Shown: positions 1-56,897 of the stretch, piece after piece | Position numbering within the stretch: position 1 is the first letter of the stretch | How the letters are laid out: each line of letters opens with the position of its first letter | DNA from: Gammaproteobacteria bacterium | GTDB lineage: Bacteria; Pseudomonadota; Gammaproteobacteria; Methylococcales; Methylomonadaceae | DNA: 56,897 nt | Reading direction: 5' to 3' | Assembly: GCA_018830325.1 (NCBI GenBank) | Contig: JAHJSQ010000077.1 | Coordinates: forward strand, 1 to 56,897 | The notes under the pieces: model-generated | The model's database searches: none | The model's input: the letters and a program-made list of their open reading frames with translations, nothing else | Told to the model about the DNA's origin: nothing | Program-made: the position numbers and the translations under genes

Positions 1-164
1 CGGATAGATTCATCAGGAGTCCTGAGGCAATAAAGCCTCTGTTGAGAGACCGGATATATGGCTGCAATCTTGATCTCTGTTTTGACATCAATTTTTGAAA
101 ACTTGGCTTGCAATAAACGAGGAGTCCATATATGGGTATATTTACGACCAAACCCTTAATCGAG
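1..164. other. non-coding start of window
   Basis: No gene is recognised here. A short hairpin (GAGGC at 24-28 with GCCTC at 35-39) lies downstream of glgA1, which reads leftwards, but it lacks a U-tract and I do not call it a terminator. Confidence 0.4.
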
Positions 165-1595
165 TTATAAATGATCATAGAGCGATAAATACTGTTTAGC
201 GCTACTATTCCACGAAAAGTCTTTCTTCATGGCATTGGTTTGCAGTTGTGTCCAAATTTCCGGGACCCTATATAAAATCAACGCGCGTTTGATGGCTTCC
301 AGAAGCGAACTGGGGGTCGATTCATTGAAGGTAATTCCGGTTGCCGTTTTGTTGTCAATCGTATGGGGTAGAGCATCGACTACCGTATCTGCAAGGCCGC
401 CGGTTTTCCTTACGATCGGCAAAGTTCCATAGCGTTGACTATACATTTGGTTTAATCCGCAGGGCTCGAAGCGCGATGGCATCAAAAAAATATCGCTTCC
501 CGCTTCTATCCAATGAGCCAATTGTTCATCGTAGCCGATAGTAATAGACATTTTTTCAGGGTAGGCTTCGGCAAAATTATATAAACGTTGTTCGAAGCTT
601 TTGTTGCCGCTACCGAGTAAGACAAATTGTACTGGCATACTTAATAATTCCGGCAAGCATTCTAATAGCAAGTCGATACCTTTTTGTTCAACCAAACGGC
701 TAATTAATCCGAAAATGGGAATGGACGGCTCGAGAGGCAGTGAGAGGCGTTCTTGTAATGCGGCCTTATTGGTTTGTTTGTGATGGAGCGTTTTATGGTT
801 GTAGCGCTGGACGATATTGCTGTCGAATTCAGGATTCCAGTCATTGTCGGTTCCGTTGAGTATACCGCTTAGAAATTCCTTGCGATGGGTTAACAAGCCT
901 TCTAGCCCGTAACCAAACTCGGATGATTGAATTTCTTTGGCATAGGTCGGACTTACCGTCGTTACTCGATCGGAACAAGCAATGCCGCCTTTTAAAAACG
1001 ACATGTTGCCGTAATACTCAAGTGCATTTGGATTCCAAAGCTGTCTTGGAAGATTAAGCGCATTGTAGGTCGAATAAGGAAAAATCCCTTGATAGGCCAT
1101 GTTATGAATCGTAAAAATGGTTGCCGGGCGATTGTATTCCAGCGTTAACAAGGCGGGAACCAGGCCGCTTTGCCAGTCGTTGCAGTGGACGATTTCCGGT
1201 TTCCAATCTAAGTAGGCTCTGTTCATCGCGACTTCCACGGTTATGCGGCAGAACAGCGAAAAGCGATCGGCACTGTTTGCCCAGGCATTACCGTATTCAT
1301 CGTGATATGGATTGCCCGGGTAGTCAAAAAACTGGGGGCAATCGATCAGCCATACAATCACTTTCGAATCCGGCAAGCGGGTTTCGAGAATATTGACATC
1401 GCAATTATTGATTCTCAACGTACACCGATGTTGGACGTTTTCGGTTTTTTTTATAGCTTGATAGTTGGGTATGATGATACGGATATCTTGGCCTAGATCC
1501 GCCAAAGCCTTAGGTAAGCTGCTTGAAACATCTGCCAAGCCGCCGGTTTTTATTAAAGGATGTGCTTCACTGGTAACAAAAAGAATTCGTTTCAT
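165..1595 (-). CDS. glgA: glycogen synthase (GT5), first copy
   Basis: This is ADP-glucose-dependent glycogen synthase, which adds glucosyl units to the non-reducing end of alpha-1,4-glucan in the cytoplasm. The 476-residue length is normal for bacterial GlgA. The N-terminal GT5 domain has the KTGGL ADP-glucose-binding motif at residues 16-20 and HCNDWQSGLVPALL near residue 140. The C-terminal GT-B domain has ISRLVEQKG and, near residue 375, PSRFEPCGL followed by RKTGGLADT. It starts at an ATG and reads leftwards. glgB1 lies upstream on the same strand across a gap of about 470 bp. It is the first of two synthases in the window and lacks the long extension of the second (11926-14460). The family call is secure; which of the two copies is the main synthase cannot be told from sequence. 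Confidence 0.95.
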   Translation of the reverse strand: MKRILFVTSEAHPLIKTGGLADVSSSLPKALADLGQDIRIIIPNYQAIKKTENVQHRCTLRINNCDVNILETRLPDSKVIVWLIDCPQFFDYPGNPYHDEYGNAWANSADRFSLFCRITVEVAMNRAYLDWKPEIVHCNDWQSGLVPALLTLEYNRPATIFTIHNMAYQGIFPYSTYNALNLPRQLWNPNALEYYGNMSFLKGGIACSDRVTTVSPTYAKEIQSSEFGYGLEGLLTHRKEFLSGILNGTDNDWNPEFDSNIVQRYNHKTLHHKQTNKAALQERLSLPLEPSIPIFGLISRLVEQKGIDLLLECLPELLSMPVQFVLLGSGNKSFEQRLYNFAEAYPEKMSITIGYDEQLAHWIEAGSDIFLMPSRFEPCGLNQMYSQRYGTLPIVRKTGGLADTVVDALPHTIDNKTATGITFNESTPSSLLEAIKRALILYRVPEIWTQLQTNAMKKDFSWNSSAKQYLSLYDHL

Positions 1596-2062
1596 AATTA
1601 AATTTAATGGCAGTCAAAATTCGGTTCTAGGCATATCAAGGAATTAAGTTTATCGAGGTATATTTCACCAAAATAGTCGATTGAGGGTTTATTGGCTCAC
1701 TGTCTGCTGTAGTAGAATCGTCCGGCTTTATTGAAGAATCAGTTTAAACCAGCTTTAAACAAATGTAGTGTCTACGGGATATGCTATTGAATCATAAGGA
1801 TAAAAAAATGTACCGAAAATGGCTTTGTAATGCCGAAATATTAATTTTGTCATAATATTCAACAGCTTATGTTCGGCAGATGTTAAGGTTGGGTTAAGTT
1901 CATTTTTGGGGCTGCGGCAGCTCTATTTGGCGGATATTTTGCCCGTAGGTGCGCCTATCACGCATAAATATCGAAGCGAATTTTCTATAAGCTAGGCAAG
2001 TCGTCAGTTAATTTGCGATGCGCAACGGCACGCTGTGTTTTCTTTCTCAAACAGGACTCTAT
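1596..2062. other. intergenic gap between glgA1 and glgB1
   Basis: About 470 bp without a credible gene. Only short ORFs are present, and I see no repeat-family member, strong hairpin or convincing promoter. It may carry the glgA1 promoter on the minus strand. Confidence 0.5.
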
Positions 2063-4282
2063 TTAGGGAGCAGAGTTGTTTATAACTTTCGTTTGCCGCG
2101 TCAAGATGATTCCGCCTAGCGGAGGTAAAGTCAAGTATATCGATTGTTGGTGTCCCATCCAAGGCTCCGGTTTCGAAAGTATCTCGCGGTTGCCGACGTT
2201 GCTGCCTTCATAATAGGCAGAGTCTGAATTAAAGATTTCAAAATAAACCCCTTCGGAAGGCACGCCGATATGATAGTTTTCTCTCACAATCGGTGTGAAA
2301 TTAAGTATGATGATCAAATCATCATTGGTGCCTTTGCGGCGGTAGCTGATAACCGATTGTTCGACATCATGGCAATCGATCCAGTCAAAGCCGCTGTGAT
2401 TGAAGTCGTATTGGTGAAGTGCGGGGTGGTTTTTATACAAATGATTAAGATCTTTGACCAAAGTTTGCAAGCCTTGGTGTTGAGGATGCTGAAGTAGATA
2501 CCAATCTAAGGGTTGGTTGAAATTCCATTCGGTGCCTTGCCCGAACTCAGTGCCCATAAACAATAATTTTTTACCCGGGTAGGTAAACATCAAGGTATAA
2601 AGTAGGCGCAAATTCGCAAATTTACGCCATTCGTCTCCCGGCATTCTGTTGAGTAACGAGCCTTTGCCGTGAACGACTTCATCGTGAGAAAACGGGAGGA
2701 CGAAATTTTCGGTAAAGGCATAAAGTAAGCCGAAGGTCAGTTGATCGTGGTGATAACGCCTGTGTATCGGGTCGCGGCTTATATAATCGAGAATGTCGTG
2801 CATCCAGCCCATGTTCCATTTCATCGAAAAACCGAGGCCTCCTGTCCAAGTCGGGCGGGTTACCTGAGGCCAAGCGGTCGACTCCTCTGCCATCATGGCC
2901 GTACCGGGGTGTTGTTCATGGGTTACGGTATTGAGTTCTCGCAAAAAAGCGATTGCCTCGAGATTTTCGTTGCCGCCATACATATTGGGAATCCAGTCGT
3001 TTTCATCGCGGGAATAATCCAAATAAAGCATTGATGCGACGGCGTCGACCCTAAGGCCGTCAAGGTGAAATTCTTCAAGCCAAAATATCGCGCTCGCCAG
3101 TAAGAAATTTTTGACTTCGTTGCGGCCGAAGTTAAAGATCAGGGTGCCCCAATCTCTATGCTCGCCTTTGCGGGGGTCTTCGTGCTCATAGAGCGCGCTA
3201 CCGTCAAACCGAGCCAGTGCGAAAAAGTCCTTCGGAAAATGCGCGGGGACCCAGTCTAAAATAATGCCGATATTATTTTGATGGAAGAGGTCGATAAAGT
3301 ACCTGAAATCGTCGGGCGTCCCATGCCGACTAGTCGGGGCGAAGTAACCCGTTGATTGGTAACCCCAAGACGCATCGAAAGGATGCTCTGTGATAGGCAA
3401 TAATTCGATATGGGTAAAGCCCATGTCTTTGACGTATTGGATTAACTGTTTCGCGATCTCTCGGTAATTCAAGAAATTGCCGGCATCGTCCCGTTGCCAC
3501 GAGCCTAAATGCACTTCGTAAATCGACATCGGTTCGTGTAGCCAGTCGCGGGTTTTGCGATAGGTCATCCATTTCGCATCTTGCCATTGATAGGCTTCTT
3601 CTTTGACGACGATCGAAGCGGTTTTAGGGCGATGCTCATATTGCTGGGCATAAGGATCTGTTTTAATTAAAATTTCTTGGCTTTGACGGTTCAGTATTTC
3701 GAATTTATATAAACAGCCCGCGTCGAGACTCGGAATAAAAAGCTCCCAGATCCCGCTGTTGCCTAGCACCCGCATTAAGTGACAGCGACCGTCCCAGCGG
3801 TTAAAATCGCCGACCACGCTAACGCGCGCCGCGTTCGGGGCCCAGACGGTAAATAATACGCCATCGATTCCGTCGATGTTGTGTCGATGCGCGCCAAGTT
3901 TTTGGTAGATATGCCAATGCTTGCCTTCGCCGAACAAATGACGATCGAATTCCGGCAATTGCTCGGGAAAGTCATAAGGGTCGTAATCGGTGTGTTGTTG
4001 GCCTTCTTTGTCGATCCAAGAAATTTGATAATGTTCTGGTAATTCGCCGGGCTGAGCGGTATATTCAAAAAAGTCAGTTTCTGCGAGTCGAAGTATTTCA
4101 GGGCCTTTCTCAGCAAAACGGACCGAATCGGCGTAAGGCAAATAGAGCCTTATTTTGGTCGGACTTACCTTGTTCAGGTTGTTATCGCTGAGTCGACCTA
4201 AAACGGAAAAAGGATCGTGATGTTTGGCTTCAATGATTTTGCATAAATCATCACACAGCGGCATATTGGATTGCTTTTTCAC
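2063..4282 (-). CDS. glgB: 1,4-alpha-glucan branching enzyme (GH13_9), first copy
   Basis: The enzyme forms alpha-1,6 branches in glycogen by cutting and transferring alpha-1,4 chains. The family layout is complete: an N-terminal GlgB module, a CBM48 module with [20 protein letters not shown], then the GH13 barrel. Catalytic motifs are visible: [12 protein letters not shown] (nucleophile Asp), MAEESTAWP (acid/base Glu) and [12 protein letters not shown] (transition-state Asp). At about 739 residues it is normal in length. The start is uncertain. A GTG at 4282 has a GAGG about nine bases upstream, a TTG lies 15 bases further out (4297), and an ATG lies at 4264. It is divergent from glgC. The second GlgB (16074-18299) shares all the motifs but is clearly diverged, so this is an old duplication or separate acquisition, not a recent copy. 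Confidence 0.94.
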
Positions 4283-4373
4283 TTCGAAACGCCTCAATGT
4301 AGTAGAATGATTTTTATCGGAATGTTACCACCTAAGCAACAGATGTAATAGTCAATTCCAGAAGGGGATTAAA

Positions 4374-5648
4374 ATGTCAGAGTCAATCAACCAACCTCAA
4401 GACAGGTTCGTCAGTCATCTAACTAGAAATACAATTGCCTTGATTCTTGCGGGCGGCCGCGGCTCACGGTTAAAAAATATGACTGATTGGCGCGCCAAAC
4501 CGGCGGTTCCTTTTGGCGGAAAATTCAGGATTGTCGACTTTCCGCTATCCAATTGCATTAATTCCGGAATCCGGAAAATCGGCATTTTAACGCAATACAA
4601 AGCCGATTCTTTGATTCGACATATTCAACAAGGCTGGGGTTTTTTACGCGGCGAATTCGGTGAATATGTCGATTTGATGCCGGCTCAACAACGCCTCGAA
4701 ACGTCTTGGTATGAGGGAACAGCCGATGCGGTTTATCAGAATATCGACATTCTTCGAACCCGCCGGCCGGAGTATGTTCTGATATTGGCCGGCGATCATA
4801 TTTATAAAATGGATTACGGCGAAATGCTTGCCGATCATGTGGCCAATAATGCCGATTTGACCATTGGTTGCCTCGAGGTGACTCTAGAAGAGGCGACCGA
4901 GTTCGGAGTCATGGACGTCGATCAAAACCGACGGGTAAAAGCGTTTGTCGAAAAACCCGCCAATCCCCCGTCGATGCCGGGTAAGCCGGATAAGGCTTTG
5001 GCTTCGATGGGTATTTATGTATTCAATGCGGCATTTTTATTCGAACAGTTGATCAAAGATGCCGATACCAAAGGCTCAAATCGGGATTTCGGCAAGGATA
5101 TTATTCCTGCGGTTATCGAAAAATACAGGGTCAGTGCCTATCCGTTCCTGAATTTGCAAGGTGATCAAAGTTATTGGCGCGATGTGGGGACGATAGATGC
5201 CTACTGGGCGGCAAATATGGAATTAATCGGCGTCAAGCCCGATTTGAATTTATACGATAAAACCTGGCCGATTTGGACCTATCAAGAACAAACGCCGCCG
5301 GCAAAATTCGTCTTCGACGACGACAAAAGAAGAGGGCAGGCGGTCGATTCGATGGTATCCGGCGGTTGCGTTATTTCCGGCGCTAAGGTTAGGCACTCAT
5401 TGTTATTTTCCAATGTCCGGGTTAATTCTTACACGACATTACAAGATGCCGTGGTGCTCCCTGAAGTTAATATTGCACGGCATTGCCGAATTACCAAGGC
5501 AATCATCGAGAAAGGTTGCGAAGTCCCTCAAGGCACGGTAATCGGTGAGAACATCGAGGACGATAAAAAAAGATTTCATGTCAGCCCGGGGGGAGTCGTA
5601 TTGGTCACCCCGGATATGTTAGGACAGAGTAGGCACTATGTCAGATAA
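4374..5648 (+). CDS. glgC: glucose-1-phosphate adenylyltransferase (ADP-glucose pyrophosphorylase)
   Basis: It makes ADP-glucose and pyrophosphate from glucose-1-phosphate and ATP, the committed and usually allosteric step of bacterial glycogen synthesis. The 424 residues match the family. The N-terminal nucleotidyltransferase domain has [11 protein letters not shown] (residues 23-33), [15 protein letters not shown] and the [12 protein letters not shown] region. [12 protein letters not shown] and FVEKP follow, and a left-handed beta-helix domain forms the C-terminus. An AAGGGGAT Shine-Dalgarno sits just before the ATG. It overlaps the following GH57 gene by 11 bp, which indicates translational coupling. 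It is the only ADP-glucose-producing gene in the window, so both synthases presumably draw on it. Confidence 0.96.
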
Positions 5649-7329
5649 AAAACTGAAGCTGGTGATATGTTGGCACATGCATCAGCCAGAGTATCGTGAT
5701 TTGCAAACCGGCGAATTTCAACTGCCTTGGACTTATTTGCACGTCATGAAAGATTATGTCGACATGATCGCTCACCTTGAAGCGGCGCCAGAAGCCAAAG
5801 CGGTCGTTAATTTTGCGCCGATCCTTCTAGAGCAAATCGAGGATTATGCGAGGCAAGTGGGTCGCTATCTGCATGATCGCATCTCATTTAAGGATCCGTT
5901 GTTGGCGGCACTGGTTGCTCCATCGATTCCCTCGGATCCCGATGCACGGCTAAAACTAGTCAAGGATTGCATGCGTGCCAATCGAGAGAGGCAGATCGGG
6001 AGATATCCGACTTTCCAGAAATTGGTCAAAATGGCCGAATGGATGGAGCAGAATCATGATGCGTTGAGTTATATGAATTCTCAATTCATTAGCGATCTTC
6101 TGGCGTGGTATCACCTGGCTTGGATGGGCGAGAGTGTCAAACTGACTGATGTCAGAGTTAAGCGTTTGATCGCAAAAGGTTCAGGCTACACATTGCATGA
6201 ACGGATCGAAATTGTCGAAGTCATCGGTGAGCAATTGTCCACAGCGATATGCCGATACAAGGCGTTGGCTAGAAAAGGACGTATCGAGCTTTCGGTAACG
6301 CCTTATGCGCATCCGATTATGCCTTTGTTAATCGATATTAAAAGTACATTGCAGGCAATGCCGGATGCTCCGCTTCCCGAACTGGATACTTATCCGGGGG
6401 GCGAGGAAAGAGTGAAATGGCATCTGAAACACGGTGTCGAAACCTTTAAGCGATTTTTCGGGTTCACCCCGAGAGGCTGCTGGCCATCAGAAGGGGCGGT
6501 TAGTACCGAGACATTGAAGATGCTCTCCGAGTTCGGGTTCGATTGGGCTGCGACCGGCGGTAACGTGTTGCATAACAGCTTGCGATTATCAGGTATCGAT
6601 AGCGTGAGTCCGCATCATCCGTTTCGCGTTAGTGGAACCGGTATTCCTTGTTTTTTTAGGGACGATGGTTTATCGGATTTGATCGGATTTGAATATTCCA
6701 AATGGCATGCCGACGATGCGGTTGCCGATTTGGTCAATCATTTGGAGCAAATCCATAAGCATGATACTTCTACGGATAAGGTGGTATCAATTATCATGGA
6801 TGGCGAAAATGCTTGGGAGTATTTTCCGCAAAACGGATATCACTTTCTCAGCGCGCTTTATAAACACTTGAGTCATCACTCCGAGATTCAGCTAACAACA
6901 TTTTCCGAATGCCTCGACCAAGCCATTGAAATACAGTCGCTTCCGAATTTGATGGCTGGAAGTTGGGTATACGGAACTTTTTCTACCTGGATCGGCGATG
7001 TCGATAAAAACCGGGGTTGGGATATGTTGGGCGATGCCAAATGGGCGTTTGATAAAGTCGTGTCTACCGGGCGCTTGACCGAGGAACAGTTGGCTCTTGC
7101 CGAGCATCAGCTTGCCATTTGCGAGGGATCGGATTGGTTTTGGTGGTTCGGCGATTACAATCCGGGGGAAGCTGTAAGCAGTTTTGAAAAACAGTTTCGT
7201 TTGAATTTGAGTAATCTCTATCTGTTGTTAGGAGAAGATCCGCCGGCTTATCTGGCATTATCGTTCACTCAGGGATCCGGAGCTCCCGCCATGGGCGGTA
7301 CGATGAGGCCGGGTATTGAAAACGTTTAG
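5638..7329 (+). CDS. glycoside hydrolase family 57 protein (alpha-glucan-acting)
   Basis: A 563-residue GH57 enzyme. GH57 members are retaining alpha-glucan hydrolases or transferases. Conserved regions seen are [10 protein letters not shown] at residues 11-20 (the HQP motif), [11 protein letters not shown], whose Glu fits the nucleophile position, and [12 protein letters not shown], whose Asp fits the acid/base. The C-terminus has [10 protein letters not shown], which is typical of one GH57 subgroup often found beside glycogen genes. The start overlaps the end of glgC, and malQ follows 15 bp after the stop, so glgC-GH57-malQ looks like one operon. Whether it is an amylase, a 4-alpha-glucanotransferase or a debranching-type enzyme cannot be settled from the motifs. 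It is a different subfamily from the GH57 protein at 10109-11722. Confidence 0.88.
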
Positions 7330-7344
7330 CCAGGGAAGCCGTTT

Positions 7345-8820
7345 GTGATTGATATTTTACATAGACGCCGTGCCGGAATTTTATTGCACATTACTTCACT
7401 CCCAGGCAATAGTGATAATGGTAATTTAGGGCCGGAAGCTTATCGGTTCGTCGACTTTCTAAACAGTGTCGGTGTAACGGTTTGGCAAACTTTGCCATTA
7501 AACATGCCTCACGATGATGGGTCTCCCTATCAGTGCATCTCCGCTCATGCAGGTAATACCGCTTTGATCGACTTGGATAAGTTGGTTGACAAAGGCTGGC
7601 TGAGCCGTGGCGAGCGTTGTCAAGAGTGTGGCGGCAGTCCGTCATTTGCAAGGGAGTGCTTACTCAATCACGCATACTATGGCTTTAAGCTTCACGCGAC
7701 CGAACACGAAAAAATCGAATTTACCAAATTTTGTATCGACAAAAAGTTTTGGTTGGATGATTACGCCTTATTTATCGCGCTGAGAAAAGAATTCAATAAC
7801 CTTAGCTGGAATCAATGGCCTGAACGGTATAAATCGCGCAATATTTCGGCGCTCAAAGAAGCTTCCAGACGCCTAAGCACTGAAATTGAAGCGATTAAAT
7901 TCGAGCAATTCGTATTCTTTACACAGTGGCAAGAACTTAAAGATTATGCGGCGCGCCATGGTGTATTGTTGTTTGGCGATATTCCTATTTTCGTTTCTTA
8001 CGACAGCGCCGATGTTTGGGTTCATCCGGAGGTGTTTAAACTGGATGAGCAGTTCGAAATGTCGGTAGTGGCGGGGGTACCGCCCGATTATTTTTCGGAA
8101 ACGGGGCAGCGTTGGGGCAATCCGCATTACAACTGGTCATATCTTAAAAAAAATAGCTTCCATTGGTGGCTTGATCGAATCAAGACGCAAGTCGAAATGT
8201 TCGATATTATTCGTATCGATCATTTCAGGGGATTGGAGGCCGCCTGGGAAATTCCGGTGTCCGAACCCACGGCAATGAATGGTTGCTGGGTCAAGGCGCC
8301 GGGGCACGCCTTGTTAAAGACGATTTTCGATGCGTTTGGGCCTATTGCATTGGTAGCGGAAGATTTAGGCGTGATTACCGATAAAGTCGAAAAACTCAGG
8401 GACGATTTCTCTTTGCCGGGCATGAAAATTCTGCAATTCGCGTTTAGCGGCGGCCCGAGTAATCCTTATTTACCGGCCAATCTGGATAAAAATAGCGTTG
8501 TTTATACCGGGACGCACGATAACGATACTACCTTAGGATGGTACCGTCAGATCAGCGAGAAAGAGCAAGCTTATGTTTATGAATACTTAGGTCAGCCTGT
8601 CAGCTCGATGCCCTATACGCTAATACAAACCGCTTTAGCTTCGGTTGCGAATCTCGCTATCATTCCAATGCAGGATATTCTTGAGTTAGATACCGAACAT
8701 CGCATGAATATTCCCGGTACGACCGAAGGGAATTGGCTGTGGCGTTTTACATGGGATCAATTATTACCATTGCACAGTCAGCGTTTGGCGCGTGCGATTA
8801 AACTTTACGGGCGAGATTAA
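7345..8820 (+). CDS. malQ: 4-alpha-glucanotransferase (amylomaltase, GH77)
   Basis: It transfers alpha-1,4-glucan segments between maltooligosaccharides in the cytoplasm, recycling short chains. The 491 residues match the short bacterial/plant-type amylomaltases rather than the longer E. coli MalQ. N-terminal RRAGILLHITSLPG and VWQTLPLNMPHDDGSPYQ are typical of the family. Catalytic motifs are IRIDHFRGLEAAWEIP (nucleophile Asp), LVAEDLGVI (acid/base Glu) and YTGTHDNDTTLGW. The start is a GTG with AGGGAAG about seven bases upstream. It lies 15 bp after the GH57 gene and is presumably co-transcribed with glgC. A repeat-bearing gap follows. Confidence 0.94.
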   Translation: MIDILHRRRAGILLHITSLPGNSDNGNLGPEAYRFVDFLNSVGVTVWQTLPLNMPHDDGSPYQCISAHAGNTALIDLDKLVDKGWLSRGERCQECGGSPSFARECLLNHAYYGFKLHATEHEKIEFTKFCIDKKFWLDDYALFIALRKEFNNLSWNQWPERYKSRNISALKEASRRLSTEIEAIKFEQFVFFTQWQELKDYAARHGVLLFGDIPIFVSYDSADVWVHPEVFKLDEQFEMSVVAGVPPDYFSETGQRWGNPHYNWSYLKKNSFHWWLDRIKTQVEMFDIIRIDHFRGLEAAWEIPVSEPTAMNGCWVKAPGHALLKTIFDAFGPIALVAEDLGVITDKVEKLRDDFSLPGMKILQFAFSGGPSNPYLPANLDKNSVVYTGTHDNDTTLGWYRQISEKEQAYVYEYLGQPVSSMPYTLIQTALASVANLAIIPMQDILELDTEHRMNIPGTTEGNWLWRFTWDQLLPLHSQRLARAIKLYGRD

Positions 8821-8888
8821 ACCGGTTGCAGTTTGCCTAAGATTTGTTCGGGTTTACCTTTTTAGCAAAATTAGCTGGCAAAAAGAGT

Positions 8889-9092
8889 ATGCCCATCGTA
8901 GATTAAAATTCGGCGCCGGGGTGACCATTAAAGGACGCTGTGAACCTAGTACCTAAATTATCCTAGATGGTTAAGCATGGGCTATGGGCTATGGAATTTA
9001 GGTGCTGGGTGAATACGTCCATGTAAGCAAAGCCTTTGCCGATCACCCCGGTGCCTCCTTAAGCATCGCCGAAATTTTAGTGCAAAAGGTAT
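8889..9092. repeat. MITE-like element, family B (copy B1) with nested palindrome
   Basis: An element of about 204 bp between malQ and the DUF4912 gene. Its left end is a variant of ATACCCATCGTAGATCAAAA and its right end is the inverse of ATACCTTTCGCACTTCAAAT, forming imperfect terminal inverted repeats of about 26 bp that end in the sequence CGGC. TA dinucleotides border the outer ends, as in other family B copies. The core carries the ACGCTGTGAA/TGAATACGTCC version of the shared core, interrupted by the nested element at 8945-9009. The rest of the 8821-9214 gap shows no gene. Confidence 0.75.
8945..9009. mobile_element. nested palindromic insert, about 65 bp, with TGAA duplication
   Basis: The ends are CCTAGTACCTAAATT and AATTTAGGTGCTGGG, inverted repeats of 15 bp with two differences. 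TGAA flanks both sides (8941-8944 and 9010-9013). The undisrupted core in other copies reads CGTGAATACGTCC with a single TGAA, so the duplication is best explained by insertion. Confidence 0.7.
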
Positions 9093-9214
9093 AATTTAAA
9101 TTGACACTTTAAGGCTTCAGTCAGGATAATCCTCTAATGATTCATGTCGATATGACGTTTACTTTTCAGTACTGCGGATGTGGCTAAAAGTTTTATGAAA
9201 TCAGGAAATAATGA

Positions 9215-9895
9215 ATGAGATATTGGCATTCCAGGCATAACCCTAAGCTCGCTCTATCGTCTCAAGAAATCCAACACATCAGTCAAACCATTAGTCATAC
9301 CTATCATCCTTTGCAATTCAGTCAGGCTGAACCGCTTAATTTTCCTCCGCTCATTATTTTACCGATAGATCCCTATCATCTTCATGCCTATTGGCGTATT
9401 GCCGGCGTTACTCCTCTGCTGCAGGCGAAGAATAATCCGTTAATATTACGCTTGTTCTGGCAGCTTGATTGGACGGATAGTCAAGAGCATCAGCGTCCAT
9501 GGTTTGATGCCGGCGAGGTATCCTCGTACGCCAATGCTAAAATTCAATTGCCGGTTGCCGGCGCAATTTATACGGCGGCGATTGGTCAATGCGACAGTAA
9601 TGGAGACTTTATTGTATATGTTCGCTCGCTGCCTGTTAGTATGCCTTCTTCTGCGATGACACCGGTGACCGAACTAACAAGGCCTTTAGTCTTTGATGAA
9701 GCCGATATTGACGCTAAAATTCGGCAAACATTAAGCGAGCCCGATGTCGAAGAAATCCCCTTTTCTCCGGCGTCTCCGATTCACTCGAGCCCAGCGGAAC
9801 GATTTGAGCTTCATGATATGGATAGTTATTCGAGCGCCGGTATATCCTGCCTGCAGAATAGCAATAAAACTCACTTAGGAATATGCACAAAATAA
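9215..9895 (+). CDS. DUF4912 domain protein; C-terminal codons supplied by a repeat
   Basis: A 226-residue protein with a DUF4912-like segment: FPPLIILPIDPYHLHAYWRI at roughly residues 46-65. This domain is often found next to GH57 branching enzymes and glycogen synthases, and its function is not established. The context suggests a role in alpha-glucan metabolism. The start ATG has AGGAAAT a few bases upstream. The last six codons (LGICTK) and the stop lie inside the left terminal repeat of a family A element, so the original C-terminus was probably replaced or trimmed by insertion. The C-terminal 80 residues are Ser/Pro-rich and probably flexible, so the change may be tolerated. Confidence 0.75.
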   Translation: MRYWHSRHNPKLALSSQEIQHISQTISHTYHPLQFSQAEPLNFPPLIILPIDPYHLHAYWRIAGVTPLLQAKNNPLILRLFWQLDWTDSQEHQRPWFDAGEVSSYANAKIQLPVAGAIYTAAIGQCDSNGDFIVYVRSLPVSMPSSAMTPVTELTRPLVFDEADIDAKIRQTLSEPDVEEIPFSPASPIHSSPAERFELHDMDSYSSAGISCLQNSNKTHLGICTK

Positions 9896-10099
9896 CTCTT
9901 ACAAGTAATAGGCTTTGCGGCGGTTCGATGGCTCGCTTGACAGGATGTCGCAAGCCCATTCATGGGTGCTTGTGGGTAGCTCCATGCTGCCGAAACCCTC
10001 GCCAAGTATCTCCGACACCCTTTTTGATCCCCAAATTGGGAATTGCTAACCAAGCTCCCTTCCAACAGTTGTCGAAGTTATTTCATGCTCGTTCCTTAG
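9875..10099. repeat. MITE-like element, family A (copy A1), chimeric with family C
   Basis: Ends are TAGGAATATGCACAAAATAA on the left and the inverse of AAGGAACGAGCATGAAATAA on the right, imperfect terminal inverted repeats. It fills almost the whole gap between the DUF4912 stop and the GH57 start. The interior differs from other A copies: it contains a right half of family C, ending CCCCAAATTGGGAATTGCT near 10030-10049, so this copy is a mosaic. An ORF inside it (9883-10107) has no ribosome-binding site and I do not call it a gene. Confidence 0.75.
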
Positions 10100-10108
10100 G
10101 TACTTAAG

Positions 10109-11722
10109 ATGGATAGGGGCGGTTTATGCATTGTATTACATGCCCATTTGCCTTACGTACATCATCCCGAGTATGAGCATTTTTTTGAAGAGCGCTGGTT
10201 ATTCGAAGCGATAACCGAGTGTTATTTGCCGTTGCTTAACATGTGCGAGCGCTTGAATCGTGATCGTGTGCGATATCGACTGACACTGTCGTTATCGCCG
10301 ACCTTGTTGACGATGTTGAATAATGAGTTATTGCAACAGCGCTATGTTCGCCATTTGCAAGGTTTAATCAGATTAGCCGAGCAGGAAATTTCCAGAACCC
10401 GCAAGCAAGCCGAATATCAGTATTTGGCTCGTTTATATCGACGTAATTTCAAGGCGGCATTGCAATGTTATCGGCAGGATTATGATTGTGATTTAGTTGC
10501 GGCTTTCAAAAAACAGGCTGAATTAGGCGGCCTGGAATTGATTACCTGCGCGGCTACCCACGGTTTTTTGCCGTTACTGAACGTTTCCGAAAGTGCGGTG
10601 CGCAATCAGATCAACATGGGCGTTGAAACCTTCAAACAGTGCTTCGGTTTTGTGCCTAAAGGATTTTGGTTGCCCGAATGCGGTTATTACCCTGGCTTGG
10701 AAATACAGCTTGACGAAGCCGGTCTGGGTTATTTTTTTGTGGATAGCCATGCTTTAACTCAAGCAAGACCGCAAGCTGAATGTGGCGTTTATGCGCCGAT
10801 AGCCTGCGCCAACGGAGTCGCGGCTTTTGCCCGTGATCCCGAATCGTCGCGTCAAGTCTGGAGTGCGCAGGAAGGGTATCCAGGCGACGGCGACTATCGT
10901 GAATATCATTGCGATATCGGTTATGATTCCACTATTCCGGAGAGTTATCTCGCACCATATTTATTGGAAGAAACGATTCGCGTGCCCGTCGGCATCAAAT
11001 ATCAGCGAGTGACGGGAGGAGGTGGCCCGAAAGCGGCTTATCGGCCACGTCAAGCATTGATGAAAGCGAGGCAACATGCTCAAGACTTTTATTTGAAGCG
11101 ACAACGACAGCTTGACGATCTGAGTTATCGGATGGGAAAAGCGCCGATTATTGTGGCCCCCTACGACGCAGAACTGTTCGGTCATTGGTGGTTTGAGGGG
11201 CCGCAATGGTTAGAGTTTTTATTACGCCTAGTTGGCGGCAATAAGTCGGGAATGCAGTTGGTCAGTGGCAGCGATTATTTGTCGCGTTTTCAACACTTGC
11301 AAACCGCAACGCCTTCGGCATCGAGTTGGGGCGAACAGGGCTATTCCGGATACTGGCTCAATGAAACCAATGCTTGGATTTATCCAGTTTTACACAAATC
11401 GGCGATGTTGATGGAGGAGTTAGCCGAAGAGTTTCAACAAGTCCCCCGTTTGTCCTTGGAGGAGCGGGCTTTGAATCAGGCGGCACGGTCGTTATTATTG
11501 GCGCAGGCCTCGGATTGGCCGTTCATTATGAAGTCAGGGACGACCGTCGAGTACGCTAAAAAGCGTATTCTCGATCATTTGGCTCGCTTTAATTATCTGC
11601 AAGAAAGCGTTCGCACGCATACAATAAACGAACACTATTTGACGGCGTTAGAAGTGATGGATGATATTTTTCCGATGCTTGATTTTCGGACTTATAAAAC
11701 ACAACCGCGGACAACAGACTAA
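10109..11722 (+). CDS. GH57-type 1,4-alpha-glucan branching enzyme (DUF1957)
   Basis: A 537-residue GH57 protein of the branching-enzyme subgroup, which makes alpha-1,6 branches independently of GlgB. The N-terminal LHAHLPYVHHPE (residues 10-21) is the form of the HQP region typical of this subgroup. GFWLPECGYYPGLE holds the nucleophile Glu and APYDAELFGHWWFEGP the acid/base Asp. The C-terminal DUF1957-like part has SDWPFIMKSGT and an extended helical tail. The ATG lies 10 bp after repeat element A1 and no clear Shine-Dalgarno is visible. With two GlgB proteins, the locus encodes three branching enzymes of two unrelated folds. Confidence 0.88.
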   Translation: MDRGGLCIVLHAHLPYVHHPEYEHFFEERWLFEAITECYLPLLNMCERLNRDRVRYRLTLSLSPTLLTMLNNELLQQRYVRHLQGLIRLAEQEISRTRKQAEYQYLARLYRRNFKAALQCYRQDYDCDLVAAFKKQAELGGLELITCAATHGFLPLLNVSESAVRNQINMGVETFKQCFGFVPKGFWLPECGYYPGLEIQLDEAGLGYFFVDSHALTQARPQAECGVYAPIACANGVAAFARDPESSRQVWSAQEGYPGDGDYREYHCDIGYDSTIPESYLAPYLLEETIRVPVGIKYQRVTGGGGPKAAYRPRQALMKARQHAQDFYLKRQRQLDDLSYRMGKAPIIVAPYDAELFGHWWFEGPQWLEFLLRLVGGNKSGMQLVSGSDYLSRFQHLQTATPSASSWGEQGYSGYWLNETNAWIYPVLHKSAMLMEELAEEFQQVPRLSLEERALNQAARSLLLAQASDWPFIMKSGTTVEYAKKRILDHLARFNYLQESVRTHTINEHYLTALEVMDDIFPMLDFRTYKTQPRTTD

Positions 11723-11925
11723 GCTAAGGATTCGGTCATAAGACTTCCCTAGTTTTTATGTAGGGTAGACTGGTTTGGTTGCTTGATAGGTGTCGATGGT
11801 GGGGCATCCTGTCAAGTGAGTTACCGAGCTCGCTACTCAGTTCATAGAGTCAGGAGGTTATTTGTCGCGAAATCCTAAGGGCGGCGGGAAAGTATATCTT
11901 TTAATTGGCATGATAGGTCTGATTT
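11723..11925. repeat. short gap with degenerate core-repeat remnant
   Basis: About 200 bp. At 11782-11845 there is a collapsed copy of the shared repeat core: TTGATAGGTGTCG, then directly ATCCTGTCAAGTGAG and TTACCGAGC, with the middle deleted. No gene is seen. The glgA2 leader follows with an AGGT about nine bases before its ATG. Confidence 0.5.
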
Positions 11926-14460
11926 ATGGCAAAGCAAACTACAACTAAAACCAGAAGCTCCACAAAAACAGCAACAACGAATAAGGCGTCCGAAAAGCCG
12001 ACTACAGAGAATCAATCGGCGTTAACGCCTGAGGTGGAGGAGGAGCAGGCGAGTGCTGCTGCGTCGACGGTTAACGATGACCCTAAAGCCGAGTCTTTCA
12101 AAATGGAAAAGTCGACTCAGACAGATGATGCGCCGAAGCCTAATCTGTCTTCGGAATCCGAAACGGCAGCAAAATCTAAAACAGTTCCGAAAGCTAAAAC
12201 GGCGCCGGAAGTTAAGTCTTCACCTAAAGCGCAGACTACAAAACCGGCTCAAGCAGAGCCTGTGAAAAAGGCCTCGTCAAAAACTGCAAATGCGGCAAAA
12301 TCCCCTGTTAAGCCTAAGGCGAAAGCAGCTCCTAAAAACAAGCTTTCCGAAAAAACCAAGACTGTCTCTAGCGTCAATACGCCGACTCAAGCTAAGAAGG
12401 ATGAAGAGAAGGCTAAAGCCGAAATAAAAGTTAAGGATTCTCCGAAAACTAAGTCTGCAGAAGAACTTAAGTCGGCGCCAATGCGTAATTCTGCGAACTC
12501 AAATTCTGATCAGCCGACTGATTCCGATCGGCAAAATAAAGCACCAGAAACAACAGCGCAGGAAAAGCCGAAAGCGGATTCGTTGTCGCCTGCGCCGGTT
12601 TTGCCTGTTGTTCCGCAAAACGAGATTGCGGCGGTAGAGAATGTTGCTTCGAAGGGGGCAGCGTCTAGTCAAGTTTCCGAAAAAGCCGCTCCTAAACAGT
12701 CCGGTACCGCCGGCGAAACCCAAGTCGAGACGTCTTCCAAGGGCGACGAATCTGTATACCGGGAGCCCAATACGGCATTTATCACGCCTTTGCCCGAGGT
12801 TGCTCAGGCGACATCCATCAGTCCCGATGTGCCGTCGGAAAAGTTTCGGCGGCAACCCGATTATAGTAAGGCAGAGCCAATAGCGCCGCCCCCCGAGTCT
12901 TCGGCGCCGGAGCCCGTTGCCGACATGATGTCGCACCTCGAGCATGCGCCATACCACGACCAACCCGGTCCCGACTACCCGCATATGTTTGTCGTGCAGA
13001 TTACTCCGGAATTGGCACCCCTGGCGAAGGTCGGAGGTTTGGCGGATGTTGTGACCGGTTTAAGCCGCGAACTGGAATTGCGCGGACACAGTGTCGAGAT
13101 TATTTTGCCCAAATACGATTGTATGCATTACGATCATATTTGGGGCTTATGCAAAACCTATGACGACCTTTGGGTGCCCTGGTATAACGGCCATATTCAT
13201 TGTACGGTCTGGTTCGGTTTCGTTCATGGCCGTAAATGCTTTTTCATCGAGCCGCACTCTCCGGACAATTTCTTCAATCGTGGCACGATTTACGGCTTTA
13301 ATGACGACGTGCTGCGCTACGCGTTCTTTTGCCGCGCCGCGTTGGAATTTCTTTGGAAATCCGGCAAGCATCCCGATGTGATTCACTGCCACGACTGGCA
13401 AACGGCATTGGTGCCGGTGTTTTTATATGAGATCTATCAGAATTTAGGCTTCTGGCATCCGAGAGTATGTTTTACGATTCATAACTTCAAGCATCAAGGG
13501 TTGACGGGCGACTTCTTATTGAATGCGACGGGGCTGCATCGACCGGAGTATTATTTTCATCATGATCGCTTGTTGGATAATCGGATTCCGCATGCGTTGA
13601 ATTTGATGAAAGGCGGTATAGTCTATTCCAACTTCGTTACGACGGTATCGCCGCGTTATGCCGGAGAAACCAAAGACGGCGGTCAAGGATTCGGTTTGGA
13701 ACCGACCCTTCATGCGCATCATTATAAGTTCGGTGGTGTGGTCAACGGGATCGATTATGATGTCTGGAATCCCGAAATCGACCCGCATATCGCCGCTCCC
13801 TTTACTGTGGAAAAAGTAGACAATAAATATCTCAATAAACGGGCTTTACGCGATCGCTTGTTGCTAGCGGACAATGAAAAACCGATTATTGCTTTCGTCG
13901 GACGGCTCGATCCTCAGAAAGGGTTGGACTTGGTTCGTCATGCACTGTTTTATTCATTGAACCATCGGGCGCAGTTCGTGTTGCTAGGCTCAAGTCCCGA
14001 GCGGGATATCAATAGCTATTTCTGGGAGTTGAAGCGGCATTTAAACGAGAGTCCCGATTGCCATATCGAAGTCGGTTTCGACGAAGGCTTGGCGCATCTG
14101 ATTTATGCCGGTGCGGATATGATTGTCGTGCCTAGCCTGTTCGAACCTTGCGGTCTAACCCAGTTGATTGCGATGAAATACGGCACGGTTCCGATTGTTC
14201 GCGAGGTCGGCGGTTTGGCCGATACGGTCTTCGACAAGGACCATGCTCATCACAAAGCCTTGCACGAGCGCAACGGCTATGTTTTTAGGGATTACAACAA
14301 TGATGGGCTGGAGTCGGCATTGTCGCGCGCGATCGATTGTTATTATCAATTTCCGGATCATTTTCGGGAGTTGATGAAAAATGCAATGCGTTGCGATTAC
14401 TCCTGGAAATATCCGGGACAACATTACCTGAATATCTATGATTATATTCGTAACAAATAA
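11926..14460 (+). CDS. glgA: glycogen synthase (GT5) with long Lys/Ala/Pro-rich N-terminal extension
   Basis: An 844-residue protein. The GT5 synthase domain begins only near residue 352 (PHMFVVQITPELAPLAKVGG), with the KVGGL ADP-glucose motif at 368-372, VIHCHDWQTALVPV, AFVGRLDPQKG and the C-terminal PSLFEPCGL and REVGGLADT. This part is the size of a whole GlgA. The first 350 residues are low-complexity, dominated by Lys, Ala, Thr, Ser, Pro and Glu, with KAK, KTAP, KPKAKAAPK-type runs recalling histone H1 or AlgP tails. They are predicted to be disordered. Reading frame and stop-free length argue that the extension is translated, and no frameshift is seen. Its role is unknown; possibilities are nucleic-acid or glycogen-particle binding, or localisation. 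The GH13 gene starts 12 bp after the stop. Confidence 0.9.
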   Translation: MAKQTTTKTRSSTKTATTNKASEKPTTENQSALTPEVEEEQASAAASTVNDDPKAESFKMEKSTQTDDAPKPNLSSESETAAKSKTVPKAKTAPEVKSSPKAQTTKPAQAEPVKKASSKTANAAKSPVKPKAKAAPKNKLSEKTKTVSSVNTPTQAKKDEEKAKAEIKVKDSPKTKSAEELKSAPMRNSANSNSDQPTDSDRQNKAPETTAQEKPKADSLSPAPVLPVVPQNEIAAVENVASKGAASSQVSEKAAPKQSGTAGETQVETSSKGDESVYREPNTAFITPLPEVAQATSISPDVPSEKFRRQPDYSKAEPIAPPPESSAPEPVADMMSHLEHAPYHDQPGPDYPHMFVVQITPELAPLAKVGGLADVVTGLSRELELRGHSVEIILPKYDCMHYDHIWGLCKTYDDLWVPWYNGHIHCTVWFGFVHGRKCFFIEPHSPDNFFNRGTIYGFNDDVLRYAFFCRAALEFLWKSGKHPDVIHCHDWQTALVPVFLYEIYQNLGFWHPRVCFTIHNFKHQGLTGDFLLNATGLHRPEYYFHHDRLLDNRIPHALNLMKGGIVYSNFVTTVSPRYAGETKDGGQGFGLEPTLHAHHYKFGGVVNGIDYDVWNPEIDPHIAAPFTVEKVDNKYLNKRALRDRLLLADNEKPIIAFVGRLDPQKGLDLVRHALFYSLNHRAQFVLLGSSPERDINSYFWELKRHLNESPDCHIEVGFDEGLAHLIYAGADMIVVPSLFEPCGLTQLIAMKYGTVPIVREVGGLADTVFDKDHAHHKALHERNGYVFRDYNNDGLESALSRAIDCYYQFPDHFRELMKNAMRCDYSWKYPGQHYLNIYDYIRNK

Positions 14461-14472
14461 AGAGGCCGATTC

Positions 14473-15741
14473 ATGAGGATGTACAACTTGTTCCCCCTGT
14501 TGGCAGGCCACTTCGGGCAGTGGGAGGCGCACTTGGAAAGGGCCGCGGCGATGCGGTTCGATTGGGTTTTTGTCAACCCGTTACAAAAAACCGGGGCGTC
14601 CGGCAGTCTATATTCTATTGCCGATTATTTTCAGTTAAACCCGCTGTTAGTCGATCCGAAATCCAAAAAGACCGCCGAGCAACAATTGCGGGCCTTGATT
14701 CAACAGGCTGAGAAAAAACACCGACTCCGCTTTATGACCGATTTGGTATTGAATCACTGTGCGATCGATTCGCTCTTGTTAAAACAGCACCCTGAATGGT
14801 TTGTTCGTGAGCATGGGCAGGTGCAGCGTCCTTTTTGTCTCGAAGACGGCGGCCATAAAGTGGTGTGGGAGGATTTAGCGCAACTCGATCATGGCCGCAG
14901 TCACGATAATGGGCTTTATGCCTATTATCGTAAAATCATCGAGTCATACATCGATCTGGGTTTTAAAGGCTTTCGTTGCGATGCCGCCTATCAATTGTCG
15001 CCCGAACTTTGGCGGCAATTGATTACGGATACGAAACAAAAACATCCCGATGTGGTGTTTACCGCTGAAACGCTAGGCTGCAGCGCCGAGCGAACCAAGC
15101 AAACCGCGCAAGCCGGGTTTGATTATATTTTCAATAGTTCCAAATGGTGGGATTTCGAAAGTCCTTGGTTACCGGAACAGTATCAATTATTGCGCCAAGC
15201 CGCCCCGTCGATCAGTTTTCCCGAAAGCCACGATACGCCTCGATTATTTGCCGAAAGCAACGGCAATGCCGAAGCCCTAAAACAGCGTTACTTGTTTTCG
15301 GCCGTATTCAGCAGCGGCGTGATGATGCCGATGGGTTACGAATACGGTTTTAGCAAACCGCTGCATGTGGTGCATACGCGCCCCGAGGACTGGGAAAATA
15401 CCGAGGTGGATTTGACCGAGTTTATTACTCAAGTCAACACCTTGAAAGCCGATTACCCTGTATTTCAAGAGGAGGGGCCTTTTAACCTAATCGGTTATCC
15501 GCAATCGCCGATACTCTTTTTCTGGAAAGCCAGCTTATCCGGACAACAAGAAGCTTTGATCTTGTTAAATAAAGACCCTTGGCAACGCCATGAGTTTTCG
15601 ACGCCCGATCTCTATCAATATGTTCAGTCGCGCGCGCCGTTTACCGATCTATCGCCGGAGTATCCGCTAGCTTATGTGCCGAGTCCCTATCATTTCGACT
15701 TATTGCCGGGTATGGTGCGGGTCATGGTCACTACACAGTAG
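14473..15741 (+). CDS. GH13 alpha-amylase family enzyme of unassigned specificity
   Basis: A 422-residue GH13 protein with an intact catalytic set: region I MTDLVLNHC, region II GFRCDAAYQL (nucleophile Asp), region III FTAETLG (acid/base Glu) and region IV FPESHDTPRL. The barrel is compact and there is no N-terminal CBM48 or signal peptide, so it should act on cytoplasmic glucans. The FKGFRCDAAY and AETLGCS motifs recall the maltosyltransferase/GlgE side of GH13, but the domains that define GlgE are missing. I therefore leave the specificity open. It lies 12 bp after glgA2 with AAAGAGG before the ATG, so it is co-transcribed with it. Confidence 0.82.
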   Translation: MRMYNLFPLLAGHFGQWEAHLERAAAMRFDWVFVNPLQKTGASGSLYSIADYFQLNPLLVDPKSKKTAEQQLRALIQQAEKKHRLRFMTDLVLNHCAIDSLLLKQHPEWFVREHGQVQRPFCLEDGGHKVVWEDLAQLDHGRSHDNGLYAYYRKIIESYIDLGFKGFRCDAAYQLSPELWRQLITDTKQKHPDVVFTAETLGCSAERTKQTAQAGFDYIFNSSKWWDFESPWLPEQYQLLRQAAPSISFPESHDTPRLFAESNGNAEALKQRYLFSAVFSSGVMMPMGYEYGFSKPLHVVHTRPEDWENTEVDLTEFITQVNTLKADYPVFQEEGPFNLIGYPQSPILFFWKASLSGQQEALILLNKDPWQRHEFSTPDLYQYVQSRAPFTDLSPEYPLAYVPSPYHFDLLPGMVRVMVTTQ

Positions 15742-15886
15742 ACGGCTCGGTAAAAGTTAAGATTTTACAATTACAGGTGCCAGAATAACGACGCCGAATC
15801 AATGCTAAAACCAGGATAGCACATTAAAACAGGAGAGCGGGAACCGGGCTTGCCGAGGCGAGCTGAGCTATCCCCACCCGAATGAT

Positions 15887-16046
15887 ATACCTTTCGCACT
15901 TTAAATTTCGGCATTAGCCTATGGAGGTGCCGGGATGTTCGGCAAAGGCTTTGATAGCATGGATGCTATCATAGAGCCTACATGGACGTATTTACGGCGT
16001 CCTTTGACGGGCACCCCGGCACCGAAATTTGACAAGTAAGGGGTAT
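15887..16046. repeat. MITE-like element, family B (copy B2)
   Basis: An element of about 160 bp between the GH13 gene and glgB2. Left end ATACCTTTCGCACTTTAAAT; right end ACCGAAATTTGACAAGTAAG, then GGGTAT. The core contains CATGGACGTATTTACGGCGTCC. The inner segment GATAGCATGGATGCTATC can fold into a hairpin. TATA borders both ends, compatible with a TA target. It ends 27 bp before the likely glgB2 ATG and therefore forms part of its leader. The remainder of the 15742-16073 gap shows no gene. Confidence 0.75.
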
Positions 16047-16073
16047 AAATTCGCGGGCTTCCCGCAAAAGCAG

Positions 16074-18299
16074 ATGAGTAAAACAAAACTATCCACAGAA
16101 TTACAGAGTCTTGTCGATGCAAAATGCAGCGATCCCTTTGCCGTTTTAGGCCGCCATCCCAAGGATGACAAACAGGTTGTGGTACGAGCTTTTTTGCCCC
16201 ATGCCGAAACCGTGGCCTTGGCCGAAGGAAACTTGCCATTGACTCGAATTGAAGGTACGGCTCTTTTCGAATGGCATGGCTTAGCATCACAAGTTCCTCC
16301 ATGCTATCGGCTGATTTGGCGCGATCAAGACCATTACGAGCACATCGGTTACGATCCTTATTGCTACGGGCCGCAATTATCGGATTACGATTTACATTTA
16401 TTCAGTGAAGGTAAACATTGGCATGCTTACCGTTTGCTGGGTGCACGCGTACACGAAATCGAAAATGTCGCCGGCGTGCTGTTTTCCGTGTGGGCGCCTA
16501 ATGCATCGCGAGTCAGCGTAGTCGGCGATTTCAACCGCTGGGACGGCCGTTGCCATCAAATGCGGGTGCGCGGTAATGGCGTTTGGGAGCTTTTTATTCC
16601 AGGATTAGAGCCCGGCTTGGTTTATAAGTATGAAATTCGCGCGAAGAACGGCGATATTTTATTAAAGACAGATCCTTACGGTCGGTTTTATGAGGTTCGC
16701 CCGAATACGGCAAGCATTGTAACGGCAAACGATAAGTTTAATTGGCATGACCAAAAATGGTTGAAACAGCGTGAGAAGTTCGATTGGCAGCACAAGCCGA
16801 TTAGCATTTACGAGGTGCATTTGGGGTCTTGGCAGCGAGGCTCCGAAGGCGAGTTGCTCAATTACCGGCAATTGGCGGTGGCCTTGGTGGAATATGCCAA
16901 AACCTTAGGCTTTACTCATCTTGAGTTGTTACCGGTTACTGAGCATCCCTATGATAAATCATGGGGCTACCAAACGACGGGGTACTATGCGCCAACCAGC
17001 CGTTTCGGTAGTCCCGAAGATTTTCGCTGGTTTGTCGATTATTGTCATCAGCACGAGATCGGTGTCATTCTCGATTGGGTGCCGGCGCATTTTCCAAAAG
17101 ATGCGCATGCGCTTGCATGGTTCGACGGTACATCGCTTTACGAGCATGAAGATCCAAGGCTCGGCGAACATCGTGATTGGTCGACATTGATCTTTAATTT
17201 CGGCCGCTATGAAGTTAAGAACTTTTTGATCTCGAGTGCGCTGTTCTGGCTCGAGGAATATCATGTGGACGGTTTGCGCGTCGATGCGGTAGCGTCAATG
17301 TTGTATCTTGATTATTCCCGTGAGGAAGGCGAGTGGATACCCAATAAATACGGCGGCCGCGAAAATTTGGAGGCCATCGACTTTTTAAGATCATTGAACG
17401 AAATTACCCATCAACAAGTTCCCGGCGTGTTGATCATGGCCGAAGAGTCGACCGCTTGGCCGCAAGTTACTAAACCGCCGTATGTCGGTGGGTTGGGCTT
17501 CGATTTGAAGTGGAATATGGGTTGGATGAACGATACGTTGCGCTACATGGAAAAAGAGTCGATCTTTCGCCAATACCATCAGGGAGAATTAACCTTTAGT
17601 CTGATTTACGCCTTTACGGAAAATTTTTTGTTGCCGTTTTCTCACGATGAAGTGGTTCACGGCAAGCAGTCGATGTTATATAAAATGCCCGGCGATGAGT
17701 GGCAGCGCTTTGCTAATTTGCGTTTGGTGTATTTTTATATGTTTACCCACCCCGGCAAAAAGTTGCTCTTCATGGGTTGTGAATTCGGTCAAGGGCGCGA
17801 ATGGGATAGCAGTCAAGTGCTTGACTGGTATGTGTTGGCCTATCCGATCCACCAAGGCTTGCAACATCTGGTTAAGACGCTGAATCACACCTATCAAAAG
17901 GAGACGGCTTTACACGCCAATGATTTTACCGATGCGGGATTTGAGTGGATTGATTGCCATGATGCCCATAACTCGGTGCTGATCTATATCCGCAAGGATC
18001 CGGAGACAGGCGCGTTTCTCATTGTGGCGTTGAATTTTACCCCGGTGCCTCGCGAGTATTATCACATTGGTGTACCGGCAGCCGGGCGTTATGATGAAAT
18101 CCTTAACTCCGATGCGCAGGAATTCGGTGGCAGCGGGGTGATAAATTCACCGGACGGTATTTGGACTCAGGAACAAGCCTGGATGAATCGGCCTCACTCG
18201 CTCTATATCACTTTGCCGCCTTTAGGTGGGGTCGTCTTAAAACACAGTCAAACGGCACTCGGTCCGCAAGCGGTGTTAACGCCTCCCAAAAAGAATTAA
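16074..18299 (+). CDS. glgB: 1,4-alpha-glucan branching enzyme (GH13_9), second copy
   Basis: A second GlgB of about 741 residues with the same layout as the first: GlgB N-terminal module, CBM48 with [20 protein letters not shown], and GH13 barrel with [12 protein letters not shown] (nucleophile), MAEESTAWP (acid/base) and [13 protein letters not shown] chose the ATG at 16074 ([11 protein letters not shown]). A longer frame opens at a TTG at 16029 inside repeat B2 and is unlikely. No strong Shine-Dalgarno precedes 16074. It is the last gene of the plus-strand glycogen run and is followed 12 bp later by a hairpin terminator. The two GlgB copies differ throughout, so they may favour different branch lengths or conditions; this is inference. 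Confidence 0.94.
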
Positions 18300-18304
18300 T
18301 CCTG

Positions 18305-18345
18305 AAAAAACCAGGCTAAATTCAAATGATTTAGCCTGGTGGATT
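18305..18345. terminator. bidirectional rho-independent terminator between glgB2 and xoxJ
   Basis: A perfect 11-bp stem, CCAGGCTAAAT (18311-18321) and ATTTAGCCTGG (18329-18339), with a 7-base loop. Six A residues (18305-18310) lie directly left of it, giving a U-tract for minus-strand transcripts from xoxJ. On the plus strand the downstream run is weaker (TTTTAT). The two genes converge here. Confidence 0.88.
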
Positions 18346-18452
18346 TTATATCTGCATTTTGACTTTCGCGTCTAACTATAAAAGCCGAAAACTTGACCGC
18401 TCGAAGTGGAATAACATATCCGGCTGATTAGTTGGGAAGATAACGATTCGTA

Positions 18453-19304
18453 TTAGTCGTCATCTTTGCGGATTTTTTGTTTTGGAATCGGTAATAATGG
18501 GACTTGGTAGCCGGCGATAATTTTTTGAATGTCATCGAAATTTTCGTCAATGAGCCGGTTGAGCATTTCTTTTCGCGCCTTATCGCCGTATCGAACACCC
18601 ATAGCTATCGAGAAATCGAATTTCATGCCCGGTGACGAGCTCATAGGGATGGCAGTGAAGCTATCTTTGGGGTTTTGCGAGAGCACATGGCCCGCCATCG
18701 GCCCCCAGAGGACAGCCATATCAATTATTCCGGCTTTTAGATCCTTATTGATCTGCATAGCCACATTGTTTTCATTATCGCCGGTCATGGTTTGGTAAGG
18801 CACGCCTTGATCGAGTAAGCCCCACTTTTGCAGCCAAGCCGTACCGGGGCCTCTGTCGAACATTGCAATGCGTAACGATTCTTGGCGCTGGAGGGGTAAA
18901 TCGTTCAACTGTTCCACCGATGTGATATCGTCCCAACCACGATTTTTGGCGATCAGTAAGACATAGGTCGAATGATAATAGGGCTTGGTTGTCAAAGTTC
19001 GATCGTAACCGGTCGGGACGCCCATGACGACATCGCATTTATATTCGTCCTCGGAATCGCTGATCATTGCTGTTAGTGTGTTTCGGATAAAGCCTATGCG
19101 ATTGGGAAACCAAGTGTACTCAAGGTCTTGTCCCAATTTCTTGGCGAATAATTCAGCAATTTTATTTTCGAAGCCATCGCCTTTTTTAGTGGAATAAGGC
19201 GGGTCTAACGGGTCTGCGCAGACTCTGAATTTGTCCTCGGCATTGGCTGGGGAGGCTATGGCGGCAAATAACAAACCGCTAAATAATAAAGTCCTGAGAG
19301 TCAT
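18453..19304 (-). CDS. xoxJ: XoxJ/MxaJ-type periplasmic solute-binding-like protein
   Basis: A 283-residue protein of the quinoprotein-dehydrogenase-associated periplasmic binding family. XoxJ and MxaJ occur with methanol dehydrogenases and are thought to help activate or assemble the enzyme. An N-terminal signal peptide runs to about residue 22 (MTLRTLLFSGLLFAAIASPA, then NAED). The mature start EDKFRVCADPLDPPYSTKKG and later CDVVMGVPTGYDRTLTTKPYY are characteristic. AGGAG precedes the ATG at good spacing. It lies downstream of xoxF on the same strand, but across about 500 bp holding the xoxF terminator and a repeat element, so it probably needs its own promoter. xoxG, the cytochrome partner, is not in the window. 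Confidence 0.88.
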   Translation of the reverse strand: MTLRTLLFSGLLFAAIASPANAEDKFRVCADPLDPPYSTKKGDGFENKIAELFAKKLGQDLEYTWFPNRIGFIRNTLTAMISDSEDEYKCDVVMGVPTGYDRTLTTKPYYHSTYVLLIAKNRGWDDITSVEQLNDLPLQRQESLRIAMFDRGPGTAWLQKWGLLDQGVPYQTMTGDNENNVAMQINKDLKAGIIDMAVLWGPMAGHVLSQNPKDSFTAIPMSSSPGMKFDFSIAMGVRYGDKARKEMLNRLIDENFDDIQKIIAGYQVPLLPIPKQKIRKDDD

Positions 19305-19406
19305 TCTTTCTCCTAGTGAGTTCGAAATTGAGCTTAATAGTTTAATGTATCTGAGCCCTAAAGGCTAAGTTGCAACGCGGGCATCATCCTATAAAATGCA
19401 TTTTAT

Positions 19407-19695
19407 CCACGAAACACACGAAAATATCAGCAATTCCCAGTTTGAGCAGTTTCGCCGATTTTAAGGTGTGAGGTATGCCTATCGAGGAACGCCGTAAACC
19501 CATCCATGGGGGCTTGGCGCCAGCTCCCTGCTGCTGACCTGACATCCTCGCCAAGCATAACCCCACACCCTTTTTGATCCCCAAATTGGGAATTGCTGCG
19601 AAAATATTTAAATAATTATATTTTCCAAGTTGCTCACCATATAGGTGATTCAAGAGAATTATTTAACCTTATGATTACTTTCGTGTATTTCGTGG
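19407..19695. repeat. outer inverted repeat flanking element C
   Basis: CCACGAAACACACGAAA at 19407-19423 is matched by its inverse at 19679-19695 with one difference. The pair is about 255 bp apart and encloses the family C element. No gene is visible in the 19305-19811 gap; an ORF on the minus strand (19384-19653) is repeat sequence. Confidence 0.6.
19429..19597. repeat. MITE-like element, family C
   Basis: An element of about 169 bp with ends AGCAATTCCCAGTTTG and the inverse of AGCAATTCCCAATTTG, clear terminal inverted repeats of 16 bp with one difference. The interior has ACGCCGTAAACCCATCCATGG and GGCTTGGCGCCAGC and resembles the interior of copy A1. It separates xoxF from xoxJ. Confidence 0.72.
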
Positions 19696-19750
19696 ACTGA
19701 CTGCCGAATTTAGGATTATTGGGTTCCGGTTCTGTGGGGTGTGACGGTCA

Positions 19751-19785
19751 AAAAAAAACCCCGGCCGAAAATCGACCGGGGTTTG
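19751..19785 (-). terminator. rho-independent terminator of xoxF
   Basis: The hairpin pairs CCCCGG (19759-19764) with CCGGGG (19776-19781). It extends inward by CGA/TCG after one mismatch and has a loop of about three bases. Eight A residues at 19751-19758 give the U-tract on the minus strand. It lies about 30 bp after the xoxF stop. Confidence 0.9.
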
Positions 19786-19811
19786 TTTCGATCTATAAAT
19801 CAGATCTTTTC

Positions 19812-21665
19812 TTAATTAGGCAATGCGAATACAGTCAATGTGCCGCCCAATTTAGTGTAAGAGCTCAAGCTTCTGTATGCGCCGACCGCTCCTAAACCTT
19901 CAGAGTTAGAAGATTCTTCGCCGGAGTCGAGGCCTGCAGCAATACCGATACCGGCCCAGCCGCCAACGCCTGATAGTACGCCGACATATTGTTTGCCGTT
20001 ATATTCCCAAGTATTGACGTTACCGATGATACCGGAAGGCGTTTTAAATCTGTAAAGCTCTTTACCGGATTTTGCGTCAACCGCTTTCAAGTAGCCTTCC
20101 AGTGTGCCATAGAAAACGACGCCGCCGGCAGTAGCCAACGAACCTGACCAAACCGAGAATTGCTCTTTATTGGACCAGATAATTTTACCGGTGGTTGCAT
20201 CCCATGCAGTAAATTGACCCAGGTTGGTAGAGCCGTCTTCCTTGCCTGTGATGGCATCTTTACCGGCCGGGAACATAGACAATGTCGCGCCAACATAAGG
20301 TTGGCCAGCAGTATATTCAACCTCGAACGGTTCGTAGTCCATGCAAACGTGGTTGCCGGAAATGTAGAAATAACCGGTTTGCGGAGAGTAAGAGACAGGC
20401 TGTTGATTTTTGCTTCCCAATGCAGCAGGGCAGACGCCTTCAGTGTTAACGTCTTCACCGTTGTATTCGGTGCTGTATTGAGAAACGACTTGCGGGCGTC
20501 CGGATTTCAGGTCGACATGAGTCGCCCAGTTAACCGCTTTGTCGAATTTTTCGGCAACCAACAATTCGCCGGTAACGCGATCCAGCGTGTAGCCGAAACC
20601 GTTACGGTCGAAGTGAACGGCGGTTTTGCGCAATTTGCCGTTGATTTTTTGATCGACTAGCGCGACTTCATTGATTCCGTCGTAATCCCATTCATCATGC
20701 GGAGTCATTTGGTAAACCCATTTGACTTCGCCGGTGTCTGCGTCACGAGCCCACAATGACATCGACCACTTGTTGTCGCCAGGACGTTGAGCCGGGTTCC
20801 AAGTCGAAGGGTTGCCTGATCCGTAATAGACCAGGTTCAATTCTGGGTCGTAGCTGTACCAGCCCCAAGTGGTGCCGCCGCCGATTTTCCATTGGTCGCC
20901 TTCCCAAGTGCTGGTGCTCGAGTCTTTGCCGACCAGTTGAACTTTGCCGTCTTTCCAAGTTGTCGTTTTGCTTGAATTGATCAGAGTATCTGAATCGGGG
21001 CCCATGCTGTAGCCTTTCCAGTCCAACTCGCCGGTGCGGATGTTGTAAGCCGCCAAGAAGCCGCGCACGCCGAATTCACCGCCGGAGATGCCTGTGATGA
21101 CTTTGTCTTTAACAACCAAAGGCGCTTGGGTGTTGGTCATGCCCAATTTAGGGTCGCCGTTTTGCACGCTCCATACGCGTTTACCGGTTTTTGCGTCCAA
21201 TGCAGTCAAGACAGTATCGGATTGCTGCAGGAAGATTTTGCCGTCGCCATAAGCCAAGCCGCGGTTAACGGTGTCACAGCACATCACAGGAATCGTGACG
21301 TCGGCGTCTTGTTGCGGAGTATATTCCCAAATGACCGCTTGAGACTTTTGGTCGATCGCATAAACGGTGTTAGGGAATGGCGTGTGAATATACATGACGT
21401 CATTGACAACAAGAGGGCCGCCTTCATGACCGCGCAGAACGCCGGTTGAAAAAGTCCATGACGGTTGCAGGTTTTTGACGTTAGAAGTGTTGATTTGTTT
21501 GAGTTCGCTGTAACGGGTGCCGTGATAGTTACCGCCCCAAGTTGCCCAGTTCGCAGGGTTCTTGGTCAATTTTTCAACTTCGCTATTCGCTTGAGATACT
21601 GCAGGTACTGCAAGCAGGGCAGCGACAGTTGAGGCAATCAGCCAGCTTTTGACAGGCTTCTTCAT
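19812..21665 (-). CDS. xoxF: XoxF-type lanthanide-dependent methanol dehydrogenase (PQQ)
   Basis: A periplasmic pyrroloquinoline-quinone enzyme that oxidises methanol (and often formaldehyde), passing electrons to a c-type cytochrome. It has 617 residues with a signal peptide to about residue 26 (cleavage after SQA). The adjacent cysteines typical of the family are at 129-130 ([10 protein letters not shown]). Metal-site residues are visible by family position: Glu197 (GGEFGVRG), Asn285 (GSGNPSTWN), Asp327 and the extra Asp329 in EWDYDG. That second Asp marks lanthanide-dependent XoxF; calcium-type MxaF has Ala there. Propeller W-motifs recur throughout. AGGAGG lies a few bases before the ATG. 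xoxJ is downstream. No mxaF or mxaI is in the window. Confidence 0.97.
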
Positions 21666-21669
21666 ATAT

Positions 21670-21676
21670 TTCCTCC
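21670..21676 (-). promoter_or_regulatory. strong Shine-Dalgarno of xoxF
   Basis: On the minus strand the leader reads CCAGGAGGAAATAT just before the ATG, a near-perfect anti-16S match with good spacing. It fits a highly expressed gene and fixes the start at 21665. Confidence 0.85.
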
Positions 21677-21714
21677 TGGTATCCTGTTACGCGACAGAAT
21701 ACGGGTTATGATTT

Positions 21715-21736
21715 TTAAGACTAATATTAGTTTTAA
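21715..21736. promoter_or_regulatory. 22-bp palindrome upstream of xoxF, candidate operator
   Basis: An almost perfect dyad centred between 21725 and 21726. The core is CTAATATTAG, with arms TTAAGA on the left and TTTTAA on the right, giving one G-T position out of eleven. It has no loop, as expected of a protein-binding site rather than an RNA hairpin. It lies about 50 bp upstream of the xoxF start codon. Confidence 0.5.
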
Positions 21737-21801
21737 GTAATTTATGGGGCGACGATCATTCCCTCTACCGGAGAACTAACAAGTGCCGCGCCAGGTGTGT
21801 A

Positions 21802-21829
21802 AATTTAAGGATTTTTTCCTAAAAGTCAA
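21802..21829 (-). promoter_or_regulatory. possible sigma70 promoter for xoxF
   Basis: Minus-strand TTGACT (21829-21824), a 16-bp spacer and TAAATT (21807-21802). The -35 is good and the -10 matches four of six positions. It would give a leader of about 130 bases. Weak evidence by itself. Confidence 0.3.
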
Positions 21830-21928
21830 CTTTTAAGGCGGACGACAAGCCTTTAAATTACACTGTCGTTCGGGAATATAAGCTCAGGGTTCGGCTTATC
21901 GAGCTCATTGTATCAACAACCTTCTATT

Positions 21929-24367
21929 ATGCAAATTTCCTACTTGCTTTCTGTTGTTTTGGTGTTTCTGACCGTTGCAATGGTGATTGCCGGATTGACC
22001 AAGCATTTGCGGTTGCCTTATACCGTTTTGTTAGTGTTAATGGGCTTGATGATTAATTTAACTAGCACGTTGACCGATCAAGTGGCCTTTGTGGGTGGGT
22101 TTCGATTGACTCATGAATTGGTGTTGTTTGTCTTTTTACCGGCATTGATTTTCGAATCCGCGATGAGTCTCGATGCGCGGGCCTTATTAAAAGATCTGGT
22201 TCCGGTTGTCGTGATGGCGATTCCGGGTATGTTGATTTCGGCATTTCTGGTTGGCCTTGGATTAGTGGTGTCGCTACAGCTCGATTGGCTTGTCGCGCTA
22301 TTGTTCGGTGCACTGATTTCTGCAACGGATCCGGTCGCCGTGATTGCTTTGTTTAAGGAACTTGGTGTCAGTCGAAGGCTTGCTGTATTGGTAGAGGGCG
22401 AATCGTTATTCAACGATGCCACGGCGATCGTATTATTTAATATCGTACTCGGTTTTCTTTTGACCGGACAGTACGACTGGGCCGATTCGCTATCGGCAGT
22501 TCCGGCTTTTATTCGGGTGTTTGTCGGCGGCGCGGGAGTCGGTGTTTTCGGCGGCCTGCTATTTAGCGAATTGATAGTTAGGCTGGCTCAAAGCGGACGC
22601 AGTATTATTTTAGTATTTACGCTGATTATGGCTTATTCGGCGTTCATCGTTGCCGAGCACATTTTCCATGTGTCGGGCGTCATGTCGGTGTTGGCTTCTG
22701 CGTTATGTTTTAAAATAGTCGGCTTGCCGAGGTTGTCGGGTGACATCGAGCATGTTGTCAAAGAATTTTGGGAAGTTATTGTTTTAATATTTAATTCGTT
22801 GCTGTTCATTATGATCGGCTTATCGGTGGATCTATTCTCGTTGCTCGGTAATTGGAACCCTGTTTTGTGGGCGGTAATGGCTGTGGCAATCGCGCGAGCC
22901 GTGAGTATTTATGCGTTCATGCCGTTTACGAACTATTTATTCGGGTTGCCTAAAATTTATCTTACTAGCCGGCATATCATGTGGTGGGGTGGTCTGAAGG
23001 GCGGTTTGGCAGTGGCGATTGCTTTCTCGATACCCGATACAGTGGCTGATAAACAATTATTGAAAGAGTTGACGCTAGGCGTTGTGATGGTGAGTATGCT
23101 GGTTAATGCATCTACGCTTAGGCCGCTGATGCATTGGTTGAAAATAGATCGCTTGAGCAATGAAGAGTGGCTCGAGTTACAGCAAGGCATGATTCAGCTT
23201 AAGTATTCGGTCGACGATGTTTTGCATAGCTTTGCTAATTTGCATTTACTTAACAGTGATATTCAAAATTCGGTTGTCTTCGATTTGCGCAAAAAATTGC
23301 CGTCGAGCGACAAGCCGATGTCCGAGGATCAGCAGTTAAAACAATTGCATTTGTTGGCATTGCAAGCCGAAACGGATGAGTTGGCGCGGTTGCACGATAT
23401 CGGTCTGGTCAATTATTACACCTATTTTAATTTTCAGGATCTATTGAGAAAAGACCGGGCGAAAACGATAGAGGAGTTGTTGCTCATCGAATCCGCTAAA
23501 GATGAAAATAATCCGTTTTTGCGGTTTGAAATGTCGATGATCCACTTTTTAAGCAAATACGAATGGACGCTCGGTTTGCTCATTAAATACCAAAGCGGCC
23601 GGTTTTCGAATCTCATTCGTCATGATATTGCCGGTGTATTGATGGCGCATGTCGCTTTGCAAAAACTTAAAACTGCCGATCCGAATTTATCCGGCGACAA
23701 ATTAAATATCATTAAAAAAATATATCGGAACCGCTTGCATCGAAGGCAAGGACGTTTAAAGCGCTTCGGCGAATTATTTCCTGATTTTTATCGTCAATAT
23801 GAAAACAGGCTGTTTCAAGAAGTGGCGCTGCTTTATTCGCATAAGCTAGTTGTTGAGGAATACGAACAAGGCAAATTGTCGGTTAAGGTCTTTCGGCGAT
23901 TAGAACAGTGCTTATTCGATGCGCAAAAACAATTGCCGGCTATGACGGCAAGTTTGAGTCTGGCTAAACGAGATGATTGGTTTGATAGCGTCCCTTTGTT
24001 TTCCGGTTTGCCGAGGTTGGTAATCAAACGCTTAGCGGAGCAGGCGCGATATATCAGTTTCTTGCCTGGAGATACCTTGTTCAATGAAGGTGACAAAGGC
24101 GATTGTATTTATATATTAGTCAGCGGCAGCGTCAATGTATTCAAACAGGATGAGCAGGGGCAAAGCTTTCATGTCGCCGAACTACGTAAAGGCAGCTTTA
24201 TCGGCGAGCATGCGTTATCGGCCAAGGCGGTCAGAACCGCGACGGTTAGAGCTAAAACGTATATTACCGTGCTGCGCTTGTCAGTCGAGCAGGTTGTTGA
24301 ATTGTCGCAGCAAGCTCCCGATTTGGCCGGCAGATTACGGGATGCGGAATTTGGGTATTATGCTTGA
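21929..24367 (+). CDS. CPA1-family cation/proton antiporter with cyclic-nucleotide-binding domain
   Basis: About 812 residues. The N-terminal 400 form the membrane domain of Na+/H+ (NhaP-type) antiporters with about a dozen hydrophobic segments. Motifs include SATDPVAVIALFKELG and EGESLFNDATAIVLF, where the Asp residues of the transport core are expected. A soluble helical linker of about 280 residues follows. The last 120 residues are a cNMP-binding fold: FLPGDTLFNEGDKGDCIYIL, then GSFIGEHALS and VRTATVRA, where Arg and Glu of the phosphate-binding cassette are kept. This layout suggests transport gated by a cyclic nucleotide. I prefer the ATG at 21929; a TTG seven codons upstream also opens the frame. 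It is divergent from xoxF. Confidence 0.87.
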   Translation: MQISYLLSVVLVFLTVAMVIAGLTKHLRLPYTVLLVLMGLMINLTSTLTDQVAFVGGFRLTHELVLFVFLPALIFESAMSLDARALLKDLVPVVVMAIPGMLISAFLVGLGLVVSLQLDWLVALLFGALISATDPVAVIALFKELGVSRRLAVLVEGESLFNDATAIVLFNIVLGFLLTGQYDWADSLSAVPAFIRVFVGGAGVGVFGGLLFSELIVRLAQSGRSIILVFTLIMAYSAFIVAEHIFHVSGVMSVLASALCFKIVGLPRLSGDIEHVVKEFWEVIVLIFNSLLFIMIGLSVDLFSLLGNWNPVLWAVMAVAIARAVSIYAFMPFTNYLFGLPKIYLTSRHIMWWGGLKGGLAVAIAFSIPDTVADKQLLKELTLGVVMVSMLVNASTLRPLMHWLKIDRLSNEEWLELQQGMIQLKYSVDDVLHSFANLHLLNSDIQNSVVFDLRKKLPSSDKPMSEDQQLKQLHLLALQAETDELARLHDIGLVNYYTYFNFQDLLRKDRAKTIEELLLIESAKDENNPFLRFEMSMIHFLSKYEWTLGLLIKYQSGRFSNLIRHDIAGVLMAHVALQKLKTADPNLSGDKLNIIKKIYRNRLHRRQGRLKRFGELFPDFYRQYENRLFQEVALLYSHKLVVEEYEQGKLSVKVFRRLEQCLFDAQKQLPAMTASLSLAKRDDWFDSVPLFSGLPRLVIKRLAEQARYISFLPGDTLFNEGDKGDCIYILVSGSVNVFKQDEQGQSFHVAELRKGSFIGEHALSAKAVRTATVRAKTYITVLRLSVEQVVELSQQAPDLAGRLRDAEFGYYA

Positions 24368-24373
24368 TGGGTA

Positions 24374-24428
24374 GTTAGCAGTCAGCGGTCAGCAGTGAGT
24401 AGGGAAAGAGGAAAGAGGAAAGAGGAAA
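24374..24428 (+). repeat. heptanucleotide array after the antiporter gene
   Basis: Starts six bases after the stop. Heptads read GTTAGCA GTCAGCG GTCAGCA GTGAGTA, then three perfect GAAAGAG units and a partial unit. It belongs to the GTRAGCR family seen elsewhere in the window. Confidence 0.75.
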
Positions 24429-24463
24429 TTAGGACTTGACACGTAATTGAAATGCCTAATCAT

Positions 24464-24553
24464 TTCACTGTTCACTGTTCACTGTTCACTGTTCACTGTT
24501 CACTGTTCACTGTTCACTGTTCACTGTTCACTGTTCACTGTTCACTGTTCACT
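24464..24553. repeat. TTCACTG tandem array, 12 perfect copies
   Basis: Twelve identical TTCACTG heptamers from 24464 to 24547, then a partial TTCACT. Read on the other strand the unit is GTGAACA, so it fits the same heptad family in inverted orientation. Perfect identity suggests slippage and probably length variation between isolates. Confidence 0.95.
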
Positions 24554-24615
24554 ATTTTATATCAAGGGAAAAATGAATTGTGAGTGGCGGTATTGATTCG
24601 CTATTTGTTGGGATG

Positions 24616-25341
24616 TCAAATGGCTTCGAGGCGATGGCCTTGCTTGGTCCAGCATAGGGCTTGCGCGCTGCCTTTTTTCCAGTCGGGCAATACGAAGCGC
24701 TTCGCCTTTTGTCCGTCGATTTCGAATTCATGGATCGCCGGCCGGTGTGTGTGGCCGTGGATCAGTTGCAACACGCCGTGTTCGCGCATTATCTCGATAA
24801 CGGTCTGTTGGTTGACGTCCATGATGTCTTGCGTTTTACCGCGTTTGTGGAAATGGCTGCGCAAGCGGTACCAGCGTGCGGCGATTAGTCTTAGCCATAA
24901 AGGCTTGGAAAGTACGTTTTGCTGCCACTCCGGGGTATGCGCTTTTTCGCGGAACGCTTGATAAGGCAGGTCATCGGTGCAGAGCAGGTCGCCGTGAGTC
25001 AGCAAGGTCGGTGTTCCGAACAAATCGATCACGGCATAATCGCCTAGCAGGTTCACGGCCGTTTCGTCGCAAAATCGTTGCCCGAGCAGGAAATCTCGAT
25101 TGCCTTGCTGCAAATAGACTTGCGTGCCGGATGAGGTTAGTTGTTTGAGTTGCTTTCTGATTTTACCGTTCGGCGGCGTCGGATCGTCATCGCCGATCCA
25201 GGCGTCGAATAGGTCGCCAAGAATGTACACGGCTTCGGCGCGCGGCGCCTGGCGTTCCAAATAGGACAGGAAGCGCTTGGTGATTTCGGTTTTTTCAAGC
25301 GAGAGATGCAGGTCCGAAATAAATTGGATTTCGCGTGGCAT
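24616..25341 (-). CDS. lpxH: UDP-2,3-diacylglucosamine diphosphatase
   Basis: A peripheral inner-membrane metallophosphoesterase that hydrolyses UDP-2,3-diacylglucosamine to lipid X in lipid A synthesis. I start it at the ATG at 25341 (MPREIQFISDLHLS), giving 241 residues, as in E. coli LpxH. Metal-binding motifs are FISDLHLS, LGDLFDAWIGDD, GNRDFLLG, LLTHGDLLC and HGHTHRP. The frame stays open about 80 codons further upstream, but that part is family A repeat sequence translated antisense and is not homologous to LpxH. The element ends 38 bp before the start, so it may affect the leader. No strong Shine-Dalgarno is seen. Confidence 0.93.
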   Translation of the reverse strand: MPREIQFISDLHLSLEKTEITKRFLSYLERQAPRAEAVYILGDLFDAWIGDDDPTPPNGKIRKQLKQLTSSGTQVYLQQGNRDFLLGQRFCDETAVNLLGDYAVIDLFGTPTLLTHGDLLCTDDLPYQAFREKAHTPEWQQNVLSKPLWLRLIAARWYRLRSHFHKRGKTQDIMDVNQQTVIEIMREHGVLQLIHGHTHRPAIHEFEIDGQKAKRFVLPDWKKGSAQALCWTKQGHRLEAI

Positions 25342-25378
25342 GGGCAAAAGACTGGCTCGTTGAATTGGGGGAGGCGGG

Positions 25379-25567
25379 GTAGGAATATGCACAAAATAAC
25401 CTCTATAAGTAGTAGGCTTTGCGGCGGTTCGGTGACTCGCTTGACAGGACGCCGTGAATACGTCCGTGTAGGCTTGACGGCGGCTTTCCCTGCCGCCGAC
25501 ACCTGTCAATCGAGCCGCCGAACCCCCTTCCAAAGTTGTCGACGTTATTTCATGCTCGTTCCTTAGG
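25379..25567. repeat. MITE-like element, family A (copy A2)
   Basis: About 189 bp, the cleanest A copy. Left end TAGGAATATGCACAAAATAA, right end the inverse of CTAAGGAACGAGCATGAAAT. The interior holds GACGCCGTGAATACGTCC and GGCGGCTTTCCCTGCCGCC, so the element is largely palindromic. Directly upstream of lpxH. Confidence 0.8.
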
Positions 25568-25620
25568 GAATGGAGCACGGATGCGGCTAAGGACTTTGTA
25601 ACAAAAAACTTCCCGTTAAA

Positions 25621-25981
25621 TTATCGTTCCCATGCTCTGCGTCCCCGATGACCGATAAAACAAGCAAAAGCCAACCTATGCACTTCCTAAAGTCTATCAA
25701 GCAACCTAACTGTCGCAGTCGACGCGCAGCGTCTAAAGCAGCGTTCCCACGCAGAGCACTCATCGTTATACATAAGTCAAAAATTACCTTTTCGCAATCT
25801 TAACCAACGAGACCTCAATACCATTTATTGTCACTTAACACTCGCGGATCACCTAGCGCTAGGCGATCCGCGGAGGGTACGCTGTGCGTACCATGGTAAC
25901 CCCGCAATGTTCATGTTTTGGTACGCGCAGCGTACCCTACAATTTATGTATAACGATGAGCACAAGGCATGGGAACGATAA
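25621..25981. repeat. composite palindromic repeat region, family F
   Basis: Bounded by TTATCGTTCCCATGC (25621-25635) and its exact inverse (25967-25981). Inside are a 30-bp near-perfect palindrome at 25843-25872 (CGCGGATC-A-CCTAGC and inverse, one mismatch) and two hairpins with identical stems GGTACGC/GCGTACC at 25876-25892 and 25920-25936. CAATTTATGTATA follows. No gene is seen between lpxH and the cyclophilin. Confidence 0.75.
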
Positions 25982-26033
25982 GCTTGCGTGGGATGTCGAC
26001 CGGCAGCATCCGTGTTCCATTGGCAAAAAAGTC

Positions 26034-26615
26034 TTATTCGACGATTTCGGCTTTTTCGATCACGATGTCGGTTTTCGGAACATCCTGATGCATGCCGCGG
26101 TTGCCGGTCGGTTGCTTGGCCATCGCATCGACCACGTCCATCCCCTCGATCACTTCGCCGAAAACGGCATAGCCCCAGCCGTTCGGAGTCGGACTAGTGT
26201 AATTCAAGAAGGAATTGTCCTTGTAATTGATGAAAAATTGCGCGGTTGCCGAATTCGGATCGGGCGTGCGAGCCATTGCCAACGTGCCGCGGTTGTTTTT
26301 TAAACCATTATCGGCTTCGTTTTTGATCGGTTCGCGAACGGCTTTTTGGTTGAAATCGGCGTCGAAGCCGCCGCCTTGGGCCATGAATCCCGGAATAATG
26401 CGGTGGAAGATCGTGCCGTTATAAAAGCCATCTTTAACGTAAGTCAGAAAGTTTTCGGATGAGATCGGCGCTTTTTCGTGATTCAATTGAATTGTGATTT
26501 CACCCAGTGTCGTGGTGAGTTTGACCTTATTTGCTTGTTCTGACATTGTATTTTCCTTTGCAAAAGAATGGGTTGTTGCTAGTAGCAGTATTGTAGCGGT
26601 AAAAAGAGTACGCAT
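26034..26615 (-). CDS. peptidyl-prolyl cis-trans isomerase, cyclophilin type, probably periplasmic
   Basis: Catalyses proline isomerisation during folding. With the start at the ATG at 26615 the protein has 193 residues: a signal peptide ([19 protein letters not shown], then KEN) and a complete short cyclophilin domain. Active-site motifs are [22 protein letters not shown] and [15 protein letters not shown]. An internal ATG ([10 protein letters not shown]) would give a cytoplasmic PpiB-like form, so a periplasmic location is likely but not certain. The frame extends 26 codons further upstream without family similarity. The gene is divergent from cysS, with about 110 bp between the two start codons. 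Confidence 0.88.
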
Positions 26616-26727
26616 GGTTGATTCCCGTGAGTAACAAGTAACCAAGAATTCTATGTGTTTTTGTCTTGAAAGAGAAGTGCCGGCTTGGTACATTGCCCTG
26701 CTTTGTTGTTAACCCGCCTTATCTGTC

Positions 26728-28116
26728 ATGTTGAAAATATATAACACTCTGACGCGCCAAAAAGAACTTTTTAAACCCCGTGTCGAAGGTAAGGCCGGTT
26801 TGTACGTCTGCGGTATGACGGTCTACGATTATTGTCATGTCGGGCATGCGCGTGTGATGGTCGTATTCGATGTCGTTTCGCGTTATTTGCGTTACTCGGG
26901 CTATAACCTGACCTATGTGCGCAATGTAACCGATATCGACGATAAAATCATTCAACGCGCACGAGACAACGGCGAAGATTTCCACGCCCTAACCGAGCGC
27001 TTCACCGAGGCGATGCATGAGGACGAGCGCGCGCTTTCAGTATTGCCTCCCGACATCGAGCCAAAAGCGACGCAATCAATTCCTGAAATCCTAGCAATGA
27101 TCGAAAAGTTGATTGCGAATGGCTTAGCCTATGTCGGTTCTAACGGCGATGTATTTTATTCGGTCTCGAAATTTAGCAACTATGGCCGTTTGTCCGGCAA
27201 AAACCTTGCCGAGCTGCAAGCCGGCGAACGTGTCGAGATTGAGCAAGCCAAGCAAGATCCTCTGGATTTCGTGCTATGGAAAGCGGCCAAGTCCGGCGAG
27301 CCAGCTTGGGAATCGCCTTGGGGTCAGGGGCGTCCCGGCTGGCATATCGAGTGCTCGGCGATGTCGACCGGTTGCCTGGGTAATCATTTCGACATACACG
27401 GCGGCGGCATGGATCTGCAATTTCCGCATCACGAGAACGAAATCGCGCAATCGGAAGGCGCGACCGGCGAAAAGTTTGTCAATTACTGGATGCACAACGG
27501 CTTCGTGCGTATCAACGAAGAAAAAATGTCCAAATCGCTGGGTAACTTCTTTACCGTTCGCGAAGTATTGAAGCGCTACCGGCCGGAAGTCGTGCGCTTT
27601 TTCATCTTGACTAGCCACTACCGCAGTCCGCTAAATTATTCCAACGAACATCTGGACGAGGCGGCGGTCGCGTTGACCCGTCTGTATACCTCGTTACGTG
27701 GTATCGATGCCGGCGAGTTTGAAGTCGACGCCGATTACGAGGCGCGCTTTAAAGAAGCGATGGACGACGACTTCAATACGCCGGTCGCGTTGTCGGTGCT
27801 GTTCGATCTGGCTAGGGAACTCAATAAAGTTAAAGATTCCGATAAGCAAAGGGCGAGTCAATTGGCCGCCACTATACGGGCGCTGGGCGGTGTTCTGGGT
27901 ATATTGCAAGACGATGCCGAGCGCTTTTTGAAAGAAGGCGATAACCAAACCGAAGGCTTGACGACCGAGCAAATCGAAACGTTGATACAGGCGCGAATCG
28001 ACGCCAAAAAGAACAAGAATTGGGCGGAAGCCGATAAAATACGCGATCAATTGAAGCAACAAGGCGTGATACTCGAAGACGTTCCGGGCGGAGGCACTAA
28101 CTGGCGTCGGGAGTAA
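26728..28116 (+). CDS. cysS: cysteinyl-tRNA synthetase
   Basis: A class I aminoacyl-tRNA synthetase charging tRNA-Cys; cytoplasmic and essential. The 462 residues match E. coli CysS. The first zinc cysteine is in [18 protein letters not shown] is the HIGH-type signature and [11 protein letters not shown] the KMSKS loop. WHIECSAMS and [15 protein letters not shown] are further family zinc-site and active-site motifs. The C-terminal DALR-type helical domain ends in GTNWRRE. fchA follows 49 bp downstream on the same strand. Confidence 0.97.
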
Positions 28117-28165
28117 ACGTCGCCGAAGCGGCACGACTTTAATGACAAAATAAGCAAATCGATCC

Positions 28166-28795
28166 ATGACCAATATCAAAGACAAATCGTTACAAACCTA
28201 TCTCGATGAATTGGCCAGCAAGACGCCGACACCGGGCGGCGGCAGTGCCGCTGCGTTGATGGGCGCGCAAGCAACCGCGCTGGTTGGCATGGTGTGCAAC
28301 TTGACGATAGGCAAGCCGAAATACGCCGAATTCGAAGCGGAAATGGGCGTACTATTGGACAGGTCCGAAGCGTTACGCGAACGGCTAACCGGCATGATCA
28401 AGGCCGACGTCGACGTCTTTGACCGGTTGATGGCCTGTTACGGCATGCCGAAAGAGACCGAACAACAAAAGGCGGTCCGATCCGAAGCCATACAGTCCGT
28501 ATTGAAAGAAGCGACCGAAGTGCCGCTTGAATGCGCCCGAGCTTGCTTCGAAACGATCGAGCTATGCCGGATTGCCGCCGAAAAAGGCAATACCGGCGTC
28601 ATTAGCGATGCGGGCGTCGCTGTCATGTCCGCTTACGCCGGTTTAAAAAGCGCGGCATTGAATGTCTATATCAATGTCGGTAGCTTGAAAGACAAGGAGT
28701 TTGCCGAACGTAAGACTCAGGAACTCGAATTGATTTTGGAAGGCACCGAACAAGCAGTCGATGATGTTTATCGCATTGTAAAAGAAAGGCTATAG
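28166..28795 (+). CDS. fchA: methenyl-tetrahydrofolate cyclohydrolase (FchA / cyclodeaminase family)
   Basis: A 209-residue all-helical protein of the formiminotransferase-cyclodeaminase family. TPTPGGGSAAALMGAQATAL (residues 21-40) is the family's folate-binding signature. In methylotrophs the stand-alone protein FchA interconverts methenyl- and formyl-tetrahydrofolate in the C1 pathway; elsewhere the fold is fused to formiminotransferase. Methanol dehydrogenase genes in the same window favour the C1 role. The ATG lies about 50 bp after cysS, so it may be co-transcribed with it. mtdA, its usual partner, is not seen here. Confidence 0.85.
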   Translation: MTNIKDKSLQTYLDELASKTPTPGGGSAAALMGAQATALVGMVCNLTIGKPKYAEFEAEMGVLLDRSEALRERLTGMIKADVDVFDRLMACYGMPKETEQQKAVRSEAIQSVLKEATEVPLECARACFETIELCRIAAEKGNTGVISDAGVAVMSAYAGLKSAALNVYINVGSLKDKEFAERKTQELELILEGTEQAVDDVYRIVKERL

Positions 28796-28839
28796 AAACA
28801 AGCCGAACGCCGAGCGTTCGCCGTTATATACATCTCTTT

Positions 28840-28972
28840 GAGATAAGCTGTGCGTACCATGGGCAGCCCCTCCAATATTAACCAAGCCCTCATGGTTTGA
28901 TGTGGCTAGAAATTTGCTGTTTAACGGCATAAAGGTACGCGAAGCCTACCCTACAATTTATGTATACTCATC
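28840..28972. repeat. partial family F repeat
   Basis: AGCTGTGCGTACCATGG and later GGTACGCGAAGCCTACC with CAATTTATGTATA match the right part of the 25621-25981 region. The hairpin stems are degenerate. It abuts element B3. At 29150-29172, GAGCGCAGAGCGCGGGAACG looks like the outer end of the same family, so B3 seems to be inserted within it. Confidence 0.6.
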
Positions 28973-29140
28973 ATAGATCAAAATTCGGCACCGGGATGTC
29001 CGTCAAAGGACGCCGTGAATAACTCCCTGTAGGCTCTAAGCCAGCTCCATGCTGGCCTCTCACCTAGCGTTAGGTGAGGGGCCGCACACCCTGGTGCCTC
29101 CTCAGTCAGGCGCTGCCGAAATTTGAAGTACGAAAGGTAT
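28964..29140. repeat. MITE-like element, family B (copy B3)
   Basis: About 177 bp. Left end ATACTCATCATAGATCAAAA, right end the inverse of ATACCTTTCGTACTTCAAAT. The core begins GACGCCGTGAATA and then diverges. An inner hairpin CTCACCTA-GCGT-TAGGTGAG lies near 29080-29100. Confidence 0.72.
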
Positions 29141-29283
29141 ATAACTATGAGCGCAGAGCGCGGGAACGATAATTGCCGGGGGACTGAATAGTTACCAATA
29201 ACTTGTTATACGTTTGTATAGCGCTTTCGCTCACCAAAAAGGTTGGCGAGAATGTTTAAGGATTTAGTCGCAAATAACTTCCC

Positions 29284-29400
29284 TATTTTACGGAGGGTTC
29301 GGTAACTCGATTGGCAGGTGTCGGCGGCAGGGAGCGCTGCCGTTAAGCCCCCATGGACGGGTTCACGGCGTTCCTCGATAGATACATCCCATACCTTTTA
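29284..29400. repeat. core-repeat copy, family D-like
   Basis: GGAGGGTTCGGTAACTCGAT, then TGGCAGGTGTCGGCGGCAGG and ACGGGTTCACGGCGTTCC: a version of the shared repeat core without A or B ends. It lies between element B3 and the tRNA promoter. The whole 28796-29566 stretch holds no protein gene. Confidence 0.6.
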
Positions 29401-29478
29401 TTCTTAGACGGTTTTTCAATCAAAAGGGAGTAGGTTGAATTACTTTTTGAGTTTATTGTTAAAGATTAAAAAAATCTA

Positions 29479-29507
29479 TTGACGAAAGTCATGAGAGTCT
29501 TTATCAT
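29479..29507 (+). promoter_or_regulatory. sigma70 promoter of the tRNA cluster
   Basis: TTGACG at 29479-29484, a 17-bp spacer and TATCAT at 29502-29507. Both boxes are close to consensus at ideal spacing, and tRNA-Pro starts 60 bp downstream. Confidence 0.8.
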
Positions 29508-29566
29508 ACGCAGCTCTTCACGGGTGGATAGTTAGACAAGATTCGAACTCATTCACGAAGGTCAAT

Positions 29567-29643
29567 CGGGGTATAGCGCAGTTTGGTAGCGCGCCTGCTT
29601 TGGGAGCAGGATGTCGGGGGTTCGAATCCCTCTACCCCGACCA
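29567..29643 (+). tRNA. tRNA-Pro (TGG)
   Basis: 77 nt with CCA encoded. Acceptor stem CGGGGTA/TACCCCG, D-arm with AGCGCAG, anticodon stem-loop CCTGCTTTGGGAGCAGG with anticodon TGG, and T-loop GGTTCGAATCC. Confidence 0.96.
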
Positions 29644-29647
29644 TACT

Positions 29648-29724
29648 GCGCTTGTAGCTCAGCTGGATAGAGCATCGGCCTTCTAAGCCGAGGGTCGCAG
29701 GTTCGAGTCCTGCCAAGCGTGCCA
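29648..29724 (+). tRNA. tRNA-Arg (TCT)
   Basis: 77 nt with CCA encoded. Acceptor stem GCGCTTG/CAAGCGT, with G-T at the first pair. Anticodon stem-loop CGGCCTTCTAAGCCG with anticodon TCT; T-loop GTTCGAGTCC. It starts four bases after tRNA-Pro. Confidence 0.96.
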
Positions 29725-29748
29725 TCTCCTGTTGAAATACTTTTCTGT

Positions 29749-29825
29749 GGTGATCGTAGCTCAGTTGGTAGAGCCCCGGATTGTGATTCCGGTTGTCGCG
29801 GGTTCGAGCCCCGTCGTTCACCCCA
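29749..29825 (+). tRNA. tRNA-His (GTG)
   Basis: 77 nt counted from the extra 5' G(-1), which pairs with C73 as expected for tRNA-His; CCA is encoded. Anticodon loop TTGTGAT, anticodon GTG. The acceptor stem GTGATCG against CGTTCAC has one T-T mismatch at pair 5-68; all other pairs are canonical. Confidence 0.95.
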
Positions 29826-30004
29826 TCCAAATCTAACCCCTTCTCTCTCCCCTCCGCTTTCACATTGTCTACTGTGACACAAAACTGTGTCGACGGACGT
29901 TGCGCCATTACAATGCCTTTCAAAGCCGGTTTTCTCGCTGTTAGCCTTATATCTGCGTTGTATCTAGATTTTATCGATCATCGTTTAGACGCCTTCTTTA
30001 GTTC

Positions 30005-30112
30005 TGCCGAAATTTAAAGTGCGAAAGCTATAATCTTGCGGTTGTCGAGGGTGCAGAATTTAGCCCTGCCTGGCGTCTACTGACAGTTCCCCCGCACCGA
30101 ATTTTGATCTGT
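30005..30112. repeat. family B end remnants (B4)
   Basis: GCCGAAATTTAAAGTGCGAA at 30005-30024 and CACCGAATTTTGATCTG near 30095-30111 are both right-hand B ends in the same orientation, so this is not an intact element but leftovers of two. No gene is seen in the 29826-30147 gap. Confidence 0.55.
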
Positions 30113-30147
30113 AAAGAGCAGTATATCGTTTTGGAGAAACAGGAGTT

Positions 30148-31014
30148 TTACTCATCTTCTTTCAACCGGTGTCCGCAATATTTACAATAGACGGCGTCGA
30201 AGTCGTGGCCGGTCGCGCCGCAATCGGGGCACGGTCTGTTGTCTATTCGGCTTTGCTTTTGGCTTTTCATCAGTTCCGCGCTGTAAATGCCAGTCGGCAC
30301 GGCGATGATTCCGTAGCCCATGATCATGATAGTCGAGGCGAGTAATTGTCCTAATGCCGTTTGTGGCGAAATGTCGCCATAACCGACCGTGGTGATCGTG
30401 ACGATGGCCCAGTAGACCGATCTGGGAATACTTGTGAAACCGGCTTCGCTACCTTCGATGATATACATCAGAGCGCCGAATACCACGACCAGCGTCAAGA
30501 CCGTATACAAAAATACCGCAATTTTTCGAAAGCTATTGTTTAGTGCAATCAGTAGAACGTTAGCTTCGCGCATGTATTCGGATAACTTCAATACTCTGAA
30601 TATGCGCAGCAATCGTAAGATTCGCAATGTCAGCATATATCCGACGCCGGGAATCAGCAGTCCCAAATAAGTCGGCAGGATCGAGAGCAGATCGACGAAG
30701 CCGAAAAAACTACGTGCATACAGCAAGGGGCGGCGTACCGAAAGTAGGCGTAAAATATATTCGAGCGTGAATAACAGCGTAAAAAACCATTCCGATAAAT
30801 AGAGCAGTTGTCGATACTGATTACGTATCGTTTCGACGCTATCGAGCATAACTGCGACGATGCTGAGTAAGATCATGATGATCAAAACAACGTCGAAAGC
30901 CTTTCCTGCTTTGGTTTCAGCGCCGAAAATGATCCGGTTCAAGGTTTGCCGCCAAGCCGAGGTAGGGCTTTCTTCATGGGGGCGAGGGCGTTTCGAAGGC
31001 GGTTGAATGGTCAT
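30148..31014 (-). CDS. voltage-gated potassium channel with C-terminal zinc ribbon
   Basis: A 288-residue inner-membrane protein of the six-TM ion-channel family. Segment S4 is visible as LRILRLLRIFRVLKLSEYM, with Arg or Lys about every third residue. The pore has the K+ filter TITTVGYGD. The cytosolic tail ends in a four-cysteine zinc ribbon (CPDCGATG, then CKYCGHRL), an unusual addition for a bacterial Kv channel. The N-terminus is a short cytosolic, Pro-rich segment. It follows mxaC on the same strand, but 59 bp away and with an unrelated function, so operon membership is unclear. Confidence 0.92.
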   Translation of the reverse strand: MTIQPPSKRPRPHEESPTSAWRQTLNRIIFGAETKAGKAFDVVLIIMILLSIVAVMLDSVETIRNQYRQLLYLSEWFFTLLFTLEYILRLLSVRRPLLYARSFFGFVDLLSILPTYLGLLIPGVGYMLTLRILRLLRIFRVLKLSEYMREANVLLIALNNSFRKIAVFLYTVLTLVVVFGALMYIIEGSEAGFTSIPRSVYWAIVTITTVGYGDISPQTALGQLLASTIMIMGYGIIAVPTGIYSAELMKSQKQSRIDNRPCPDCGATGHDFDAVYCKYCGHRLKEDE

Positions 31015-31073
31015 GGCGGCGTTTTCGGGGTTTTAATAAATAAGAAGGCCTACTTTAGCCGCTAACAACAAGG

Positions 31074-32087
31074 CTATCGGTTGGAGAAAGAATTCGATTC
31101 GAATAGAAGGCGTTCGGACTTTATCTCGAAATAGCGGGCAAACAGCAAGATCAAAATACCGCTGATTGCCAGTAGATAACAATACTCTGCGAGGCTTTGC
31201 CGGGCTATCTTTTCGGTGTATTGAATCGGCTTGTTTTCGAGACGCCCGATTTCGTCGATGACGTTTTGAAGGGCTTCCGGGTTTTGGGCTTCGAAAGCTT
31301 TATACGGAATGCCGATGCTTTGGAAAAACTGATGCAGAAAATATTCCGGCGAGGTGGTTTCGTTTGCATTGGCCGGCTTGCTATCGAGAGGGAGGCTTCT
31401 ATCGTCGCGCAGATAAACCCAATACAGCATGACTTTGTATTGATGGAACAACTGGGCAAGCGTGCTTTGCGTTTCGAGATCGATGCGCGCGGCGCCGTCC
31501 GATACCAGTAAGATGACGCGCGATCCAGTCAACGGACGTTCCTGAAAATAGTCCAACGCCATCGCGAGACCCGGCGCGATGTTAGTGACGCCTCGGCCGC
31601 GCGATCGGGTCGCGTCGATCGCGGCCAGAGTCGCGGTTTTGTCTTGGGTCAACGGCATGACATGAATGGGCGCAGTGCTGAACGAAATCATGCCGAAAAA
31701 ATCGTCTTTTCTACGTTTGATGAAATCACCGAGTAAGTCTCGAGCAATCGCGATTTTGCTTTCTTTTGCCGCACCGCCGAAATAACGGCCGGCGAAGTTT
31801 TCGTTCATGCTCGCGCTTCGGTCGAGTAGGATGACGATTTCGGCGCCCTGGCCGAGTCGTTGCACGGTTTGCTCCTTGAGATAGGGCCCCGATAGCGCAA
31901 TCAGCAACAACAGAATGACGCCGGCGCCGGTCAACTTCAATAGTGTAAACAACAAAAACGACAAAGGGTCGAACGGTAATATCGACAGGCTTGAGTAACG
32001 CAGTGCGGGTAAATGCTTACCGAAAAACGACAGTAAGGCCAGCGGTGAAAACAGCAATACCCACGGATGACTTAGCGCTAAATCCAT
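31074..32087 (-). CDS. mxaC: MxaC-like von Willebrand factor A protein
   Basis: A 337-residue membrane-anchored VWA protein. Two N-terminal hydrophobic segments (about residues 5-24 and 42-68) and one C-terminal segment (YLLAISGILILLF) frame a VWA domain with the metal-binding MIDAS motif LLDRSASMNENF. In methylotrophs mxaC lies after mxaA in the mxaRSACKLD set, which is required to load the metal into methanol dehydrogenase. Here the order R-S-A-C is kept, with mxaA overlapping by 10 bp. The generic BatA-type family has the same fold; the neighbours are what favour MxaC. Confidence 0.75.
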   Translation of the reverse strand: MDLALSHPWVLLFSPLALLSFFGKHLPALRYSSLSILPFDPLSFLLFTLLKLTGAGVILLLLIALSGPYLKEQTVQRLGQGAEIVILLDRSASMNENFAGRYFGGAAKESKIAIARDLLGDFIKRRKDDFFGMISFSTAPIHVMPLTQDKTATLAAIDATRSRGRGVTNIAPGLAMALDYFQERPLTGSRVILLVSDGAARIDLETQSTLAQLFHQYKVMLYWVYLRDDRSLPLDSKPANANETTSPEYFLHQFFQSIGIPYKAFEAQNPEALQNVIDEIGRLENKPIQYTEKIARQSLAEYCYLLAISGILILLFARYFEIKSERLLFESNSFSNR

Positions 32088-32998
32088 CGATTACTCCTTT
32101 CGAGTTTCCGATATAGCAAGCACAGTTTCTCGACTTGAGCCGGACTTATTGCCGATGATTCGCTAGCGGCATCGGCAAAGAAGAGTTGCCGCGAAATGGC
32201 GAATAAAGCTTCGGTCTTTTCTCGAACCGGTAAAAATTTCGGATGACGTTGAAAAAAGTCCGGCAATTGTCCGGCAAAGAGTGTTTCGCCGGCCAGTTCA
32301 TTCAAGGCATGATGAAAGCATTGCAAGGCTTGTAAGCTGACCGCTCTCGATTGTGGCAACTTTTTGAGTTTTTTGATTTCCCGGCAGGCTTTGCCGAATG
32401 AGCCGCTGTAACGTTCGAGAAACGGGATTTTGCCGTAAAACCACACGATATAGAGCAATATAATCGAAGATACCCCGAGCAAATAAGTCAAGGCGCGGCG
32501 GTGCGAAGTCGTATCGATTAGGCGCGGCGGCGCTTCCGATTCGGGCTCGATGTCGCGATCCGCTTTGTTTTTTGGAATCAGCGGATGATAACTGAAAGTC
32601 CAAGGCGGAAGCGTTTCAATTTCGGGCTTGCCTCGGTGCATGAAGCGAATCGGCAATGGTGGGATCGTCAATTCCTCGGTGGCGCGCACGCTCTTGAAAA
32701 CCTGATAGGTGATCGCAAGCGAGTGGTCTTTCTCTGGCTTGCTTGGTATTGATTCGATACTATAAAGCCTAAGCCACTCGTTGATCGGGCCAGGGGTCGG
32801 CAGAAAGCCGGATTCCAGTGTATAGAATAACGGTACCCCGATATGGGCCGTCAAGGTGATTTTGTCGCCAAGGCTGTAGCCGTAGTTGCGCGGCGTATCG
32901 AGTTCGATTTCAATGTTGGCCGCGTTTGCGGTCATGGCGCCCGATAAATACAGCAATAGCCATAAGTAAAAATGAGCTAAGGAACGAGCATGAAACAA
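32078..32998 (-). CDS. mxaA: MxaA-like membrane protein; start inside a repeat element
   Basis: About 306 residues. IEIELDTPRNYGYSLGDKIT, followed by LPTPGPINEWLRL, matches the start of MxaA proteins, which are needed for methanol dehydrogenase maturation. One TM segment (YLLGVSSIILLYIVWF) follows the periplasmic domain, with a soluble tail of about 120 residues after it. The frame stays open through family A element A3 up to an ATG at 33211, but those residues are repeat sequence. I favour the TTG at 32998: it yields a plausible signal peptide (MFHARSLAHFYLWLLLYLSG, then AMTANA) whose first residues come from the element's end. No Shine-Dalgarno is obvious, so start and expression level are uncertain. 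Confidence 0.72.
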   Translation of the reverse strand: MFHARSLAHFYLWLLLYLSGAMTANAANIEIELDTPRNYGYSLGDKITLTAHIGVPLFYTLESGFLPTPGPINEWLRLYSIESIPSKPEKDHSLAITYQVFKSVRATEELTIPPLPIRFMHRGKPEIETLPPWTFSYHPLIPKNKADRDIEPESEAPPRLIDTTSHRRALTYLLGVSSIILLYIVWFYGKIPFLERYSGSFGKACREIKKLKKLPQSRAVSLQALQCFHHALNELAGETLFAGQLPDFFQRHPKFLPVREKTEALFAISRQLFFADAASESSAISPAQVEKLCLLYRKLERSNRWI

Positions 32999-33219
32999 TT
33001 TAGACAACTGTTGGAAGGGGGGGCGGTGGCTCGCTTGGCAGGTGTCGGCGGCAGGGCAGATTTTTGCTCCTGCAAAATCTGCATTCATGCCATCCATGGC
33101 AATCTTATAGCCGCCCGCCGTCAAGCCTACACGGACGTATTCACGGCGTCCTGTCAAGCGAGTCACCGAACCTCCGCAAAGCCTGCTAATTGTAGAAGTT
33201 ATTTTGTGCATATTCCTAG
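32977..33219. repeat. MITE-like element, family A (copy A3)
   Basis: About 243 bp, in the opposite orientation to A1 and A2. Left end CTAAGGAACGAGCATGAAAC, right end the inverse of TAGGAATATGCACAAAATAA. The core is lengthened by about 50 bp containing CAGATTTTTGCTCCTGCAAA. It lies wholly between mxaS and mxaA and reaches into the likely start of mxaA. Confidence 0.78.
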
Positions 33220-33223
33220 GTGT

Positions 33224-34057
33224 TTATTGTTCATAGAAATAATGGGTGAGCTGATCGGCCTGAAAGGTGTCGTCGAGAAAAAACGCTTGGCGGCCGTAGC
33301 GCGTAAACAAATGCTTGAGCCGTTCTTGCCGGTCTTCGAATGTCGCGATGATTTTGCGTTTCAGCGTCGGACGCATCAGTAATTGCCGGTCTTTACCGGT
33401 TTCCGGGTCTGCCAGGCGCACCAGGCCCCATTCCGGCAGATTACGATACTCTTGGGGATACCATAATACGACAGGGATCACGTCGTGTTTCAACAGCGAA
33501 TCGAAAATCTCGGCGGTTTCATGCAATGGAAAATGAAAGTCGGAGACTAGAAAAATCAAAGAGCGATGCCGAGGGCAATGTTCGGCGATCGAGAGCAGGC
33601 TTCGGCAATGGCTGTCGTCGGGGTCGAATTGCCCGAGCCGGTCTACAAGTTCGGCGGCGCCGCCTTTATACCAGCGCGGCGGTAGATGAAAGTCCGGCAG
33701 TAAATCCTGTCCGCAGCCGAAAAAGCCGAAATGATCGCCGCTGCGATAGGCCGAATAAGCCGTCAATTCGGTAAACCGTGCCAAGGTTTTCATTTTGCCG
33801 TGAAAGCTCATCGATGCCGATAAGTCTGCAATGATGTTGACCGAAATCAAGCCGCGCTGGCGAAAAGTCCTGACCATGAATTGGCCGAACGGGTCGAGCA
33901 GACTGGCATGAATATCGATATTGTGCGCTTCGGGACGGGCAATCAACGGCGCATGCCCGTGAAACTCGTGTTCGCCGCCGCTGTGTTTGCCGGCATGACG
34001 GCCAGGGTGCGCGCTCGCGGTGCGCCAAGGCAGTTGATAATGAAATTCTTCGAGCAT
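33224..34057 (-). CDS. mxaS: MxaS-like DUF58 protein
   Basis: A 277-residue cytoplasmic protein of the DUF58/MxaS family, with a VWA-like core: VNIIADLSASMSF resembles a MIDAS loop, followed by FTELTAYSAYRSGDHFGFFG. In methylotrophs MxaS works with the MoxR-type ATPase MxaR in methanol dehydrogenase assembly, though the mechanism is not established. The His-rich N-terminus (HAGKHSGGEHEFHGHAPL) could bind metal; that is only a composition remark. A heptanucleotide array sits 16 bp upstream of the start and no clear Shine-Dalgarno is seen. Confidence 0.8.
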   Translation of the reverse strand: MLEEFHYQLPWRTASAHPGRHAGKHSGGEHEFHGHAPLIARPEAHNIDIHASLLDPFGQFMVRTFRQRGLISVNIIADLSASMSFHGKMKTLARFTELTAYSAYRSGDHFGFFGCGQDLLPDFHLPPRWYKGGAAELVDRLGQFDPDDSHCRSLLSIAEHCPRHRSLIFLVSDFHFPLHETAEIFDSLLKHDVIPVVLWYPQEYRNLPEWGLVRLADPETGKDRQLLMRPTLKRKIIATFEDRQERLKHLFTRYGRQAFFLDDTFQADQLTHYFYEQ

Positions 34058-34072
34058 CGTTGGCGTGTGGTA

Positions 34073-34100
34073 GTAAGCGGTTAGTAGTGAGCAGTGAGAG
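34073..34100 (+). repeat. heptanucleotide array between mxaR and mxaS
   Basis: Heptads GTAAGCG GTTAGTA GTGAGCA GTGAGAG on the plus strand, four units, 16 bp upstream of the mxaS start. Same family as the arrays at 24374, 44165, 46383 and 52241. Confidence 0.7.
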
Positions 34101-34174
34101 GAAAAATAAATAATAAAATTCTTAGAACATCATCCGATTAAGTTTCGCGTACAAATGGACTGGAGCAAATTTTC

Positions 34175-35191
34175 TTAGGGCGCTGCTACCTGCTGCAGTA
34201 TTTTTTGGCTGAGCTGTTCGGCGAGCAGTGTGCGTCTCAATTCGTAAGTTGGATTGAAAAACACCCGGTGCGCGATCGTTTCATGAAAAATTTCGCGGAT
34301 GTCTTCCGGTAAGACGTGCGTACGTCCGTTCAGCCATGCCGTCACGCGCGCCGCGCGCATCAGCATTCCGGCGCCGCGTGCGCTGGCCCCCGCCAGGATT
34401 AGCCGGTCCATGTCGACGTTGTCCAATACAATCGAAAAGTCTTTCGGAAAGCGGGTCGCCTGCCAAAGTTGCAAGGCATAATTTTGCAAGGTTTCACTGG
34501 CTTGAATGTGATGCTGAATTTGCCGGCTGATATCGTTCAATTCACGGTAGGGGAGGATGCCCGGCTGTATCGTCTCGATCAATGCGTCGACATCGTAGAA
34601 TCTCGGATTGAACATCAATTCGCGCTGCAGGGCCGGGTCTTCCGGTGTTTCGATCTTTAGCTCCATCATGAAACGGTCGCGGGCCGCGGAGGGTATTTCG
34701 AAGGTTTCGTCTTTTTCGACGCGGTTGCGGTCGGCGAAGACCTGCAAATGTGGGAAGTAATGTTCGCGGTTGAACGCCGTGACCGATTTTTCGGCCATCA
34801 CGCGCAGCAGCAATGAATGGACCTGGGGTCTAGCGCGGTTGACTTCGTTGAAGAAGAAGGTCGACAGCTCCTCGCCATGTTTCAATATCGGGCCGGGGTC
34901 GACCTGCGGTTTGCCGGCTTCGTTGATGTAGGTGTGGTAGACCAGGTCGTTAGGCATCAAGTCGATCGTGCCTTCGATGCGCTCGTAGGCGCCGCCAATG
35001 CCGCGTGCAACGGCTCTAAGCAAGGTGGTTTTTCCGACTCCGACATCGCCTTCGAGCATCGCATGGCCGCGCGCGAATATCGCGGTCGTGACGAGTCGTA
35101 CCGGGCGTTCGAGCCCGATTACGGCTTTGTTGATTTCCTGTTCGAACAGTGCGGCGCGGTTATGCCAATCGGCTAGGTTTCGGTCGGTCAT
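34175..35191 (-). CDS. mxaR: MxaR/MoxR-type AAA+ ATPase
   Basis: A 338-residue MoxR-family ATPase. Walker A is LEGDVGVGKTTLLRAVARG and Walker B is STFFFNEVNRARPQ, with sensor and arginine-finger regions following. MoxR ATPases are thought to be chaperones that insert metals or assemble complexes with VWA partners. Here the partners (DUF58, MxaA-like and VWA proteins) lie directly downstream in the mxaRSAC order. The gene is preceded by a 200-bp gap without repeats, which may hold the cluster promoter. Confidence 0.85.
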   Translation of the reverse strand: MTDRNLADWHNRAALFEQEINKAVIGLERPVRLVTTAIFARGHAMLEGDVGVGKTTLLRAVARGIGGAYERIEGTIDLMPNDLVYHTYINEAGKPQVDPGPILKHGEELSTFFFNEVNRARPQVHSLLLRVMAEKSVTAFNREHYFPHLQVFADRNRVEKDETFEIPSAARDRFMMELKIETPEDPALQRELMFNPRFYDVDALIETIQPGILPYRELNDISRQIQHHIQASETLQNYALQLWQATRFPKDFSIVLDNVDMDRLILAGASARGAGMLMRAARVTAWLNGRTHVLPEDIREIFHETIAHRVFFNPTYELRRTLLAEQLSQKILQQVAAP

Positions 35192-35395
35192 TGTGGTGTT
35201 TAGTTTAAGTGCTGTTGTTAGAATTAATTGGGCAAAGGTTAACCGGATATGGATTTTGAGTGAAGCTTTAGTTCCTTGGTAAGACGGAGTGCGCTGTCCT
35301 TCACCTTTCGACCGTGGTCAAAACATATCGAAACGTTCGTGTCAGGAAGTGGAAAATAAAGTCATCAAAGCCTGTTTGTCAATGAATTGCTCCAG

Positions 35396-36163
35396 TCAAT
35401 GCCGAATTCTAACCGGTGCAATCGCAAAGAAGATAAGAAAGCTGAAAAAAGAAACGATGGCCAACCATTTAGTTAGGCCGTAAAGTTTGCGAATGCCCCG
35501 ATTGGCTTTTTTGACGATTTCGAATTCCTCCAAGTAAACCGTTTCGCAGGCGCCGTTGCCGGTGTCGTCTCGGGTAATGCTGGTGCCGCGAAAGAAATTA
35601 TTGCTTTTGTTGGCATATTCGGCCAATACGCCCTTGAAACGGATATGATCGCCCGGTTCTGCGGACATCAGCGCTTTTTTGATGCGGTCGTCGTTGGTCA
35701 GTAAATGATTGTTCGACAGTGCGTTCATCTTGAATAAAGCCCCGGTCTCGTAGTCTTGCCAGGAAGCCCAGCATGTCCAGCTATCGTTATGAAACTTCAT
35801 TTGCCGGTAAACGCCGGAACCGACATTTTTACCCCAGATCACGCATAAGTCGCGAAGGTTTATAAAATCATGCCAGCGTTTGTGGTGCCAGATGTTGGTG
35901 AAGGCATCGGCGTCGCTGTAACTGACGACGACGCCGTGTAGCTCATAGTCATACAAAGGCGTGATCGTATATTCCTGATCGTTGACTCGGCTCTTGAACG
36001 GCTCGGCCTTTATCTTGGCTTGAGCCGGTTCTTCGAGATAACCGAGATCGTAAAAATTCGGCTCCGGTAAATGGTCTTTTTTGAAATAAAGCAGGACTGT
36101 CAGTAATGCGCTGACGATGAAAACCCATTTGAATAGCTGCTCGAAAAAGGAACTGGTAGCCAT
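35396..36163 (-). CDS. conserved-looking two-TM protein of unknown function
   Basis: I do not recognise this 255-residue protein. It has an N-terminal membrane segment (about residues 12-26), a central soluble domain of about 190 residues with many Trp, Tyr and His (NIWHHKRWHDFINLRDLCVIWG, SWTCWASWQDYE) and a C-terminal segment (LAIVSFFSFLIFFAI). The layout places the middle domain between two membrane anchors, probably in the periplasm. It lies upstream of mxaR on the same strand across a 204-bp gap, so a link to that cluster is possible but unproven. Codon use looks like that of its neighbours. Confidence 0.7.
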   Translation of the reverse strand: MATSSFFEQLFKWVFIVSALLTVLLYFKKDHLPEPNFYDLGYLEEPAQAKIKAEPFKSRVNDQEYTITPLYDYELHGVVVSYSDADAFTNIWHHKRWHDFINLRDLCVIWGKNVGSGVYRQMKFHNDSWTCWASWQDYETGALFKMNALSNNHLLTNDDRIKKALMSAEPGDHIRFKGVLAEYANKSNNFFRGTSITRDDTGNGACETVYLEEFEIVKKANRGIRKLYGLTKWLAIVSFFSFLIFFAIAPVRIRH

Positions 36164-36340
36164 GGTTCAGATTGGTCGTAAAAATTGAAATTATAGTCCA
36201 ACCGTTAAAATGCCTGATATATAGAAGGGCTATTTTTTACTGCAACGGTTCCCATTCTAAAAGGCTTTCTTCAATAAGTCTCATTTAAACGATAGCGTTT
36301 GTTTATTGCGCACTCCAAGGCTTCTGTGTATGCTCCGTGC

Positions 36341-36811
36341 ATGCAAATACAACTGATTACTATCGGCAATAAAATGCCGGCTTGGGTACAATCCGGTTAT
36401 GATGAATACGCTAAGCGACTGCCGAGAGAGTGCGAATTGGTGCTCAAGGAGATTCCGCCGGGCAAGCGGGGTAAAAATAGCGATTCGGCCCGTATAGTCA
36501 AGGACGAAGGCGATAAAATGATCGCGGCAATCGCCAAAGACGCGCATGTCGTGACCTTGGACGTCCTCGGAATACCTTGGTCGACGCCGGAATTGTCGGT
36601 TGCCTTGAAACGATGGCTCGAAAGCGGGCGGAATGTCGCCTTATTGGTCGGCGGACCCGAAGGATTGTCCGATGATGCGAAACAATTGGCGCGCGAATCC
36701 TGGAGTCTGTCCAAGCTGACTTTTCCGCATCCATTGGTGCGTGTGATTGTTGCCGAACAGATTTATCGCGCCTGGAGTATTTTAAATAACCATCCCTATC
36801 ATCGCGAATGA
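36341..36811 (+). CDS. rlmH: 23S rRNA (pseudouridine-1915-N3)-methyltransferase
   Basis: A 156-residue SPOUT methyltransferase that methylates pseudouridine 1915 in helix 69 of 23S rRNA. I start it at the ATG at 36341 ([16 protein letters not shown]); 14 more codons upstream are not family-like. Motifs are [39 protein letters not shown] and [18 protein letters not shown], which ends the protein as in E. coli RlmH. It overlaps maf by four bases. Confidence 0.96.
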
Positions 36812-37383
36812 GTGTGCAAATCCTATTGGCTTCGGCGTCTCCGCGCCGTCAGGAACTGTTAACGCAAATCGGAGTCAGTTTTAAGGTGTTTCCGGTCGAT
36901 ATCGATGAGACGCCTTACTCAGGTGAGGCGCCTTTGTCTTATGTTCGACGTATCGCTGCCGAAAAATCGGCCGTAGCACTGGAGCGGAGTGGGGCAAGGC
37001 TGCCGATTCTGGCCGCTGATACGGCGGTGATCTTGGGCGGACGGATTATGGGCAAGCCGAAGGATAAGGCCGATTGCCTGGCCATGCTTCGCTTTTTGTC
37101 GGGACGGACGCATCAGGTCTTTAGCGCAATATCGCTCAGAGGCTTCGAACACTGGCAAGCCGTCAATGTTACCGAGGTCAGTTTTCGTGATATCAGCGAA
37201 GATGAAATCATCCGCTATTGGCATAGCGGCGAGCCAGTCGATAAGGCGGGTGCTTATGCGATTCAGGGTTTAGGCGGCGTGTTCGTCAAATCGATTACCG
37301 GCAGTTTTAGCGGCGTGGTTGGTTTGCCGCTGTTCGAGACGGCTGAACTTTTAGCGAAACAAGGGATAACGATTTTCAAATGA
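36808..37383 (+). CDS. maf: Maf-family nucleoside triphosphate pyrophosphatase
   Basis: 191 residues. Maf proteins hydrolyse non-canonical or pyrimidine nucleoside triphosphates and are linked to septum control. The N-terminal [13 protein letters not shown] and central [20 protein letters not shown] are the family signatures, and [13 protein letters not shown] follows. Its four-base overlaps with rlmH and rng show a tightly coupled operon. The DTAV pocket suggests the YhdE (dTTP/UTP) subtype. Confidence 0.94.
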
Positions 37384-38834
37384 GTGAAGAAATTTTAATC
37401 AATGTCACGCCGCCGGAAACACGCGTTGCCGTCATCGAAAACGGAGTCTTGCAGGAACTGATTATCGAGCGTAGCCGACAACGCGGTTTGGTCGGTAATA
37501 TCTATAAGGGTGAAGTCTGCCGAGTATTGCCCGGCATGCAAGCGGCTTTTGTCGATATTGGTTTGTCCAGGGCTGCCTTTTTGCACCTATCCGATTTATG
37601 CAGCAAGGATTTGGAAAAAAAAGGATCGGCGAATATCGAAAGCTATCTGCACGAGGGGCAACATATCGTCGTGCAAGTGACCAAGGACCCAATCGGCACT
37701 AAAGGCGCGCGATTAACCACCGAAATCTCGATTCCGTCGCGTTTTCAGGTTTATATGCCCTATGCCAATAATTGCGGCGTGTCTCAACGGATCGAATGCG
37801 ATGCCGAGCGTGCTAGGCTCCGTGCTTGTCTTGAATCGTTTCGCGAAAAAAACCAATGTGGCGGATTTATTGCTCGTACGGCAGCCGAATGCGTCGAGGA
37901 AGCGGTTTTGTATTCCGATATGACTTTCCTGCTCAAGCTTTGGACGACAATTTCGGAAAGCATTAATAGCGCGCAACCGAAGCAGTTCATTCATAAGGAC
38001 TTGCCGCTGAGTGTCAGAACGTTGAGGGATCTATACAAAGAAGGTATCGAGAGGGTGCGCGTCGATTCTAAGGAAACTTATCTCAAGCTGGTCGAATTCG
38101 CGAAGATTTTCGTGCCCGATATCGTCGATGTGATCGAGCATTATACCGGCGAGTGTCCGGTCTTCGATATTTACAGCGTCGAAGAGGAAATTCAGCGTGC
38201 GCTGGATCGTAAGGTCATGTTGAAATCAGGAGGACACTTGGTGTTCGATCAAACCGAGGCGATGACGACGGTCGATGTCAATACCGGCAGTTATGTCGGC
38301 GGGCGTAATCTTGAGGAGACGATTTTTAAGACCAATTTGGAGGCTGCTCAGACGATATCTCGCCAACTACGATTGCGAAATTTAGGTGGAATTATCATTA
38401 TCGACTTCATCGATATGCAGAGCCATGAGCATCGCAAACAAGTCTTGCAAGCCTTGGAACGGCATTTGGAAAAGGATAATGCGAAGACCAAAATTACCGA
38501 GGTTTCTACGCTCGGTTTGGTCGAAATGACCCGTAAAAGGACTCGGGAAAGTCTCGAGCATATTTTGTGCGAACCCTGTTCGGCTTGCGGCGGGCGCGGT
38601 GTGTTGAAAACCGCCGAAACGGTATGTCTGGAGATATTTCGCGAGATTATTCGCGAGGTCAGGCAATACAAAGTTCGGAAGCTAATGGTACTGGCATCGA
38701 ATGAAGTCGTCGAAATGTTGCTCGATGAGGAAGCCGATATGCTTGCGGAACTCGAGGCATTTTTGAATATTCAGATTAAGTTTAGGGCCGAGGGCGAATA
38801 TAATCAGGAACAATATGACGTCGTGTTGTTATGA
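37380..38834 (+). CDS. rng: ribonuclease G
   Basis: A 484-residue endoribonuclease for 5' end maturation of 16S rRNA and for mRNA turnover. An S1-type domain is near residues 35-130 (RQRGLVGNIYKGEVCRVLPG), followed by the RNase E/G catalytic domain with TTVDVNTGSYVGG and IIIDFIDMQ, where the catalytic Asp residues lie. The zinc-link cysteines are in CEPCSACGG. It lacks the long C-terminal scaffold of RNase E, which defines RNase G. It overlaps maf by four bases, and yhdP follows after 108 bp, a standard gammaproteobacterial order. Confidence 0.96.
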   Translation: MSEEILINVTPPETRVAVIENGVLQELIIERSRQRGLVGNIYKGEVCRVLPGMQAAFVDIGLSRAAFLHLSDLCSKDLEKKGSANIESYLHEGQHIVVQVTKDPIGTKGARLTTEISIPSRFQVYMPYANNCGVSQRIECDAERARLRACLESFREKNQCGGFIARTAAECVEEAVLYSDMTFLLKLWTTISESINSAQPKQFIHKDLPLSVRTLRDLYKEGIERVRVDSKETYLKLVEFAKIFVPDIVDVIEHYTGECPVFDIYSVEEEIQRALDRKVMLKSGGHLVFDQTEAMTTVDVNTGSYVGGRNLEETIFKTNLEAAQTISRQLRLRNLGGIIIIDFIDMQSHEHRKQVLQALERHLEKDNAKTKITEVSTLGLVEMTRKRTRESLEHILCEPCSACGGRGVLKTAETVCLEIFREIIREVRQYKVRKLMVLASNEVVEMLLDEEADMLAELEAFLNIQIKFRAEGEYNQEQYDVVLL

Positions 38835-38942
38835 TTTCGGTTGATGTTGATTGAGTTATTCATACAAGATGTCCTGAATACTTTTTATTTTTCAAACGAC
38901 TCATGTAGTTTTTCAATATCGCATTAACGAGTTTTTAGCTAA

Positions 38943-41900
38943 GTGATTCATCACATTACGCGGGCCACGCGAATTCTGCTTTTTTGGTCTTTGATTGCTT
39001 CGGCATTAGGCTTGACGGCAGTCCGTGTATTAATGAGCGGGCTGGAAAGTTATAAGTTCGAATTAGAGCGAGAAATTGGGGCGCTGATCGATGCCCCGGT
39101 TCAAATCGGTCGAATAAAGACCGGTATGCGAGGCATCAGGCCGACGTTAATGCTAAAAGATATCAATGTGTTGGATGAGGATGGCAAAAGCCTCTCGACG
39201 CCGGTTAATTTTGAAGAGATTCGCTTAAATATCAGTTTATGGCGTGTTCTTTGGACGCGAGAAATTTGGAGGGCATCATGGATATCGATTATCGGTGCCG
39301 ATGTGTCGATACAGCGAAAACCGGATGGTAGTTTTACACTAGTCGGTTTACAAGCCGGCGGCGAGACCGATTATCCATTGTGGTTGCTGCAAGGAGGGAA
39401 ATTTGAGCTGCTGCATAGCCGTATTGCTTGGCAAGATGAAATGCGTGGCGGCAAACCCATTCAATTCGAACGAGTCGATTTGGTGATCAATAACGACGGG
39501 AGTCGACATCAAATTCATTTGTTGGCGGGCTTACCCGAAAATTTAGGTCATACATTGCGCGTGTCGATGGAATTGAATGGCAATTTTTTCGAACCCGGTA
39601 AAATCGACGGCAAGGTGTATTTTGAAGGAACCGGGGTCGACGTGGCCGAGATTATGGCGGGCGAATCGCTATCGGATGTTAGTATTGAATCCGGGGTTGG
39701 CGATCTGAAGCTTTGGACGCATTGGCAAAAAAGTCAAATATCCGAAGCGGTCGCAGAGATTAATCTGTCGCGCGTGGCATTGCAGTTCAAGGAAAAGAAT
39801 GTTTTAGTGCTGGATAGTCTTGAAACGCTCTTTAGGTGGCGCGATGATGGCCGAAGCTTGGCTCTGGATGTTGCTCGATTGGCTGTAGAAGATAATCGGC
39901 GGCCTTGGACCGACACGCAGTTCAGTTTGGCTGTTGAGCGAGATGCAGAAAGTGCGTTCAAGAGTTTGGCATTGTCGGCGCATCGTTTGGATTTGATGAA
40001 TATTTCCGAGCTGATGGCTTGGCCAGGTTTATTGCCGGCTGAACAGGCGGAACGTTTGACGGCACTCAAGTTGTCCGGAAATGTGGAAGATTTTACGCTT
40101 TTTGTCGATATTGACAGTCAGCGCTTTGCCGCCGATGGTCTATTTTCCGATTTAGGATTTGCCGGGTTCGATTTCATTCCGGGATTTTCCGGTATAACCG
40201 GACATATCCGCGGCAATGACGAGCGAGGCATGGTGCAATTGACGACCGGTCAATCGCAGTTAGCGCCGAATGGAGTGTTTCGCCAAGCGCTATCGTTCGA
40301 ACGTCTGCAAGGGCGATTCGACTGGTGGCAAACGCTCGATGCCTGGGTCGTTTCCAGCAAGCAAATAATGCTGGATATGTCGGACGTGTCAACGATTAGT
40401 CGCTTGTTTTTAACACTGCCAAAAAGCGAAGCCTCGCCAGTACTGGATTTACAAAGTACTTTTTCGGTTGCCGATCTTGGTCAGGTTAAAAATTACCTTC
40501 CGGTGGGAAGTATCGATCCCGATACTTTCTCTTGGTTAGACCGCGCGTTTATCTCAGGCAGTATTCCGCGAGGCGGATTGTTATTTTCCGGCGAGTTGGA
40601 GAGTTACCCCTTCGCCGAAAGTCAGGGCGTTTTCGAAGTCTTGTTCGATGTTTCCGATATGACGTTGAATTACGACCCGGAATGGCCGAATTTAACCAAA
40701 GTTGATGCGCAGGCGCTGTTTTATGGAGCGTCGCTCAAGGTCGACATCAAGAAAGCCGAAACTGCAAATTGCTCGATTAGGCAAGCCGAAATAACTATTC
40801 CGATGCTGAATGTTGAGCCCAATCTTTTGGTCAGCGGCGTCGCCGAGGGCAGTATTATTCACGCGTTGGATTTTCTACAGCAAACTCCGATCGGTTCACC
40901 GGTCGGTGCGTTGCGAACCGCAGTAACGCCTACCGGAAACACATCTGTTAAACTCGATCTCGATATCCCATTAGAGGGGCTGAAACCGGTTAAGGTCGAT
41001 GGCGAAGCAACGTTCGATCATGCCTCGCTCGTTGTCCACTCATTCGATTTGCCGGTCGGCAATATCAAAGGGGTTTTAAGATTTAATGGACAGGGGCTTT
41101 TCGCCGACAATATACAGGCGGTCGCGTTGGGGAGCCCGATTCGAGTGAATATCGAAAGCGAACCGAAACAAACCACGATTAAAGTCGCGGGAGAAAGCGC
41201 CGTTGAGAATCTGAAAAATCAATTTAAGTTGCCATGGTGGGGGCTTGTTGAAGGCAATACCGATTACCGACTGGAATTGGTTTTACCGGCCGAAGACAAT
41301 CGCACAACTCAAATGACGATCAATTCGGGTTTGAGGGGCTTGTCATTAATCTTACCCGACGGACTCGGAAAAGATAAAGACCAGTCGCGCCCCTTGTCGC
41401 TGGTTTTTGACTTGAGCGACGAGCGTTTGTTGCCGGTTAGATTAAATTACGATAATCAGCTGAATGCCGCATTTAAGATTGAGATAGCGGAGCAGGCATT
41501 GCATTCGGGGCATTTTCTGTTCGGGGTCGGTGTAGCGGATTATCCGGATGCTCCGGTTATTAAGCTAGAAGCGAATCGCGATAAAATGAATCTCGAAGAA
41601 TGGCTAAGTTTTATCGATAGGGACGGTGTCGCAAAAGACGAGTCGATGCCTGTATACGAAATCAAAATAAGAACCAGTCAGCTAATAAATCAATTTATGG
41701 ATTTGGGTAGGCTGGATTTAATGTTGACGCGCCGCGGCAATTTCTGGGTAGGTAAAATCGATAGTTCGGCGGCCAAGGGGAATTTGCGTATACCGGTTGA
41801 CCGATCGGGCGAGGATAGCATACGGATGACCATGGAGTTTATCGATCTGACAGCGATGAGCCGCATTAAATTGGAAAGTGGTACCGATAACCTCATGGAA

Positions 41901-42761
41901 AAAGTACCGTTATTCGATATCGATAGCGAAAAAGTGATTTGGCGCTCAAGCGATATGGGGCGATTGGTGTTGCGAACCGTACGTATACCTCAAGGCTTGC
42001 ATTTTCAGCGACTTACAATTTCCGATAGAAATGAAACAATGAACCTGACTGGGCGTTGGATCAATCAAGGATTTGGCTCAACAACTGAGTTAAAAGGTAC
42101 TTTCGACGGTCGGCAGTTCGGTCGGTTGCTTAATGAATTAGGGCTATATGAAAGTATGAAAGAAACCCGTATTGCCGCAAAACTCGATCTAAAGTGGAAC
42201 GCCGCTCCCTATCAATTTTCATTGGAGCGCTTGCGAGGTGAAGTGGATGTCGAGTTAAAGGACGGGAGATTGCTCAGCATAGAACCCGGATTGGGGCGAG
42301 TATTGGGTATCATAGCGTTTTCACAGTGGGTTAAGCGATTGCAATTGGATTTTCGCGATGTTTACGAGGAAGGGTTAACCTTCAATAGTATCAAGGGGCG
42401 TATCCATTTAGCCGAGGGCATTGCCAGTACCTCAAATTTAGAAGTCGACGCCGTGCCGGCAAAAATAACGCTTTCCGGGAACGCCAATTTGAACGATAAA
42501 ACGCTGGATCAACAAGTTCGGGTCGTGCCTAAAAGTTCCGATGCGGTTCCCATTGCTGGTACAATTGTCGGCCGTTTAGCCGGTTTGATTGCCAAGGCAG
42601 TGACGAAAGATTACCAGGAGGGCTTTTTTTTCGGGTCTCAATACCGAATCATAGGTTCTTGGGAAGAACCGCAGGTAATTCCTTTGCGTGAAGGCGACGG
42701 TTTGTTTAACAAAACCTGGCAAGGACTTACCGATTTTCCGTGGACGGAAAATAGCGATTAA
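38943..42761 (+). CDS. yhdP: YhdP-family AsmA-like envelope protein
   Basis: A 1272-residue giant with one N-terminal membrane anchor (ILLFWSLIASALGLTAV, about residues 11-27) and a long periplasmic part of repeating beta-strand groove domains, the AsmA-like fold now associated with phospholipid transport to the outer membrane. The C-terminal region GRLLSIEPGLGRVLGIIAFS and LEVDAVPAKITLSGNANL is the AsmA-like/YhdP domain. The start is a GTG at 38943 without a strong Shine-Dalgarno. Its place between rng and a nitrilase gene followed by tldD is the usual one. Confidence 0.92.
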   Translation: MIHHITRATRILLFWSLIASALGLTAVRVLMSGLESYKFELEREIGALIDAPVQIGRIKTGMRGIRPTLMLKDINVLDEDGKSLSTPVNFEEIRLNISLWRVLWTREIWRASWISIIGADVSIQRKPDGSFTLVGLQAGGETDYPLWLLQGGKFELLHSRIAWQDEMRGGKPIQFERVDLVINNDGSRHQIHLLAGLPENLGHTLRVSMELNGNFFEPGKIDGKVYFEGTGVDVAEIMAGESLSDVSIESGVGDLKLWTHWQKSQISEAVAEINLSRVALQFKEKNVLVLDSLETLFRWRDDGRSLALDVARLAVEDNRRPWTDTQFSLAVERDAESAFKSLALSAHRLDLMNISELMAWPGLLPAEQAERLTALKLSGNVEDFTLFVDIDSQRFAADGLFSDLGFAGFDFIPGFSGITGHIRGNDERGMVQLTTGQSQLAPNGVFRQALSFERLQGRFDWWQTLDAWVVSSKQIMLDMSDVSTISRLFLTLPKSEASPVLDLQSTFSVADLGQVKNYLPVGSIDPDTFSWLDRAFISGSIPRGGLLFSGELESYPFAESQGVFEVLFDVSDMTLNYDPEWPNLTKVDAQALFYGASLKVDIKKAETANCSIRQAEITIPMLNVEPNLLVSGVAEGSIIHALDFLQQTPIGSPVGALRTAVTPTGNTSVKLDLDIPLEGLKPVKVDGEATFDHASLVVHSFDLPVGNIKGVLRFNGQGLFADNIQAVALGSPIRVNIESEPKQTTIKVAGESAVENLKNQFKLPWWGLVEGNTDYRLELVLPAEDNRTTQMTINSGLRGLSLILPDGLGKDKDQSRPLSLVFDLSDERLLPVRLNYDNQLNAAFKIEIAEQALHSGHFLFGVGVADYPDAPVIKLEANRDKMNLEEWLSFIDRDGVAKDESMPVYEIKIRTSQLINQFMDLGRLDLMLTRRGNFWVGKIDSSAAKGNLRIPVDRSGEDSIRMTMEFIDLTAMSRIKLESGTDNLMEKVPLFDIDSEKVIWRSSDMGRLVLRTVRIPQGLHFQRLTISDRNETMNLTGRWINQGFGSTTELKGTFDGRQFGRLLNELGLYESMKETRIAAKLDLKWNAAPYQFSLERLRGEVDVELKDGRLLSIEPGLGRVLGIIAFSQWVKRLQLDFRDVYEEGLTFNSIKGRIHLAEGIASTSNLEVDAVPAKITLSGNANLNDKTLDQQVRVVPKSSDAVPIAGTIVGRLAGLIAKAVTKDYQEGFFFGSQYRIIGSWEEPQVIPLREGDGLFNKTWQGLTDFPWTENSD

Positions 42762-42801
42762 GGATTTCGTGATATATGAGGAGTATAAAAACAGGGTAGT
42801 T

Positions 42802-42904
42802 ATACCCATCGCAGATCAAAATTCGGCACCGGGTTGCTCGTCAAAGGATGTCGTGAATTCAGTCCCTTTTTAAGCATCGCCCAGGCTTGAAGTGCGAAAG
42901 GTAT
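42802..42904. repeat. MITE-like element, family B (copy B5, short)
   Basis: 103 bp. Left end ATACCCATCGCAGATCAAAA, right end GAAGTGCGAAAGGTAT. Most of the core is deleted, leaving GTCAAAGGATGTCGTGAATTC. It follows yhdP. Confidence 0.7.
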
Positions 42905-42959
42905 GTTCATGACCAAATCCTTTAAACTGCCGAATTTACTGAGAAAGTTCGCAGATTTG

Positions 42960-43045
42960 CATTCCTTATCTACTTTTTAGATATGCAAAACGCTGCTGTA
43001 AAAATGCTGGTTCCGAAGAGGGTGCGGTTGCTCGATCGACTGGCC
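42960..43045. repeat. partial family D repeat
   Basis: GGTTCCGAAGAGGGTGCGGT then TGCTCGATCGAC at about 43010-43040 is nearly identical to 52680-52714. Similarity extends some 40 bp to the left (AGATATGCAAAACGC). It is cut off after TGG, just before element A4. The 42762-43337 gap contains no gene. Confidence 0.6.
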
Positions 43046-43070
43046 TTGATGAACTTTAGGTTAATGTTCA

Positions 43071-43259
43071 TAAGGAACGAGCATGAAATAACTTCGACAA
43101 CTTCTGGGAGGGGGGGGCGGTGGCTCGATTGACAGGTGTCGGCGGCAGGGAAAGCCGCCGTCAAGCCTACATGGACGTATTCACGGCGTCCTGTCAAGCG
43201 AGTTACCGAATCGCCGCAAAGCCTACTACTTGTAGCAGTTATTTTGTGCATATTCCTAA
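43071..43259. repeat. MITE-like element, family A (copy A4)
   Basis: About 189 bp. Left end TAAGGAACGAGCATGAAATA, right end the inverse of TAGGAATATGCACAAAATAA. The core has GGCGGCAGGGAAAGCCGCC and CATGGACGTATTCACGGCGT. Same orientation as A3. It sits between yhdP and the nitrilase-family gene. Confidence 0.8.
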
Positions 43260-43337
43260 GGGTAAGTATTGAACGAAAACATCAGCGCATCCTTATGCAT
43301 TGAGCGATTCTAAATAAAAATTAAAACAAGAGTCTTT

Positions 43338-44147
43338 ATGAGTAAATGTGCCGCCATACAAATGGCATCGAGTCCCAATGTGGGGGCGAATCTTTTAGAA
43401 GCCGAAAAATTGATAGGCGAAGCGGTAAATGCCGGAGCGAAATTGGTTGTATTGCCGGAAAACTTTGCCTTGATGGGGGAAAGCGAGACAGATAAGTTAA
43501 CGATCAAGGAAGTCGACGGGAATGGTCCTATACAAGACTTTTTAGCGTCGACCGCACTCAAATACAAAGTTTGGGTTGTCGGTGGAACGATCCCCTTGGT
43601 CGGCGATAACGGTAACAAAGTTAGAGCTGCCTGCTTGGTTTATAACGACCGTGGCGAGCGCGTTGCGCGTTATGACAAAATACATCTATTCGATGTCAGC
43701 GTACCCGATACCGAGGAAGAATACCGCGAATCGAATTCGATTGAGCCCGGACATGATCCGGTTGTTGTTGATACACCTTTCGGAAAGTTGGGGCTGTCGG
43801 TTTGCTATGATCTGCGCTTTCCCGAACTTTACCGTAATTTGGTGGCGAAAGGCGCCGAAATTTTGTTGGTGCCTTCGGCGTTTACCGCACAAACCGGTGC
43901 CGCGCATTGGGAGGTCCTATTGAGAGCGCGAGCGATTGAAAACTTATGTTATGTCATTGCACCGAATCAGGGTGGCTTTCATATTAACGGTCGTAAAACC
44001 TTTGGGCATTCGATGATAGTCGATCCGTGGGGAGTGGTTTTAGGTTGTCATAAGAATGGCGGCGGCTTCGTTTGCGCCGATATCGAACACGAACGCTTGG
44101 AAAAAGTTCGATTGTCTTTCCCCGCTTTACAGCATCGAAAAATTTAA
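43338..44147 (+). CDS. carbon-nitrogen hydrolase (Nit1/NIT2-like, deaminated glutathione amidase type)
   Basis: A 269-residue nitrilase-superfamily amidase. The catalytic triad is visible: Glu in VVLPENFALMG, Lys in RYDKIHLFDV and Cys in SVCYDLRFPELYR. The sequence fits the Nit branch, whose members hydrolyse deaminated glutathione and related omega-amides. Genes of this type commonly lie between yhdP and tldD in gammaproteobacteria, as here, although a BamC-like gene is interposed. AAGAGTC lies just before the ATG. Confidence 0.9.
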   Translation: MSKCAAIQMASSPNVGANLLEAEKLIGEAVNAGAKLVVLPENFALMGESETDKLTIKEVDGNGPIQDFLASTALKYKVWVVGGTIPLVGDNGNKVRAACLVYNDRGERVARYDKIHLFDVSVPDTEEEYRESNSIEPGHDPVVVDTPFGKLGLSVCYDLRFPELYRNLVAKGAEILLVPSAFTAQTGAAHWEVLLRARAIENLCYVIAPNQGGFHINGRKTFGHSMIVDPWGVVLGCHKNGGGFVCADIEHERLEKVRLSFPALQHRKI

Positions 44148-44164
44148 ATTTCGATTAGTTTTTG

Positions 44165-44192
44165 GTAAGCAGTCAGTGGTTAGCTGTGAACT
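44165..44192 (+). repeat. heptanucleotide array after the nitrilase-family gene
   Basis: Four degenerate heptads GTAAGCA GTCAGTG GTTAGCT GTGAACT, beginning 18 bp after the stop codon. Confidence 0.6.
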
Positions 44193-44292
44193 GATAGGAA
44201 TTATGTTCATCGCTTATCTTTCCCTCCGGCTTGGCGCTTAGAGAGAATATTCTTGAAAAATCAAATTTTAAGGTTACATTGCTTTAAATGTC

Positions 44293-44928
44293 ATGAAGCC
44301 ATCGAATAGAACCATCCTTAAATTTTGCGGGGTGTTGTTGTGGTCGGCGGTTCTGGCGAACTGTTCCGAAACTGAAGTCCGTTATCGGGACACCGGACAT
44401 TTGGAGCGACCGCCGGAATTCGAGGGCGCATCGGGCGAGCAGAGTTTACAAAAATCGGTCGATCCTGTGTTGACAACGTTATCGATTCAACAAGGCTTAG
44501 GGGATAAAGTTGCGATCGAACAATCGGCGCTACGAACCAAGCTAATTATCAAAGAACCTTTTGAAAAAGCGTGGTTCATAATGGAGTTAGTCCTAAATCA
44601 GCAACGCATCGAAATTACCGATAGGGATCGCGATGCCGGTTATTACTATGTCCGCTTCGATCCCGACGAGAACGAGGCGAAAGGCATTTTGGGCTGGTTA
44701 TTTAAAGACGACGATTATATCGAGCGAATTTATTCGTTGCAGTTATCCGAAGGTCAATCCGCGTCGGAAATTACTGCGGATATCGTGACTGAACAAGATG
44801 AAAAAAATCCGTCCATACCAGGTGCGTCAGAACCGCTCGAGGACATTAAAAAAGACGGGCCAGACCGGTTGCTGCAGATGCTCTATAAGAAATTGCGAGA
44901 CGGCATACCGAAACATCAACGGCAATAA
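44293..44928 (+). CDS. bamC: BamC-like outer-membrane-assembly lipoprotein
   Basis: A 211-residue lipoprotein. The lipobox LANC places the acylated cysteine at residue 24. [20 protein letters not shown] resembles the unstructured N-terminal part of BamC that binds BamD. The one clear domain ([21 protein letters not shown], then [14 protein letters not shown]) fits a BamC helix-grip fold. E. coli BamC has two such domains in 344 residues, so this one is short, as in several gammaproteobacteria. It lies 8 bp before tldD, not beside dapA, so the name rests on sequence pattern alone. Confidence 0.68.
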
Positions 44929-44936
44929 TAGACAGT

Positions 44937-46376
44937 ATGGAAATTTTAAATATAGCGAAACAAGCGATTCTTGCGCCGGCAGGCTTGCAGGAACAAGATA
45001 TCGAGCGAGTCATGAGCAGTTTGCTCAGTGTTCCGGTCGATGCCGCCGATATCTATTTTCAATCCAGTCATTACGAATCCTGGGTTATGGAAAGCGGCAT
45101 CATCAAAGAGGGCAGTCATAATATCGAACAAGGTGCCGGTGTGCGTGCCGTCGTCGGCGAGAAAACCGGATTCGCCTATAGCGATAAAATTGAATTGCCG
45201 GTCTTGCTCGAAGCGGCCGGTAATGTCAAAGCCATTGTCCGACAAGGACAAAATGCGCGTACGGCCATTTCCAAACAAGCCGCGTGGCCTCGATATTACC
45301 ATTCTGTCAACCCACTCAAATCTTTAGCGGATCAGCAAAAAGTCGAACTGTTGCATAAAGTCGACCGAGAGACACGCAAGCTCGATAGCCGTATTGAAGA
45401 AGTGGTTATCAGCTTAGTCGGTCTTCATGAAAATGTTTTAGTCGCTAATCAAGACGGTACATTGGCTGCCGACATCCGTCCGTTGGTTCGTATGAACGTG
45501 AGTGTCATTGTCGAGGATAATGGACGCCGCGAACAGGGTAGCATGGGCGGCGGCGGGCGTTGCGATTACGGCATGTTCGTAGACCAGGATAAAGCACTGG
45601 AATACGGTCGAGAAGCGGTTCGGCAAGCGTTGGTTAATCTGGATGCCGTCGATGCGCCGGCCGGCAGCATGACTGTAGTCTTGGGATCGGGTTGGCCGGG
45701 CATCTTATTGCATGAAGCAATTGGGCATGGTCTGGAAGGCGATTTCAACCGCAAAGGGACATCGGCCTTTAGCGGACGAGTCGGCGAAAGGGTTGCATCC
45801 GATTTGTGTACCGTGGTCGATGACGGCACGCTCGAGGGACGTCGCGGCTCGTTGAGTATAGACGATGAAGGCACGCCTACCGAAAAAACTGTGTTGATTG
45901 AAAACGGCATATTGAAAGGCTACATGCAGGATAGATTGAATGCCAGATTGATGGGCGTATCCCCGACCGGTAACGGTCGGCGCGAATCTTACGCGCATTT
46001 GCCGATGCCGCGCATGACCAATACCTATATGTTGCCGGGGCCGCACGATCCTGAAGAGATTATCCGCTCGGTCAAAAAAGGTTTGTATGCAAAAAATTTC
46101 GGCGGCGGACAGGTCGATATCACTTCGGGAAAATTCGTGTTTTCAGCCAGCGAGGCTTATCTTATCGAGGACGGCCAGTTGACGCGACCTGTAAAAGGCG
46201 CCACGTTAATCGGCAACGGGCCGGATGTTCTGACTCGGGTGTCGATGGTCGGCACCGATTTGGAACTCGATAGCGGTGTCGGGACCTGCGGGAAGGATGG
46301 GCAAAGCGTTCCGGTCGGCGTCGGCCAGCCGACCTTGAAAGTCGACGCGTTGACGGTCGGCGGTACGAGTATCTGA
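44937..46376 (+). CDS. tldD: metalloprotease TldD
   Basis: A 479-residue zinc protease subunit that acts with PmbA (TldE) as a heterodimer on unfolded peptides and some antitoxins or RiPPs. The zinc motif [11 protein letters not shown], with the Glu and His residues of HExxxH, is intact near residue 260. [20 protein letters not shown] and the Gly-rich C-terminus are family features. It is preceded by the BamC-like gene at 8 bp and followed by a heptad array and pmbA. Confidence 0.96.
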
Positions 46377-46382
46377 TGGTTA

Positions 46383-46487
46383 GTGAGCGGTAAGCAGTGA
46401 ACGGTAAACAGTAAACAGTAAACAGTAAACAGTGAGCGGTAAGCAGATAGTAGGTCGCCCGCTTACCGCTCACTGCTTACCGTTGAC
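46383..46487. repeat. paired heptanucleotide arrays forming an inverted repeat
   Basis: Nine in-register heptads from 46383 to 46445 (GTGAGCG, GTAAGCA, GTGAACG, then four GTAAACA, GTGAGCG, GTAAGCA), beginning six bases after the tldD stop. Four more heptads run in inverse orientation from 46460 to 46487. Facing ends can pair over 15 bp (CAGTGAGCGGTAAGC). This fills most of the tldD-pmbA gap. Confidence 0.9.
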
Positions 46488-46519
46488 TATATCGATTTAA
46501 TTTTAAGTAGAGAATCATT

Positions 46520-47851
46520 TTGCAAAACCGGGAAGAAATCAGTCGATTGGAAAATTTGGTCCAAAGCATTTTAGATGAAGCGAAGCTGCAGGGCGCAACC
46601 GCTGCGGAAGCAGGTTTGAGTGTCGATAGCGGCTTGTCGGTGACCGCGCGTTTGGGTGATGTCGAAACGATAGAGCATCATCGCGATCAAGGCTTGGGCG
46701 TGACCGTTTATTTCGGACAGCGTAAAGGTTCTGCGAGTACCACCGATCTATCCAATGCTTCGATCAAGGAAACGGTGACCGCCGCATGCAGTTTCGCGCG
46801 CTATGGCAGCGAAGATCCTTATGCAGGATTACCCGAGCAAGACTGGCTTGCGACCGAATTTCCCGACTTAGATCTATTTCATCCTTGGTCTCTCGCTGCG
46901 GATCGTGCGATCGAGTTGGCGATAGCCTGCGAAGATGCCGCGCGTTCTTATTCAACCGAAATTACGAATTCGGAAGGCGCAACGGTCACCAGTCACCAAG
47001 GCATTCGGGTTTTGGGCAATAGTTTAGGTTTCTTGAAGGGTTCCGAATCGAGCCGTCACTCGATTAGTTGCGCAGTATTAGGACAACGCGGCGACAGTAT
47101 GCAGCGCGATTATTGGTATAGCGTTGCCAGGAATCCTGACTTGCTCGAGGCGGTCGACTCCATCGGCAGAAAAGCAGCCGAAAGAACGGTTAGACGTTTG
47201 CAGGGGCGAGGCTTAAGCACGCGGCAATGTCCGGTTTTGTATTCGGCTGAAGTGGCTTCCAGTTTGTTCGGATCGCTAATCGGCGCAATTAGCGGCGGTA
47301 ACTTATACCGTAAATCGTCGTTTTTACTCAATGCGTTGGATACACGGATATTTCCGGAATTCATACATATTCACGAGCAGCCTTATTTGGTTGGTGCTCT
47401 CGGCAGTGCTGCTTTCGATGCCGAAGGCGTCAAAACTAGGGCTCGGGACATCGTTGCGGAAGGAATTTTAAAGGACTATGTGTTAAGTACTTATTCGGCG
47501 AAGAAACTCGGTCTTGCAAGCACGGGAAATGCCGGTGGCGTTCATAATCTGATCGTCGATAGCGGAAACGATGATTTTGCCGGCATGCTGAAAAAACTCG
47601 GCACCGGATTGCTTGTAACCGAATTGATGGGGCAGGGCGTTAAAATGGTGACTGGCGATTATTCGCGCGGCGCGGCCGGATTCTGGGTAGAGAACGGCGA
47701 AATTCAATACCCGGTCGAGGAAATTACGATTGCCGGAAATTTGAAAGATATGTTTAAAAATCTCGTCGCGGTCGGTAATGATGTCGATTATCGAGGCAAC
47801 GTACGCACCGGTTCGGTTTTGATCGAGCGCATGTCGATCGCCGGGGAATAA
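46520..47851 (+). CDS. pmbA: metalloprotease subunit PmbA (TldE)
   Basis: The 443-residue partner of TldD. It lacks the HExxxH zinc motif, as expected of PmbA, and has the typical C-terminal GNLKDMFKNLVAVGNDVDYRG. The frame opens at a TTG (46520); no early ATG exists and the N-terminal sequence begins immediately with family-like residues, so the rare start is probably real. Adjacent tldD and pmbA genes are less common than separate ones in enterics but frequent in other proteobacteria. Confidence 0.94.
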   Translation: MQNREEISRLENLVQSILDEAKLQGATAAEAGLSVDSGLSVTARLGDVETIEHHRDQGLGVTVYFGQRKGSASTTDLSNASIKETVTAACSFARYGSEDPYAGLPEQDWLATEFPDLDLFHPWSLAADRAIELAIACEDAARSYSTEITNSEGATVTSHQGIRVLGNSLGFLKGSESSRHSISCAVLGQRGDSMQRDYWYSVARNPDLLEAVDSIGRKAAERTVRRLQGRGLSTRQCPVLYSAEVASSLFGSLIGAISGGNLYRKSSFLLNALDTRIFPEFIHIHEQPYLVGALGSAAFDAEGVKTRARDIVAEGILKDYVLSTYSAKKLGLASTGNAGGVHNLIVDSGNDDFAGMLKKLGTGLLVTELMGQGVKMVTGDYSRGAAGFWVENGEIQYPVEEITIAGNLKDMFKNLVAVGNDVDYRGNVRTGSVLIERMSIAGE

Positions 47852-47893
47852 GGCTTTCTATGAGTGGAGCGGTTATGATTGAAAATAGTGGAT

Positions 47894-48088
47894 ATACCTT
47901 TCGCACTTCAAATTTCGGCGATGCTTAAGGAGGCGCCGGGGTGATCATCGGTGCATAGAGTCTACCTGGACGTATTCACCCAGCACCTAAATTCCATAGC
48001 CCATTGGGAATGGTTAATAGCCTTAGATATTTAGGTGCGGAGCCTTTGGCGATCACCCCAATGCCGAATTTTGATCTACGATGGGTGT
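47894..48088. repeat. MITE-like element, family B (copy B6) with nested palindrome
   Basis: About 195 bp. Left end ATACCTTTCGCACTTCAAAT, right end the inverse of ACACCCATCGTAGATCAAAA. The core holds a nested palindrome (47979-48042). The element ends 44 bp before the likely start of the uracil-DNA glycosylase gene. Confidence 0.75.
47979..48042. mobile_element. nested palindromic insert, right end degenerate
   Basis: Begins CCCAGCACCTAAATT after TTCA (47975-47978) and ends near TTTAGGTGCGGAG. The left junction equals the other insertions; the right TTCA and the adjacent core are lost, so no duplication remains. Confidence 0.6.
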
Positions 48089-48131
48089 AATTCAAAATGC
48101 GGTAAAATCCCCTATTTTTTCAATCAAACCG

Positions 48132-48773
48132 ATGGCTTCTAACGAAATTTTTAATCAAGATTGCAAGGATTGCGGACGCTTGGACGAATTTTTGTGCGAG
48201 GTGAAACGCAAGTATCCCGATTATCATGCCCGACCGGTTGCTCCGTTCGGTGACGAACAACCGGAATTGTTGGTGGTCGGGTTGGCGCCGGGCATGCATG
48301 GCGCGAATGCAACGGGGCGCCCGTTTACCGGCGATTATGCCGGAATCTTGTTGTACCAAGCGTTATACCAATTTGGTTACAGTAATCGCCCCATTTCAGA
48401 AGGCCGAAGGGATGGCTTGGTTTTAACCGCTTGCCGCATCACCAATGCCGTTAAATGCCTGCCACCGCAAAATAAACCGACCGGTTTGGAAATCAATACC
48501 TGCAATCGATATTTAAACGCCGAAATAGCGCAAATGCCTGAAGGAACGGTCATTCTGGCGCTGGGCAGTATCGCGCATCAGGCCGTCTTGAAAGCCTGTG
48601 GTTTAAAATTAAAAGATGCACCGTTCGGCCATAATCGCTTGCATCGTTTGCCTAATTCGCGATATCTGGTTGATTCTTATCATTCCAGCCGTTATAACGT
48701 GCAAACCAAGCGTTTGACCGAGGAAATGTTTCACGATGTTTTTCGCCGAATTGCCGGGTTGTTCGATCATTGA
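48132..48773 (+). CDS. type-5 uracil-DNA glycosylase (UDGb-like)
   Basis: Removes uracil (and in some family-5 enzymes hypoxanthine) from DNA. I start it at the ATG at 48132 (MASNEIFNQDCKDCGRL), giving 213 residues; the frame runs 17 codons further upstream into repeat B6. VVGLAPGMHGANATGRPFTG is the UDGb motif 1, and DSYHSSRYN replaces the usual HPSP-type loop. Four iron-sulfur cysteines are plausible: CKDC, the Cys in VKCLPP and the Cys in NTCNRYL. It overlaps the uvrC start, pairing two repair genes. Confidence 0.88.
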   Translation: MASNEIFNQDCKDCGRLDEFLCEVKRKYPDYHARPVAPFGDEQPELLVVGLAPGMHGANATGRPFTGDYAGILLYQALYQFGYSNRPISEGRRDGLVLTACRITNAVKCLPPQNKPTGLEINTCNRYLNAEIAQMPEGTVILALGSIAHQAVLKACGLKLKDAPFGHNRLHRLPNSRYLVDSYHSSRYNVQTKRLTEEMFHDVFRRIAGLFDH

Positions 48774-50611
48774 GTTTTGTTGTGCCTGTTGCCGAATTTG
48801 ATGTAGCCGCCTTTTTGAAAACCCTGACCGGTCGGCCGGGGATTTATAAAATGCTGAATGAAAAAGGCGAAATCATTTATATAGGAAAGGCTAAAAACCT
48901 CAAGAACCGCGTGTCGAGTTACTTTCGGACGCAAACCGCATCGCCGAAACAGCAGGCGATGATTGCGCAGTTGGCGTCGATAGAAGTCATGGTAACCAAC
49001 TCCGAAGGCGAAGCCTTGTTGCTCGAAAGCCAGTTGGTCAAACGTTTCATGCCCCGCTACAATATTTGTTTGCGGGACGATAAATCCTATCCTTATATCT
49101 TTATTTCCACCGAACAGGATTTTCCCCGGATTACTTTTCATCGAGGCGCGAAAAAGAAGAAGGGGCAATATTTCGGGCCTTATCCGAGCGCTGGCGCGGT
49201 CAAGGAAACACTGAAATTATTGCAAAAAATATTTCCGGTCCGGCAATGCGAAGATTCTTATTATCGCAATCGAACTCGCCCCTGTTTACAGCATCAGATT
49301 AAACGCTGCACCGCGCCGTGTGTCGATTTGATCGATACAAGCAATTATGCGGTCGATGTCGAAAATAGTATTTTGTTTTTGGAAGGCAACGGCGATTTAT
49401 TGATTGGTCGTTTAATCGAAAAAATGGAAAATGCTTCGGCGGCCTTGGATTTTGAAAAAGCGGCGGGTTTTCGTGATCAAATTGCGCGTTTGCGATTGAT
49501 TCTGGAAAAACATTTTGTGCATGGCGAGCGGGGCGATGTCGATATCGTTGCCTGCGCTACGCGAGCAGGCGTGGCATGCGTTCAGGTGTTTTTTATTCGC
49601 AAGGGCCAGAATCTCGGCAATAAGTTGTTTTTTCCGAAATTGTCCGATCAAGATGAGCCCGGCAAAATTTTGCAGGCGTTTATCGCACAATATTATCTCG
49701 ACAAGACGGTGCCCTATGAATTGATCGTCAGTCACGAGCCGGAAGAAGTCGGCCTACTGGCTGAAGTTCTGGCCGCTTATGCCAAACATGCCGTTACAAT
49801 TACGTCCAAGGTACGCGGTGAACGCCAAAAATGGCTGCAAATGACATCGACCAATGCCGAGTATTCGCTGCAAAGTAAATTGGCCGACCGGCAAGGTATT
49901 TATGCGCGTTTTTTGAGTCTTCAGGATGAATTGAGTTGCCGGGAATTGCCGAAGCGTCTCGAATGCTTCGATATTAGCCATACCCAGGGCGATCAAACCG
50001 TAGCCTCGTGTGTTGTGTTCGATAGGGAAGGGCCGGTAAAATCGGCTTATCGGCGTTTCAACATCGAGGGTGTGACGCCCGGCGACGATTATGCGGCAAT
50101 TCATCAGGCGGTTACCCGGCGTTATAAACGGCTCAAGCAAGGCGAACATGAGGCTCCCGACATTTTGTTTATCGATGGCGGCAAAGGGCAAGTTGCCGAA
50201 GCGAAAAAGGCATTGGCGGATTTAGAGATAAACAATGTTATGATAGTCGGAGTTTCCAAAGGGCCGGATCGAAAAGCCGGTATGGAAAAACTACTGCTGA
50301 CCGATCAGGTGGAGCCTTTGGATGTAACGCCCGGTGCGTCGGGGTTGTTGTTGATTCAGCATATTCGCGACGAAGCACACCGATTTGCAATTACCGGACA
50401 CAGGCAGCGGCGCGGTAAGACCAAAAAACAATCCGTTTTGGAGGATATTCCAGGGTTGGGACCGAAACGCCGACAATTATTATTAAAACAATTCGGTGGT
50501 TTGCAAGGCGTTGCCGGTGCCAGCGCGGATGCTTTAGCGAGTGTGGCAGGCATTAGTAAGGACTTGGCGCAACGAATTTACGAACAATTTCATAACCCAA
50601 ATGGCCATTAA
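48770..50611 (+). CDS. uvrC: excinuclease ABC subunit C
   Basis: The dual-incision nuclease of nucleotide excision repair, 613 residues. The GIY-YIG domain is near residues 20-100 (GRPGIYKMLNEKGEIIYIGK), the UVR motif is FEKAAGFRDQIARLR, an RNase H-like nuclease domain contains CFDISHTQGDQTVASCVVFD, and a C-terminal HhH pair contains IPGLGPKRRQLLLKQFGG. The start is either the TTG overlapping the preceding stop (48770) or a GTG at 48782; both are rare starts and no clear Shine-Dalgarno separates them. pgsA starts before its stop codon, the common uvrC-pgsA arrangement. Confidence 0.96.
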   Translation: MSFVVPVAEFDVAAFLKTLTGRPGIYKMLNEKGEIIYIGKAKNLKNRVSSYFRTQTASPKQQAMIAQLASIEVMVTNSEGEALLLESQLVKRFMPRYNICLRDDKSYPYIFISTEQDFPRITFHRGAKKKKGQYFGPYPSAGAVKETLKLLQKIFPVRQCEDSYYRNRTRPCLQHQIKRCTAPCVDLIDTSNYAVDVENSILFLEGNGDLLIGRLIEKMENASAALDFEKAAGFRDQIARLRLILEKHFVHGERGDVDIVACATRAGVACVQVFFIRKGQNLGNKLFFPKLSDQDEPGKILQAFIAQYYLDKTVPYELIVSHEPEEVGLLAEVLAAYAKHAVTITSKVRGERQKWLQMTSTNAEYSLQSKLADRQGIYARFLSLQDELSCRELPKRLECFDISHTQGDQTVASCVVFDREGPVKSAYRRFNIEGVTPGDDYAAIHQAVTRRYKRLKQGEHEAPDILFIDGGKGQVAEAKKALADLEINNVMIVGVSKGPDRKAGMEKLLLTDQVEPLDVTPGASGLLLIQHIRDEAHRFAITGHRQRRGKTKKQSVLEDIPGLGPKRRQLLLKQFGGLQGVAGASADALASVAGISKDLAQRIYEQFHNPNGH

Positions 50612-51164
50612 ATTTAATCTTCCGACCTATCTGACTTTGCTGAGAATTGTTTTAATTCCGTTGCTTGCAGTGGTGTTTTATCTGCCTTGGGAATATGCCA
50701 ACTTGGCTTCGACAAGCATTTTTATCTTGGCCGGTATCACTGATTGGTTGGATGGTTATTTAGCCCGTAAGATGAGCTTGGAAACGCCGTTCGGCGCTTT
50801 TTTGGATCCGGTTGCGGATAAATTGATGGTGGCGATCGTACTGGTTTTGATTGTACAACAAGACGGTTCGCCTTATTTAGCCTTACCTGCGGCGATTATT
50901 ATCGGGCGCGAAATTACGATTGCATCGTTACGCGAATGGATGGCGGAATTGGGGCAGCGCGCTAAAGTCAAAGTTTCGCAACTGGGTAAATGGAAAACCA
51001 CGGCGCAAATGACCGCGATAGGGTTTTTATTGTACGGACAGGATGTCGTCGGTATCCCCGTTAAGACATCCGGATATGTATTGCTGTATCTGGCGGCGAT
51101 ATTGACGTTATGGTCGATGATTAACTATTTGAAAGCCGCGTGGAGTGTGTTTGGAGAAGGTTAA
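50601..51164 (+). CDS. pgsA: CDP-diacylglycerol-glycerol-3-phosphate 3-phosphatidyltransferase
   Basis: An inner-membrane enzyme making phosphatidylglycerophosphate, the precursor of phosphatidylglycerol. It has 187 residues from the ATG at 50601 (MAIKFNLPTYLTLLRI), overlapping the last codons of uvrC. The CDP-alcohol phosphotransferase motif is TDWLDGYLARKMSLETPFGAF followed by DPVADKL, with the Asp residues that bind metal. Several hydrophobic helices are present. Confidence 0.95.
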   Translation: MAIKFNLPTYLTLLRIVLIPLLAVVFYLPWEYANLASTSIFILAGITDWLDGYLARKMSLETPFGAFLDPVADKLMVAIVLVLIVQQDGSPYLALPAAIIIGREITIASLREWMAELGQRAKVKVSQLGKWKTTAQMTAIGFLLYGQDVVGIPVKTSGYVLLYLAAILTLWSMINYLKAAWSVFGEG

Positions 51165-51589
51165 AAAAAATCTGTTCGCTATTAACGTAGCGGATCGAAA
51201 CTAGAGTGTTGTAATAAACAACTGTTTGAGGTTTAATTTAAAACCTTATCTTCGTATGGGATATGATAATTCGAACAGCCGTCTTCGAAGTTTTTTGGCG
51301 CTTTCTTGTTCGATAGCGGTTGTGGCGAATACATTATATGGCCTTAGCTTAACGACTGCCGGTTCCTGACGCAGTTTATCGCTGACTTTCCTTTAAGCGT
51401 CGAATGAGCTACATAGCCATGATAACCGCAAACATGGTCGATCGAAGTACACAGGTTTTTATGTAACGTTTCGGTGAGCAATATCGGGATTAATCAGCCT
51501 TGCCATGCTTCGCAGGTTCTCGAATGCATTGCCGAAACGATACGAATCATTAACTTTATAAAGGCAGCATAATGATATTGCTGTAAAAA
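51165..51589. other. intergenic gap between pgsA and the TetR-family gene
   Basis: About 425 bp without a gene or a recognised member of the repeat families. CGTTTCGG near 51467-51474 and CCGAAACG near 51533-51540 form an 8-bp inverted pair about 60 bp apart; its meaning is unknown. Confidence 0.4.
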
Positions 51590-52195
51590 GTGAAAATGGA
51601 AAAGGAAATAGAAAATAACAAAAATAAATTGGACACTCAGGATGAAATTCTCTTGGCGGCATTAAAGCTTTTCGCCGAGAAGGGGTATTTCAATACGTCT
51701 CTCGGTGATATTGCCGAAGCGGCCGGCATCAAGACCACCAGTGGCCTGTATCAATGTTTCAAAAACAAGCAAGCGATAGCCGAAGCCTTGTACGCGAATA
51801 TCATCGATAGTCTGAGTATCTCGATCGATGATATTCGACGCCGAAATGCCAAACCTTCCGAGCAATTGCGCGAAGTCGTCGGCCTTTTGTTTAGGTTAAC
51901 TCAGGAAGCGCCTGATGTGATGCAGTTCCTGTTAGTTATTAAGGTCCGCGAATTTTTGCCCGAGCAAAAGCCCTTCATGGAAACGCCGCCCTTCATCAAG
52001 ATCATAAAAATCCTTCAGGCCGGTATTAAGGCTGAGGAAATCAAAAATATCGAGCCTATACTGGCTTATACCTTTTTTTTTGGGATCATCAATCAAACGC
52101 TACGTATAGCCTTGTCCGGCAGTCTTCCAAAGGATGTCGACGCGTATCAGTCGCAAGTTTGGCTTGCGGCTTGGAGCGTTATTTGTAAGAAATAG
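51590..52195 (+). CDS. TetR/AcrR-family transcriptional regulator
   Basis: About 201 residues. The N-terminal helix-turn-helix is clear: ILLAALKLFAEKGYFNTSLG, then DIAEAAGIKTTSGLYQCFKN (residues 22-62). The C-terminal ligand domain is not recognisable. The frame opens with a GTG, two codons before an ATG (51596); either may be the start. No target gene is obvious next to it, since the downstream gap is filled with repeats and cmoB is convergent. The ligand and regulon cannot be inferred. Confidence 0.85.
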   Translation: MKMEKEIENNKNKLDTQDEILLAALKLFAEKGYFNTSLGDIAEAAGIKTTSGLYQCFKNKQAIAEALYANIIDSLSISIDDIRRRNAKPSEQLREVVGLLFRLTQEAPDVMQFLLVIKVREFLPEQKPFMETPPFIKIIKILQAGIKAEEIKNIEPILAYTFFFGIINQTLRIALSGSLPKDVDAYQSQVWLAAWSVICKK

Positions 52196-52240
52196 CATCC
52201 AAACTTCGGCATGGTTTCGTTGTCACTCGATAATGGCTTG

Positions 52241-52289
52241 GTAAGTGGTAAGCGGTAAGCTGGGAAAGGTAAAAGAGGAAAGATGAAAG
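52241..52289 (+). repeat. heptanucleotide array after the TetR-family gene
   Basis: Seven in-register heptads: GTAAGTG GTAAGCG GTAAGCT, then GGGAAAG GTAAAAG AGGAAAG ATGAAAG. It starts 46 bp after the stop. Both unit types also occur in the 24374-24428 array. Confidence 0.65.
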
Positions 52290-52342
52290 ATTCGATCGTC
52301 GACTGGCTTCGCTCTTTCTCCATTCTCCTTAAATGCCTAGCG

Positions 52343-52622
52343 CTTTCATTTACTGGGGTGGTTGCCAGGCTTTCATGAGTGTTACTGTGAAAGTTCTTGG
52401 GCGGCCAACACAATGGCCCGCAGCAGAATACCGCCCGTTCTCGCTGTTTCCTAAGCTCTGCTTGGGAAACGATTCCGCAAGCTCCGCTTGCCGTCACGGG
52501 AAGCAGAGCTTCCGAGACTGTCTTCCCAAGCCGAGCTTGGGAAGGAGCGAACCCGGCCACCGCCACGCACTTTCATTTGCCGGGGCGATGCTAGGCTTTC
52601 ATGAACGTTACTGTGAAAGTTC
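52343..52622. repeat. direct repeats of about 54 bp flanking hairpins
   Basis: Copy 1 at 52343-52396 and copy 2 at 52570-52622 both read CTTTCATTT, then GGGG, AGGCTTTCATGA and GTTACTGTGAAAGTTC. A third, weaker copy starts near 52877 (TTCATTTGCCGGGGCGATGG). Between copies 1 and 2 is a perfect hairpin, CTTCCCAAGC-CGA-GCTTGGGAAG (52522-52544), preceded by similar GCTCTGCTTGGGAAA and GCTTGCCGTC segments. No gene is supported in 52196-52958. Confidence 0.7.
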
Positions 52623-52675
52623 GTAGATTTGGACTCATTATCTAATTTTTCGATATAAGAAGCTCGGCAGAGAAA

Positions 52676-52866
52676 ATACCGGTTCCGAAGAGGGTGCGGT
52701 TGCTCGATCGACAGGCGTCGGCGGCAGGGACAGCGGCCGTCGAGCCTACATGGATGTATTCACCCAGCACCTAAATTCCATAGCCCTTTGGCTATGGTAA
52801 CTATCGAGCATAATTTAGGTGCTGGGTTCACGGCGTCCTGTCGGGCGAGTGACCGTACCCTCAGCC
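52676..52866. repeat. MITE-like element, family D, with nested palindrome
   Basis: Begins CCGGTTCCGAAGAGGGTGCG, then TGCTCGATCGACAGGCGTCG, and ends CCTGTCGGGCGAGTGACCG. The core is split by the nested insert at 52763-52826. Confidence 0.7.
52763..52826. mobile_element. nested 64-bp palindromic insert with TTCA duplication
   Basis: The clearest copy. Ends CCCAGCACCTAAATT and AATTTAGGTGCTGGG are perfect 15-bp inverted repeats. TTCA flanks both sides (52759-52762 and 52827-52830), whereas uninterrupted cores read GTATTCACGGCGTCC with one TTCA. The inner part has CCATAGCCCTTTGGCTATGG, itself a hairpin. Confidence 0.8.
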
Positions 52867-52958
52867 ACCGAGAACGTTCATTTGCCGGGGCGATGGCTAG
52901 ACCTTCGTGGCCGTTAGGTTGAATGATTCTTCACGAATAAGGGCAATTAGTTAACCGG

Positions 52959-53930
52959 TTATTTTTCCGCTATGAATATAGCCCGTTTGGGTGCTGGGTA
53001 CCCTTCTAGCGTTAAGTTCGGGTCGTTCGGGTCGAGAAAATCCTTGAGAGATTTAAAATCCATCCAGTCGGTGCTACGTTGTTCTTCCGGGGTTGTTACC
53101 GTGACATCGACTAATCTAATGTTGCTGAAACCGCAGCGTTTCAGCCATCCCTGCAATGCTTCACAGCTAGGTATAAACCAAACATTGCGCATATGTGCAT
53201 AGCGGTGCTCCGGTAGCAATACATCATTCGGTCCGCCGTCGATGACCAGCGATTCGAGAATCAATTCGCCCCCGGATCTAAGGCAATCTTTTAATTCCAA
53301 CAAATGATCGATCGGCGAGCGGCGATGATAGAGCACGCCCATGGAAAAGACCGTGTCGAAAGCTTTTAGACCATTCGGTATTTGCTCGATGCCCATTGGC
53401 AACACGTAGTGCCGGGCGTCACCGGCCAGTTTTCTGATGAGGTGAAACTGCATTACATTTAACATCAACGGATCGATACCGACCACAAGGTCCGCGCCGG
53501 CACCGAGCATTCGCCAGCCATGATAGCCGTTCCCGCAACCTACATCGAGCACCAAACGCTTTTTTAGTGGACTGATATGGGCTTTCAATCGATTCCATTT
53601 CCAGTCGGAGCGCCATTCCGTATTGATATCAATGCCGAATAAGTCGTAAGGTCCTTTTCGCCAAGGGCTGAATGTTTTTAATGCTGCCGTTAATTCCTCG
53701 CGGGAAATATCGTCTAAATCGCTAGCAGTGCCGATTTTGACGGTATCTTCATTAAAAACGCGCCGCGAGAGGGATAGTTCAGGCAAGTCGCCTATGGTTT
53801 GGAGCCAGCGAGTCAATTGGCCGTGCCGAGTCGGGTTGAATGCCGACTGTAATTGTTCCGGCAAGATGTCGGCCCAGGCGTCCGCGTCATGGTCCCTTAG
53901 TGTTTGGTAAAGTACTTGATAATCAATCAT
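52959..53930 (-). CDS. cmoB: tRNA U34 carboxymethyltransferase
   Basis: Transfers a carboxymethyl group from carboxy-S-adenosyl-methionine to 5-hydroxyuridine at tRNA position 34, forming cmo5U. The 323 residues match E. coli CmoB. The SAM domain has RLVLDVGCGNGYHGWRMLGA and VGIDPLMLNVMQFH, and the family features SMGVLYHRRSPIDHL and RTNVW-like HMRNVWFIPS are present. It overlaps cmoA by four bases, with cmoA upstream, the usual pair. One hundred bp downstream the repeat-rich region begins. Confidence 0.96.
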   Translation of the reverse strand: MIDYQVLYQTLRDHDADAWADILPEQLQSAFNPTRHGQLTRWLQTIGDLPELSLSRRVFNEDTVKIGTASDLDDISREELTAALKTFSPWRKGPYDLFGIDINTEWRSDWKWNRLKAHISPLKKRLVLDVGCGNGYHGWRMLGAGADLVVGIDPLMLNVMQFHLIRKLAGDARHYVLPMGIEQIPNGLKAFDTVFSMGVLYHRRSPIDHLLELKDCLRSGGELILESLVIDGGPNDVLLPEHRYAHMRNVWFIPSCEALQGWLKRCGFSNIRLVDVTVTTPEEQRSTDWMDFKSLKDFLDPNDPNLTLEGYPAPKRAIFIAEK

Positions 53931-54658
53931 TTGAGAGCGATTATCGAGGCAAAATTGAAATATTGAAACCAGACTTCGGCGCTATTGAAGCCTGCTTTTA
54001 GTAAGCGTTGCCGGTGGCAAGCAAAAGTTTCGGGAATCAATACATTTTCCAATGCGGTCCGCTTTTGGCTGATTTCCAAGTCGCTGTATCCTTGCGTTTT
54101 TTTAAACGCGTGATGCATTTCGGTTTGCAATTGCTGTTGGCGAGGATCGTCGAATTTTAATTTTTCGGACAAAATCAAAATGCCGCCCGGTAATAGGGCC
54201 TGATAGATGTTGCGGAGAAAGTCGCTTCGGTCTTCAATAGGTATGAATTGTAGCGTGAAGTTCAAGACCACAACCGATGCGTTTTCCAGTCGTGTTTCGC
54301 GAATATCCTCGCAACGGGTTTCGACTTCGATTGGAGATGTGTCATTCGCCAATATTTTTTTAAAGCGGTCGATCATCGCCTCCGAATTATCCACAGCAAC
54401 AATGCGGCAGTCATGCGCTTCGATTTGATGTCGCATTGCCAATGTTGCCGCACCAAGCGAGCAGCCTAGGTCATAGCAAAGACTATTGGTTTGTGCGAAG
54501 CGTCCTGCCAACAAACCGATAGCCGATATAATGGAACGGTAGCCGGGAACGGAGCGTTGAATCATGTCGGGAAATACGGCTGTTACCGCGGCGTCGAATT
54601 GGAAGCCCTCTAAGGACTCGACAGGGTGAGCGTATAGAGAATCTTTTTTAAAATTCAT
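53927..54658 (-). CDS. cmoA: carboxy-S-adenosyl-L-methionine synthase
   Basis: Makes carboxy-SAM from SAM and prephenate, the substrate of CmoB. It has 243 residues, as in E. coli. Motifs are CYDLGCSLGAATLAMRHQI (SAM binding), VAVDNSEAMIDRFKKIL and VVLNFTLQFIP. KDSLYAHPVESLEGFQFD at the N-terminus is typical. First gene of the cmoAB pair on the minus strand. Confidence 0.96.
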   Translation of the reverse strand: MNFKKDSLYAHPVESLEGFQFDAAVTAVFPDMIQRSVPGYRSIISAIGLLAGRFAQTNSLCYDLGCSLGAATLAMRHQIEAHDCRIVAVDNSEAMIDRFKKILANDTSPIEVETRCEDIRETRLENASVVVLNFTLQFIPIEDRSDFLRNIYQALLPGGILILSEKLKFDDPRQQQLQTEMHHAFKKTQGYSDLEISQKRTALENVLIPETFACHRQRLLKAGFNSAEVWFQYFNFASIIALK

Positions 54659-54754
54659 CCAGGGATTGGGTTAGTGCAGGCAAAAATATGAGTTGTTGCA
54701 GGGGTGTGGCGCGCTCTGTTGAGACGGAGCGCGCGTAGCGACGGTGCGATAATT

Positions 54755-55408
54755 TTATGAATTATGCAGCGAGTTTTTGGACAAAGCTTCGGCATTTCTT
54801 GTTTTCAATGTTTCGATAACCGCTGACAGCGAGCCGCTATTTCTGATTTCATTATTGAATGTCGTGCGGTAGTTAGTGACCAAGCTGACGCCTTCGATCA
54901 GGATGTCGTAAGCTTTCCATTTTTCTTTGATTAATACCATTCTGTAGTCTACAGCGATTGGCTGAATACCCGGTTGCAATATCTCTGTTTTAACGATGAC
55001 TTTACTCGCATCCGATTCCATTTTTAAAGGTAAGAAGCGCACCGACCAGTCCTTGAATTCGACAAACGCGCGAGAATAAGTTCTGACCAACAGGTTTCGG
55101 AATTCATTATTGAATTGCGATCTTTCTTCCGGAGTGGCGTCCCGCCAGTATTTTCCGAGTACCAATGCCGAAATTCGATTAAAATCGACATGGGGGTAAA
55201 TCGCCGATTCAACAAAATCCGTTATTTGTGCAAAATCCTTTGTAAATTCGGGATTTTGCATTTTTTCCTTTAGTTTGTCGGAAGCTTCGGCAATCGCTTG
55301 TTGGGGCAATAATAATTCGGCGGCAATGGCTTTGTTCAATGCGCTAATGCTTATAAAAAAGCTCAATATTGCCAACAGAAAAATGCGTAGGTATTGTGTC
55401 GTTTTCAT
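54755..55408 (-). CDS. mlaC: MlaC-family periplasmic phospholipid-binding protein
   Basis: 217 residues with a signal peptide to about residue 29 (LLAILSFFISISALNKAIA). The mature part shows the MlaC/Ttg2D pattern: FVESAIYPHVDFNRISALVLG, YWRDATPEERSQFNNEFRNL and YDILIEGVSLVTNYRTTFN. MlaC shuttles lipids between the outer-membrane MlaA complex and the inner-membrane MlaFEDB transporter. No other mla gene is nearby, so it is an orphan; a paralogous role such as hopanoid transport (HpnM) is possible. It is divergent from hemB. Confidence 0.88.
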   Translation of the reverse strand: MKTTQYLRIFLLAILSFFISISALNKAIAAELLLPQQAIAEASDKLKEKMQNPEFTKDFAQITDFVESAIYPHVDFNRISALVLGKYWRDATPEERSQFNNEFRNLLVRTYSRAFVEFKDWSVRFLPLKMESDASKVIVKTEILQPGIQPIAVDYRMVLIKEKWKAYDILIEGVSLVTNYRTTFNNEIRNSGSLSAVIETLKTRNAEALSKNSLHNS

Positions 55409-55581
55409 AATGACCTCAAGTTCTTAGACTTATGTGCAAACACATGTCCGAGTCTTTTAGGGTTAAGGAAGACATGGTTTAGGGTATCGGAAGCGTGCTA
55501 ATATTATCCGATTGATTTATATCTTGCAGAAAAACTATTTTGCAAGGTACGGCCCCCTTGCCGCACGGCAAACGAGATTAA

Positions 55582-56604
<1,023 letters not shown>

Positions 56605-56897
56605 ATCGGGACGAAAAGTTTTTTGCCTTGACTGTTCGTAATGAAGAACGCAACAGCAGTATTTTCGTTATCTTCAGTTTCCCATGGTAATCGCTTTTTT
56701 AAGGCTATGTTCGCGTTAATAGTTGATACTTTATGAACTGAAAGCCAACATGAAATCCAAGGATACAACTCTTAGTCACTTTCCTTTTTTCAATATCACG
56801 CCAATGGTTGAAAGGAGGGTACGGTTGCTCGATTGACAGGTGTCGGCAGCAGGGAGCTGCCGTCAAGCCTACATGGACGTATTCACGGCGTCCTGTC
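56605..56897. repeat. end of window: partial family D repeat
   Basis: No gene after hemB. From 56813 the sequence GGAGGGTACGGTTGCTCGAT, then TGACAGGTGTCGGCAGCAGG and CATGGACGTATTCACGGCGT is a core-repeat copy cut by the window edge. Its TTCA is not interrupted, so it gives the empty-site form of the core. Confidence 0.65.

Follow-up and report, generated by a model that had tools for sequence, protein, structure and literature searches.

Positions 52759 to 52830 of contig JAHJSQ010000077.1 hold a short palindrome that lies within a longer repeat and between two copies of TTCA, and they raise the question of whether this palindrome moves by itself or is a fixed module of the repeats that contain it. 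The contig was analysed over 56,897 nucleotides, and this whole stretch is referred to here as the window. We consider it probable, with good confidence, that the palindrome is a MITE-like element, a non-autonomous DNA transposon of very small size (64 or 65 bp) with ends CCCAGCACCTAAATT, a TTYA/TRAA target and a DDE-like enzyme that would act in trans.

Hairpin copies and empty cores in the window

The features of the window that bear on this question are as follows.

52763..52826, + strand: hairpin element, 64 bp, with perfect 15-bp terminal inverted repeats CCCAGCACCTAAATT
52759..52762, + strand: TTCA target, left copy
52827..52830, + strand: TTCA target, right copy
52681..52859, + strand: D-type host repeat of this element copy (limits approximate)
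8945..9009, - strand: 65-bp copy in a B-type repeat, two changes in the left arm
47979..48042, + strand: 64-bp copy in a B-type repeat, right arm degenerate
43153..43195, + strand: empty core with a single TTCA
33113..33155, + strand: empty core with a single TTCA
25443..25485, - strand: empty core with a single TGAA on the + strand
56855..56897, + strand: empty core at the window end with a single TTCA
15964..16006, + strand: degenerate empty core with TTTA

The initial annotation had described the same palindrome in three repeats, with the target doubled in two of them, and both statements were borne out at 52763-52826, 8945-9009 and 47979-48042, where 15, 13 and 12 of the 15 arm positions pair, respectively. 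The doubled target is TTCA at the first copy and TGAA at the second (8941-8944 and 9010-9013). The third copy has TTCA on the left (47975-47978) and CCTTTGGC on the right, and no duplication is visible because the right half of the core has been lost. The insert-free cores with a single target that had been reported at 43180, 25460 and 56880 were likewise found (43153-43195, 25443-25485 and 56855-56897), together with the one at 33113-33155. In alignment, the left part of the D-type host repeat resembles 43102-43184 and its right part resembles 33140-33172.

Ten arm matches with up to 3 mismatches are present in the window, compared to a mean of 1.5 and a maximum of 5 in 100 shuffles. As single-stranded DNA, the 52763-52826 copy folds at -22.5 kcal/mol, compared to a shuffle mean of -5.94 (z-score -9.05), into a long stem that encloses a second hairpin, CCATAGCC-CTTT-GGCTATGG. 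All three copies sit between ORFs, and no transposase family match was obtained among the 40 window ORFs scanned against Pfam (36 of which had some match), in agreement with the initial annotation. The window also contains a tandem array of the 7-mer TTCACTG (24464-24563) and, within one starch/glycogen gene cluster, a related pair of genes for enzymes of the glycogen-branching type (2063-4297, - strand, and 16029-18299, + strand).

Copy number, targets and host repeats among relatives

The source genome (G000, 4.80 Mb in 167 contigs) belongs to a methanotroph whose close relatives include Methylomicrobium sp. wino1 and Methylotuvimicrobium buryatense. A search of this genome and its relatives for paired ends, as the initial annotation had proposed, gave 88 exact-arm copies in the genome itself (none for the reversed pattern) and 6, 110, 66, 82 and 7 in five genus relatives. 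Exact-arm pairs were present in 8 of 101 genomes including our own, and two genomes of other genera had 11 copies and 1 copy. When two arm positions were freed, matches were found in 10 of 201 genomes; one of another genus (G125) had 89 relaxed pairs, and the single relaxed match of G055 proved to be an RNase P RNA hairpin. Genomes with the element, among the matches listed, include the named Methylomicrobium sp. wino1 and Methylotuvimicrobium buryatense 5G and the MAGs CSSed165cm_201 and HGW-Gammaproteobacteria-3, names that point to the family Methylomonadaceae; in the last of these MAGs, one copy (L291, 3978-4041) has flanks unlike the core and unlike the usual context there. No match was found in the viral contigs, plasmids and phages searched.

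Flanks were analysed for 73 of the 88 own copies, with the remaining 15 left out. The element is non-coding with 15-bp arms, and 70 of these 73 copies are 64 or 65 bp long. Among the arms of 156 copies, 15 positions were changed on both sides (2.0 expected), 11 of them to the same letter (0.7 expected); 8 of these 11 are the TCCAGC..GCTGGA ends of the nested-guest form and are therefore not independent.

On the left side of the own copies, a GGAYG-type core was found in 68 of 73, CTGCATTCA in 4 and an irregular sequence in 1. The surrounding repeats are of several kinds (B, D, E and C), sorted by loose motifs such that assignments vary between two sortings, and repeat families with different outer ends have the same central core. 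The left and right 4-mers are identical in 56 of the 73 copies (TTCA 38, TTTA 9, TAAA 6, TGAA 3) and differ in the other 17, so that the claim of target duplication holds for the majority of copies and not for all. In 60 of 66 B- and D-type copies of our genome and the relatives G004 and G002, both flanks carry the same base at the third target position (C/C 53, T/T 7, otherwise 6; Fisher p 5e-7, C/T cells only). Relative to shuffling, identical flanks were in modest excess: 32 of 36 for B (27.2 expected), 26 of 30 for D (19.7) and 30 of 46 for E (17.4), the E-type contexts often having unequal flanks. Of the own copies, 64 face one way relative to the core and 9 the other, and one element subtype carries TTTA flanks in 4 of 4 copies; both are expected if recombination copies flanks along with the element.

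Over 1.6 Mb of G004, 61 empty cores (up to 4 substitutions; TTCA 48, TTTA 10, other 3) were found beside 54 filled ones. The flanks of the filled cores are identical in 34 cases and TTCA/TTTA in 9. The presence of empty cores bears on the possibility that the element is a fixed module of composite repeats (B, D and E types) and spreads only with them by block duplication. Contexts in two other genomes favour such spread: 53 of the 56 listed G125 copies are flanked by TTTA and TGAA, a pattern that would fit a longer palindrome made up of the element and its flanks, and 7 of the 9 listed G021 copies with flanks have one common context. Against it, this part of G004 has similar numbers of empty and filled cores.

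Gains of one element plus four bases between genomes

A position in the 1.6 Mb of G004 could be assigned to 21 own copies. When G002 and G004 were compared, placement on the other genome succeeded for 19 of the 25 copies in G002 and for 12 of the 60 in G004. Many placed loci differ by far more than one element. Whole host repeats are missing at the orthologous G004 sites of own loci L008 and L009, and those of G004 at 460 kb and 753 kb are missing in G002, as block duplication of entire composites would predict. L056 is filled in both our genome and G004, L075 lies inside one unbroken match, and the alignments of own L018 and L048 with G004, and of G002 36.5 kb with G004, are too divergent to be informative. 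A B-type repeat was also found inside an element copy, at a TA (G004 149415), which suggests that B repeats are mobile themselves. The proposal of a small mobile element with a preferred site was supported, with the amendment that part of the copies reflect the movement of whole host repeats.

The alignment of filled and empty flanks, a check that had been suggested at the outset, isolated the element in three orthologous comparisons, with differences of 69, 69 and 138 bp. Firstly, G004 809008-809072 represents +69 bp relative to G002 at a place with no core, upstream of an ORF starting MYVLGLETSCDET, which we take to be TsaD; the empty site reads TGAA, and the filled flanks are AGAA and TAAA. 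Secondly, at G004 475 kb there is a +138 bp difference from G002 within a B core in nearly identical flanking sequence; TAAA is present once in the empty site and twice in the filled site, and the inserted DNA consists of two nested copies with a joint length of 134 bp. Thirdly, G004 592.7 kb has +69 bp relative to own L058 within another copy, between TTCA and TTTA, with four further base differences in the interior of the host copy. Because 69 is 65 + 4 and 138 is 134 + 4, each gain equals the element plus 4 bp. Two of the three pairs are of the nested type, and we infer that the direction was gain, not precise loss, at all three sites.

These pairs rule out block duplication as the sole mechanism, and it remains a contributor. 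If the element spread only with composite repeats, as the initial annotation reasoned, all copies would be expected at one core position with identical flanks, with neither empty sites nor a second target. That pattern was not found, because there are three orthologous empty sites, one insertion (G004 809008-809072) lies outside any core, seven copies sit in an arm of another copy, and cores occur in several repeat families whose outer sequence differs. The B core that lacks the element in G002 but has it in G004 between nearly identical flanks, and the insertion outside a core, both speak against the block-duplication account, which we regard as improbable.

Copies in the arm of another copy number one in our genome and six in G004, in hosts of differing sequence. 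All 7 nested sites have TAAA and TGAA flanks without an exact duplication, and a single subtype accounts for 6 of the 7 guests, which may point to a common origin. The constant TGAA may go back to a single ancestral nesting that recombination then multiplied, or the element may have carried this flank with it. On their outer sides, the nested composites are flanked by TTCA/TGAA, with the exception of the 475 kb pair, whose TAAA matches its empty site; this is consistent with, and not proof of, a copied target, or with flanks that arrived with a donor.

An element-borne TGAA would also fit single-strand transposition of the IS200/IS605 or REPIN type, in which TTCA would be a cleavage site, and the strong hairpin and the single orientation of 64 of 73 own copies point the same way. 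Nevertheless, both orientations occur, TAAA/TAAA flanks are found at a TAAA target, and the element does not contain a GTAG- or CGTC-tagged REP pair; this mode of transposition is very improbable.

A further possibility is homing-like copying, in which empty cores would be cleaved by an endonuclease and repaired from a filled core, the element being copied together with some flanking sequence. In the 1.6 Mb of G004, roughly one recognisable core in two has an insert, and the inserts sit at a single position; in addition, the TTTA-flanked subtype keeps its flanks, the four interior differences at L058 look as if a copy had been replaced, and a GIY-YIG nuclease is encoded by rRNA insertions whose ends resemble those of the element (below). 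Such spread would explain half-filled cores, yet not the 809 kb insertion, where there was no core to home into; furthermore, each gain comprises the element and 4 bp, with no further donor flank visible. We consider homing-like copying unlikely.

The non-autonomous transposon reading that we favour would operate in the following way. An enzyme supplied in trans would recognise the 15-bp ends and cut TTYA/TRAA with a 4-bp stagger, which would result in the 4-bp target duplication. The preferred target would be the middle of a short palindromic core, GGAYG..TTYA..CGTCC, belonging to several other dispersed palindromic repeat families, and its loop may be recognised as a structure. The element also inserts into the arms of its own kind and rarely into other sequence. 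Host repeats with the element aboard move too, such that the present copies are a mixture of direct insertions and passengers. The copy number, the ends, the empty cores, the nesting, the orthologous differences of 65 + 4 bp and the gain of a nested pair as a single unit of 134 bp plus 4 are the directly shown parts of this account.

The moving enzyme, rRNA insertions and known systems

That a DDE-type enzyme moves the element is suggested by the target duplication. The initial annotation had proposed looking for an IS with matching ends; none was found among 2.0 Mb of two relatives (1.6 Mb of G004, 0.4 Mb of G002), 30 DDE_Tnp_1 loci and 30 IS1380-type loci. Of 122 arms in 1.6 Mb of G004 (up to 1 mismatch), 5 were lone and none of these was IS-like; of 164 arms in the own loci, 2 were lone, both in L015. 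End pairs 0.5-3.2 kb apart numbered 11 in G004, the same as a reversed-arm control there, and 3 in G002, and none had a duplication. Repeated segments of 0.6-3.5 kb (18 in G004, two of which contain rRNA, and 0 in 0.4 Mb of G002) had no inverted ends like those of the element. In the 30 of 100 DDE_Tnp_1 matches inspected (5 of 6 genus genomes), the element arms never surrounded the transposase; arms were near some of these loci, three of which are ordinary element copies. An IS1380 origin, considered because the ends in our view resemble those of ISEcp1, was rejected: PF13701 was found in 0 of 6 genus genomes, and the IS1380 ends that were readable among 30 loci of other genera begin CCTRAAT, CCTAAAAA or CCCGGAT, compared to CCCAGCA for the element.

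Ends of the same kind were found in 23S rRNA genes and RNase P RNA. The 23S insertion sites are numbered here, by our own assignment, as helix 25 and helix 68.

Helix-25 insertion, G003: ends CCCAGCACCTAAATT, the same as in the element; length 283 nt, without a GIY-YIG hit
Helix-25 insertions, G004 and G002: ends CCCGCCCCTAAATT
Helix-25 insertion, G140: ends CCCCGCCCCTAAATT
Helix-25 insertion, G020: ends CCCCTCACCTAGAT
Helix-68 insertions, G004, G003 and G020: ends CCCCTCACCTAGATT
GIY-YIG loci, G125 and G117: ends CCCCGCACCTAAATT and CCCGCACCTAAATT
RNase P RNA hairpin, L166 1456-1516 and L167 1501-1564: element-type ends

The 23S loci were read in 30 of 47 genomes with a 23S match; insertions were found at helix 25 in 5 of 26 readable genomes and at helix 68 in 3 of 30. 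All eight start with a C-rich stem and CCTARAT, and relative to the empty gene of G005 they replace 16 and 8 bases without duplication. No group I intron match was obtained with Rfam at the 23S insertions, one of the two checks covering the helix-68 site only. The helix-68 insertion of G004 encodes a GIY-YIG protein (PF01541) and contains a hairpin of 100 bp, each arm of which matches the element arm at 15 of 15 positions. This insertion varies by operon, with two hairpins and an ORF at 375 kb and about 290 nt at 1.63 Mb. The loci with 23S insertions, several of which have GIY-YIG ORFs, include L098 (15018-15520 and 16836-17132, G004), L133, L134, L135, L148 and L162. The RNase P RNA of G031 and G055, from one other genus, has an internal hairpin of 61 or 64 nt with ends CCCAGCCCCTAAATT or CCCTGCACCTAAATT. 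Our own assembly gave no 23S match.

Each of the 21 GIY-YIG hits (E about 1e-9 or better) has a 23S match no more than 2 kb away. At E<=1e-9, 7 of the 47 genomes with a 23S match have a hit (G002, G003, G004, G020, G117, G125 and G140), and the four genomes of the 47 with at least 50 relaxed pairs (135, 75, 89 and 89) are all among them (hypergeometric 2e-4, three of the four being of one genus). Against this link, G117, G020 and G140 have 0 pairs despite a hit, G005 (8 pairs) and G021 (12 pairs) have no such hit, and in G003 the insertion with identical ends and the one with the GIY-YIG gene are separate.

Judged by sequence, the 15-base ends of the element are the same as, or closely similar to, the terminal stems of the 23S intervening sequences of relatives and of the RNase P RNA hairpin. 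Common ancestry most likely explains the ends common to the element and the 23S intervening sequences. Under a wider and rather unlikely reading, one mobile superfamily defined by CCCNGCNCCTAAATT-type ends would unite the dispersed hairpins with the 23S intervening sequences that encode GIY-YIG proteins and with the hairpin of RNase P RNA; its members would insert into hairpin loops and be moved, wholly or partly, by the small GIY-YIG nuclease.

Among known systems, the element is best classed as MITE-like, although 64 or 65 bp is small for a MITE. IS1397 is an example of an IS that targets REPs, and the small dispersed repeats of Nostoc, at 21-27 bp, are very small and nested in other repeats. 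In the element, the arms pair with each other into a single long stem with neither a GTAG nor a CGTC tag, in contrast to REP/REPIN sequences, in which two inverted REPs each form a hairpin with such a tag and are linked to a RAYT gene. Prokaryotic MITEs are, according to one review (PMC10969869), likewise short and non-coding, with inverted-repeat ends, target duplication, many copies and no enzyme of their own; the element differs in its preference for the core of other palindromic repeats, in nesting in its own kind, and in that no parent IS with matching ends was found within the search described above. Insertion sequences such as ISPpu9 (PMC8450116) and those of PMC1525189 also target dispersed palindromes, but they are full IS in REPs, whereas the present element is a non-autonomous hairpin and its host repeats appear to be mobile themselves. 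The GTAG-15 dimers of Anabaena variabilis are also small palindromic repeats inside a larger palindrome; in that study (PMC3733652), REP-free target palindromes were reportedly not found in A. variabilis and H. neapolitanus, whereas empty targets of the element are common in G004.

The terminal inverted repeats of 23S rRNA intervening sequences form a stem that replaces a hairpin loop, and their origin is described as unclear, with a transposition remnant as one hypothesis (PMC4990558). Their end sequence is identical or similar to that of the element; they replace 16 or 8 loop bases, whereas the dispersed element adds 65 + 4, and the three window copies are intergenic while those analysed across our genome occupy dispersed repeats, so only the ends are common. 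The new observation is this identity or similarity of ends between the dispersed element, the 23S intervening sequences and the RNase P RNA hairpin; among the literature matches listed, there was no account of the element or of the end likeness, though an earlier publication may exist.

The filled and empty cores, the self-nesting and the genus relatives with 6 to 110 exact-arm copies make this family a natural system for the study of target choice. In addition, the ends common to the element and the rRNA insertions support the old idea that the latter are products of transposition, and because insertions of the element can be seen in comparisons between species and its ends match rRNA insertions of its own genus, the family offers a concrete test of the transposition-remnant hypothesis.
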